Virus record (IMG/VR): IMGVR_UViG_3300021057_000028
Span: 1 to 34,496 of that record
DNA length: 34,496 nucleotides
Reading direction: 5' to 3' (one strand)
Source: a virus
In this document: one piece after another, positions 1 to 34,496 of the stretch
Position numbering within the stretch: position 1 is the stretch's first letter
Layout: every line of letters starts with the position of its first letter
Made by a program: the position numbers and the translations under genes
The notes under the pieces: generated by a model
Databases searched by the model: none
What the model was told of the DNA's origin: nothing
What the model saw: the letters and a program-made list of their open reading frames with translations, nothing else

Positions 1-520
1 CCTTGAGCTTGAGCGCCGTCAGCCCGACGCCGTCGGTGGTGACGCCCGTGATGCCGCCGAACGCCGAGGCGTTGTTGTACTGGACCTGCGTGTCGCTGCC
101 GCCGGGCGTGCCACCGCCGCCGCCGCCACCGGCGTAGTTCGCGGAGTCCCATACGCCGGGATCGAGGAACAGGTTCCCGTTCGCGTCGCACTTGCCGAGG
201 AGGTCATCGCCGCTCGCTGGCGTGCAGCGCTCGCACGTGCCCGTCGCGCTCGTGCGCACCCAGGACACGGTCCCCGCGCCGAGTCCAGTGATCGACGCGT
301 CCACCATCCCGCCCGTCTGCAGACGCACCGAGCCCGGTACCGCCGACGAGCTCCACGCGCTCAGCGCGATGCCGTGCGCGCGGCGCGTGCCTCGGTTGGC
401 CGTCGTCGCCTTCAGATACAGCCCCGTCGACGCGTCGTCGATGAGGACGTCGCCGACGGCGATCGCGCCCGAGGACCCGGACAGCGTCGCAGACTCGTTG
501 ATGGTGATCGCGGCGACCAT
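1..520 (-). CDS. Tail fibre / head- or tail-spike type protein, N-terminal part (cut by window edge)
   Basis: The reading frame is open from an ATG at 518-520 to the first base of the window, so at least 173 residues are visible and the C-terminus lies outside. The N-terminal 130 residues look beta-rich, with many small and hydroxyl residues. They are followed by a seven-glycine hinge and the sequence TQVQYNNASAFGG at about residues 144-156. A QVQYNN..FGG element of this kind is a recurrent feature of phage fibre and spike proteins, just before the repeated shaft or receptor-binding part. The start is three bases after the stop of the upstream small gene, and both continue the late operon. 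Receptor binding or virion decoration is inferred from this motif and the position. The Cys pair CERC (about residues 96-99) is unusual for a fibre. Confidence 0.7.
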   Translation of the reverse strand, partial: MVAAITINESATLSGSSGAIAVGDVLIDDASTGLYLKATTANRGTRRAHGIALSAWSSSAVPGSVRLQTGGMVDASITGLGAGTVSWVRTSATGTCERCTPASGDDLLGKCDANGNLFLDPGVWDSANYAGGGGGGGTPGGSDTQVQYNNASAFGGITGVTTDGVGLTALKLK

Positions 521-523
521 GGC

Positions 524-793
524 TTACAGCAGCGCGACGCAGTTGGTCGCGGTCGAGCCCGTCTGCTTCACGACCTTCACGCAGACGCGGTACACGTGCC
601 CGGCGAGCAGGCCCGTGAGCGTGACGTCGTTGCCGTCGAGCATCGTCACCGCGAGGTTGCCTGCGCCGCCGACGAGGATCGCGCGGCTCGTGGTCGCGAG
701 CGTGTGATCGCCGCTGCCGTAGTTGATGGCGATGCCGCCGACGTACGGGTCATCCGTCCCGCGAGAGAGCAGGGTGCGTTCGTTCGTAGCCAT
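524..793 (-). CDS. Small conserved virion protein resembling phage/GTA spike-base proteins
   Basis: This is an 89-residue protein. Its core RAILVGGAGNLAVTMLDG (about residues 37-54) and its end GSTATNCVALL follow the pattern of a widespread small phage protein: RALYVGxxGxxAV, then a hydrophobic strand, then TGTTAxxIVALY. As I recall, that family includes the head-spike base protein of gene transfer agents. The ATG overlaps the TAA of the preceding internal virion gene (TAATG), and the fibre-like gene follows after three bases. A base plus fibre pair would fit this order. The family resemblance is from memory of the pattern, and the assignment to head spike rather than tail is uncertain. Confidence 0.6.
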   Translation of the reverse strand: MATNERTLLSRGTDDPYVGGIAINYGSGDHTLATTSRAILVGGAGNLAVTMLDGNDVTLTGLLAGHVYRVCVKVVKQTGSTATNCVALL

Positions 794-3468
794 TATTTCG
801 TCCTTCCTTCGATCTGCTGCGCTTCGGTCTCGAACATCCCCACGTCGAGCTTGATTGGTCGCTTCGCGACGGGCGCGGGTCCCATCGGCGCGGCCTGAGG
901 TGCGCTCGGCGCCTTCGCCCCCTGCATGAGCGCGATGAAGTCCGGCTCGAACGTCCCGTCCGCGGGCGTCTCGAGCAGGATGCTGATCGCCTTCTTCCGC
1001 TCGCGCGGCATCGAGTCGAGCTTCCCCTCGCGGTCGAGGCCCGCGATCTCGCTGCGCGCCATGTCCTGCATCTGTACGAACAGATGCGGGTACACGAACT
1101 TGACCGTGCGGATGCCCTCGCGATTCAGCTTCCCCTGCTTCATCTCACGGATGATCGACTCCGGATGCAGCGCGGCGTTACGCTTGCGCTCGTAGTCCGC
1201 GAGCTGGCTGTCGGTGTACCGCTCGCGCGTGCGCCCGAAGGCGTCCTTCTGGACGACCGGCTGCGGCGCGTTGATGGCGAGGAACGTGAGCGCACGCGTC
1301 GCGACGGCCGCGACCGACGCGCTCGTGTTCGGCGCGTGCCGCGGGAGGTCGCCCGCGAACTCGCCGAGGCGCTTCTGCAGGAGCTCCGGGTTGGCGGCGA
1401 GCTGGCGGACCTCGCCGATCTCTTTCTGCACGGCCTCACGGGCGCGCGGCTTCACCGACGGAGACAGGCGGTCGAGGATCTCCTTGCCCTTGCCGTCGAA
1501 GAGGCGGTTCAGGCCGTTCTCGATGCCCTTCTCGAACCTCTCCGTCGCGGCCTTCACCGCGCCGAGCCGCTCCATCGTCGTGAGCGGCTTCGTCATGATG
1601 TCGGTGGCGAGACCGAGCACGCCGCCGAGCGAGCGCCCTTGCTCCTCGAGCTGCTGCTGGCGAAGACGGTTGACGACGCCGGCCTCTTTGCGCGCGTCGG
1701 CGAACGCGGACTCGAACGCGTCGAGGTCGCTTCGCATCTGCGCGAGCTGCTTCACCTCGGCCGGTCCGAGGTCGGCGTACTTCTCGATCGCCGCGATGCG
1801 CTGGCGGTTGCCGTCGATGAACGCCTCGGCGCTGCGGACGCCCTGGCGGATGTCGTCGTCGGCGGTGCCGCGCAGGTCGTTGAGGATCGACCGCGCCTTG
1901 TCGAAGTCGACCTCTGGCTTCGGGACGCCGCTGACCTGATCGATGCTGACGCCGAAGCGGCCGCCGAAGTCCTGGCGCCGCGCGAGCGCTGCCGAGAAGG
2001 TCTCGTTCCATTCGCGGTTCGCCGCTCCGGCCGCGCCCCACACCGCTTCGTCCTCGAGCCCGACGCGGAGCTCCTCATACGCCTGCGAGAAGAGGTTCTC
2101 TCCTTCGCTGCGCAGATACGGCGCCTTGCCGAAGCCGGAGACCTTGCCGACCTCCTGCTTCAGCTTGTAAGTCGACATGTACAGATCGCGGAGGGCGTTC
2201 TCGCCGCCGCCGTCGACCATCGACGCGTGCTTCGCGTACGTGTCCTGCAGCATCTTGCGCAGGCGCCGGACGCCGACCTCGTTGCCGCCCTTCATCGCGG
2301 TCTGCTCGAGCTCGGTGACGAGCGCGTCCACCCGCTGCGTCATCTTCACGGCGGCGTCGGCCGCGACGTCGAGCTTCGTGGGATCGAGCAGCTTCGCGAA
2401 CTGGTCAGGCCGCTCGGTGAAGTTGACGCGGTTGAGGACCTCCTCGCCACGCATCACGGCGCTGCCGCGCTCGGCGAGGATGCGCGCGTTCTTGTCGAGG
2501 ATCTCCTCCTGCTTCACGATCCGCGTGACGCGGTCCGCGTAGGCCTTGCGCAGCACCTCCTCGAGCTCGGCGTTGCCGCCCGCGCGATTCGCCGCGTACC
2601 ACGCCGCCGCCTTGTCGACGACGCCTGAGGCCGGTCCGCCCTTGCGAAGCGCCGCGGCGGTCTCCTTCGCGAGCGCTTGGAGCTCGTCGGTCATGACGGC
2701 CGCCTGCTCGCTCGTCGCGCCGGCCTTGCGGAGGTCAGTGACGATGCTCTCCGTCGCGCCGAGGTCCTCGCGGAGCACGCGCCCTGCGCCCGGCGTCCCT
2801 GCTACCTCGTCGAGCAGCCCCGACGGACGCGGCCCCACGGCGTGCCGGAGCGAGCCGAGCCCATGCGCGACGGCGCCGATGCCAGCGCCGACGCCCGCGC
2901 CCAGGAGGCCGTCCTTCACGGCCGTCGCGAAAAGCTTCTCACCGGTCGGATCGGGCTCGCCGAGCGCGTCCTCGCTGACGGCCTTGCCGAAGCCGAGGAG
3001 CGTACCCTCGACGCCGCCGCGAGCGCCCATCGACGCCATGCTGCCGAGCAGGCCCTCACCGACGCGCGCCGCGACCTGCTCCTCGACGACGGCACCGGCG
3101 CCGGTGATGCCCTCGCCCGCGCCGATGAAGAGCCCCGCGGCCTCGCCGCCGAGCGTCGAGTAGGGGTTGGTCTCCTTCGCGACGCGGAGGCCGTGTTGCA
3201 TGTCGGCGCGTGCCCGCGCGCCGCCGAGCATGTCCGCGCCCTCGACGAGCGCGAGGTCGGTGAGGCCGCCGCTCGCGACGCGTCCGGCGCCGAACACGGC
3301 CGAGGCGCCCATGCCGAGCAGGCCGCCGAACTCACGCTCGTACTTTCCCTCGGGGCCCGCGCGAGACACGACGGCACCCGCGGCGACAGCCTGCGCGAGG
3401 TCCTCTTGAGGGACCGTCGCAGCTTCGCCGGTCGGCAGCGTGATGTCGACGAGCCCGCCGTCCGCCAT
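793..3468 (-). CDS. Large internal virion (ejection-type) protein
   Basis: This 891-residue protein lies downstream of the tail hub gene and of two other large alpha-helical proteins. Residues 40-200 are rich in Gly/Ala and contain NPYSTLGGEAAGLFIGAGEG and other amphipathic glycine-rich stretches. Such segments are typical of podovirus proteins that are stored in the head and ejected into the cell envelope. The middle, about residues 230-700, is almost all charged helix and likely coiled coil. The C-terminus ends in a Pro/Ala linker and a short Lys-rich tail. I see no lysozyme or transglycosylase active-site motif. The ATG overlaps the upstream stop (TAATG). The role as an ejection or internal protein is inferred from size, composition and position; no named family is recognised. 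Confidence 0.6.
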   Translation of the reverse strand: MADGGLVDITLPTGEAATVPQEDLAQAVAAGAVVSRAGPEGKYEREFGGLLGMGASAVFGAGRVASGGLTDLALVEGADMLGGARARADMQHGLRVAKETNPYSTLGGEAAGLFIGAGEGITGAGAVVEEQVAARVGEGLLGSMASMGARGGVEGTLLGFGKAVSEDALGEPDPTGEKLFATAVKDGLLGAGVGAGIGAVAHGLGSLRHAVGPRPSGLLDEVAGTPGAGRVLREDLGATESIVTDLRKAGATSEQAAVMTDELQALAKETAAALRKGGPASGVVDKAAAWYAANRAGGNAELEEVLRKAYADRVTRIVKQEEILDKNARILAERGSAVMRGEEVLNRVNFTERPDQFAKLLDPTKLDVAADAAVKMTQRVDALVTELEQTAMKGGNEVGVRRLRKMLQDTYAKHASMVDGGGENALRDLYMSTYKLKQEVGKVSGFGKAPYLRSEGENLFSQAYEELRVGLEDEAVWGAAGAANREWNETFSAALARRQDFGGRFGVSIDQVSGVPKPEVDFDKARSILNDLRGTADDDIRQGVRSAEAFIDGNRQRIAAIEKYADLGPAEVKQLAQMRSDLDAFESAFADARKEAGVVNRLRQQQLEEQGRSLGGVLGLATDIMTKPLTTMERLGAVKAATERFEKGIENGLNRLFDGKGKEILDRLSPSVKPRAREAVQKEIGEVRQLAANPELLQKRLGEFAGDLPRHAPNTSASVAAVATRALTFLAINAPQPVVQKDAFGRTRERYTDSQLADYERKRNAALHPESIIREMKQGKLNREGIRTVKFVYPHLFVQMQDMARSEIAGLDREGKLDSMPRERKKAISILLETPADGTFEPDFIALMQGAKAPSAPQAAPMGPAPVAKRPIKLDVGMFETEAQQIEGRTK

Positions 3469-5252
3469 TACTTCTTGACCCTCACCGAGTCAGGGATCTG
3501 CGGGTTGATGCCCTTGAGGCGCTGCTCGAAGATCTGCACCGCGCGCGGGTCGTACCCGGCCTTCTTCCTCGCCTCGAGTTCCTGGAAGAAGTTGTCTGCC
3601 TGGTTGATCGCGTTGCGCTGCTCGGCGGGGGACTTCGCGCCCTCGAAGGCCTTGGAGATCATTTCGCGCTCGGACTCGGAGGCACCGGAGCCGGTGATCT
3701 GCTTCTGGTACGCGAGCTTGATCTTGTCCCAGTCGCCGCGCGAGACGCGCTCCTCGTCGCTGAGGCCGACGGACTTGTTGAGCGCCCATGCCATCGGGTT
3801 GAGTGCGCCGAGGCCCTCGGGACGACGAGCGATCTTCTCGCGGAAGTCCGCCATCGGTCCGACGCCGGGCAGGCCCTCGTCAGGCTTCGTGCCCGCGAGG
3901 CGGCGCTTTGCGTTGTCGACGGCGGAGCGGCCCTCAACGAGGTCCTTGTCGGAGAGGTCTTTCCCGAGCTTCTGGACCTGCTCGGGGATGTTGCCGCCGG
4001 CCTTGTTGATCGCGTCGAGGCGCTCGATCTCCAGCTTGTCCCTTTTCAGGCCGAGCTCGGCGATCTCCATGCTGCGCTTCCACGCCTTCTCCTCGGCCGC
4101 CGCCTGCGCTGCCGCCGCCGCGCGCTGCTGCGCCAGGAAGGACTGGTACGCCTCGCCAGCGATCTGCGTCTTCAGCGCGTCCTGCTGGTGCTGGAACTGG
4201 TTCGCCACCTGCTGCGCCTGCGTGCGGAGCGCGGGGATGCCGAGCCGCTCGGCGTCGGCCTGAACCTTCTGCTTCGCGGCCTCGAGCATGAGGTTTCGCG
4301 TCTGCATCGCCGCGAGCCGGCGATCGCCGGTCTCCTGCAGCATCTGACCGAAGATGGTCTGACGCGCGCCGAGCGCGGTCTTCTTGTTGTCGATCTGCTG
4401 CTGCTGCTCGCGAATGGCCGTGTCGATGTGCGTGTTGAGCATCTTCATCGCGCGGTCACCCTCGCCCGCGCGAGCCATCAGCATCGAGCCGAGGACCATC
4501 AGCGCCTTCTCGGCGGCGTTGCCCATGGCGCCCTTGAAGTCGACCTTCTGCTCGGCGATCTCGCTCGCGAGCTGCTCGTTGCGCGCGAGGAAGGCCTCGT
4601 GCTTCTCCGCTGCCTTCGCGTCCGCCTCCATCTGGAGCTGCGCGTGACGCTCCTTGATTTGCGCCTCCTGCTCCTGCAGCGAGGCGATGCCCTCGGCGCG
4701 CGTCGCCTGGTTCACACCCTGTTCGAGCGCGAGCTCCTTGTCGGTGTCGTAGTCACCCACCATGCGCTGGCGCGAGGCATCGAACGCGGCCTTGAGCCCC
4801 GCGCCCGAGCCACCGCCGCCAGGGCCGCCGATGAGCGCGGGACGGCGCAGCTGGTAACGCGGGTCGAGCGTGGGCGACATAGGGATGTCCGTGTCCGCCG
4901 TCGCGCCGGGCTCGATCGGCGTGAGGCGCTGCATCGTGCCGCCTGGGCTCGTGACCTCGCCCGCTGCGCCCTCGCGCTCGAACGACGTCGGATTGCGCGT
5001 GCCGATGCCGAGCTTCTGACCGAGCAAGCCGGCGACAGGGCCGGTGAGCCCCATGCCGGGGTTGCCCGCGGCCATCAGCGCCTGCACCGCGGGGTTGTTC
5101 GCGATGCGCACCGCGCGCCCGCGCTCGAGCGCGAGCCGCTCTTGGAACGGCGTGGGAGCGGCCGCAGCCGCACCGAGCCGCTGGCTGAACTCGGGCACGC
5201 CCTGGAGCGTCGGGTTCAGCCCTGCGAGGACGTCGTCGTCGAACTGACTCAT
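3468..5252 (-). CDS. Coiled-coil internal virion protein
   Basis: The product is 594 residues, read from the ATG at 5250-5252. That ATG overlaps the TGA of the upstream gene (ATGA), which is why I chose it over a longer open frame reaching 5819 that only shadows the upstream gene. The N-terminal 150 residues are Pro/Gly/Ala-rich and likely disordered, with a GGPGGGGSGAG linker. Residues about 160-430 are long charged helices rich in Gln, Glu, Ala and Lys (for example REQQQQIDNKK). The C-terminal third contains TGSGASESEREMISKAF followed by an acidic/aromatic helix, a pattern seen in several podovirus internal proteins. Together with its two neighbours it probably makes up the ejected core proteins. 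No enzymatic motif is seen. Confidence 0.6.
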   Translation of the reverse strand: MSQFDDDVLAGLNPTLQGVPEFSQRLGAAAAAPTPFQERLALERGRAVRIANNPAVQALMAAGNPGMGLTGPVAGLLGQKLGIGTRNPTSFEREGAAGEVTSPGGTMQRLTPIEPGATADTDIPMSPTLDPRYQLRRPALIGGPGGGGSGAGLKAAFDASRQRMVGDYDTDKELALEQGVNQATRAEGIASLQEQEAQIKERHAQLQMEADAKAAEKHEAFLARNEQLASEIAEQKVDFKGAMGNAAEKALMVLGSMLMARAGEGDRAMKMLNTHIDTAIREQQQQIDNKKTALGARQTIFGQMLQETGDRRLAAMQTRNLMLEAAKQKVQADAERLGIPALRTQAQQVANQFQHQQDALKTQIAGEAYQSFLAQQRAAAAAQAAAEEKAWKRSMEIAELGLKRDKLEIERLDAINKAGGNIPEQVQKLGKDLSDKDLVEGRSAVDNAKRRLAGTKPDEGLPGVGPMADFREKIARRPEGLGALNPMAWALNKSVGLSDEERVSRGDWDKIKLAYQKQITGSGASESEREMISKAFEGAKSPAEQRNAINQADNFFQELEARKKAGYDPRAVQIFEQRLKGINPQIPDSVRVKK

Positions 5253-7234
5253 CGGTACCTCTGCACGCGATCGGCCATCAGGCCGGCCAGGACCTCGTCC
5301 TGGAGTTGCTGCTTCTGCGCGAGGTGCCCGACGCCCGCGAGGGCGAGCTTGGTGCCCCCCGCGCCGTCGATGGCGAGCAGGCCCGTTGCCGGGTCGCGCT
5401 GCACCGCGGGCGCCGTCACGGGATGGCGCGCCATCTCCTGCGCGGACGCCGGACCCACCTGAGGACGTGCCGGGTCCGTGCCGGGCACGCCAGGACGGTA
5501 GTGGTACATCGCCGGAGAGAGCCCCTGCGCGAACTGCTGCGTGACCGGATCGCTGCCGCCGACGCTCGGCCCGGCCTGCGACGCTGCGTGGCGCTGCGCG
5601 TCGACGTCGCCGAGGAGACCGAGCGCCTGTGCGCGCATCGCGTCGTGGCGAGGGTCGCGCGGCGGCGCGCGGTGGCCCTCGTCCCACGCGCTCGCGCGCA
5701 TCTCGCGCACCGTGGCCGCGAGCGGGTGGCCCTGCTCGGCGAGCTCGCGCAGGCGCGAGGGGGGCATCGCGGCGAGCTTGCGCGCGTCGTCGAGGGCCGC
5801 TCGGTGGCCCTCGTCCCATGCGCCGGCCTTCGCCGTGCGGATCGGGTCCGGGTCACCGTTCGCCATGAGGCCGGCAGCGAAGCCCATGTTGACGGCGTTG
5901 CTCTTGGAGCGCTCGTCGCTGTAGAAGCCTCCGCCGTAGCCGCCGCGGTAGCCGCCGTACGGGACGACCGGGTCCTGAGGCATGCCGTACCCGCCGCCTG
6001 AGGCGAGCGAGCCGAACATGTTTGCGCCCATGCGCAGCGCGCCCATGACGGCGGGGTTCGGCCCCGTGGGTGGCGGAGGCGCGGGGGCGACCTGCGCGCC
6101 AACGAGACCCGCCGCGTGCGGGCTGGGAGATGCGCCGCCGAGCATGGCGCCCGCGCTCCGCGGGTCGTACGGCATCGGGGGAGGCGCGCCGGCCATGCGT
6201 CCGACGAGCCCGCCGCCGCCGATGCTGCCGCCGACGGCGCCACTGAGGGGCACGATGTTCTGCTTCGCGGTGACGTCGGAGGCCATCCCGAGCGAGATGC
6301 CCGTCATCACGCCTTGGCCGATCATGCCGACGGTCTGGTTCGTCTGCTGTCGGTCGCGCGCGTCGCGCTGCTGCTGCAAGGCGATGGCGCTCTGCTGCTG
6401 ACCGGTGACCGCCGCCTGCCTGTTGCCGCGGGCCTGGAGGTCGGCGACCTTCACTTGCTGCTCGTTGCCGTACATGCCCTGGCTGTACGCGTCGTTCTGC
6501 GCGCGCTGCGCGGCGTTGATCTGCGCCTGCGCCTGGGCCATCTGCGCATCGATCGTCTGGCCGCCGTAGTCCTGCTGGCGCATGCCGGAGTAGGCGCCGT
6601 ACGCCGCTTGCTCTGCCGCCATTCGCTCCTGCGCGGCGTTGATCTGCGCCTGGTTGCTGATGGCGCTCTGCATCGCCGCGGTGTTGCCGGCGGCGTTCTG
6701 CTGCGCGAGCGCGATGCCCGCAGCTCCGCGCGCGCTCGCCGCCGCGCTCGACTGCTCGGCTGCGGCCTGCTGCATCTGGCGGTCGGCCTGCATCTCGGCG
6801 ATCGACGGGACGAGGCCCATCGCGCGGCGCTCCATGAGGTCCGCCATCCCGAGCTGCTTCTCGCGAGCTCGCAACGCGTTCTCGCGGTTGCCGAGGGCCC
6901 CCGTGAAGTCGATGCGCTCGCCCTGCCGGCCCTGCGCGGCCTCCGCCTGCGCGCGGTAGTAGTCCCAATCGCGCCTTGCGTTGCCGGGGTCGCTGCCCCA
7001 CGTGTACGCGGTCTCCAGGCCCTGCTGCTTCTGGTCGCGCGTTTCGTTGAGGACCTTGTCTCGGATCTTCTTTCGGATCTCTTCGCCGGCATCACCGGCC
7101 ATGCCGCTACCGAGGATGAGATTCCGGTCGTACTCCGACATGCTGCCGACGATCTCGTCGAACCGGCGCTGGTCCTCCGTGCCCCATCCTGCAGCCGCGG
7201 CGTCGTTCGGATCGCTGAATGCCTGGTACGCCAT
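5249..7234 (-). CDS. Internal virion protein with S74-chaperone-like C-terminal motifs
   Basis: The product is 661 residues from the ATG at 7232-7234, which overlaps the stop of the hub gene (TGATG); the longer open frame upstream is a shadow of that gene. Residues 1-140 are charged helix. Residues 150-300 are a Gln/Ala-rich segment (QMAQAQAQINAAQ). Residues 340-440 are Pro/Gly-rich linker (GGYRGGYGGGFYSDE). Two short motifs, SDVTAKQN (319-326) and SDERSKSN (439-446), look like the SDxRxKxNI signature that opens peptidase S74 intramolecular chaperone domains. YHYRPGVPGTDP (577-588) and the Ala/Gly-rich end also resemble the S74 YRYKPGV...GVMAQD region. AWDEGHRA occurs twice (472-479, 516-523). 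The normal catalytic GVMAQE-type motif is replaced by GPASAQEMARHP, so self-cleavage is doubtful. Role as an ejection protein is inferred from position. Confidence 0.55.
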   Translation of the reverse strand: MAYQAFSDPNDAAAAGWGTEDQRRFDEIVGSMSEYDRNLILGSGMAGDAGEEIRKKIRDKVLNETRDQKQQGLETAYTWGSDPGNARRDWDYYRAQAEAAQGRQGERIDFTGALGNRENALRAREKQLGMADLMERRAMGLVPSIAEMQADRQMQQAAAEQSSAAASARGAAGIALAQQNAAGNTAAMQSAISNQAQINAAQERMAAEQAAYGAYSGMRQQDYGGQTIDAQMAQAQAQINAAQRAQNDAYSQGMYGNEQQVKVADLQARGNRQAAVTGQQQSAIALQQQRDARDRQQTNQTVGMIGQGVMTGISLGMASDVTAKQNIVPLSGAVGGSIGGGGLVGRMAGAPPPMPYDPRSAGAMLGGASPSPHAAGLVGAQVAPAPPPPTGPNPAVMGALRMGANMFGSLASGGGYGMPQDPVVPYGGYRGGYGGGFYSDERSKSNAVNMGFAAGLMANGDPDPIRTAKAGAWDEGHRAALDDARKLAAMPPSRLRELAEQGHPLAATVREMRASAWDEGHRAPPRDPRHDAMRAQALGLLGDVDAQRHAASQAGPSVGGSDPVTQQFAQGLSPAMYHYRPGVPGTDPARPQVGPASAQEMARHPVTAPAVQRDPATGLLAIDGAGGTKLALAGVGHLAQKQQLQDEVLAGLMADRVQRYR

Positions 7235-10200
7235 CACTTCCTCGTGCTGGTTGCGAGATGTGGAGTCGCCTTCGTCGCGCCCTGCTTCGGCGCGATGTCG
7301 ACGCTGAGGCCGACCCACGTGAAGCCCTGCCCGGTGCCGAGCGTCGCGGGCGCCGTGTCCGTCACGCGAAACCGCATGCGCTGCCCCTGCGCGCGCGGGC
7401 GGAAGTCGAGCTGACGGAGCCCCGTCAGCGTCTCCGCCTCGGTCCACGTCTTGTCGTTGCTCGCCGAGTAGTCGGCGCCGTCGTACGCGGTCTCGATCTT
7501 GAGCCCCGCTGCGCTGTTGCGCGTGAACAGGATCATCGCGTTGTAGACGCGCTGCTGCTGCTGCAGCCCGAACTTGCAGTCCACGGTCTCCCACTTCGCG
7601 GTGACCCAAGCGCCCGTGTCGAGGTACGTCGTGCGGTCCTCGATGTAGACGCGCGCGTCGGTCGCGAGCCACGCGTAGCGGTACGCGCTGCCGCTCCACA
7701 CGACGGCCGAGTCCTGCGCTGGAGTGTCCGCGGTGCCCGCGCTGTTCTTGCGGCGATCGGTCGAGACCCAATCTTTGATCGCAAGGTCGAACACCAGCGT
7801 GCGGCCGTTGCCGCTCACCTGGCCGTCCGCCTCCGACGCAGCGAGCTCGAAGTAGACCACGCTCTCCAGCGGGTCGAGCCGCGCCGAGCTCACGATGGGA
7901 TACGCCGCCAGCGTCGTCGCGACCGACTCGCCCACCCACTGCACAGCGCGACCACGGTCGAGTAGCTCGATGCCGCGCTCGCTCTGGAAGAAGATCCCCA
8001 CCGCCGTGACGACGACGCTCCGAGGGTCGATGCACCCGACATCAGACGCGATGAGCTGCGGCGCGCCCAGGCCGCCCGCGGCGCCGTTGTCCGTCGGCGG
8101 CTCGCACGGCAGCGCGTAGACCTGCCTGCGCGTGAACGCGAACACGAACCCGTCCTGCGAGGCGATCGCGGTCCCGCCCGAGAGCGGCTGGCTGAAGATG
8201 GGCGAGAACCACGTGCCTTCGCCGTAGACGGGCTGCCCGGAGACCCACACCTCCGACTCCGACAGGCCTACGAGACACCCGAGGTGCTCAGTCACGTCGA
8301 CGAACGCGGGCGGCTGCTGCTTCGCCTGCGCCGTGCCGATGACGCCAGGTTGCGTGTAGAGCTTCGCGCGCGTCGTCAGCGTCGCGTCCTCCACGCTGTC
8401 GGCGAACGACACCGTCGCGGCCGTCGTGACGTTGTCGACCGTTCCGAGGCGGTAGTAGGGGGCCGTTCCGCCCGTCGCCGTCCGGTAGAACGCGACGCGC
8501 ACCGGGCTCGCCTGCGAGCTCGATCCGAGCCGCGAAGAGATGACCAGCGGGTTCACCGCCACGGTGACCGTCTGGTTCGCGGGGCTCCGCGTGTCGCTTG
8601 GACGCGAGACGGCCGACTGGTGCCAGTTTCCCTCGGCGTCGACCTCCTCGTAGACGGCCACGTATCGAAACGTCCCGGTGATGCCGGTGCCCGCCACCGA
8701 GGTCGTGGGCTTGTTGGGGCGGAAGATGAAGCCCGCCTCCGCGACGCGCGCGCCGTCGCTGTAGAACGTGCACGCGCCGCCGAAGTATTGACTCGTCCTC
8801 ACGCGCGCATTGCGCCAGCGAGCCGACGAGCCGAAGTCGAGCGCGACGAGACACGAGCCGCTGTTCGCGGCGCTCCTGCGCGGCGTGAAGGGCACGTAGA
8901 CCTTGGTGCCGCTCACGAGCGCCGTCGCCCATCCGGAGTAGAAGACGCTCGACAGGTTCGGGTACGGCACCGCCACCGGGCGGAACGTCGTCGCGGCGTC
9001 GGTGTTCATGTCGGCGATTGCGACGGTGATTGTCTGGAACGCGTCGTAGCTCTCCTCGGTGTTCACCGGCCCGTAGAACCGCCCGCCGTAGACGAACGGA
9101 CGCCCCACGAGTGACGTGTTTTGCACCGTCGTCGGCGTCCCCGTTCCCGCCGCCGCGCCGCCGCTCGTCGTGATCCCGAGGTGGCGGAGGTGAGGGAGGC
9201 TCGATGCGGTGTGGTTCAGCCACGCGCGCGCGTTGCCCGCCGTCGCGCTCGGCACGACGTAGAGCGCGCTCGCCGTGCCGGTGAACGTCCCCACCGTGGC
9301 CGTCGTCGCGAGCACCACGGTAATGGCCGCCGGGCTGAAGCCGCGCGCGCGGATGTTCGTTGTCTCCGTCCAGACGCACCAGAGCGTGTCCGTCGCGTTC
9401 CCGCCGACGTCGAGCGCCCCCACCGTCGTCGAGCTCGTGTTGATGGCTGCCGACTCGAGCACGCCGGTCTGATCGAACGTGACGAGCTTGATGCGGTCGG
9501 TCCCGGCGTCCGCGGTCTGGTACAGCAGCGCAGCGCGCGCCTGCGAGGCGTGCGGCAGCGAGCAGGTGCGGACCTTCGCGCTCGTCGGTCGAGCGTCCGT
9601 CGCGAGGTTCGTCATCGCGACCCATCCGGTCGTGATGGTCGCGGGCGACGTCGTATCCAGGTAGTGCGCCTCGATGTTCGTCGACGCGCTCGAGTACCGG
9701 ACCGCGATGAGGTACGCGCCGACGGCGACGATGCTCATCTGGTTGTTGCTCGCGTTCGACGTGCTTCCGATCTGCGTCGGCGGGCTCACGATTACGCCCG
9801 TCGTCGGGTTGATGACCGCGCCGAACATGTACGCCGCGGCGACGCTGGAGGACGTGGCCGTCGCGCTGAGCCACACCGCGCCGATGTATCCGTTGGTCGT
9901 GATGGCGACGTCCGCCAGGTAGCCGAGATCGACGCCGAGGTTCGGGAGCTCGATCGTGCTCGCCGTGCACTCGGGCAGGTACCCGCGCTGCGGCACCCAC
10001 CGCGCCGAGATGGCGTCGTATGCCTCGCAGCGCGCGAGGTCGCTCGCGGCGGCGGCGACGCGGCAGATCTGCTGCCCGTCGGCGAAGAGCTTGTAGCCCG
10101 ACGCGGCGCTCGTCGCGTCGATGCGCGACTGCGTGAGCGGCGTGCCGAAGCCGTACCGCTTGCCCAGGCCCATGCGCTGCACCTGGCGCACGTTCTCGTT

Positions 10201-10299
10201 CGCGAGCGAGCCCTGGCCGAACTCGATCCACTCGGGCCGCGTGCCTTCGTTGATCCCCGCTCCTGCCGGGATGTGGATGGGCCGCGAGGCGAGGGCCAT
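7234..10299 (-). CDS. Tail hub / nozzle (tail-tube or stabilisation) protein
   Basis: This is a 1021-residue beta-rich protein with many Ser/Thr strands and repeated short hydrophobic blades, as expected for the beta-propeller-containing tail hub or nozzle of short-tailed phages (P22 gp10 / T7 gp12 type). Supporting features are the N-terminal PIHIPAGAGINEGTRPEW and QRMGLGKRYGFG region (parameter-list-like start), and the C-terminal element FFQSERGIELLDRGRAVQW, a turn common in this class. It follows the adaptor gene and one small gene and precedes the internal virion genes, the usual position of the hub. It is larger than P22 gp10. The start ATG is immediately after the upstream TAG (TAGATG). 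Function is inferred from fold-like composition and gene order, not from a decisive motif. Confidence 0.6.
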   Translation of the reverse strand: MALASRPIHIPAGAGINEGTRPEWIEFGQGSLANENVRQVQRMGLGKRYGFGTPLTQSRIDATSAASGYKLFADGQQICRVAAAASDLARCEAYDAISARWVPQRGYLPECTASTIELPNLGVDLGYLADVAITTNGYIGAVWLSATATSSSVAAAYMFGAVINPTTGVIVSPPTQIGSTSNASNNQMSIVAVGAYLIAVRYSSASTNIEAHYLDTTSPATITTGWVAMTNLATDARPTSAKVRTCSLPHASQARAALLYQTADAGTDRIKLVTFDQTGVLESAAINTSSTTVGALDVGGNATDTLWCVWTETTNIRARGFSPAAITVVLATTATVGTFTGTASALYVVPSATAGNARAWLNHTASSLPHLRHLGITTSGGAAAGTGTPTTVQNTSLVGRPFVYGGRFYGPVNTEESYDAFQTITVAIADMNTDAATTFRPVAVPYPNLSSVFYSGWATALVSGTKVYVPFTPRRSAANSGSCLVALDFGSSARWRNARVRTSQYFGGACTFYSDGARVAEAGFIFRPNKPTTSVAGTGITGTFRYVAVYEEVDAEGNWHQSAVSRPSDTRSPANQTVTVAVNPLVISSRLGSSSQASPVRVAFYRTATGGTAPYYRLGTVDNVTTAATVSFADSVEDATLTTRAKLYTQPGVIGTAQAKQQPPAFVDVTEHLGCLVGLSESEVWVSGQPVYGEGTWFSPIFSQPLSGGTAIASQDGFVFAFTRRQVYALPCEPPTDNGAAGGLGAPQLIASDVGCIDPRSVVVTAVGIFFQSERGIELLDRGRAVQWVGESVATTLAAYPIVSSARLDPLESVVYFELAASEADGQVSGNGRTLVFDLAIKDWVSTDRRKNSAGTADTPAQDSAVVWSGSAYRYAWLATDARVYIEDRTTYLDTGAWVTAKWETVDCKFGLQQQQRVYNAMILFTRNSAAGLKIETAYDGADYSASNDKTWTEAETLTGLRQLDFRPRAQGQRMRFRVTDTAPATLGTGQGFTWVGLSVDIAPKQGATKATPHLATSTRK

Positions 10300-10689
10300 C
10301 TAGGCCTCCTCCTGGATGCGGACCGTCACCGTCCCGCCGCTGAAGCTGCGGAGCACGAGCGTGTTCTCGTCGGTCGTGCTGTCCTCGACGAGGTACAGCC
10401 AATCGTTGAGCGCGCTCGTCCAGTTCACCGGCCACCAGCGCACTCGACCGCCGAATCCGTGCTCGAAGCGATACAACACCGTGCCCGCGTTCGTGACCGC
10501 GACGTCCTCGAAGTCGATCCATCGCGGCTGCTGGCGGCGGCGGATCTCGCTCTGCGCCTTGAGGATGCGGGTCAAGATCTGCGCGAGCTTCGCCGGGTCC
10601 TTCACGTCCTCCGCCGACACGACCTCGTCGAGCCCAGCCTGTGACGCGAGGGTGATGACCGTTCCGGAGCTGTCGATCCGAGCCGTCAC
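10300..10689 (-). CDS. Small virion-associated protein of unknown function
   Basis: This 129-residue protein is encoded between the adaptor and hub genes, so it is most likely structural or an assembly factor. The N-terminal half is helical (AKLAQILTRILKAQSEIRRR, about residues 33-52). The C-terminal half is predicted beta with aromatic residues (FEHGFGGRVRWWPVNW) and a run of alternating hydrophobic residues ending in TVTVRIQEEA. The C-terminal half could be a small beta-sandwich, as in tail accessory proteins. The start overlaps the last codons of the adaptor gene by 4 bases. I do not recognise a family. Confidence 0.5.
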   Translation of the reverse strand: MTARIDSSGTVITLASQAGLDEVVSAEDVKDPAKLAQILTRILKAQSEIRRRQQPRWIDFEDVAVTNAGTVLYRFEHGFGGRVRWWPVNWTSALNDWLYLVEDSTTDENTLVLRSFSGGTVTVRIQEEA

Positions 10690-11366
10690 GGCACCCTCCA
10701 GAGCGACTCGTAAACTTCGAGATTCCCGCCGCGGAGGCGGTACGCGCTGACGTTCGACGACGCGGTCGGGAACCAGAGGCTCGACTGCTCGTCGAGGTCG
10801 GTGATGCGCTTGGGGTTGGCGCGGTCGCGCATGCGCGCGCGGCGCGCGATGCGCCCACGGAGCTCGGCGATGGTGTGGAGAACCACGCTCGGATCCGCCT
10901 CGCGCTTGACCATGACGTCGCGCGCCATGAGGTTCGCGATGAGCTCCTCCCAGCCCGATACGCCGTCGAACGTGTCACCGTTCGCGACGAGCGTGCCCGG
11001 GGCAGGGACGTACTCCACCGTGAGCGTCGTGGCCGCGAGCGGCGCTTGGTAGCGCCCACGCTCGCCGTTGCCCATCGGGCGCAGGATGCGGCGCTCCGAG
11101 TCCGACTCGTGGACGTACACCTCGAGCAGGTCGCGGAAGTCCGCGGGCAGCGCGTAGGCGATCGTGCCGGCGACTACGTTGACCGTCTGGGACGACGCGT
11201 AGTAGTCGGCCGGCCCGGCATCGACGAGGGCATCGTAGACCTCGGTGAGGTGCCGGTTGGCGAGGGCCGTGAGCTCGGCGTCGGTGATGTTCGAGGTGTC
11301 ACCCTCGGTGTCACTGAGCTGCCGAGCCCACGTCCTCAGGTTGGCGAGGGTGACCGTTCGGGCCAC
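10686..11366 (-). CDS. Head-tail adaptor (podovirus connector) protein
   Basis: This is a 226-residue, mostly helical protein starting at a GTG. It has the pattern of the head-tail adaptor family of short-tailed phages (P22 gp4 / SU10 adaptor type). An N-terminal helix pair (LANLRTWARQLSDTEGD, LTALANRHLTEVYDALVDA) is followed by a beta part containing TIAYALPADFRDLLEVYV (about residues 68-85). Then comes a strand-rich TLTVEYVPAPGTL, a WEELIANLMARDVM helix and a basic helix (ELRGRIARRARMRDRA). The YALPxDF element followed by a helix that ends with an Arg-rich segment is characteristic. It lies between head genes and the tail hub, as expected for a ring that binds the portal and receives the tail. 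Assignment is by pattern and position. Confidence 0.65.
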   Translation of the reverse strand: MARTVTLANLRTWARQLSDTEGDTSNITDAELTALANRHLTEVYDALVDAGPADYYASSQTVNVVAGTIAYALPADFRDLLEVYVHESDSERRILRPMGNGERGRYQAPLAATTLTVEYVPAPGTLVANGDTFDGVSGWEELIANLMARDVMVKREADPSVVLHTIAELRGRIARRARMRDRANPKRITDLDEQSSLWFPTASSNVSAYRLRGGNLEVYESLWRVP

Positions 11367-11377
11367 GTCTCACCTGC

Positions 11378-11884
11378 TCAGATCGCCGGCTCGACGGTGA
11401 GGACGATGCGCGCCTGCGCCGTCGCAGAGGCGATGGCCACGCCTGTGCCGCCCTTGGTGACCTTGCCCGTGAGCACGGAGCCCGAGGGCACGATCACATT
11501 GGCATCGGTGAGCGTCATCGCCTTGGGCGCGAACGCCACCATGTCATCGTCCGTGACCGTGTCGGTCGCGAACTCGGCGACGGTCACCGCGCTCGCTCCC
11601 GCGCTCGTGCGGCGCGAGACGTTGAACGTGGCGAAGTTGGTCGCGTTGGCGGTGACGGCGATGGGCGCGACGGCATGACCGGAGATGACGCGAACGTCGA
11701 CGCCGGTGTCGTTGCGCCACATGAACGTCTCTCCCTGCGCCGTGCCGGCGGTGCCGCCGTCGGTGACGTTGAGGGGCACCTGCTTGCGCCAGATGGTGCC
11801 CTTCAGCACCGACTCGTCCGTGGAGTCGAGAGCGCTGAAGAGGCCGTAGATTGCCTTGAAGATGCTAGTTGCCGTGAGGGCCAT
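11378..11884 (-). CDS. Putative capsid decoration / head fibre-like beta protein
   Basis: This 168-residue beta-rich protein lies between the major capsid module and the adaptor. Residues about 70-165 contain ANATNFATFNVSRRTSAG, followed by AVTVAEFAT and a run ending VPSGSVLTGKVTKGGTGV. This alternation of NATN-(Y/F)-A-T-hydrophobic strand with a later VxxGxxLTxxxTxxGxG strand is common in phage decoration, head-fibre and tail-fibre accessory proteins. There are no Cys residues, which is usual for exposed virion beta proteins. It is separated from the adaptor by 11 bases. The family is recognised only by pattern, so a tail role is also possible. Confidence 0.5.
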   Translation of the reverse strand: MALTATSIFKAIYGLFSALDSTDESVLKGTIWRKQVPLNVTDGGTAGTAQGETFMWRNDTGVDVRVISGHAVAPIAVTANATNFATFNVSRRTSAGASAVTVAEFATDTVTDDDMVAFAPKAMTLTDANVIVPSGSVLTGKVTKGGTGVAIASATAQARIVLTVEPAI

Positions 11885-11886
11885 CG

Positions 11887-12297
11887 TCAGACTCCCGTGG
11901 TGTTGCGCGCGTAGATCGCGAAGTTGATGCGGTTGCCCGCGGTGTTGGCCGGCTCACGCGCGGTGCCGTTGCGGTGTGCCTGGACGACGAACTGACGGGT
12001 CGTCGCGTTGAGGGTCGACTCGCCGAGGACGCCGCACTCGAACCAGTCCGTCGCGAGCGTGGCGAACTGCGGCCACGCGGCGACGAACAGCGGCTGAGCG
12101 GGCAGCGTGAAGCCCGCGGGGAGCGTCACCGTGTACGTGCCAGTGGCCGCGTACGAGACGGTGAAGCCCTTGAGCGCGGGCGGCGCACGGAACGTCGTCG
12201 ACGCGGGGTCGGACGACGCGTTGCACTGAAAGGAGCCGACGAGGAGGACACCCTCCGTGCCGACGCCCTTCAGGAACTCGAAGGGGTTGCCGTCCAT
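11887..12297 (-). CDS. Small virion protein, unknown function (downstream of capsid gene)
   Basis: The product is 136 residues from the ATG at 12295-12297, which overlaps the TGA of the major capsid gene (TGATG). A longer open frame reaching 12825 is a shadow of the capsid gene. The protein begins with a short acidic helix (PFEFLKGVGTEGVL), then is predicted mostly beta, with aromatic-rich strands (LFVAAWPQFATLATDWF, about residues 67-83). The C-terminus reads INFAIYARNTTGV, a strand seen at the end of small jelly-roll-like phage proteins. Immediate coupling to the capsid gene suggests a decoration or capsid-accessory role. No named family is recognised. Confidence 0.5.
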   Translation of the reverse strand: MDGNPFEFLKGVGTEGVLLVGSFQCNASSDPASTTFRAPPALKGFTVSYAATGTYTVTLPAGFTLPAQPLFVAAWPQFATLATDWFECGVLGESTLNATTRQFVVQAHRNGTAREPANTAGNRINFAIYARNTTGV

Positions 12298-13523
12298 CAG
12301 GCACCCCAGTTCGTTCCGCGCGCCGACTCGACGGGAGCCGACTCGCCGAAGTCGCCATAGAGGCCGATGCGGACCTCGTAGGCGTCGTCCGTCGAGAGCC
12401 GCAGGATCTGCAGCTTGTCGTCCTCGAGCGGCTGCGGAGCAGGACCCGCCGAGTACATGGCGAAGGTCGACATGTTCTTGAGGAACACGTTCTGCTTCGG
12501 GCAGAACGGCGACTGCAGGACCGTGATGTCGCCGCCGTCTCCCTGCCACTTCGCGCCGTCGAACCCGATCGTTGGCGTGCCGCCTCCGCTCGAGAACGCG
12601 ACCTTGCCGTAGAGCGTCTTCTTCACCTGGCGGAAGTCCCGCGGGTTGCAGATGAGGCGCTTCTTCGGCGTGTGGCCCTGGATGGTCACCAGCGACTCGA
12701 GGTCGATGATGGCCTCGGCCATGGGCAGGCCCGTCATGTCGAGCGACTGCGATGCGAGGCGCACCGGGTCGTCGTTGCGGGTGAGGCTCTTCCACGTGCC
12801 CGGCGCCGCGCCGCCCTCGAGCCACTTGCGCATGCCCGCGGGGACGTTGTTGCTCGAGCCGCTCGCCTGGTCGCCCGCGCGCACGATCGAGTCGCCGTTG
12901 GTCGCGCCCGTGATGGACGCGTTCCAGTTGCCGGAGATCGTGAGCTTGCCCGTGGAGCGGTTGACGGCCGTGATGGTCGCCTCGCCGCTGCGGACCGTCG
13001 GCGCGAGCGTCGTGTCGCTCACGAGCTTGACCTTCATGCCGACGTCGAAGTTGTTGACGTCCTCGACGACGGTGAGGGTGACTTCGGTGCCGGTGACGCC
13101 CGTGGAGATCGTGCCGAGGACACCGTTGCCGGTGCCCATCGAGAAGATCTCGAGCATCTTGAGGACGCTCTTCTCGATGCCGTCGAGCTCGTTCGTCCAG
13201 AGGTCGACGAGCGCTCCGTCACCGCGCATCGTCGCCGTGCGCAGGGCCTGGCCCTTGATGCGCGCGACGCCGAAGTACTCGACGCGAGAGAGCAGCGCAC
13301 GCTTGTACGTGCCCTGCGCTGCTGCGCCCTGGGCGTTCGGGATCGAGGTACCGACGCCCTGGGGGTTTTCCGTCTGGATCGCGATGGCGTAGTCGTCGCC
13401 GCGGAAGTCTTCCTTCTTCGCGATCGTGTCGTAGACGGGGAACTGCTGGAAATGGGCCTTGGAGATGCCGCTCTGGTACCGGCGCTTGAGGATCGCCGAA
13501 GAGAGCGCGTTGGTTGCAGTCAT
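12297..13523 (-). CDS. Major capsid protein
   Basis: This 408-residue protein directly follows the scaffold gene. The N-terminal arm (ILKRRYQSGISKAHFQQFPVYDTIAKKED) is followed by AIAIQTENPQGVGTSIPNAQ and YFGVARIKGQAL, the E-loop and spine region of HK97-fold coat proteins. A beta-rich segment at about residues 140-215 (GTEVTLTVVEDV ... STGKLTISGNWNASI) interrupts the fold and looks like an inserted I-domain. The rest contains TPKKRLICNPRDFRQVKKTL and a C-terminal strand region (AYEVRIGLYGDFGESAP). Residue count, helix/strand order and its place between scaffold and head accessory genes support the call. The ATG at 13521-13523 follows a 62-bp non-coding gap, so it probably uses its own ribosome binding site, although no strong Shine-Dalgarno is visible. 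Confidence 0.8.
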   Translation of the reverse strand: MTATNALSSAILKRRYQSGISKAHFQQFPVYDTIAKKEDFRGDDYAIAIQTENPQGVGTSIPNAQGAAAQGTYKRALLSRVEYFGVARIKGQALRTATMRGDGALVDLWTNELDGIEKSVLKMLEIFSMGTGNGVLGTISTGVTGTEVTLTVVEDVNNFDVGMKVKLVSDTTLAPTVRSGEATITAVNRSTGKLTISGNWNASITGATNGDSIVRAGDQASGSSNNVPAGMRKWLEGGAAPGTWKSLTRNDDPVRLASQSLDMTGLPMAEAIIDLESLVTIQGHTPKKRLICNPRDFRQVKKTLYGKVAFSSGGGTPTIGFDGAKWQGDGGDITVLQSPFCPKQNVFLKNMSTFAMYSAGPAPQPLEDDKLQILRLSTDDAYEVRIGLYGDFGESAPVESARGTNWGA

Positions 13524-13585
13524 GGGTGAACGCTTCCGGGTCGGGGTTGGACCTGGCGCGCTCCCTGGCTGCGGATGTCAGCGAG

Positions 13586-14593
13586 CTAGCTTTGTGCGTC
13601 GGGGTTTGCCCGTCGCGCTGCCGCCACCTCGGCGATCAGAGCTGCCCGCTGTTCTTCGGGGCTCATCTCGTGGAGAGGCTTCGGCGAGGTGCGTCGCTCG
13701 CTGCCCTGGGCAGCAAGGAGAGTGCGCGAACCGTTCGCCGACTTGGTGGCGGTGTCCGGAGCCTTCACCGGCGTCGTGCTGACTTGGGGCACGACCTTGG
13801 TGACCCGCTCGCGGGACTGTTTCTCTAGATACGCGACGAGGGTGTCTCTGTCAAAGTCAACTCCGAGCTTCAGCCCGTCGCGTTGCCACTCGCGACATAG
13901 TGAATCGCAGCGCTCGAATACCTCCTCGGGCTCCCAACGTGCGTGCATGTACGGCGCCTTCTCGGGCGACGCGAACTCGCTGAGGAACTGCGCGCGCGTA
14001 GCGGCGATGAGTTGCTCTCGCTTCTCGCGCGCCTGCTCGGCCTTGAATTTCTCGAGCGCCTCCTTCGCGCTCTTGCCCTCCTTCGCCGCTTCCTCGGCGC
14101 GCGCCTGCGCGGCGCGAGCCTCCTGCAGCGCGCGCCACTCGGGCGTGCCCTGCTTCACGACGGCGTCGACGACGTTCTGCGGGTCGTCGTCGAGGTTCTT
14201 CAAGAACCCCGTCGGATCGGCCTGGAACTGCTGCTTCACGCTGAGGCGCACCGCTTCGCGCTGCCGTTCCGCCTCAGCGCGAGCCTCCTCGATGATGCGC
14301 TGCTTCTCCTCCTCGGCGGCGCGACGGAGCTCGGCGGCGTACTCCTCGGCCTCGAGCCGCTTCTTGTGCGCGGCCTCGCGCGCACGGAGCACGCTCGCGA
14401 GCTTCTCGTCGGGGTCCTCCGCCGTGGGCGCCTGCTCTGCCGCGGGTGCGGGCTTGGGCGCTTCGGCGGCGGCGGCCTCCGCAGCGACGTCCACCGACTC
14501 CGTGCCCCCAGCCTCGCGCACGGCAGCGATGAGCGCCTCGCGATCGGCGTCCGTCGTCTGCTGCTGCTGCTCCTGCTGCTGTTCTTCGCTCAT
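13586..14593 (-). CDS. Scaffolding protein
   Basis: This 335-residue protein is very rich in Glu, Ala, Arg, Lys and Gln and free of long hydrophobic stretches. It opens with a Gln/Glu run (MSEEQQQEQQQQ) and an Ala/Pro/Glu linker (residues 35-65). A long charged coiled coil follows at about residues 65-215, containing LRRAAEEEKQRIIEEARAEA. The C-terminus is basic and disordered, ending in a helix (SPEEQRAALIAEVAAARRAN) that could bind coat protein. Its position between portal and major capsid genes is the classical place of the internal scaffold that directs procapsid assembly. No protease domain is seen, so the scaffold is probably released rather than cleaved by itself. Confidence 0.8.
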   Translation of the reverse strand: MSEEQQQEQQQQTTDADREALIAAVREAGGTESVDVAAEAAAAEAPKPAPAAEQAPTAEDPDEKLASVLRAREAAHKKRLEAEEYAAELRRAAEEEKQRIIEEARAEAERQREAVRLSVKQQFQADPTGFLKNLDDDPQNVVDAVVKQGTPEWRALQEARAAQARAEEAAKEGKSAKEALEKFKAEQAREKREQLIAATRAQFLSEFASPEKAPYMHARWEPEEVFERCDSLCREWQRDGLKLGVDFDRDTLVAYLEKQSRERVTKVVPQVSTTPVKAPDTATKSANGSRTLLAAQGSERRTSPKPLHEMSPEEQRAALIAEVAAARRANPDAQS

Positions 14594-14602
14594 GCGAACC
14601 CC

Positions 14603-16639
14603 TTACGCCGCCATGGGAGGCATCCCAGGGGGCGGCATCCCCGGGGGCATGGGCGGCGCTCCACCGGGCATCGGCCCGGCCGGCGGTGGCCCTTGATCGA
14701 GCGGCGCGCCCATCCCCGCGGGTGGCGGCGCCTTCTGCGCGGCCTGTTCCTTGAGGCCCTTGATGTCCTCCAGGAAGTCGAGCAGCAGCTGGATGCGGTC
14801 CTCGGGGACATCGCGGACGCGACAGAGGTTGACCATCTTCCTCGCGCGCACCGTCGCGAGGTCGAGGTCGTCGACGGTGTCGGGCGACATGTACCGGCCC
14901 TTGATGACCATCGTGTCGAGCATCATGTCGATGACGTCCGTGTCCGCCGAGTCGAGCTGGTTCTCGGCCTCGAGGTCCGGCAGCTCGAACAGCCGCTTGA
15001 ACTGCTCGGTCGTGATGGCCTGGACGTTGAGTAGTTCGGTGAGCTGCGCGAACTTCGCCGCGGGCTGCTTCGCGAGCTGCGAGGTGGGGAAGACGCGGAT
15101 CGCGAGCTTGTCGCGGTCGGCGATGAACTCCTTCCAATCGAGCTCCTCGAGTCCGTTCTTGCCCTGGTAGCGCGCTTTGTACGAACCGTTTCGCTCGACG
15201 ATGCGCGCTGCGGCGTGCACGACGAGCCACGAGAGCGCGATCTTGAATCGCTCGCGTTCACGGTGGTACGGGAGCAAGCGCTCGGACTCGAAGTCCTCGA
15301 ACACCTGGAGCGCCTTGCCCGACGCGTTGCTCAGGCCCGCGGGCAATTGGCTCGAGGCCGAGAGCGTCGAGACGCCGTTGCGCTCCATCATGTTGCGCGG
15401 GATGGACTCCGCGTAGACATACGTGCCCTGCGCGACCGGCTCCGGGGTGATGGGCACCGGCGGCTGCGGGAGGTTCCCCTCGAGCACGAAGCCCGCTCCG
15501 AACGTGCCGGTGGTGATGTCCCGGACGTTGAGCTCGTTTTCCTTCTGCGAGTAGTACCCGCTGATGCCCATCTTCTGGTGCTGGTGCTGGATCTTCTTCG
15601 TGACCTTCTCGAACTCGCGCTGAGGCGCGATGAGCGAGCGCATCAGCGACAGACCCCACACGCTTCGGCGGCGCTTGCGCGGCGTGTAGAGCAAGATCGG
15701 CCAATCCTTCTCCTCCCACGGCTCGTCGATGATCGTGCCGTTCTCGCCCGCGACCGCAACGACGTGGCGACCGTCGTGCTTCACCACGCGGCGCGTCTTC
15801 TTCTCGCCGCTCTCCTCGTCGTCGTACTCTTCGTCGACCTCCTCGCGGCACGTCGGCGGGTGCCAGGCCTCGAACACCTCCACGCGGTGCGCGGCCATCG
15901 GCGTGTTCTTGCGACGGTGGGCCATGGGCTTGGCCGCCGCTGCGAGGATCGCGCGCCTGCGCGACTCGGCCGTGCCGACCCATCCGGGCTGCCCGTCGTC
16001 GACAGGGTTCGCGTACAGCTCGACGGCCTTCCACTTGTCCATGCCGTCCTTCGGCACGTAGAAGCAGCTCGACGGCTGACGCGTTCGGATCTCCGCCTCG
16101 TCGAACCACACGTCCTCGACGGGGATGTGTCGGATGATGACGCGGTCGCGACCGTCGATCACCATGCACGCGCCGGTGCCGTGGTCGGTCACGAGCGCGT
16201 CCATCACGACGTCTTCCTCGATGGCGTCGCACTGGTTGTCGTCGAGCACGGCCTCGATGGCCTTGCCCATCTCGCGCGCGCGGTGCCGCTCGAGGAAGCC
16301 GCCTCCGTTGGTCAGCGGCATCGGCGAGATGCGCGCCTTGCAGACCTTGGAGTGCACCGTCTCGACGGTGTTCTGCGCCGCGTTGTAGGCGTTCGTCGTG
16401 TCCTCGATCGGAAAGTGCTCCTCGGCGCCGTTGTCCTTCGCCTCTCCGCCGTACTGGAACACCGCGATGCACTTCTCGGTGTTCGACCGGAGCGTCTCGT
16501 TTTGCTTCGCGAGCTCCTCGCAGAGCGCAACGAGCCGAGGGCCGGCCTTCTCGCCGCGCGCGTGCGCGAGAAACCACATGCAGTCGTCGGTCAGCGGGTC
16601 GCCCACGCCGATGGTCATGGGGTTGTTCACGTCAGCCAT
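14603..16639 (-). CDS. Portal protein
   Basis: This 678-residue protein starts three bases after the large terminase stop. The order terminase, portal, scaffold, coat is standard. The N-terminal part (LVALCEELAKQNETLRSNTE, YNAAQNTVETVHSKVCKARI) carries the helical clip/wing region of P22-like portals. The middle contains VIIRHIPVEDVWFDEAEIR, a strand-turn found near the stem of portals, then WEEKDWPILLYTPRKRRRS and the helix LMRSLIAPQREFEKVTKKIQ. The C-terminal 90 residues include a Pro/Met/Gly-rich tail (MPPGMPPPGMPPMAA), probably disordered. The length is near that of P22-type portals (about 700). It forms the dodecameric DNA channel at one vertex and is the docking site of the terminase. 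Family level is inferred from these elements and order. Confidence 0.8.
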   Translation of the reverse strand: MADVNNPMTIGVGDPLTDDCMWFLAHARGEKAGPRLVALCEELAKQNETLRSNTEKCIAVFQYGGEAKDNGAEEHFPIEDTTNAYNAAQNTVETVHSKVCKARISPMPLTNGGGFLERHRAREMGKAIEAVLDDNQCDAIEEDVVMDALVTDHGTGACMVIDGRDRVIIRHIPVEDVWFDEAEIRTRQPSSCFYVPKDGMDKWKAVELYANPVDDGQPGWVGTAESRRRAILAAAAKPMAHRRKNTPMAAHRVEVFEAWHPPTCREEVDEEYDDEESGEKKTRRVVKHDGRHVVAVAGENGTIIDEPWEEKDWPILLYTPRKRRRSVWGLSLMRSLIAPQREFEKVTKKIQHQHQKMGISGYYSQKENELNVRDITTGTFGAGFVLEGNLPQPPVPITPEPVAQGTYVYAESIPRNMMERNGVSTLSASSQLPAGLSNASGKALQVFEDFESERLLPYHRERERFKIALSWLVVHAAARIVERNGSYKARYQGKNGLEELDWKEFIADRDKLAIRVFPTSQLAKQPAAKFAQLTELLNVQAITTEQFKRLFELPDLEAENQLDSADTDVIDMMLDTMVIKGRYMSPDTVDDLDLATVRARKMVNLCRVRDVPEDRIQLLLDFLEDIKGLKEQAAQKAPPPAGMGAPLDQGPPPAGPMPGGAPPMPPGMPPPGMPPMAA

Positions 16640-16642
16640 GGG

Positions 16643-18184
16643 TCACCATTCCTCGCGCTCAATCCCCCATCGCTTGCGCATCCATTCGCGCATGCGTTCC
16701 GTCTCCGGGTCGGTGGACTTCGCCTCGACCGCCTTCGGGTCGGGCAGGAGCCTGCTCAGCACCAGCATCAGCGCAGGGGCGAAGTCGCAGTGTCGGCCGT
16801 CCGACGTCGACGGCAGATCCACCGCCATCCCGCCAGGCGTCACGCGCTTGCGCAGGTGCAGGAGGTCGGTGCGCAGACGAGGGATTGGCGGCAATTCCAA
16901 TTCGTTGGAATCCATGCGCGTGCGAATCGCCAGGTAGCGGCGCGCTCGCTCCGTCCCGCTCAGCGTCCACGGCACGAGCGTCAGACCGACGTTGCGCGCA
17001 AGGCGCACGAGCGCATCGCCCATGGCCTGGTCGGTGTCGACGCGCTGGATGCCGTAGGCGCCGAGGATGCCCGCGATCTCTGCGAGCACCTCGCCCGGGT
17101 CGAGCGGCGACTCGCGGCTGCCGATCCATTCCTCCGCGCGGACGACGACGGTGCGCCCGTCCTCGCGCGTGCCGATGACGAGCGTCCAGCCGTTGCCGCG
17201 CGTCGCGGGGTCCATCGCCGCGTAGTACGTATTCCCCTGCTTCGGGCCGACCACGATGGGGTGCTTGCGCGTGCAGCGGTCGACCGACTCGCTCGAGAAC
17301 AGCGCCTCCTCGGGCGACGCGAACTCGGCGAGCACGTCGGTGCGGTACACGTCCGGGTCGGCCTTCGCCGCCTCGACGCGCTCGGGCGTCCACGTCACCG
17401 GGTTCATGGCCGGCGCGGGCGCCCGCACCACGACCATGCGCGCCGTGGGCTTGCCGTGGTGCGCAGTCACGAGCTCGTAGGCGGGGCCGTACGGCGCCCA
17501 CGGCGAGCCGATGTGCCAGAGCTGGCACCCTGGCAGGATGCGCAGCAGCACCGCGTCGCGCATGTCGTCCCAGTTCACGACGCCCTCGTCACCGCCGACC
17601 ATGCGAGGAAACTCATCGAAGATGGCACCCGCGCTCCAGCGAGCGACGAGCGACGAGCCCGCGCGGCTGCCCGCGACGACCGCGACCTCGACGGGCATGC
17701 CCGACGGGTGGCGCAGCATCAGGCCGTCGCCCGACGGCTCGCCGATCATGAACCGCCGCAGCATCGGCTTGGACTTCAGCGTGCCGACGAGGTGATTCAT
17801 GATCACGTCGGCGAGGTCTTTCTTCAGGCTGACGACGCTCACGCGTGGGATCTCACCCGGCCGAAGCGAGGAGACGTCGCACGTGAGCGCCATGTGAAAC
17901 GCGCCGCACGCCGCAATGAGGGACTTCGCCGTGCGGATGCCGCTGAGCACGACCATCTCGCGAGGCTTCACGCACGGCAGCGCGTCGACGTCCCGGAACG
18001 CCGCGATGACCGTCGGGTCCGACGCGTACGCGCCGAGCGGCTGGCCATCGGCCACGCGGCAGATGGCGCGCTGCAGCGGCGACGCGGTGGTCAGCCCGAA
18101 CGCGTTGGCGTCGGTGAGCGTCCACTCCAAGCTCGCGCCGGAGACCGCTCGCTCGACGAGCGGGTCGGGCAGACGAGCCGTCAC
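16643..18184 (-). CDS. terL: Terminase large subunit (packaging ATPase and nuclease)
   Basis: The product is 513 residues. The ATPase half shows a variant Walker A SGIRTAKS (residues 81-88), where the second glycine is replaced by alanine, and a Walker B IFDEFP (188-193) with the catalytic acidic pair. A coupling-type segment WHIGSPWAPYGPAYEL follows (223-238). The nuclease half, RNase H-like, shows candidate metal-binding Asp residues: D325 in YAAMDPATRG, D383/D385 in RVDTDQAMGD, and D467 in GRHCDFAPALML. The enzyme pumps DNA into the procapsid through the portal and cuts the concatemer. The GTG start overlaps the last four bases of the upstream small gene. The two-domain arrangement with all motifs in order makes this a firm call; the type of packaging (cos or headful) cannot be told from it. 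Confidence 0.9.
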   Translation of the reverse strand: MTARLPDPLVERAVSGASLEWTLTDANAFGLTTASPLQRAICRVADGQPLGAYASDPTVIAAFRDVDALPCVKPREMVVLSGIRTAKSLIAACGAFHMALTCDVSSLRPGEIPRVSVVSLKKDLADVIMNHLVGTLKSKPMLRRFMIGEPSGDGLMLRHPSGMPVEVAVVAGSRAGSSLVARWSAGAIFDEFPRMVGGDEGVVNWDDMRDAVLLRILPGCQLWHIGSPWAPYGPAYELVTAHHGKPTARMVVVRAPAPAMNPVTWTPERVEAAKADPDVYRTDVLAEFASPEEALFSSESVDRCTRKHPIVVGPKQGNTYYAAMDPATRGNGWTLVIGTREDGRTVVVRAEEWIGSRESPLDPGEVLAEIAGILGAYGIQRVDTDQAMGDALVRLARNVGLTLVPWTLSGTERARRYLAIRTRMDSNELELPPIPRLRTDLLHLRKRVTPGGMAVDLPSTSDGRHCDFAPALMLVLSRLLPDPKAVEAKSTDPETERMREWMRKRWGIEREEW

Positions 18185-18558
18185 CGCTCCCTCACGTCCA
18201 CGGTGTGCGGCGTCACGAACTCCGCGTCCGCGCCGTCATGGTCGTTCGGGTTCACTACGACGCGCCCTGCGCCAATGCCCTCGTGCGCCGTCGGATCGAA
18301 CCAATTCGTGCGGCGCATCAGCGAGCCGAGGTCGCGCTCGTCCCAGTTGGTCGAGCCCATGTCGAACGTGCGCAGCTCCTCGGCGCCGTGGTGCTTCACC
18401 AGCACGCGCGCGAAGGTCGTCTCGCCCGGGTAGCCCTCGACGATGGCCTCGGAGTCGACGACGCGTCCGCACGTCATGCACACCGGCCCGCGCACGTTTT
18501 GCACGTGCGGGGCGAGGATGAGCGAGTCGAGCGACGCGCGCGTGCGGAGGAGGGTCAC
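18181..18558 (-). CDS. Hypothetical protein with a CxxC pair
   Basis: This 125-residue protein of the packaging region starts at a GTG that overlaps the upstream stop (GTGA) and ends in a 4-base overlap with the large terminase gene. It carries CMTCGRVVDSEAIVEGYPGE (about residues 28-47), one possible half of a zinc site, with His residues later (VKHHGAEEL). The rest is mixed alpha/beta with DLGSLMRRTNWFDPTAHEG. No signal or membrane segment is present. I do not recognise a family. Tight coupling to terL suggests a packaging or head-assembly accessory role, but this is inference from position only. Confidence 0.5.
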   Translation of the reverse strand: MTLLRTRASLDSLILAPHVQNVRGPVCMTCGRVVDSEAIVEGYPGETTFARVLVKHHGAEELRTFDMGSTNWDERDLGSLMRRTNWFDPTAHEGIGAGRVVVNPNDHDGADAEFVTPHTVDVRER

Positions 18559-18899
18559 GGGCCACCTCGCAGCGCGTCGTCGATCTGACGGATGAACGCC
18601 TCGCTACCGTCGACACGCCAACCGATAGGCACGAGTGCGCCATGCGCGTTCCGCGTAAACCCGCACTCGTTGCCGCGCGACTGCGTCTCGAGTCGGGCGT
18701 GAATGAGGCGGTCGCGCGCGGCGCGAAGGAGTTCGTTCAGCTTGCGAATGTGCTCTGTCGCAGAGCTCGCGAGCGCCTCGTCGAGACTGTCCTGCAGGCA
18801 CTCGATGCGCAGTTCTGCGCCGTCGAGCATCTGCTGCAGGTATCTGACTTGCGCACGAAGCTGCTTCAGCTTCGTCGCATGCAACGCATTTCGCTTCAC
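18555..18899 (-). CDS. Small coiled-coil protein, unknown function
   Basis: The product is 114 residues from a GTG at 18897-18899, which overlaps the TGA of the upstream gene (GTGA). An open frame extending to 19556 is a shadow. Residues 5-75 form a continuous charged helix with heptad-like spacing (LKQLRAQVRYLQQMLDGAE, LDEALASSATEHIRKLNELL). The rest holds NECGFTRNAHGALVPIGW and a short helix. This is typical of small phage assembly or packaging accessory proteins, but no family is recognised. High Leu/Arg content and lack of strands suggest an oligomer. Confidence 0.5.
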   Translation of the reverse strand: MKRNALHATKLKQLRAQVRYLQQMLDGAELRIECLQDSLDEALASSATEHIRKLNELLRAARDRLIHARLETQSRGNECGFTRNAHGALVPIGWRVDGSEAFIRQIDDALRGGP

Positions 18900-19486
18900 G
18901 ACTCTCCGTCGCTCGGCGGCGCCTTGCGGCGGCGGTCGGGCTTCTCTGCCGGCTCGCGCACGGCCGCGACAGCCTCCTGCGCGGCGGCGCTCGACACGCG
19001 CACGACGCCGAGCGCGCGGAGCGCCTCGAGCTTGCCGAGCGCCTTCGCCGGGTCCGGATCGTCGCAGAGCACCGCGACGGCAGCGAGCTCCCGCGGGTCG
19101 AGCCTCGCGATCTCCGCGTCGAGGGCGGCGCGCGCCTTCTGTCGCTCCAGCTCGCGCGGCGTGTACGTCACCGCGACGTTCCACTCGCGGCAGTGCTCCC
19201 ACTCCGTGCGGTCGGCGAAGCGCCCCTTCGGCTTGCCCGTCTCCTCGTCGATGTCGCCCTGGTCCGGGTAGTACGCCCGGAACATCATCGTCGCGTAGTC
19301 GACGGTGACGACGACGGCCTCGATGCCGGACAGCTTGTGCACGACCTTCACGCTTTTTTGCCATAGCGACGGCGTGGGCAGGTCCGGCCGGCCCGAGATG
19401 AGCTCGTTGTTCTCCGGCGGGATGTGGACCTTCACGGGCTCGTGCGTGTCGAGAGTCGGGTTCAGGAACGAGCGATCGAACGACAT
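18896..19486 (-). CDS. Hypothetical protein of the packaging region
   Basis: This 196-residue protein starts at an ATG 9 bases after the end of the GNAT-like gene. The first half is mixed, with beta strands (SVKVVHKLSGIEAVVVTVDY, about residues 44-63) and aromatic residues (YATMMFRAYYPDQGD). The second half is a charged helix (TPRELERQKARAALDAEIAR) followed by an Ala-rich segment with CDDPDPAKALGKLEALRALG. The C-terminus is a Lys/Arg/Pro tail that is probably disordered. I know of no family match. It could be a head or packaging accessory factor. Confidence 0.45.
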   Translation of the reverse strand: MSFDRSFLNPTLDTHEPVKVHIPPENNELISGRPDLPTPSLWQKSVKVVHKLSGIEAVVVTVDYATMMFRAYYPDQGDIDEETGKPKGRFADRTEWEHCREWNVAVTYTPRELERQKARAALDAEIARLDPRELAAVAVLCDDPDPAKALGKLEALRALGVVRVSSAAAQEAVAAVREPAEKPDRRRKAPPSDGES

Positions 19487-19495
19487 GCGAGGCTC

Positions 19496-19858
19496 CTACG
19501 CTGCCCGGGGCAGAGTGAGTGCAGTGTGCACGTATCGCGTCGACGCGAACGGCCACGAGTGCGTGATGGGGATGCGCTCGGGATAGCTGCCGAGCACCAG
19601 CGAAATCAGTCGACGCGCGAGGCCTTTGCCGCGCAGCTCAGGCGGCACGTAGGCGTAATGCAGTACGCCGTCGGAGCCGCAAGCCCACGCGTGCACGGTG
19701 CGATCGTTGGCAAGCACGATGCACGTGGCACCGGCGTCGAGGATGCGGTCGACGAGCTCGAACCGCTTGGGTTTCGCGAGACCCTCGTACGACGCCGACT
19801 GCGCCCACGTGGGCACGACGTAGCGGCGGTCCGTCGGGGTCATCGCGCGGTGGATCAT
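19496..19858 (-). CDS. GNAT-family acetyltransferase-like protein
   Basis: This 120-residue protein contains the acetyl-CoA-binding motif A of the GNAT fold: LHYAYVPPELRGKGLARRL (about residues 66-84). It has the Val/Tyr strand, the Arg-Gly-x-Gly-Leu/Ala pyrophosphate loop and the following helix. Upstream, AGATCIVLANDRTVHAWAC gives the expected beta2-beta3 strands. It is shorter than most GNATs (about 140-170), and the C-terminal strands are abbreviated. Its position one gene away from the small terminase is notable, since small GNAT-like proteins recur in packaging or virion modules of podoviruses. The substrate is unknown. It may acetylate a host or virion protein, or be a structural use of the fold. 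The ATG overlaps the upstream TGA (ATGA). Confidence 0.65.
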   Translation of the reverse strand: MIHRAMTPTDRRYVVPTWAQSASYEGLAKPKRFELVDRILDAGATCIVLANDRTVHAWACGSDGVLHYAYVPPELRGKGLARRLISLVLGSYPERIPITHSWPFASTRYVHTALTLPRAA

Positions 19859-20130
19859 GCGCGAGCGCCCTCGGCGATGAGCCGACGCGTCTCACGCGCG
19901 AACGCGCACTGCGAACACGCGACGCCCGAGGGTGCCGCCGACTCCGCGGGGGTCACGCCCGGGGGGGCAGACGCGCTCTCCGCACCATCGGCGGCACGCT
20001 CGGACGCCGCGAAGTCACTACGTGTGATGGGCCTGCGAGCGTCGTAGACGCTCCACGTGCTCTCGAACTCCGCGCGGAGCGCTCGCCGGCCAGCGCTGAC
20101 GCGACCCGTGCTCACGTGACTCGTGCTCAC
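19855..20130 (-). CDS. Small Cys-containing protein, unknown function
   Basis: This 91-residue protein starts at a GTG that overlaps the end of the small terminase gene by four bases. Low-complexity Ala/Ser/Pro residues fill the middle (about residues 45-68). The C-terminal part has a CSQCAFARETRRLI helix, giving a single CxxC. One such pair cannot complete a zinc site alone, so dimerisation or a partner would be required. Similar short proteins with one CxxC and an Arg-rich helix are common next to terminase genes, but I do not recognise a named family. Composition is typical of this genome. Confidence 0.4.
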   Translation of the reverse strand: MSTSHVSTGRVSAGRRALRAEFESTWSVYDARRPITRSDFAASERAADGAESASAPPGVTPAESAAPSGVACSQCAFARETRRLIAEGARA

Positions 20131-20546
20131 GTGCCGACCTTCCGCGACTGAATCGCCGCGAGCACCGAGCGCGTGAACGACTCGTCCGCGTCGATGCTCG
20201 CGTTGTCCGCGTCGTCGTCGCTGTCGTTCGCCACGCCCTCACGCTGCGCCCACTCCTGCGGCCGGCGCGACGTCAGCCAGAGCTTGATCGCGTCGACCTT
20301 GCCGGCCTTGATCGCGGTCATGAGCGCGTCGACGACCTCGCGCTCGGCCTTGCCCTCGGCCTCCTCGACCTTGGCCAGGAAGGCCGCGTAGGGCGCTTCG
20401 CCTCGACGACCCGCCGCGAGCCATACCTTGAGCGTCGACCACCCGATCCCGCTCGCGCCGGCCGCCGCCTTGCGGCCCATGCCGGCCTTCAGCGCGTCGA
20501 CCACGCGCTTCGTGACCAGATCATCCAACGACAACGGCCGCCCCAC
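20127..20546 (-). CDS. terS: Terminase small subunit
   Basis: The product is 139 residues from a GTG at 20544-20546. The N-terminal part is a helix-turn-helix: LVTKRVVDALKAGMGRKAAA then GIGWSTLKVWLAAGRRGE (about residues 10-50). This fits the DNA-recognition domain of small terminases that bind the packaging site. A helical segment follows (AFLAKVEEAEGKAEREVVDA), the usual oligomerisation part, then TSRRPQEWAQREG, the short motif seen in many phage small terminases and related HTH proteins. It is the first gene of the late operon and lies next to a repeat-rich non-coding region that may hold its binding site. The large subunit is further downstream with five genes in between, an unusually wide separation. 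Confidence 0.75.
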   Translation of the reverse strand: MGRPLSLDDLVTKRVVDALKAGMGRKAAAGASGIGWSTLKVWLAAGRRGEAPYAAFLAKVEEAEGKAEREVVDALMTAIKAGKVDAIKLWLTSRRPQEWAQREGVANDSDDDADNASIDADESFTRSVLAAIQSRKVGT

Positions 20547-20803
20547 GATGCTTCGGGTAGCACATCAATCGCTGAAATTCGCCACCATCAATCGCCGCAG
20601 TCGCAAAATTGTACGCGGCTGTGCGACGCGCGTCTGCCCCGTCCATTCCGTTCCCGAGTCGCGCGGAACGGAACGTTTGCTCCCGATGCAGGGACATCCA
20701 ATCCTATCCGTTCCCTATATAGGAACGGAACGGATAGATTGAATGTCCGTTCCCGTGTTCTGGGAATGAATGGGAACAGATGGGAACGGATACATGGTTT
20801 GAT
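20547..20803. promoter_or_regulatory. Non-coding control region between repA-like helicase gene and terS
   Basis: This 257-bp stretch has no supported gene and is richer in A/T than its surroundings. It contains the GGGAACGGA-type repeat cluster (20647-20790), a 10-bp direct repeat CATCAATCGC at 20563-20572 and 20586-20595, and a TACAAT -10-like hexamer on the minus strand (20608-20613) without a recognisable -35. A late promoter for the minus-strand structural operon must lie here or be replaced by read-through from the replication operon. The absence of a -35 would fit control by an activator. It is also the natural place for a packaging site or an origin. Confidence 0.5.
20647..20790. repeat. 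Iteron-like cluster of GGGAACGGA repeats in both orientations
   Basis: Copies seen: TCCGTTCCC at 20647-20655, 20707-20715 and 20746-20754 (inverted orientation); GGAACGG(A) at 20665-20672, 20722-20729 and 20727-20734, with an overlapping partial copy at 20669-20675; and three tandem 10-mers at 20761-20790, all starting TGGGAA. The 10-bp period of the last three puts them on the same face of the helix. The first and second groups are inverted repeats around short spacers, and the second is centred on the palindrome CCTATATAGG (20714-20723). Such density of one motif in about 145 bp is not explained by coding. Possible roles are an origin (iterons), a terminase binding site or a late-promoter operator. 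Confidence 0.7.
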
Positions 20804-21928
20804 TCATGCATTCGCCACCTGCTGCGTCGTGTCCTCGATCCCACCGACGTGGAACTCGGGCGCGTGGTAGGTGCCCGCCTCGACGACGGCGCCTTGCTGG
20901 ATGAGGTCGCGGAGGATCGCGCTGAAGCGTTGCGTGCGGACGCGGAGCCCGCATGCCTCTCGGAGTTGGCTCCTGCTGCCCCGGAACACGCCCGCGTAGC
21001 GCGCGAGCGTAGCGGCGATGGCCTCGGCCACCTGCGTGGTCTCGGCGCGTTCTACGGCCGCCTGGGAGGCCTCCTCGCGCCGCTGCATCTGCGCGACGTC
21101 GAGGTGGACGATTTCGAGGCCGGCCTTGGGCACGCCGTCGACGGCCGTGTCGATCGAGTCGAGGCCGAAGTCGTCGACCGTCGAGCCCATGATGCGGTCC
21201 TTCTGGTGATGCACCGTGGTCGGGGTGTTCTTCGCGCCAACGAACACGAACACGCTCTGGCAGGCGTCGAACAGCGCGGAGCTGCCTCGAATCACGTGCG
21301 TCTCCGTCCCTCCGTCCTGCGCGCTCGGCTTGCGCGCGTGGTGGATGACCGCGATCGTGGCGCCCGTGCGCTCGCTGACGCGGCTGAGGATGTCGAGGTA
21401 CGCGCGCACCTCGCTGCTGTTCTCGTCGGCGCGAGGGAAGGCCGCGCGCAGGGAGTCGACGAGCACGAACGCGACGCCCTCGCAGAGCCGGAGCAGGTCA
21501 TCCGGCGCGTCCGTCTCGTCGAGGTAGACCTGCGGCATGCACGAGACGCTGAGCGGGATCTCGCTGAGCGTGACGCCCATCGCCCTGGCCAGGCGCTGGT
21601 AGCGCTCCTGCGTGAGCCGCCGCCCTTGCTCGTAGTCGAGGTGCAGCGCGCGACCCTGACGGACCGAGTGCAGCCCCCACACCGGACGGCCCGCAGCGAC
21701 GCTCACCGCGAGGCTCTGGAGCGCCATGGTCTTCCTGCTGTAGCCGTAGCCCGCCACGAGCGTGACCGGCCCCGGGGCGATGCGGAGCGGCTCGCAGAGC
21801 CATGGGATGGGAGGCAGCGCCGTGGCTAACGCGGGGCCGTCGAGCAGCTTCCACCGCTCCTCGAGCGAGGGCCGCACCGGGCGAGGCACGGCGGCAAGTA
21901 GCGTACGCTCGAGGTCAGCGAGCGCCAT
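20804..21928 (-). CDS. RepA-type hexameric replicative helicase (RecA-fold ATPase)
   Basis: The product is 374 residues from the ATG at 21926-21928, which overlaps the upstream stop (TGATG); an open frame reaching 22144 is a shadow. The order and spacing of motifs match the RSF1010 RepA / phage AAA_25 class. There is a P-loop GYGYSRKT (60-67), a switch-like LDYEQG (97-102), a Walker B VAFVLVDSL (152-160), and AVIHHARKP (193-201), the VIHHxxK motif with its sensor residues. The second glycine of the usual GxxxxGKT is replaced by arginine. The C-terminal 80 residues contain a winged-helix-like SRSQLREACGLRVRTQRFSA. Such proteins unwind DNA in replication of plasmids and phages. No primase gene is visible in the window, so priming may be by the host. 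The repeat cluster starts 14 bases past its stop. Confidence 0.75.
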   Translation of the reverse strand: MALADLERTLLAAVPRPVRPSLEERWKLLDGPALATALPPIPWLCEPLRIAPGPVTLVAGYGYSRKTMALQSLAVSVAAGRPVWGLHSVRQGRALHLDYEQGRRLTQERYQRLARAMGVTLSEIPLSVSCMPQVYLDETDAPDDLLRLCEGVAFVLVDSLRAAFPRADENSSEVRAYLDILSRVSERTGATIAVIHHARKPSAQDGGTETHVIRGSSALFDACQSVFVFVGAKNTPTTVHHQKDRIMGSTVDDFGLDSIDTAVDGVPKAGLEIVHLDVAQMQRREEASQAAVERAETTQVAEAIAATLARYAGVFRGSRSQLREACGLRVRTQRFSAILRDLIQQGAVVEAGTYHAPEFHVGGIEDTTQQVANA

Positions 21929-22188
21929 CACTGCACCCTCGCGCGCAGGAGGCACGCTTGCTCGAGCAGTCGCCCGGCGCGCTCGGCGATACGACGCGCA
22001 CGCTCGGCGCGCCTCACGGCGAACACCAGCATGCGCTCGCTGCGACGGAGCTCGACAAGGTGACGCTCGTGCATGCGCCGGCAGAGCATGAGCAGCGCCG
22101 ACGCCTCGACGCGCGCGTCGTGCGCGAGCTCGATGGCGGCCCACTCCGCGTCGCTGTCCCAGGCCACGCCCGCGACCTCAGCGCTCAC
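21928..22188 (-). CDS. Small helical protein of the replication operon, unknown function
   Basis: This 86-residue protein is mostly one charged helical stretch rich in Arg, Glu, Ala and Leu (LVELRRSERMLVFAVRRAER). The N-terminus is acidic (WDSDAEWAAIELAHDARVE). It overlaps its neighbours on both sides (stop TGA shared with the start of the RepA-type gene, start inside the VRR-NUC gene end), so it is translated with them. Its position between nuclease and helicase suggests a replication accessory such as a loader or regulator, but no homology is recognised. Confidence 0.45.
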   Translation of the reverse strand: MSAEVAGVAWDSDAEWAAIELAHDARVEASALLMLCRRMHERHLVELRRSERMLVFAVRRAERARRIAERAGRLLEQACLLRARVQ

Positions 22189-22702
22189 GGCGCGCCTCCG
22201 TCACCAGCGCGACCGCCTCGTCCGGGCTCGTGACGACGCCCGCGATGCCACCGTGACGCCGGATGAGGTCGATCCACCGGCGCTGCACCTCGCTCGGGCG
22301 CTGCCCGGGGCGCTTCACCTCCCAGCCCGCGAACACCGCACGCCCTTCGACGACCACGAGGCCGATGAGGTCGGCGCTGCCGACGCCGAGCCCGTAACGG
22401 ATGCCGTGCTCCGAGTCGACGCCGACGTTGTTGCGCCACACGAGCACGCCAGGCACGCATGCGAGCGCCGCGCGGATGCGGACCATCAACCCGCGCTCGG
22501 TCTCCTTGCTCGGGAGCACCAGGCTGACGCGCTCGCCGTTGATCACGCCATCCACGATGCCGCTGTGGCGATTTGCCTTGCTCGTGCGGCGCCGATGTGC
22601 GACTTTCCGCAAGCGCGGCGCGGGGTTGCTGGACATTTGTTCACCCTCAGGGCCAAAAAAAGAGGGCGCGTTGTCGCGCCCCCGCAGGGACTTCGTCGTC
22701 AT
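22178..22702 (-). CDS. VRR-NUC domain nuclease
   Basis: The product is 174 residues from the ATG at 22700-22702, which has a Shine-Dalgarno-like GAGG five bases upstream and lies 3 bases after the helicase stop. The C-terminal 110 residues are a PD-(D/E)XK VRR-NUC domain. It shows VRIRAALACVPGVLVWRNNVG, then GLGVGSADLIGLV (catalytic Asp), FAGWEVKRPGQRPSEVQRRW (catalytic E-x-K) and HGGIAGVVTSPDEA. These nucleases cut branched DNA and in phages sit beside helicases and polymerases. An alternative ATG at 22634-22636, which would skip 22 residues, has GAGG eight bases upstream and follows a terminator-like hairpin. The first 22 codons cover that hairpin, so the true start is uncertain. Confidence 0.8.
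   Translation of the reverse strand: MTTKSLRGRDNAPSFFGPEGEQMSSNPAPRLRKVAHRRRTSKANRHSGIVDGVINGERVSLVLPSKETERGLMVRIRAALACVPGVLVWRNNVGVDSEHGIRYGLGVGSADLIGLVVVEGRAVFAGWEVKRPGQRPSEVQRRWIDLIRRHGGIAGVVTSPDEAVALVTEARRER
22655..22681 (-). terminator. Intrinsic (rho-independent) terminator or attenuator
   Basis: On the minus strand, GGGCGCG (from 22681 down to 22675), loop ACAA, and CGCGCCC (to 22664) form a perfect 7-bp GC stem. It is followed by TCT and six T residues (22663-22655). This is a textbook intrinsic terminator. It lies 24 bases past the helicase stop and inside the first 22 codons of the longer VRR-NUC start. It could reduce transcription from the upstream early genes into the nuclease, repA and late genes. 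It could also act as an attenuator whose hairpin is melted by ribosomes translating the leader. Confidence 0.75.
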
Positions 22703-22704
22703 CG

Positions 22705-24057
22705 TCACCTCTCCGGTGCCATCTCGCGTGCAATCGCGGCTGCACGTGCCTTCACGCTGGCGCTCGGCCACTCGCCGTACGCGCCCTTGAATCGGTGGAG
22801 CGCCTGCCCCTCGCGCCACCCCTTCGCCGCGGCGTGCCGTAGCCACCGCGCGAGCCTGAGGACGCGCGCATCGTCGTCCTCCGCGCGCAGGGCTGCGAAG
22901 CGCGTCATGGGTAGGCCGAGCACGCGCGGACGACGGAGGCGCATCTCGCCCTCGTGCCCGCACGTCTCACACGGCGGCGGACCCGCCTGAGGCGTGCCGC
23001 ACACCGGGCAGAACCGCACGTCGATCTCGTCGCCCGCGCGCCTGATGGCCTTGCCGTCGAGGTGATACGTGCGCTCGACGTCAGGATCGCCGTGCACGTG
23101 GCTGACGCCGCGGAGGTCGAGCACCGTGCAACGGTCCTTGCCCTCGGCGATGCGGAGTCCGCGACCGACGGCCTGGAGATACGAGCCCGCCGTGCCGAAG
23201 CCGCGCGCGAGGATCACCGCATCGCATGCCGGCACGTCGAAGCCCTCCGTGAGGAGCGCCGCGTTGCTGAGCACGCTCGTGCGCCCCTCGGCGAAGTCCT
23301 CGATGACCCGTACGCGGTCGCGCGTCTGCATCTCGCCCCACGCCGCCGCCGCCGTCACCCCACGCTCGCGGAACGAGCACGTGTACTGGATGGCGAGCTG
23401 CACGCTGGGCGCGAACAGCACCGCGCGCGCCGACGGGCAGTGCTCGAGGTACGCGTCAACGGGGTCCTGCGCGAGCTCGCCAGGCGCGAGCGCGCGATCA
23501 GGCCTCACCACCTCCGCCGGCACGAGGAACCCGCCCGCGATGGCGTCGCGGATGGTGATGGCCGTCACGAGCGCGTCGAACACGCCCGTAAGCCCACGAC
23601 CGTCGCCACGCTCCGGCGTCGCCGTCAGGCCGAGGAACACCGCACCCGGCAGCGCGCCCCTGAGCAGGCTCCAGGTGTCCGAGCCCGCGTGATGCGACTC
23701 GTCCCACACCACGAGCGCAGCATCGGGCACTCGCGAGCCCGGACGTGCGAGCTCCTGGTTCGTGCGCACGAGCACGTCGATCTCCGGCTCGAGCCCCGCC
23801 GCGCGCAGCGCCGCCGACGCCTGCGTGAGCAGCTCCTTGCGCGGAGCAACCCAGAGCGGGAGAGGGCCGCCCTGGTGGCGGTGCCCCACGCACGCCGCCA
23901 CGCCCATCCGCGTCTTGCCCGTCCCCGTCGGCGCGACGATGCACACGCCCTGCGCGCCGGCCTGCACCGCCGCACGCGCATCCGCGAGCGCGCGCGCCTG
24001 GTAGGGACGCAGTACGATCTGGGGGGAAACACAAGTGTTCGCCATCGATTCGTTCAC
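22705..24057 (-). CDS. SF2 DEAD/DEAH-type helicase with C-terminal zinc motif
   Basis: This 450-residue protein has the superfamily 2 motifs in order: Q-like RPYQ (17-20), motif I PTGTGKT (43-49), motif II DESHH (119-123), motif III TATPER (145-150), motif V NAALLTEGFDVPACDAVILA (265-284) and motif VI QAVGRGLR (295-302). This is the RAD3/UvsW-like type, with a DESH box. After the helicase core a zinc pair appears: CPVC (350-353) and CETC (363-366). The C-terminus is a helical segment with basic residues. It would remodel replication or recombination forks. The GTG start overlaps the integrase stop (GTGA); an ATG at 24043-24045 is also possible. The helicase-nuclease-RepA series is the replication module. 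Confidence 0.85.
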   Translation of the reverse strand: MNESMANTCVSPQIVLRPYQARALADARAAVQAGAQGVCIVAPTGTGKTRMGVAACVGHRHQGGPLPLWVAPRKELLTQASAALRAAGLEPEIDVLVRTNQELARPGSRVPDAALVVWDESHHAGSDTWSLLRGALPGAVFLGLTATPERGDGRGLTGVFDALVTAITIRDAIAGGFLVPAEVVRPDRALAPGELAQDPVDAYLEHCPSARAVLFAPSVQLAIQYTCSFRERGVTAAAAWGEMQTRDRVRVIEDFAEGRTSVLSNAALLTEGFDVPACDAVILARGFGTAGSYLQAVGRGLRIAEGKDRCTVLDLRGVSHVHGDPDVERTYHLDGKAIRRAGDEIDVRFCPVCGTPQAGPPPCETCGHEGEMRLRRPRVLGLPMTRFAALRAEDDDARVLRLARWLRHAAAKGWREGQALHRFKGAYGEWPSASVKARAAAIAREMAPER

Positions 24058-25448
24058 TCCTCGGCTACGAGGTCTTCCGCTTCACGCCACACGATGGCTG
24101 GAGGCTCGCCGGGCAGTAGCGCGGCGCGCACCACGAGCTCGCGCACGATGCCTCGGCGACGAGGACCGTCGGCGCGCCGCCATGCGGCCTCGAGCGTCGC
24201 GAGCTCGCGCAGCGCCGCGCGTGTCTCGCGCGGGGAGCGATGGCGGCATACGCGCTGTTCCTCGGCGTCGATGCGCAGGCGCTCGTCGTCGAGCTTGTCG
24301 GTCCTCGACCTCAGTTCGTCGACCGTCATGACGCCCGCCGCAAACGCGTCGAGGAGGCGCGCTCGCTTGCGAGCGACGGCGGCGCGCTGCTCGGCGAAGT
24401 CCGGCGCGCTCGCGCGCATGGTGCGCGGGCGCGCGAGCTCCTCCCTCATCTCCCGCAGCCGCGCGAGCACCATGTCGCTCGCCGCTGCCTCGACGGCGTC
24501 CTGCCGTATGAACGCGTGCTGGCAGTTGCGCGCGCATCGGTAGTAGTACCGCCGCTGGCGCCGGTCGGACCGACCCCCGTAGGCCGACGTCATCACCGAC
24601 CCGCACGCGCCGCACACCGCGACGTCGCGGAGGATCCAGCCGTCCGTCAGCGTCGCCGCACCGTAGACGCGCAGCGTGCGACGGCCGACGGCCTCACGCG
24701 CTCGGGCGAACGTCGCGGCATCGATGAGCGCGGGATGCTTGCCGGCGATCCAGTTGCCGCGCGAGTCGCGGAGCTCGCCGACGTAGAACCGCCGACCGAG
24801 CATGTCCATCACGCGATCGCGCTTCATGCCGACGGCCGAAGCGATCTCCGTGATGCTCCGGCCTTGGATGGCCAGCCGAAACACGCGACGCACGACCGAG
24901 GCCGCCTGCTCGTCGACGATGAGGACGTTGCGCTCGAGACCCTTGCCCGGCGTCCGCACGTAGCCGTACGGCACCACGCCCTCGACCCAATACCCCTTGT
25001 CCCTGAGGATGTGGCGCGTACCGACGAGGCGCTGTCGGATGCGCTTGTGCTCTTCCTTCGCGAACAGGATTCGGAATCCGAGCGCGCTGTCACCGTCGGG
25101 CGTCGACGCGTCGATGTTCTCGCCGATGGCGATGAACCCCGCCTTGCGCTCCAAGATCTCCCGCACGCTGCGGTACGTGAACTCCGGATCTCGGCTCCAG
25201 CGATCGACCTTGTCGACGAGGACGAGGTCTCCCTCGCGCACGTCGCGCATGAGGGCCTGCATCTGAAGGCGCTTCTCCACCTTCTCCCGGATGCCGCTCT
25301 CCGCCTCGACGTAGAAACGAGTCACGCGGAGGCCTTGGCCTTTCGCGTACGCGGCGATCGCGTTCTGCTGATCCTGGAGCGACGTACCCCGGGCCTGCTC
25401 TTCCGAGGAGACGCGGGCGTATCCGAGGATTCTACGGGGTCGGGGCAT
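24054..25448 (-). CDS. Large serine recombinase (phage integrase)
   Basis: This 464-residue protein has an N-terminal resolvase domain with GYARVSSEEQ (residues 9-18; catalytic Ser14 expected in the RVS motif), DKVDRWSRDPE (79-89, active-site arginines) and SLQDQQNAI. A recombinase domain follows (GYWVEGVVPYGYVRTPGKG, 152-170, then helix-turn-helix parts). A zinc ribbon comes next with C279, C282, C305 and C309. A long coiled-coil C-terminal segment contains AVARKRARLLDAF. Size and domain order match large serine integrases. It would catalyse integration between attP and attB, and a directionality factor would be needed for excision. The ATG is preceded by GAGG at a 7-base spacing. No neighbouring excisionase is recognised, though the small proteins upstream are candidates. 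Confidence 0.9.
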   Translation of the reverse strand: MPRPRRILGYARVSSEEQARGTSLQDQQNAIAAYAKGQGLRVTRFYVEAESGIREKVEKRLQMQALMRDVREGDLVLVDKVDRWSRDPEFTYRSVREILERKAGFIAIGENIDASTPDGDSALGFRILFAKEEHKRIRQRLVGTRHILRDKGYWVEGVVPYGYVRTPGKGLERNVLIVDEQAASVVRRVFRLAIQGRSITEIASAVGMKRDRVMDMLGRRFYVGELRDSRGNWIAGKHPALIDAATFARAREAVGRRTLRVYGAATLTDGWILRDVAVCGACGSVMTSAYGGRSDRRQRRYYYRCARNCQHAFIRQDAVEAAASDMVLARLREMREELARPRTMRASAPDFAEQRAAVARKRARLLDAFAAGVMTVDELRSRTDKLDDERLRIDAEEQRVCRHRSPRETRAALRELATLEAAWRRADGPRRRGIVRELVVRAALLPGEPPAIVWREAEDLVAEE

Positions 25449-25469
25449 TGCAAGGCCTCGAGCAACAGC

Positions 25470-25622
25470 TCAGCGATTCGATCCATGCGGGACATACGGC
25501 ACCTCGTTGACGACGCGAACGAGGCGCGTCCACGCGAGCAACCGCTCGGTGGAGTCCTCGTCCGACAGGATGAAATCGCGGATGGCCTGTACGAGCGCGT
25601 CGGTGCGCTCGTACTCCGGCCC
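25470..25622 (-). pseudogene. Start-less coding stretch of 50 codons after an in-frame UGA
   Basis: Directly after the stop of the small membrane-protein gene, the same frame stays open for 50 codons to a TGA at 25472-25470. About 43 of these 50 codons end in G or C, as in neighbouring genes. The translation is a plausible charged amphipathic chain (TDALVQAIRDFILSDEDSTE, then RLLAWTRLVRVVNEVPYVPH). There is no ATG or GTG start early in the frame, and the first possible TTG is at codon 28. The other two frames have poor third-position bias. It may be the second half of one 81-codon gene split by a nonsense change or read through at UGA, a gene whose GTG start is lost to a one-base change, or a sequencing error. 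Confidence 0.5.
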
Positions 25623-25715
25623 TCACGGATCGAGCCCCTGACTCGCCCACGCCAGGACGACGGCCGACAGGAGCGCGAGCACGAACCCGCCGAGGCAGGC
25701 GAGGACGACAATCAT
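25623..25715 (-). CDS. Very small single-span membrane protein (30 residues)
   Basis: It is encoded from an ATG at 25713-25715 that overlaps the stop of the zinc-ribbon gene (ATGA). Residues 2-24 form one hydrophobic membrane helix (LACLGGFVLALLSAVVLAWA) with a short polar end. It resembles phage inner-membrane micropeptides but is too short to be a conventional holin. The reading frame continues after its UGA as a strongly coding stretch, so a longer product is possible. Function is unknown. Confidence 0.45.
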   Translation of the reverse strand: MIVVLACLGGFVLALLSAVVLAWASQGLDP

Positions 25716-25900
25716 GCGGTGCCGTCCTTCAGCGCCTTGCGTCGCTTCGCCTGCGCATTCTTGATGGCACCTTCGCGCCCGCTCTTGCACTTGGCGCACT
25801 CGACCGGCCATTGCGTTTTGGGGTCGACGGCCACGCCCGTGGCTCGGCAATCCGAGCACTCGGGCCACTGCACGTACTTCATCCACACCGGGTCAGTCAT
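25712..25900 (-). CDS. Small zinc-ribbon-like protein
   Basis: This 62-residue protein has CSDC (about residues 15-18) and CAKC (35-38), spaced as in a compact zinc ribbon, and a Lys-rich tail (AIKNAQAKRRKALKDG). It has a clear ribosome binding site, AGGAGG six bases before the ATG at 25898-25900. Longer open frames upstream lack it. As a small basic zinc protein next to an integrase it is a candidate directionality factor or regulator, but that is only inference. Confidence 0.6.
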   Translation of the reverse strand: MTDPVWMKYVQWPECSDCRATGVAVDPKTQWPVECAKCKSGREGAIKNAQAKRRKALKDGTA

Positions 25901-25913
25901 CGCAGGCCTCCTT

Positions 25914-26150
25914 TCAGCATCCCGCCACCGGGATGCGCGGGCAGGGGTTGCCGGCGCTGGTGCTCCACGGCACGGAGATCGGCCCACGACGAGCGCGCGC
26001 GATGAGCACGTCGTCCTCGCAGCGCACCACGCTCCACGCCATCGGGTCCTCGCGCATCCGCTTGGTCGCCACCTCCGCGTGCTCGCACCACGCGAGGAAC
26101 TCGCCCTGACCGTCCAGCACCACGAAGCCCTTCTTGGTCACGTTCTGCAT
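25914..26150 (-). CDS. Small hypothetical protein, first gene of the minus early operon after the control region
   Basis: This 78-residue protein is mixed alpha/beta: QNVTKKGFVVLDGQGEFLAW, then AEVATKRMREDPMAWSVVRC, and a Pro-rich end (VPWSTSAGNPCPRIPV). The ATG at 26148-26150 follows GGTGGAGAG, a reasonable Shine-Dalgarno. It begins the operon that holds the integrase, helicase and nuclease. I do not recognise a family. A regulator or an excisionase-like role cannot be excluded, but there is no helix-turn-helix signature. Confidence 0.55.
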   Translation of the reverse strand: MQNVTKKGFVVLDGQGEFLAWCEHAEVATKRMREDPMAWSVVRCEDDVLIARARRGPISVPWSTSAGNPCPRIPVAGC

Positions 26151-26340
26151 CTCTCCACCCCTGATCGGTTGTCAGCCTGCTACCTATTTTCGACTCGTGT
26201 ATTCCGCATGCATCGTTCGTGTTCAGTAGAAGTCGCTGCGGCACCGTTCAGCGACGGAGGGACTGTTACGCTCTGCGCGCGCGTGCACCCCTGAACACCG
26301 CAGACAAATGAACGCGGCTTGCGTGCCGCACGCTCGTGCT
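26151..26340. promoter_or_regulatory. Non-coding region between the Cro-like gene and the integrase operon
   Basis: This 190-bp stretch holds no supported gene. It contains an inverted repeat GTCGCTG/CAGCGAC (26232-26238, 26249-26255), a wider pair GTGTTCAG/CTGAACAC (26219-26226, 26291-26298) and an A/T-rich patch at 26190-26220. A promoter for the minus operon is likely here, but I cannot place -35 and -10 elements with confidence. The inverted repeat also has hairpin character and could terminate the Cro-like message. An attP site for the serine integrase, which usually lies near its gene, could be here. Confidence 0.4.
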
Positions 26341-26577
26341 TCAGCTTCCGGTGGCGTCGAGGTTGGGCGACGAGTCCGCCGCCACGAGCCAGTCCTCGAC
26401 GGGGATGTCAGTCACCTTCCGGATTGCGACCGCCACATGCAACGGGACGGGGTGGCCCAGAATCCACCGCGACACGTTCTGCTGGCTTTCGCCGATCTCT
26501 GCCGCGAACGTCGCCTGCTTGTGCCCGTGGTCTTTCAACCACTGGCGCAGGCGCGCGCCTCCACGTTTCTGCTCCAT
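26341..26577 (-). CDS. Cro-like XRE-family helix-turn-helix regulator
   Basis: This 78-residue protein has an XRE-type helix-turn-helix at about residues 19-40 (KQATFAAEIGESQQNVSRWI), preceded by a helix (RLRQWLKDHG) and followed by AVAIRKVTDIPVEDWL. This is the pattern of small Cro or C2-type regulators (lambda Cro, YdaS-like). It is transcribed away from the larger repressor gene across an 83-bp gap, the usual divergent immunity arrangement. It probably promotes lytic growth by shutting off the repressor promoter and turning down its own. The two symmetric GTAC dyads lie just upstream of its start. The call as Cro rather than CII or excisionase rests on size and position. Confidence 0.75.
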   Translation of the reverse strand: MEQKRGGARLRQWLKDHGHKQATFAAEIGESQQNVSRWILGHPVPLHVAVAIRKVTDIPVEDWLVAADSSPNLDATGS

Positions 26578-26579
26578 GC

Positions 26580-26597
26580 GTACGCCATAACACGTAC
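26580..26597. promoter_or_regulatory. Operator-like dyad O1
   Basis: The sequence is GTACG, eight bases, CGTAC: a perfect 5-bp inverted repeat. It sits directly upstream of the Cro-like start. Its centre is 22 bp from that of O2, about two helical turns, which would let dimers bind cooperatively on one face. Confidence 0.55.
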
Positions 26598-26601
26598 AGA
26601 C

Positions 26602-26619
26602 GTACCGCGCTAGTGGTAC
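26602..26619. promoter_or_regulatory. Operator-like dyad O2
   Basis: The sequence is GTACC, eight bases, GGTAC: the same spacing as O1 and O3 with a compensatory change in both arms (C/G swapped). The symmetric change supports selection for dyad symmetry rather than chance. Confidence 0.55.
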
Positions 26620-26660
26620 ACGATTGCGCGTAAACCGAGACCGTACCTATCCTCGCGACA

Positions 26661-27140
26661 ATGCCTGCGAAACCCGTATTCACCGAGGAGCAGTACGAAA
26701 TTCTCCACAGTGCCGCTAGGCGCGTTTGGAAGACGAAGTTCCAGGCCGAGGGCAAGACGCAGAAGGAGATGGCGTTCGCGCTGGGCGTGTCGCAGCAGAC
26801 CGTCTCGAACCTGTTGAAGGGCACGTATCGGCCCGGGCTGAAGGTCGCGACGGAGATCGCCATTCTCGACGGGAAGGAGCTCGAGGACCTCATCGGGGAT
26901 TTTGCGGCGCCAGGCGCTGCGGCCGTCGCGCTGATGAACGGCGGCCTTGCCTCGCACCCGTTCGCGAATCTCGATGTTTGTATCCAGTTCTTCGCGAGCT
27001 CGAAGCACTGGAGTCCGTGGACGATTGCGGCCGCGCGCGCGGGCTTCTTCGGGAACGCCGACTTCGCACCGCCGGAATGGGCAGGGAAACTGGATCACTT
27101 GGAAAAGGCGCTGGAACGCGCAAGAAAGGGGGCCGCGTGA
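26661..27140 (+). CDS. CI-like prophage repressor with N-terminal XRE HTH
   Basis: This 159-residue protein has a helix-turn-helix at about residues 33-52 (TQKEMAFALGVSQQTVSNLL), an XRE/lambda-repressor-like DNA-binding domain placed after a 30-residue lead helix. The C-terminal 80 residues are helical and aromatic (NLDVCIQFFASSKHWSPWTI) and show no LexA-type Ala-Gly cleavage site or Ser/Lys dyad, so it is not an SOS-cleavable repressor of the lambda kind. Position, divergent from a small Cro-like gene and with symmetric operators in between, supports a lysogeny repressor. No Shine-Dalgarno is seen before the ATG. It shares a GTGA overlap with the downstream lipoprotein gene, so the two are co-expressed. 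Confidence 0.7.
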   Translation: MPAKPVFTEEQYEILHSAARRVWKTKFQAEGKTQKEMAFALGVSQQTVSNLLKGTYRPGLKVATEIAILDGKELEDLIGDFAAPGAAAVALMNGGLASHPFANLDVCIQFFASSKHWSPWTIAAARAGFFGNADFAPPEWAGKLDHLEKALERARKGAA

Positions 27141-27562
27141 AGCGACTGCTCGCGGTGATGCTGCTCGCAGGGTGCGACCCGCACTATGCGACGCATCCCG
27201 TTCGACCAGACGATGAGGAGGCCTGGAAGGGACAACCCATCATCGAAATCGAGAAACACGGCGTCTTCTCGACGCTGGAACGACAGGAACGGACCCTTTC
27301 CGACGGCACTCATTGGTGGGTTTTCCAGCAGTGTCGCCAGGGCAACGTCGAGTGCCGCACCGGCACCTTCGCCACCCCAGGACCAGGCGGACAAGCTGTC
27401 GTTGGCGGCTCCCGAACTACGTGCTCTGGCGGCAACGTTCGATGCTGCTTTCACCAGTTCACCATCGAGGAGGGCCGCGTCGCCGAGTATCACGCTCGTG
27501 GCGACTGCTGGGTGAACTGCGAGATGCGTCCGCCTGCCGTCGCGAAAGCCTGCCGGTACTAG
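27137..27562 (+). CDS. Cys-rich lipoprotein, candidate lysogenic-conversion or exclusion factor
   Basis: The product is 141 residues from a GTG at 27137-27139 that overlaps the repressor stop. Longer frames upstream are shadows of the repressor. The N-terminus has a short basic start, a hydrophobic helix and a lipobox LLAGC ending at Cys13, the signature for lipoprotein signal peptidase. The mature part has eight further Cys residues (CRQGNVEC, TTCSGGNVRCC, CWVNCEMRP, KAC), enough for four disulfides, which fits an exported protein. Because it is co-transcribed with the repressor it is likely made in the lysogen. Known prophage lipoproteins of this setting block superinfection or alter the cell surface, and that role is inferred here. 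No family is recognised. Confidence 0.65.
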   Translation: MKRLLAVMLLAGCDPHYATHPVRPDDEEAWKGQPIIEIEKHGVFSTLERQERTLSDGTHWWVFQQCRQGNVECRTGTFATPGPGGQAVVGGSRTTCSGGNVRCCFHQFTIEEGRVAEYHARGDCWVNCEMRPPAVAKACRY

Positions 27563-27657
27563 CCGGACCGTCGAAAGAACGGAATTTTCGCAGCCGCTTT
27601 CCAGTAGCGGTTTCGCCGGCGTACGCGCGTTGCACGTGAAACGCACGTCCGTACGCC
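27563..27657 (+). other. Non-coding leader, repressor operon end to early promoter
   Basis: A short inverted repeat CCGCT/AGCGG (27594-27598, 27606-27610) followed by TTT could be a weak terminator for the repressor-lipoprotein message. GGCGTACG (27619-27626) and CGTACGCC (27650-27657) form a wide inverted repeat that includes one arm of O3. I see no open frame that looks coding here. Confidence 0.3.
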
Positions 27658-27668
27658 TTGACGCGTAC
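27651..27668. promoter_or_regulatory. Operator-like dyad O3 over the early promoter
   Basis: GTACGCCTTGACGCGTAC has arms GTACG and CGTAC separated by eight bases (CGTACG on both sides if extended by one). It matches O1 and O2 in length, spacing and arm sequence. The -35 hexamer TTGACG (27658-27663) lies inside it, so binding would block RNA polymerase. No other place I checked has this arrangement. Confidence 0.6.
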
Positions 27669-27685
27669 GCATAGACGCGTATAGT
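27658..27685 (+). promoter_or_regulatory. Early promoter (sigma-70 type) of the plus-strand operon
   Basis: TTGACG (27658-27663, five of six bases of the -35 consensus), a 16-bp spacer and TATAGT (27680-27685, five of six of the -10 consensus) make the best promoter seen in the window. Transcription would start near 27692. The first gene has GGAGG and an ATG at 27710, about 18 bases after that. The direct repeat GACGCGTA (27660-27667, 27674-27681) adds further symmetry. Its overlap with the O3 dyad suggests repression in the lysogen. Confidence 0.75.
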
Positions 27686-27709
27686 CCTCCCATCACGATG
27701 GAGGACGCG

Positions 27710-28003
27710 ATGGCGAAGGACAAGGACGAGGGGGTGAGTCCGACGGTGAGCGAGTCGGCGCTGGGAGCGCTGCTCGACTCGGAGCCGCAGTTGCTGCCGC
27801 AGCACTGGAAGGCGCCGAAGGGCCTCGGCGAGGCGCTCTGCGGTTCGTTCGGGCCGCAGTCGTACACGCGCATCGGCGTGACGTGCGTGGACTGCCGGCG
27901 CGCGCTCGCGAAGCCGCGGAAGACGCGCGCACCGCGCCTCACCGACGAGGACGGCATCGACGAACCGTGGGAGCGCGCGATGGTGCGCGGGGGCCGCCGA
28001 TGA
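27710..28003 (+). CDS. First gene of plus early operon, small protein with CxxC, unknown function
   Basis: The product is 97 residues from the ATG at 27710, preceded by GGAGG five bases upstream. An ATG at 27698 has no such site and would be only a few bases from the predicted transcript start. The protein is acidic and Ser-rich at the N-terminus (KDEGVSPTVSESALGALL), with one CVDC (about residues 59-62) and a basic end (RRALAKPRKTRAPR). No family is recognised. Genes in this place are often anti-host or regulatory. Confidence 0.55.
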   Translation: MAKDKDEGVSPTVSESALGALLDSEPQLLPQHWKAPKGLGEALCGSFGPQSYTRIGVTCVDCRRALAKPRKTRAPRLTDEDGIDEPWERAMVRGGRR

Positions 28004-28254
28004 CCACGCCGAACGGCTCCCGGGCGGCGCAGCCCGCGGTCGACCCGACCGACCTCGACAACGCGCTCGGCATCCTGCGCTCGCTCGCGCATCGCATCGA
28101 CCGCGAGAACCGCGATCTCGCCCACCAGGTGAAGAAGGTCTCCGCGCAGTACCTCGACGCGCTCGACGAGGTGCACGCTCTCCGCGAGCAGATCCGCGTC
28201 AAGGACCAGATGATCGAGGAGCTCCAGGCCCTCACCGCACGGAGGCGCAAGTGA
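28000..28254 (+). CDS. Small coiled-coil protein, unknown function
   Basis: This 84-residue protein starts at an ATG that overlaps the preceding stop (ATGA). From residue 16 it is one charged helix with regular hydrophobic spacing (ALGILRSLAHRIDRENRDLA, LDEVHALREQIRVKDQMIEE), a two-stranded coiled coil. It contains no Cys. Probable oligomer; role unknown, early operon accessory. Confidence 0.5.
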   Translation: MTTPNGSRAAQPAVDPTDLDNALGILRSLAHRIDRENRDLAHQVKKVSAQYLDALDEVHALREQIRVKDQMIEELQALTARRRK

Positions 28255-28523
28255 GCACCCGCTACGAGGCCGTCGCCACCGTCACTATCGCCGGTGACGA
28301 GGCCGACCACCGCGTCCGCGCACACGTCGAGGTCGAGCCGTCGCGCTCCCACGGCTGGTCAGCCACCATCGACGGAAGCATCGAGGTGCTCGTCGACGGT
28401 CGGTGGGTCGACATCGACGACGCGGGCCTCGACGCTCAGGACCGCGAGCGCGTGGAGGACGTGCTCTGCGAGCTCGCGCTCGACGACGACACGGACCAGT
28501 GCGTCGAATGGGGGATGGCGTGA
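28251..28523 (+). CDS. Small acidic beta protein, unknown function
   Basis: This 90-residue protein starts with GTG, overlapping the previous stop. The first half is strand-like (YEAVATVTIAGDEADHRVRA, WSATIDGSIEVLVDG) and the second half is very acidic (DIDDAGLDAQDRERVEDVLC, LALDDDTDQCVEWG), with a net negative charge. DNA-mimic proteins and anti-restriction factors share this kind of acidity, but there is no homology to cite. It precedes the exonuclease gene with a 4-base overlap. Confidence 0.5.
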   Translation: MSTRYEAVATVTIAGDEADHRVRAHVEVEPSRSHGWSATIDGSIEVLVDGRWVDIDDAGLDAQDRERVEDVLCELALDDDTDQCVEWGMA

Positions 28524-29533
28524 GCGCCGTCGTCCTCCCGATGCCGGACGGGCGCATCGCCCTCCGCGTCGTCACCACGAGCGAGCTCCGCGCCAATCGC
28601 GCCTGCGCGCGTCGTCACCGCTACGCGTACGTGCTCCGGCGCCGGCCGCGCGCGGTCGCGGACGTGCTCCGGTTCGGGACGCTCTGGCACATCGGGCAGG
28701 AGCACTGGTGGCTGGAGAGCGGCAGCCCTGCTGCGAAGCTCGAAGCCGCGGTCACCGCGATGCGCGTGCAGGAGGCGTACGACCCGTACGCGCTCGTGAT
28801 GGCCGAGGAGCTCATGGTCGCGTACACGGCCAGGTGGGGCGATTCGGACCTGCGCGCGCTCGCGGTGGAGGTGCCGTTCGAGGCGCCGCTCGTCAACCCG
28901 GAGACGGGTGCCGCGTCGCGGACGTTCAAGGTCGGCGGGAAGATCGACGTCATCGTCGAGAACGCCCATCACGAGACGTTCGTGATGGAGCACAAGACGA
29001 CGGGCGCGGACATCGAGGAAGGCTCGACGTACTGGAAGAAGGTACGCGCGCTCGACGGTCAGGTGTCCACGTACGACGCGGGCGCGCGCACGCTCGGCTA
29101 CGACGTCAAGGCCTGCATCTACGACGTGGTCCGCAAGCCCGGGCTCCGGCCGCTGCGCGCGACGCCGGTGGAGGCGAGGAAGTACACCGCTGCCGGACGC
29201 CTCTACGCGAACCAGCGCGAGCGCGACGAGACTCCTGAGGAGTACCGCCTTCGCATCCGCGAGGAGCTGCATGAGAAGCCCGAGCGGTACTTCGCGCGAG
29301 GGGAGATCGTGAGGCTCGAACAAGACGCCCGCGAGCACGCCTTCGACATGTGGCAGCAGACGCGCCTGATGCGCGAGGCCGAGCTCAGCGGCTTCGCTCC
29401 ACGCAACCCCGACGCCTGCGCGCAGTTCGGCACGTGCCCGTACTTCGGCGTGTGCTCGGGCGAGGCGTCGATCGACGACGAAACACTTTTCCGCACCGCA
29501 CCTACCGCACACGAGGAGCTCGAGACCGAATGA
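28520..29533 (+). CDS. RecB/Cas4-like PD-(D/E)XK exonuclease with probable Fe-S cluster
   Basis: The product is 337 residues from a GTG at 28520-28522 (GTGA overlap); the longer frame from 28403 is a shadow. Nuclease motifs are GGKIDVI (139-145, Asp143), FVMEHKT (154-160, Glu157 and Lys159) and QVSTY (181-185), in the order of RecB-like nucleases. Four Cys, C29 near the N-terminus and C300, C306, C312 near the end, match the AddB/Cas4 arrangement of a 4Fe-4S cluster that closes the domain. GTLWHIGQ adds the N-terminal His. Such exonucleases resect DNA ends for recombination. The next two genes, a Sak4-like ATPase and an SSB-like protein, support a phage recombination module. Confidence 0.85.
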   Translation: MSAVVLPMPDGRIALRVVTTSELRANRACARRHRYAYVLRRRPRAVADVLRFGTLWHIGQEHWWLESGSPAAKLEAAVTAMRVQEAYDPYALVMAEELMVAYTARWGDSDLRALAVEVPFEAPLVNPETGAASRTFKVGGKIDVIVENAHHETFVMEHKTTGADIEEGSTYWKKVRALDGQVSTYDAGARTLGYDVKACIYDVVRKPGLRPLRATPVEARKYTAAGRLYANQRERDETPEEYRLRIREELHEKPERYFARGEIVRLEQDAREHAFDMWQQTRLMREAELSGFAPRNPDACAQFGTCPYFGVCSGEASIDDETLFRTAPTAHEELETE

Positions 29534-30495
29534 CCGCACCTGAGAAACGCATCGCGCCCGCACCCGCACCCCCCAAGCGCAAGTACGTCCTCGATGACGT
29601 CCGCCGCGGCAAGCTCGACGTCGCTCAGCGCGTCCTCGGCTTCGGCGGTGAGAAGGTCGGCAAGTCAACCTGGGCGAGCGGCGCACCCGGCGCGGTGTTC
29701 CTCTGCCCGGAAAACGGCACGCCGCACCTCGACATCGAGCGGCTGCCGACGCCAGAGACCTGGGACGACCTGTTCGAGGTGCTGTCGCTCGTCGAGACGG
29801 TCGACCGCTGGCGCACGCTGGTCATCGACCCGGTGAATTGGCTCGAAGAACTCTGCTGGGCGCGCGTCGTCGGCGGCCCGCAGGCACGCCCGACGGAGAA
29901 CACGCGCGACCAGATCGAGAAGCACGGCGGCGGCTTCATGAAAGGCTACGAGGCGGCGGTCTCGCACTGGCGCAACCTCGTCAACGTGCTCGAAAAGCAG
30001 CACTACGCGCGCGGCCGGAACGTCGTGTTCCTCGCGCATGCGGACGTGAAGATGTTCCGAGATCCGGCGGGCGCCGAGTACGCGAGATACGTGCCGTGGC
30101 TGCACCACAAGGCTGCGGGGCTGCTCAAGCAATGGGTGGACGACGTCCTGTTCTTCCGCCACGAGGTGCTCGCGAAGGCCGAGGGCGGCAAGACCATCGC
30201 CGTCGCCACGGGCGACCACATCATCCACACGGAGTGGAATAAGGCGTGGGACGCCGGCAACCGCTCGTCGCTCCCGCCCGAGCTCCCGATGAGCTGGGCC
30301 GCGTACTGGGAGGCCGTCGAGGCAGGGCGCCATCGCGTGCCGGCGCTGCTCGCGGAGATCGAGCAGCTCGTCCGGGAGATCAACGACCCCGAGGTGACGA
30401 AGAAGGCCAAGGCGGCGGTCAGCGAGGCGAAGGAAAGCGCCGAGCGGCTCGCCGAGATCGCAAACGCACTCCGCATCAAGAAAGAAGGGAAATGA
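29530..30495 (+). CDS. Sak4-like RecA-fold ATPase (single-strand annealing / recombination)
   Basis: The product is 321 residues from the ATG at 29530-29532 (ATGA overlap with the exonuclease). A canonical P-loop GGEKVGKST (39-47) and a Walker B RTLVIDPVNW (95-104) identify the phage AAA_24/RecA-like class. The core continues with NVVFLAHADVKMFRDPAGAE (sensor strand) and a C-terminal helical tail (KKAKAAVSEAKESAERLAEI). These proteins are the Sak4 group, ATP-dependent single-strand annealing or strand-exchange factors. They are commonly followed by an SSB-like gene, as here. It probably loads on the ends made by the upstream nuclease. Confidence 0.8.
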   Translation: MTAPEKRIAPAPAPPKRKYVLDDVRRGKLDVAQRVLGFGGEKVGKSTWASGAPGAVFLCPENGTPHLDIERLPTPETWDDLFEVLSLVETVDRWRTLVIDPVNWLEELCWARVVGGPQARPTENTRDQIEKHGGGFMKGYEAAVSHWRNLVNVLEKQHYARGRNVVFLAHADVKMFRDPAGAEYARYVPWLHHKAAGLLKQWVDDVLFFRHEVLAKAEGGKTIAVATGDHIIHTEWNKAWDAGNRSSLPPELPMSWAAYWEAVEAGRHRVPALLAEIEQLVREINDPEVTKKAKAAVSEAKESAERLAEIANALRIKKEGK

Positions 30496-30944
30496 CCATG
30501 AGCATCCAGGCAGGCACCTATCGCGCTCGCGCCGTCGCGGGCTCGGAGCAGTACGGGCAGACGAGCAAGGGCAACGACCAGATCGTGATCGACCTCGAGT
30601 TGATCGACATCGGGGAGCGCGTCTCGACGTTCCTCGTCTTCAGCGACGCGGCTGCGAAGTACAGCCTGGAGCGCCTGCGCGCGCTCGGGTGGTCGAGCAA
30701 CGATCTGTCCGACCTCTCGGGCATCGACGCAAACGAGGTCGACGTCGAAGTGAAGTACGAGGAGTACCAGGGCGAGCAGAAGATGAAGGTCCAGATCCGC
30801 ACCGGCAACGGCGTGAAGCTCAAGGACCAGCTCGACGACAAGGCGAAGAAGGCGTTCGCGGCGAAGTACAAGTCGCTCGCGGCGACGACGCCCGCGCCTG
30901 GCGGTGTCGCGCCGAAGGCCGACGCGTCGAAGGTGACGTTCTGA
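30492..30944 (+). CDS. SSB-like single-stranded DNA-binding protein
   Basis: This 150-residue protein starts at an ATG overlapping the previous stop (a second ATG lies 6 bases on). The first 110 residues have the beta pattern of phage OB-fold proteins of the DUF669/SSB-like type: AGTYRARAVAGSEQYGQTSK, DQIVIDLELIDIGERVSTFL, EVDVEVKYEEYQGEQKMKVQ. The end is flexible (AATTPAPGGVAPKADASK). Its place right after a Sak4-like ATPase is the usual one. It likely protects single strands made by the exonuclease. Identity beyond the fold and context is not certain. Confidence 0.65.
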   Translation: MTMSIQAGTYRARAVAGSEQYGQTSKGNDQIVIDLELIDIGERVSTFLVFSDAAAKYSLERLRALGWSSNDLSDLSGIDANEVDVEVKYEEYQGEQKMKVQIRTGNGVKLKDQLDDKAKKAFAAKYKSLAATTPAPGGVAPKADASKVTF

Positions 30945-31150
30945 TGGACCGCCCCACCGCTGAGGAGGGGACGGCGGTGGGGCCTCTCGCCTCCGCGCTG
31001 GTCTCCGAGCTCCGCGCGAAGCCCGTGCTCACCGACGCGGAGAGGCTTGCGCGCACGTACGTGACCATCGGGATCGTGCCGTGGCGCGTGTACCGCATCG
31101 GCGGCTACGGCCTGCCCGCGAACGACAACGGAGAGCCCGATGGCGTGTGA
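30944..31150 (+). CDS. Small hypothetical protein
   Basis: The product is 68 residues from the ATG at 30944, which overlaps the previous TGA (TGATG). The N-terminal half is helical (LASALVSELRAKPVLTDAER) and the second half has YVTIGIVPWRVYRIGGYGLP, Tyr/Gly-rich and probably beta. No Cys and no known family. It overlaps the next small gene by 11 bases. Confidence 0.4.
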   Translation: MDRPTAEEGTAVGPLASALVSELRAKPVLTDAERLARTYVTIGIVPWRVYRIGGYGLPANDNGEPDGV

Positions 31151-31274
31151 CCACTACGTGCGCGCGACCAGCGCGGGCGTGCAGTGCCTGCGATGCGGCG
31201 ACGCGTGGCGGCCGTCGCTGTGCAGCCGGATCGTGACGCGCATCGTGATGCTGCTCTGGAGGTGGATGCCATGA
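31140..31274 (+). CDS. Very small protein with Cys-His zinc-like motif and hydrophobic tail
   Basis: The 44-residue frame from the ATG at 31140 ends in the ATGA overlap with the next gene. It contains CDHYV near the start and CLRC (about residues 16-19), a possible four-ligand zinc site, then a hydrophobic end (IVTRIVMLLWRWMP) that could touch a membrane. It lies inside the operon with overlapping junctions on both sides, which supports it being real despite its size. Function unknown. Confidence 0.4.
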   Translation: MACDHYVRATSAGVQCLRCGDAWRPSLCSRIVTRIVMLLWRWMP

Positions 31275-32494
31275 GTGACGAGCGTCGCTCTGAGGGGGCG
31301 ATCTTGCCCCGGGAGGAATGTGCCGCGTGTCTGCTCCCGCAGGCCGCGTTCGCCGAGCATCATCCGCGCTGCGAGCGTCGCAGGGAGGAGGCGCAGCCCG
31401 TGGATCGCCGAAACGATCCGAAGCCGTGGAAGCACTGCGGCGACCTAAAGTGCACCTCGTGTAACGAGAGAGCGGAGGCAGACGAGCAGCAAAGTTCAAC
31501 GCTGGATCAGGCCGCGCGGCGTGCGTGCGACGCATGGGACGCGAGCGGCGATGGGAGCGCCGAGACGACCGACGCGCTCTGCGACGCGATGCAGGCGTTG
31601 CGTGAGGCGCTCGGAAACTATGCGAAGCCCCGGCCGAACACGGCGCAGGGGTGCTGTCCGGAGTGCCTCGGCGTCGAGCCCGATGGCCACGCGCCGGACT
31701 GCCCGCGGACGGCCCAGGCCATCGACATCGACTGCCCAGCCTGCGAGGCCGAGCGGGGACAGGTCTGTCGCGACGCGGACGGCGGCCTGACCGCTCATGC
31801 GGCGCGAGAAGCGGCTGCCCGGGGGCGTCGCCGCAGCGAAGCGCAGCGCATCGAGAACGGCGACTGCCCGCACGGCGAGGACTACCAGTACCGCGACGGC
31901 GACGGCGAATGGGGATGCGAGATCTGCGATCTCGTCGTCGCGAACCGCGAGATGCGCGAGCGCCTTCGCCGCCTCGATGCGAAGCAACCGTCGGTGGCAG
32001 CGAAGCCGCTTGCCGAGTGGACCTCGTTCGACCGTCGCCACCTCACGTGCTCGATGCTGAGCAAAGGCCGCGTCTACAAGCACGGCTCGGATTGCGAGCA
32101 CCCGAACGAGGACATCGATCCCGAACACCCGAACGCGCTTCGGAGTTCCAAGGCCACGCCGAACGACGGCCGGCGCAAGGGCAACGAGGTGTGGGTGCCC
32201 GGTCGCATCAAGGCCGAGAACCCGGACCACGAGCATGGTGCGCTCGTGGAGTTCCACGACGGCGTTCTCAACGGGGAGCGCGCCGTCGGCTACTTCCGCA
32301 AGCGAGACCTCGTGCTTCGCCGACCCGAGGCGCCGGCCGAGGCCCGATACACGGCCGAGCACGTGAACGGCGTCTATCGCGGCGCCATCGAAGAGTGCGT
32401 TGCCATCGTCCAGCGGGACGTGAACAACAGCTACATCGAGCAGTACCTCACCAGGGCGTTCCGCGCGCTTTGCCGAGAGAGGGCAAAGCCGTGA
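31271..32494 (+). CDS. Large Cys-rich multi-zinc-knuckle protein, unknown function
   Basis: The product is 407 residues from the ATG at 31271. It carries at least five CxxC pairs: CAAC, CTSC, CPEC, CPAC and CEIC. One stretch, DCPACEAERGQVCRDADGG followed by TAHAARE, matches the phage zinc-finger pattern C-x2-C-x6-C with a downstream His. The C-terminal 150 residues lack Cys and have an alpha/beta look (GNEVWVPGRIKAENPDHEHG, ALVEFHDGVLNGERAVGYFR). Multiple fingers in one protein could bind DNA or RNA, or bridge partners. I do not recognise the whole protein. It sits in the accessory part of the early operon, where anti-host functions are frequent. Confidence 0.5.
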   Translation: MSDERRSEGAILPREECAACLLPQAAFAEHHPRCERRREEAQPVDRRNDPKPWKHCGDLKCTSCNERAEADEQQSSTLDQAARRACDAWDASGDGSAETTDALCDAMQALREALGNYAKPRPNTAQGCCPECLGVEPDGHAPDCPRTAQAIDIDCPACEAERGQVCRDADGGLTAHAAREAAARGRRRSEAQRIENGDCPHGEDYQYRDGDGEWGCEICDLVVANREMRERLRRLDAKQPSVAAKPLAEWTSFDRRHLTCSMLSKGRVYKHGSDCEHPNEDIDPEHPNALRSSKATPNDGRRKGNEVWVPGRIKAENPDHEHGALVEFHDGVLNGERAVGYFRKRDLVLRRPEAPAEARYTAEHVNGVYRGAIEECVAIVQRDVNNSYIEQYLTRAFRALCRERAKP

Positions 32495-33003
32495 GGTGGC
32501 GCCTCGGGAACAAGGCCGACCCGGTCGGGTGCCGCCTGGCGGACGGGCACTACTCGCGGCGCAAGGTAGGGGCTCCGCAGTTCATGCCGCCCGGTGACAC
32601 GCTTGTGCTCATCGCGGACGACGACTCGGCCGTCTTCGGATGGTGGCGCCCACACCCGGCCTCAGGGCTCCGCTCGATGAACGGCTTCGACGGCTGGACG
32701 TGCAGCATCTTCCGGAACACCGGGAGCTACCTGGCCTCGGAGCTCGTGCTGGAAGCGGAGGCCATCCTCGTGCGCGAGCGCGGCGACTGCGGCCCGAGCG
32801 GGCTCCTGACGTACGTGTGGGATCGGAAGGTCCGCTCGTCTAATCCGGGCTTCTGCTTCAAGGTCGCCGGCTACCGGAAGCACCCCGAGAAGCCACGCAG
32901 CGCGGACGGCCGGAAGACGCTCCTCTGGAAGCCTTGGCACTTGGCCGGGGTGCAGGCGAGCGGGCTCGCGCGCGACGCACTTTCAGCACGGGAGGCCGCA
33001 TGA
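32491..33003 (+). CDS. Conserved phage protein, possibly GNAT/Mom-like, unknown function
   Basis: The product is 170 residues from a GTG at 32491 (GTGA overlap). The pattern LADGHYSRRKVGAPQFMPPG, then TLVLIADDDSAVFGWWRP, WTCSIFRNTGSYLASELVLE and SGLLTYVWDRKV corresponds to a family I recall as frequent in tailed phages and prophages, usually annotated only as hypothetical. The strand-helix order (AVFGWW strand, FRN..S helix, TYVWDRKVRSSNPG then FCFKVAGY) resembles a GNAT-like fold, and distantly the Mom DNA-modification family. The acetyl-CoA pyrophosphate loop is not evident. A nucleic-acid-modifying enzyme is one idea; this is inference and not shown by sequence. Confidence 0.5.
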   Translation: MRWRLGNKADPVGCRLADGHYSRRKVGAPQFMPPGDTLVLIADDDSAVFGWWRPHPASGLRSMNGFDGWTCSIFRNTGSYLASELVLEAEAILVRERGDCGPSGLLTYVWDRKVRSSNPGFCFKVAGYRKHPEKPRSADGRKTLLWKPWHLAGVQASGLARDALSAREAA

Positions 33004-33041
33004 CCACGCCTAACGCAGGCGATCCAGGAGGTGAGAAGTGA
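33000..33041 (+). other. 13-codon mini-ORF bridging two genes
   Basis: An ATG overlapping the previous stop (ATGA) opens 13 codons that end in a TGA overlapping the next GTG (GTGA). An AGGAGG at 33031-33036 lies within it and serves the next start. It may only keep ribosomes moving between genes (translational coupling), or be a chance frame. Confidence 0.25.
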
Positions 33042-33454
33042 AAGAGATGAAGCCCGAGCCCGGCGAGCGGATCGACCTCGCGTGTGACCGCCTGCGCGCT
33101 CTCGCGCCCGCGTTCATGGTGTTCAACGGCATCCGCGTCGAGGCCCAACCCGGCGACACCGTGGGGGTCCTCTGCGAGCGGTGGAACGAGGCCTGCGACG
33201 CGCGCCAGCGCGAGTACGAGGCGACGAAGGACCAGGCGGCAAAGGACCACGCGGCACGCGTGAAGCGACTCGAAGAGGAGAACGAGCGCATGCGCAGCGT
33301 CCTCGAAGAGCTGAACATGAACGCGAACAACCTCCTCGCGGGCGGGCTCAGCTGGTTCACGAAGAGGGACTTCGCGGCAGCCGTCGCCGACCGCTCGAAG
33401 TACGCGCTCCAGGGAACGCAGATGCCGGGCGAAGCACCGAAGGGAGGCAAGTGA
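33038..33454 (+). CDS. Small helical protein, unknown function
   Basis: This 138-residue protein starts at GTG; AGGAGG is well placed upstream and the mini-ORF stop overlaps it. The middle is coiled coil (VKRLEEENERMRSVLEELNM), preceded by FNGIRVEAQPGDTVGVLCER, and it ends with WFTKRDFAAAVADRSKYALQ. An ATG nine bases on is a possible start too. No known family; accessory early gene. Confidence 0.45.
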   Translation: MKEMKPEPGERIDLACDRLRALAPAFMVFNGIRVEAQPGDTVGVLCERWNEACDARQREYEATKDQAAKDHAARVKRLEEENERMRSVLEELNMNANNLLAGGLSWFTKRDFAAAVADRSKYALQGTQMPGEAPKGGK

Positions 33455-33726
33455 TGTGGCGAGGATCGGCCATGGAGTACGCGCACGAGCGCGCGAACGA
33501 GCCCGTGTGCGCGGAATGCGGGGCAAAGCGCAAGGATCGGTGCGTCACCGAGGAAGGCAAGCCGCGCGTCGCGCACGACTCCCGCGTCCGTTTCGAGACG
33601 CTCGAACGTGACCACGAGCACTACGAGAACAAGGCGTACGACGTCCGCATGTCGCTCGACGCGCTGCGAAGACTGGCGAGGGAGCGTGCTGAGGAATCGC
33701 TCAAGCGGAGCGTCGATGGCCGCTAG
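33454..33726 (+). CDS. Small zinc-finger-like protein
   Basis: The product is 90 residues from the ATG at 33454 (TGATG overlap). It contains CAECGAKRKDRC (about residues 19-30), then VAHDSRV: the C-x2-C-x6-C ... H pattern seen also in the large Cys-rich protein encoded upstream. The C-terminal half is a charged helix (SLDALRRLARERAEESLKRS). The shared finger suggests a common ancestry or a common ligand. DNA or RNA binding is likely; no family name is certain. Confidence 0.5.
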   Translation: MWRGSAMEYAHERANEPVCAECGAKRKDRCVTEEGKPRVAHDSRVRFETLERDHEHYENKAYDVRMSLDALRRLARERAEESLKRSVDGR

Positions 33727-33925
33727 GAAGAAGCCCGAAGCGGTCGAGCGACCGGAGAAGGTGTGGCTCGTCGTGCCTCGTCACGGAGGCCCAGTCGCGT
33801 ACGCGTCGTGGTCGCACGCCTACTGCCGGACGTGGGTAGCGCGAGCGCGTTCGACGGGCGATTACGTCGTCATCGGCCCCTACTTCGCCGGCAACGAATC
33901 GCCCATGAGGAGCGTGGATCGATGA
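33716..33925 (+). CDS. Small hypothetical protein
   Basis: The product is 69 residues from an ATG at 33716, overlapping the preceding gene by 11 bases. The start is basic (ARKKPEAVERPEKVW), and a beta-like part follows (WLVVPRHGGPVAYASW, then GDYVVIGPYFAGN). It has one Cys. No family is recognised. Confidence 0.4.
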   Translation: MAARKKPEAVERPEKVWLVVPRHGGPVAYASWSHAYCRTWVARARSTGDYVVIGPYFAGNESPMRSVDR

Positions 33926-34152
33926 CTACTGCTGTCGAAAGTGAGAACGAGGCCCTGAAGGGTGAGATCGCGGAGTTGGAGAAGGAGATCGCGCGTCTGG
34001 AAGAGACGTGCGACCGCCTCCGTGAGGACAAGGAACGCCTGCGCACGGCGTGGAGGGAGACAAAGAACAAGCTCGCGTTCATCGAGTCGGACCTGATGAG
34101 CATCGAGGACGACATGCGCGAGGTCATTGACGAAACGGCTGGAGACGAATGA
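33922..34152 (+). CDS. Small coiled-coil protein, unknown function
   Basis: This 76-residue protein is an almost continuous charged coiled coil (ALKGEIAELEKEIARLEETC, LREDKERLRTAWRETKNKLA) with an acidic end. The ATG at 33922 overlaps the previous stop (ATGA). It is probably an oligomeric scaffold-like or regulatory peptide; nothing more can be said. Confidence 0.45.
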   Translation: MTTAVESENEALKGEIAELEKEIARLEETCDRLREDKERLRTAWRETKNKLAFIESDLMSIEDDMREVIDETAGDE

Positions 34153-34394
34153 GCGCGGCCGGTTCGCAGGACATGAAGCGCACGTGGTCCCTCGTGCCCA
34201 GCACGAGCCGTCGCCGCTGCCCGTGCTGCGGGCGTCGCGCTACGCACTTCGGGCTCGGGGGTGGGGTCGTGCTCGTAATGGGGTGCGAGTTCAGTGTGCG
34301 TAGCTGGGTGCGCGATCCGGTCGAGGAACAGAAGCGATACCTGCGGGCCGCGATGGCGGAGAGATCGCTCAGGCAGAGCGATCCCGAGCGCTGA
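34149..34394 (+). CDS. Small basic zinc-knuckle protein, last plus gene in window
   Basis: The product is 81 residues from the ATG at 34149 (ATGA overlap). It has CPCCGRRATHF, a C-x-C-C cluster with a His, then one later Cys (VMGCEFSVRSW). The chain is rich in Arg and Ser. It may bind nucleic acid. It is followed by a non-coding, palindrome-rich stretch, so it likely ends this operon or a sub-operon. Confidence 0.45.
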   Translation: MSAAGSQDMKRTWSLVPSTSRRRCPCCGRRATHFGLGGGVVLVMGCEFSVRSWVRDPVEEQKRYLRAAMAERSLRQSDPER

Positions 34395-34496
34395 CTCTCT
34401 TGCATCGCGTCAAAAATTCTTGACGCTGCGTCAATTTCAGAAATCGACACGAGGTCACTTGCGCTGGGTACCCAGCGCCATTACAGATTAGGTCAT
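34395..34496. repeat. Non-coding palindrome-rich stretch at window end
   Basis: GCGTCAA (34407-34413), TTGACGC (34420-34426) and GCGTCAA (34428-34434) alternate in orientation, giving two overlapping inverted repeats with spacers of 6 and 1 bases. An 18-bp perfect palindrome GCGCTGGGTACCCAGCGC follows at 34461-34478. No T-run follows either element on the plus strand, so a simple intrinsic terminator is unlikely. Operators for a gene beyond the window, or part of an origin, are the alternatives. Confidence 0.65.

Follow-up and report, generated by a model that had tools for sequence, protein, structure and literature searches.

A candidate lambda-like immunity switch with overlapping GTACGC-N6-GCGTAC dyads in a group of uncultivated temperate phages

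The immunity region of phage lambda follows the order OL-rexB-rexA-cI-OR-cro, with the operators of one repressor on both sides of its gene. The locus described here raises the question of whether matching dyads at two promoters of another phage serve a comparable purpose. The window, i.e. the whole 34,496-base virus record that was analysed, is a temperate tailed phage. Its minus strand encodes a serine integrase, a helicase, a VRR nuclease, a primase/helicase-like AAA protein, the small and large terminase subunits, a portal protein and a major capsid protein, while an exonuclease and a Sak4-like annealing protein are encoded on the plus strand. Two regulator genes lie at the divergence point, where a first-pass annotation had noticed three 18-bp dyads, GTACSN8SGTAC, and read them as a lambda-like OR/OL layout. 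According to the sequence comparisons presented below, these dyads are quite likely operators of the phage's own lambda-like lysis/lysogeny switch, with a revised list of sites. The features of the locus are the following (ranks and bit scores refer to a motif built from relatives):

26341..26577, minus strand: 78-aa HTH protein, putatively Cro-like, first gene of the leftward operon
26575..26612, minus strand: predicted leftward (Cro-like) promoter, a consensus reading
26580..26597: O1, GTACGCCATAACACGTAC, covering the -10 and the start at the leftward promoter; rank 3, 19.9 bits
26588..26605: O1', TAACACGTACAGACGTAC, fills the leftward promoter spacer and overlaps O1; rank 8, 10.0 bits
26602..26619: O2 of the first-pass annotation, GTACCGCGCTAGTGGTAC, over the leftward promoter -35; rank 103, 0.1 bits
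26616..26633: candidate site GTACACGATTGCGCGTAA, covering the -35 of the putative repressor promoter; rank 4, 16.0 bits
26624..26660, plus strand: putative repressor promoter, read from the sequence and the equivalent stretches of relatives
26661..27140, plus strand: 159-aa HTH protein, putative CI-like repressor
27137..27562, plus strand: 141-aa predicted lipoprotein with lipobox LAGC, overlapping the end of the repressor gene by 4 nt
27651..27668: O3, GTACGCCTTGACGCGTAC, an exact copy centred on the early-promoter -35; rank 1, 25.9 bits
27658..27685, plus strand: predicted early rightward promoter, TTGACG-N16-TATAGT, preceding the exonuclease/Sak4 operon
27665..27682: O4, GTACGCATAGACGCGTAT, fills the early spacer and the first -10 bases; rank 2, 20.4 bits

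The phage group and its gene order

Six relatives of this phage were found in IMG/VR. L004 was found by protein searches, and a DNA-only scan of all IMG/VR with the early operator/promoter pattern TTGACNCGTACGCN6GCGTA returned five contigs, namely the L004 contig, L015, L016, L017 and L018. L015 and L016, retrieved by the DNA pattern alone, match the window in regulator pair and gene order; in L017 and L018 the pattern lies inside ribonucleotide-reductase-like and phosphatase-like genes and was taken as chance. An alignment of four repressors led to L019, L022 and L024, and a last scan using all seven repressors gave no further relatives. L005 and L006 were weak HTH matches, and the former, having no exact dyads, was set aside. 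Moreover, no relatives appeared in 84,980 cellular genomes, and tblastn against 50,697 phage records gave only weak HTH matches and no close relative of either regulator. The proteins of the six relatives share 41-64% identity (repressors) and 26-47% identity (small HTH proteins) with those of the window. A 15.8-kb contig, L008 (IMGVR_UViG_3300021057_000045), encodes a terminase 76% identical to that of the window and ends before the expected immunity region.

The seven phages have a common gene order, in which a leftward small HTH gene is followed by the HTH repressor gene, a lipoprotein or membrane gene and a rightward early promoter. In the window, the 78-aa gene faces the integrase, replication and late genes on the left, and the 159-aa gene, the lipoprotein gene and the early promoter ahead of the recombination operon succeed one another rightward. 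A lipoprotein-like or membrane gene also follows the repressor in L004, L015, L016, L019 and L022, and this position resembles a slot for exclusion or lysogenic-conversion genes. The encoded proteins are short and diverse in sequence, and their genes mostly overlap the repressor gene by 4 nt; in L024 a lipoprotein-like gene (1425-1976, minus strand) occupies the post-repressor place on the opposite strand. Elsewhere in the window, a long ORF at 5249-7414 (minus strand), with no PHROGs match, contains SDVTAKQN and SDERSKSN stretches recalling the Peptidase_S74 chaperone motif of tail proteins, and a GNAT-like acetyltransferase below the Pfam cut-off is encoded at 19496-19858 (minus strand), between the terminase genes.

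Dyads and promoters at both ends of the repressor cassette

A pattern search of the whole record recovered exact copies of GTACSN8SGTAC solely at 26580-26597, 26602-26619 and 27651-27668, which bears out the three dyads of the first-pass annotation, as well as the 22 bp centre to centre between the first two and the place of the third, about 1.05 kb off, where it overlaps the early -35 (TTGACG, 27658-27663). All three are intergenic, none falling in a coding region. Only 0.019 exact copies were expected, and three copies occurred in 0 of 2000 dinucleotide-preserving shuffles. When two mismatches were allowed, 53 matches were seen in the window versus 38 expected, a mild enrichment; the pattern discriminates weakly at this level and, therefore, the comparison with relatives carries the weight.

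The early promoter, TTGACG-N16-TATAGT, is the only sigma-70-like promoter detected by a strict scan of 26300-28000 (0.2 expected), and across the seven phages it takes the form of TTGACS, 16-17 bases and a TA-rich hexamer. At this promoter the earlier list of sites was right in O3 and incomplete in missing O4, a one-mismatch dyad that shares the 4-bp GTAC with O3 and has equivalents in L004, L015 and L016. With O3 on the -35 and O4 over the spacer and the -10 of the predicted promoter, binding at these sites would exclude RNA polymerase. Moreover, 26 of the 29 invariant columns of the early-region alignment sit within a 39-bp operator/promoter box.

Since GTAC is its own reverse complement, adjacent dyads share half-sites at a 14-bp pitch, and the conserved early-promoter unit consists of two overlapping dyads with a common central GTAC at this pitch. 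Overlapping dyads so spaced could not obviously be filled simultaneously. It is conceivable, at a rather low probability, that the repressor and the Cro-like protein select among overlapping registers along a single ladder of half-sites, and not between separate operators; such an exclusive-register switch, which we consider just as doubtful, would differ from the discrete row of sites in lambda. In L015, three dyads at 1124, 1138 and 1152 (reversed coordinates) follow one another in 14-bp steps and extend into the beginning of the small HTH coding sequence.

The leftward promoter consists of a -35 TAGCGC (26612-26607), 17 nt, a -10 TATGGC (26589-26584) and 6 nt before the ATG. The -35 reads TTGCGC in L004, L015 and L016 and resembles this hexamer in the other phages, and the distance from -35 to ATG is identical in six of the seven phages and one base longer in L015. 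Given this constant short spacing, the Cro-like mRNA is predicted to be leaderless. The two -35 boxes, leftward and early, are 0.83-1.24 kb apart in the seven phages.

Conserved O1/O1' dyads between divergent HTH_3 genes are also found in L004, L015 and L016: O1 is aligned and conserved in these three relatives, and O1', a site missed by the first reading, has the equivalent TAACGC-N6-GCGTAC among their top leave-one-out sites. In these four phages, GTACGC-N6-GCG(T)TA fills the -35/-10 spacer at both promoters, the leftward copy of the window being altered, and a second dyad sharing a half-site with it covers the early -35 (O3) or overlaps the leftward -10 and start (O1). L019 retains O3, O1 and an altered spacer dyad. 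Overall, GTACGC-N6-GCGTAC-type dyads stand over both lytic promoters in five of the seven phages, and the most diverged members, L022 and L024, carry altered dyads at the same places.

The symmetric C/G change in both arms of O2 had been regarded as a sign of selected symmetry. This argument is dropped because the alignment shows GTACGGCGCAAG at the O2 position of three relatives, followed by unconserved letters. O2, which the relatives' motif places 103rd in the window, is rejected as a selected symmetric operator, and even as a dyad it appears doubtful, its left arm being conserved and its right arm not. A two-mismatch dyad at 26616-26633, which overlaps O2 by 4 bp and had also escaped notice, is a candidate autoregulatory site of the repressor gene; a clear counterpart was not established in the relatives. 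It covers the -35 of the putative repressor promoter, composed of TTGCGC (26624-26629), 18 nt, TATCCT (26648-26653) and 7 nt to the ATG. This promoter was not picked up by the strict scan of 26300-28000. By eye, it ends a few bases before the start codon in the window and its relatives, and the repressor mRNA is predicted to be leaderless or nearly so.

Regulator proteins and the motif test

Both regulators belong to the HTH_3 family, with values of E 1e-9 and 38.8 bits for the 159-aa protein and E 8e-7 and 29.5 bits for the 78-aa protein (curated cut-off 23), and structure models display an HTH fold in both (pLDDT 82 for the 78-aa model). A homologue of the 78-aa protein is encoded at the same location in all six relatives. 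In the 159-aa protein, the recognition helix and a C-terminal block are conserved among relatives. This block (residues about 100-157, K.WS.WT.AAA..G.FG..DF..PEW...LD.LE) is more strongly conserved than the HTH and has no match among Pfam or PHROGs families. In the family profile search, the 159-aa protein matched HTH families only and not the S24 peptidase family; it has no recognisable C-terminal S24/LexA-type self-cleavage domain of the kind that characterizes lambdoid CI and, thus, induction should not proceed by CI-type self-cleavage. DdrO of Deinococcus and Rep of the Salmonella-phage Rep-Ant system combine an HTH with a helical C-terminal part, and are controlled by another protein instead of self-cleavage. 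Both were retrieved by Foldseek with the 159-aa model (PDB 6jq1 and 5d50), weakly (E 0.004 and 0.03), and the likeness rests on the HTH, since pLDDT in the C-terminal part of the model is about 50 or lower. In the window itself, no gene for Ant or for a DdrO-cleaving protease was recognised.

Based on gene position, the 159-aa protein is likely the CI-like repressor and the 78-aa protein its Cro-like counterpart. The roles might be swapped, with the 78-aa protein as lysogenic repressor and the 159-aa protein as a lytic (Cro-like or activator) regulator acting on the same sites: both are HTH_3 proteins, a 78-aa repressor is possible, and O1 and O1' over the 78-aa gene's own promoter would also fit autorepression. 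This exchange is, however, unlikely. The 78-aa gene heads the leftward operon that includes the integrase, replication and late genes, an Ant-like gene (E 2e-4) comes after the small HTH gene of L004, and the 159-aa gene is coupled to a lipoprotein/membrane gene, like lysogenic genes in lambda and TP-J34 (PMC3952083). Moreover, the recognition helix of the repressor is conserved where the early operator is conserved, while the helix of the small protein differs between the window and L004, L015 and L016.

To evaluate the sites, a matrix was built solely from the relatives' sites and then applied to the window, and the same leave-one-out procedure was followed for each phage. The four best window sites were O3, O4, O1 and 26616-26633, although the O3 training sites include part of the -35, which ties the motif in part to promoter sequence and favours promoters. 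Two further window sites exceeded 12 bits (19649 and 23449, both in genes), with 0.4 such sites expected by chance. The best leave-one-out matches were located at the two promoters in L004 (6139, 4931, 6153), L015 (2021, 2007, 1160) and L016 (2738, 2752, 1485, 1477), the last two in reversed coordinates, as well as in L019 (7023, 5922, 7037) and L024 (1828, 876). L022 fits the common motif poorly, its best match (6869) being just upstream of the early -35 and nearly equalled by a gene-internal site. When the -35 was left out, the resemblance between left and early sites was attained in 23 of 5000 shuffles for L022 and in 191 of 5000 for L024. The lambda OR/OL reading is largely supported because the layout, with one family of sites over both promoters, recurs in seven phages and the leave-one-out motif finds the sites; what changes is the list of sites, including the loss of O2.

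L024 has the most diverged repressor, and its early dyad reads ATATGC-N6-GCATTA, with ATGC in place of the inner ACGC in both arms; the early half-sites of L022 are mostly TTACC. The recognition helices are likewise changed in L024 and L022 (TQPALSNL and SQQSASAL, respectively, versus SQQTVSNL). This co-variation is suggestive of the 159-aa protein reading these sites, two cases being no proof. It also bears on the idea that the phage senses its host through sites for a host regulator, e.g., a damage-response repressor. Promoter-covering dyads are typical of host repressors too, but in L022 and L024 the sites vary in step with the phage repressor family, and in all seven phages their position with respect to the regulator genes is constant; such tracking of the phage repressor would be unexpected for a host regulator, and we regard this explanation as very improbable. 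Finally, chance or composition effects around GC-rich promoters, despite the mild enrichment of the two-mismatch pattern, deserve hardly any credence, since the exact copies are far above expectation, kept in relatives and predictive of new phages, and the leave-one-out test already contradicts them.

Proposed switch and its place among known systems

Read from these sequences, binding, protein-site preference, autoregulation and induction in the phage's own switch are envisaged as follows. In the lysogen, the 159-aa repressor would be translated, along with the membrane lipoprotein, from its own rightward leaderless mRNA, and the post-repressor lipoprotein or membrane protein is predicted to act in this state. 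Repressor dimers on GTACGC-N6-GCGTAC would block the -35, spacer and first -10 bases of the early recombination promoter, and on O1/O1' they would cover the leftward Cro-like promoter from its spacer through the -10 to the start, denying RNA polymerase access to both lytic promoters. At high level, repressor on 26616-26633 could limit its own synthesis from the -35 beneath, like OR3 for lambda CI. When the repressor falls, the leftward promoter would make the 78-aa Cro-like protein, which probably binds overlapping sites in the space that separates both genes and turns repressor synthesis off.

With lambda this locus shares the divergent arrangement of repressor and Cro-like gene around a set of operators, operators of the same family at an early promoter beyond the repressor, a membrane-associated gene downstream of the repressor and between the two operator regions (rexAB in lambda), a predicted leaderless repressor mRNA and recombination genes in the operon past the far operator. 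In contrast, the sites are GTACGC-N6-GCGTAC and not the 17-bp sites of lambda, and overlapping dyads are found at both promoters (two at the early one), where lambda has three separate operators in OR and another three in OL. Moreover, the 159-aa repressor lacks a CI-type S24 domain, a serine integrase lies on the Cro side, the Cro-like mRNA is also predicted to be leaderless, and there is no sequence relation past the HTH fold. The Streptococcus thermophilus phage TP-J34 has a short CI-like repressor and divergent Cro, an antirepressor gene after cro, and a lysogeny module that includes the exclusion lipoprotein Ltp (PMC3952083). The short divergent pair, the antirepressor-like gene after cro (in L004) and the lipoprotein in the module are common to both groups, whereas the hosts differ and the lipoproteins were unrelated in the searches made.

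No description of the operator sequence or the repressor family was found, GTACGC appearing in the literature checked only within primers. Most likely, this is a new immunity family that follows the already known lambda-like plan. The sequence by itself outlines an immunity circuit open to testing in an uncultivated phage group of seven members, whose operator/promoter pattern can retrieve unknown relatives out of metagenomes and in which L022 and L024 provide a natural set for matching recognition-helix residues to operator bases. The lambda plan of operators flanking a repressor and membrane-gene cassette is seen here without a recognisable CI-type self-cleavage domain.
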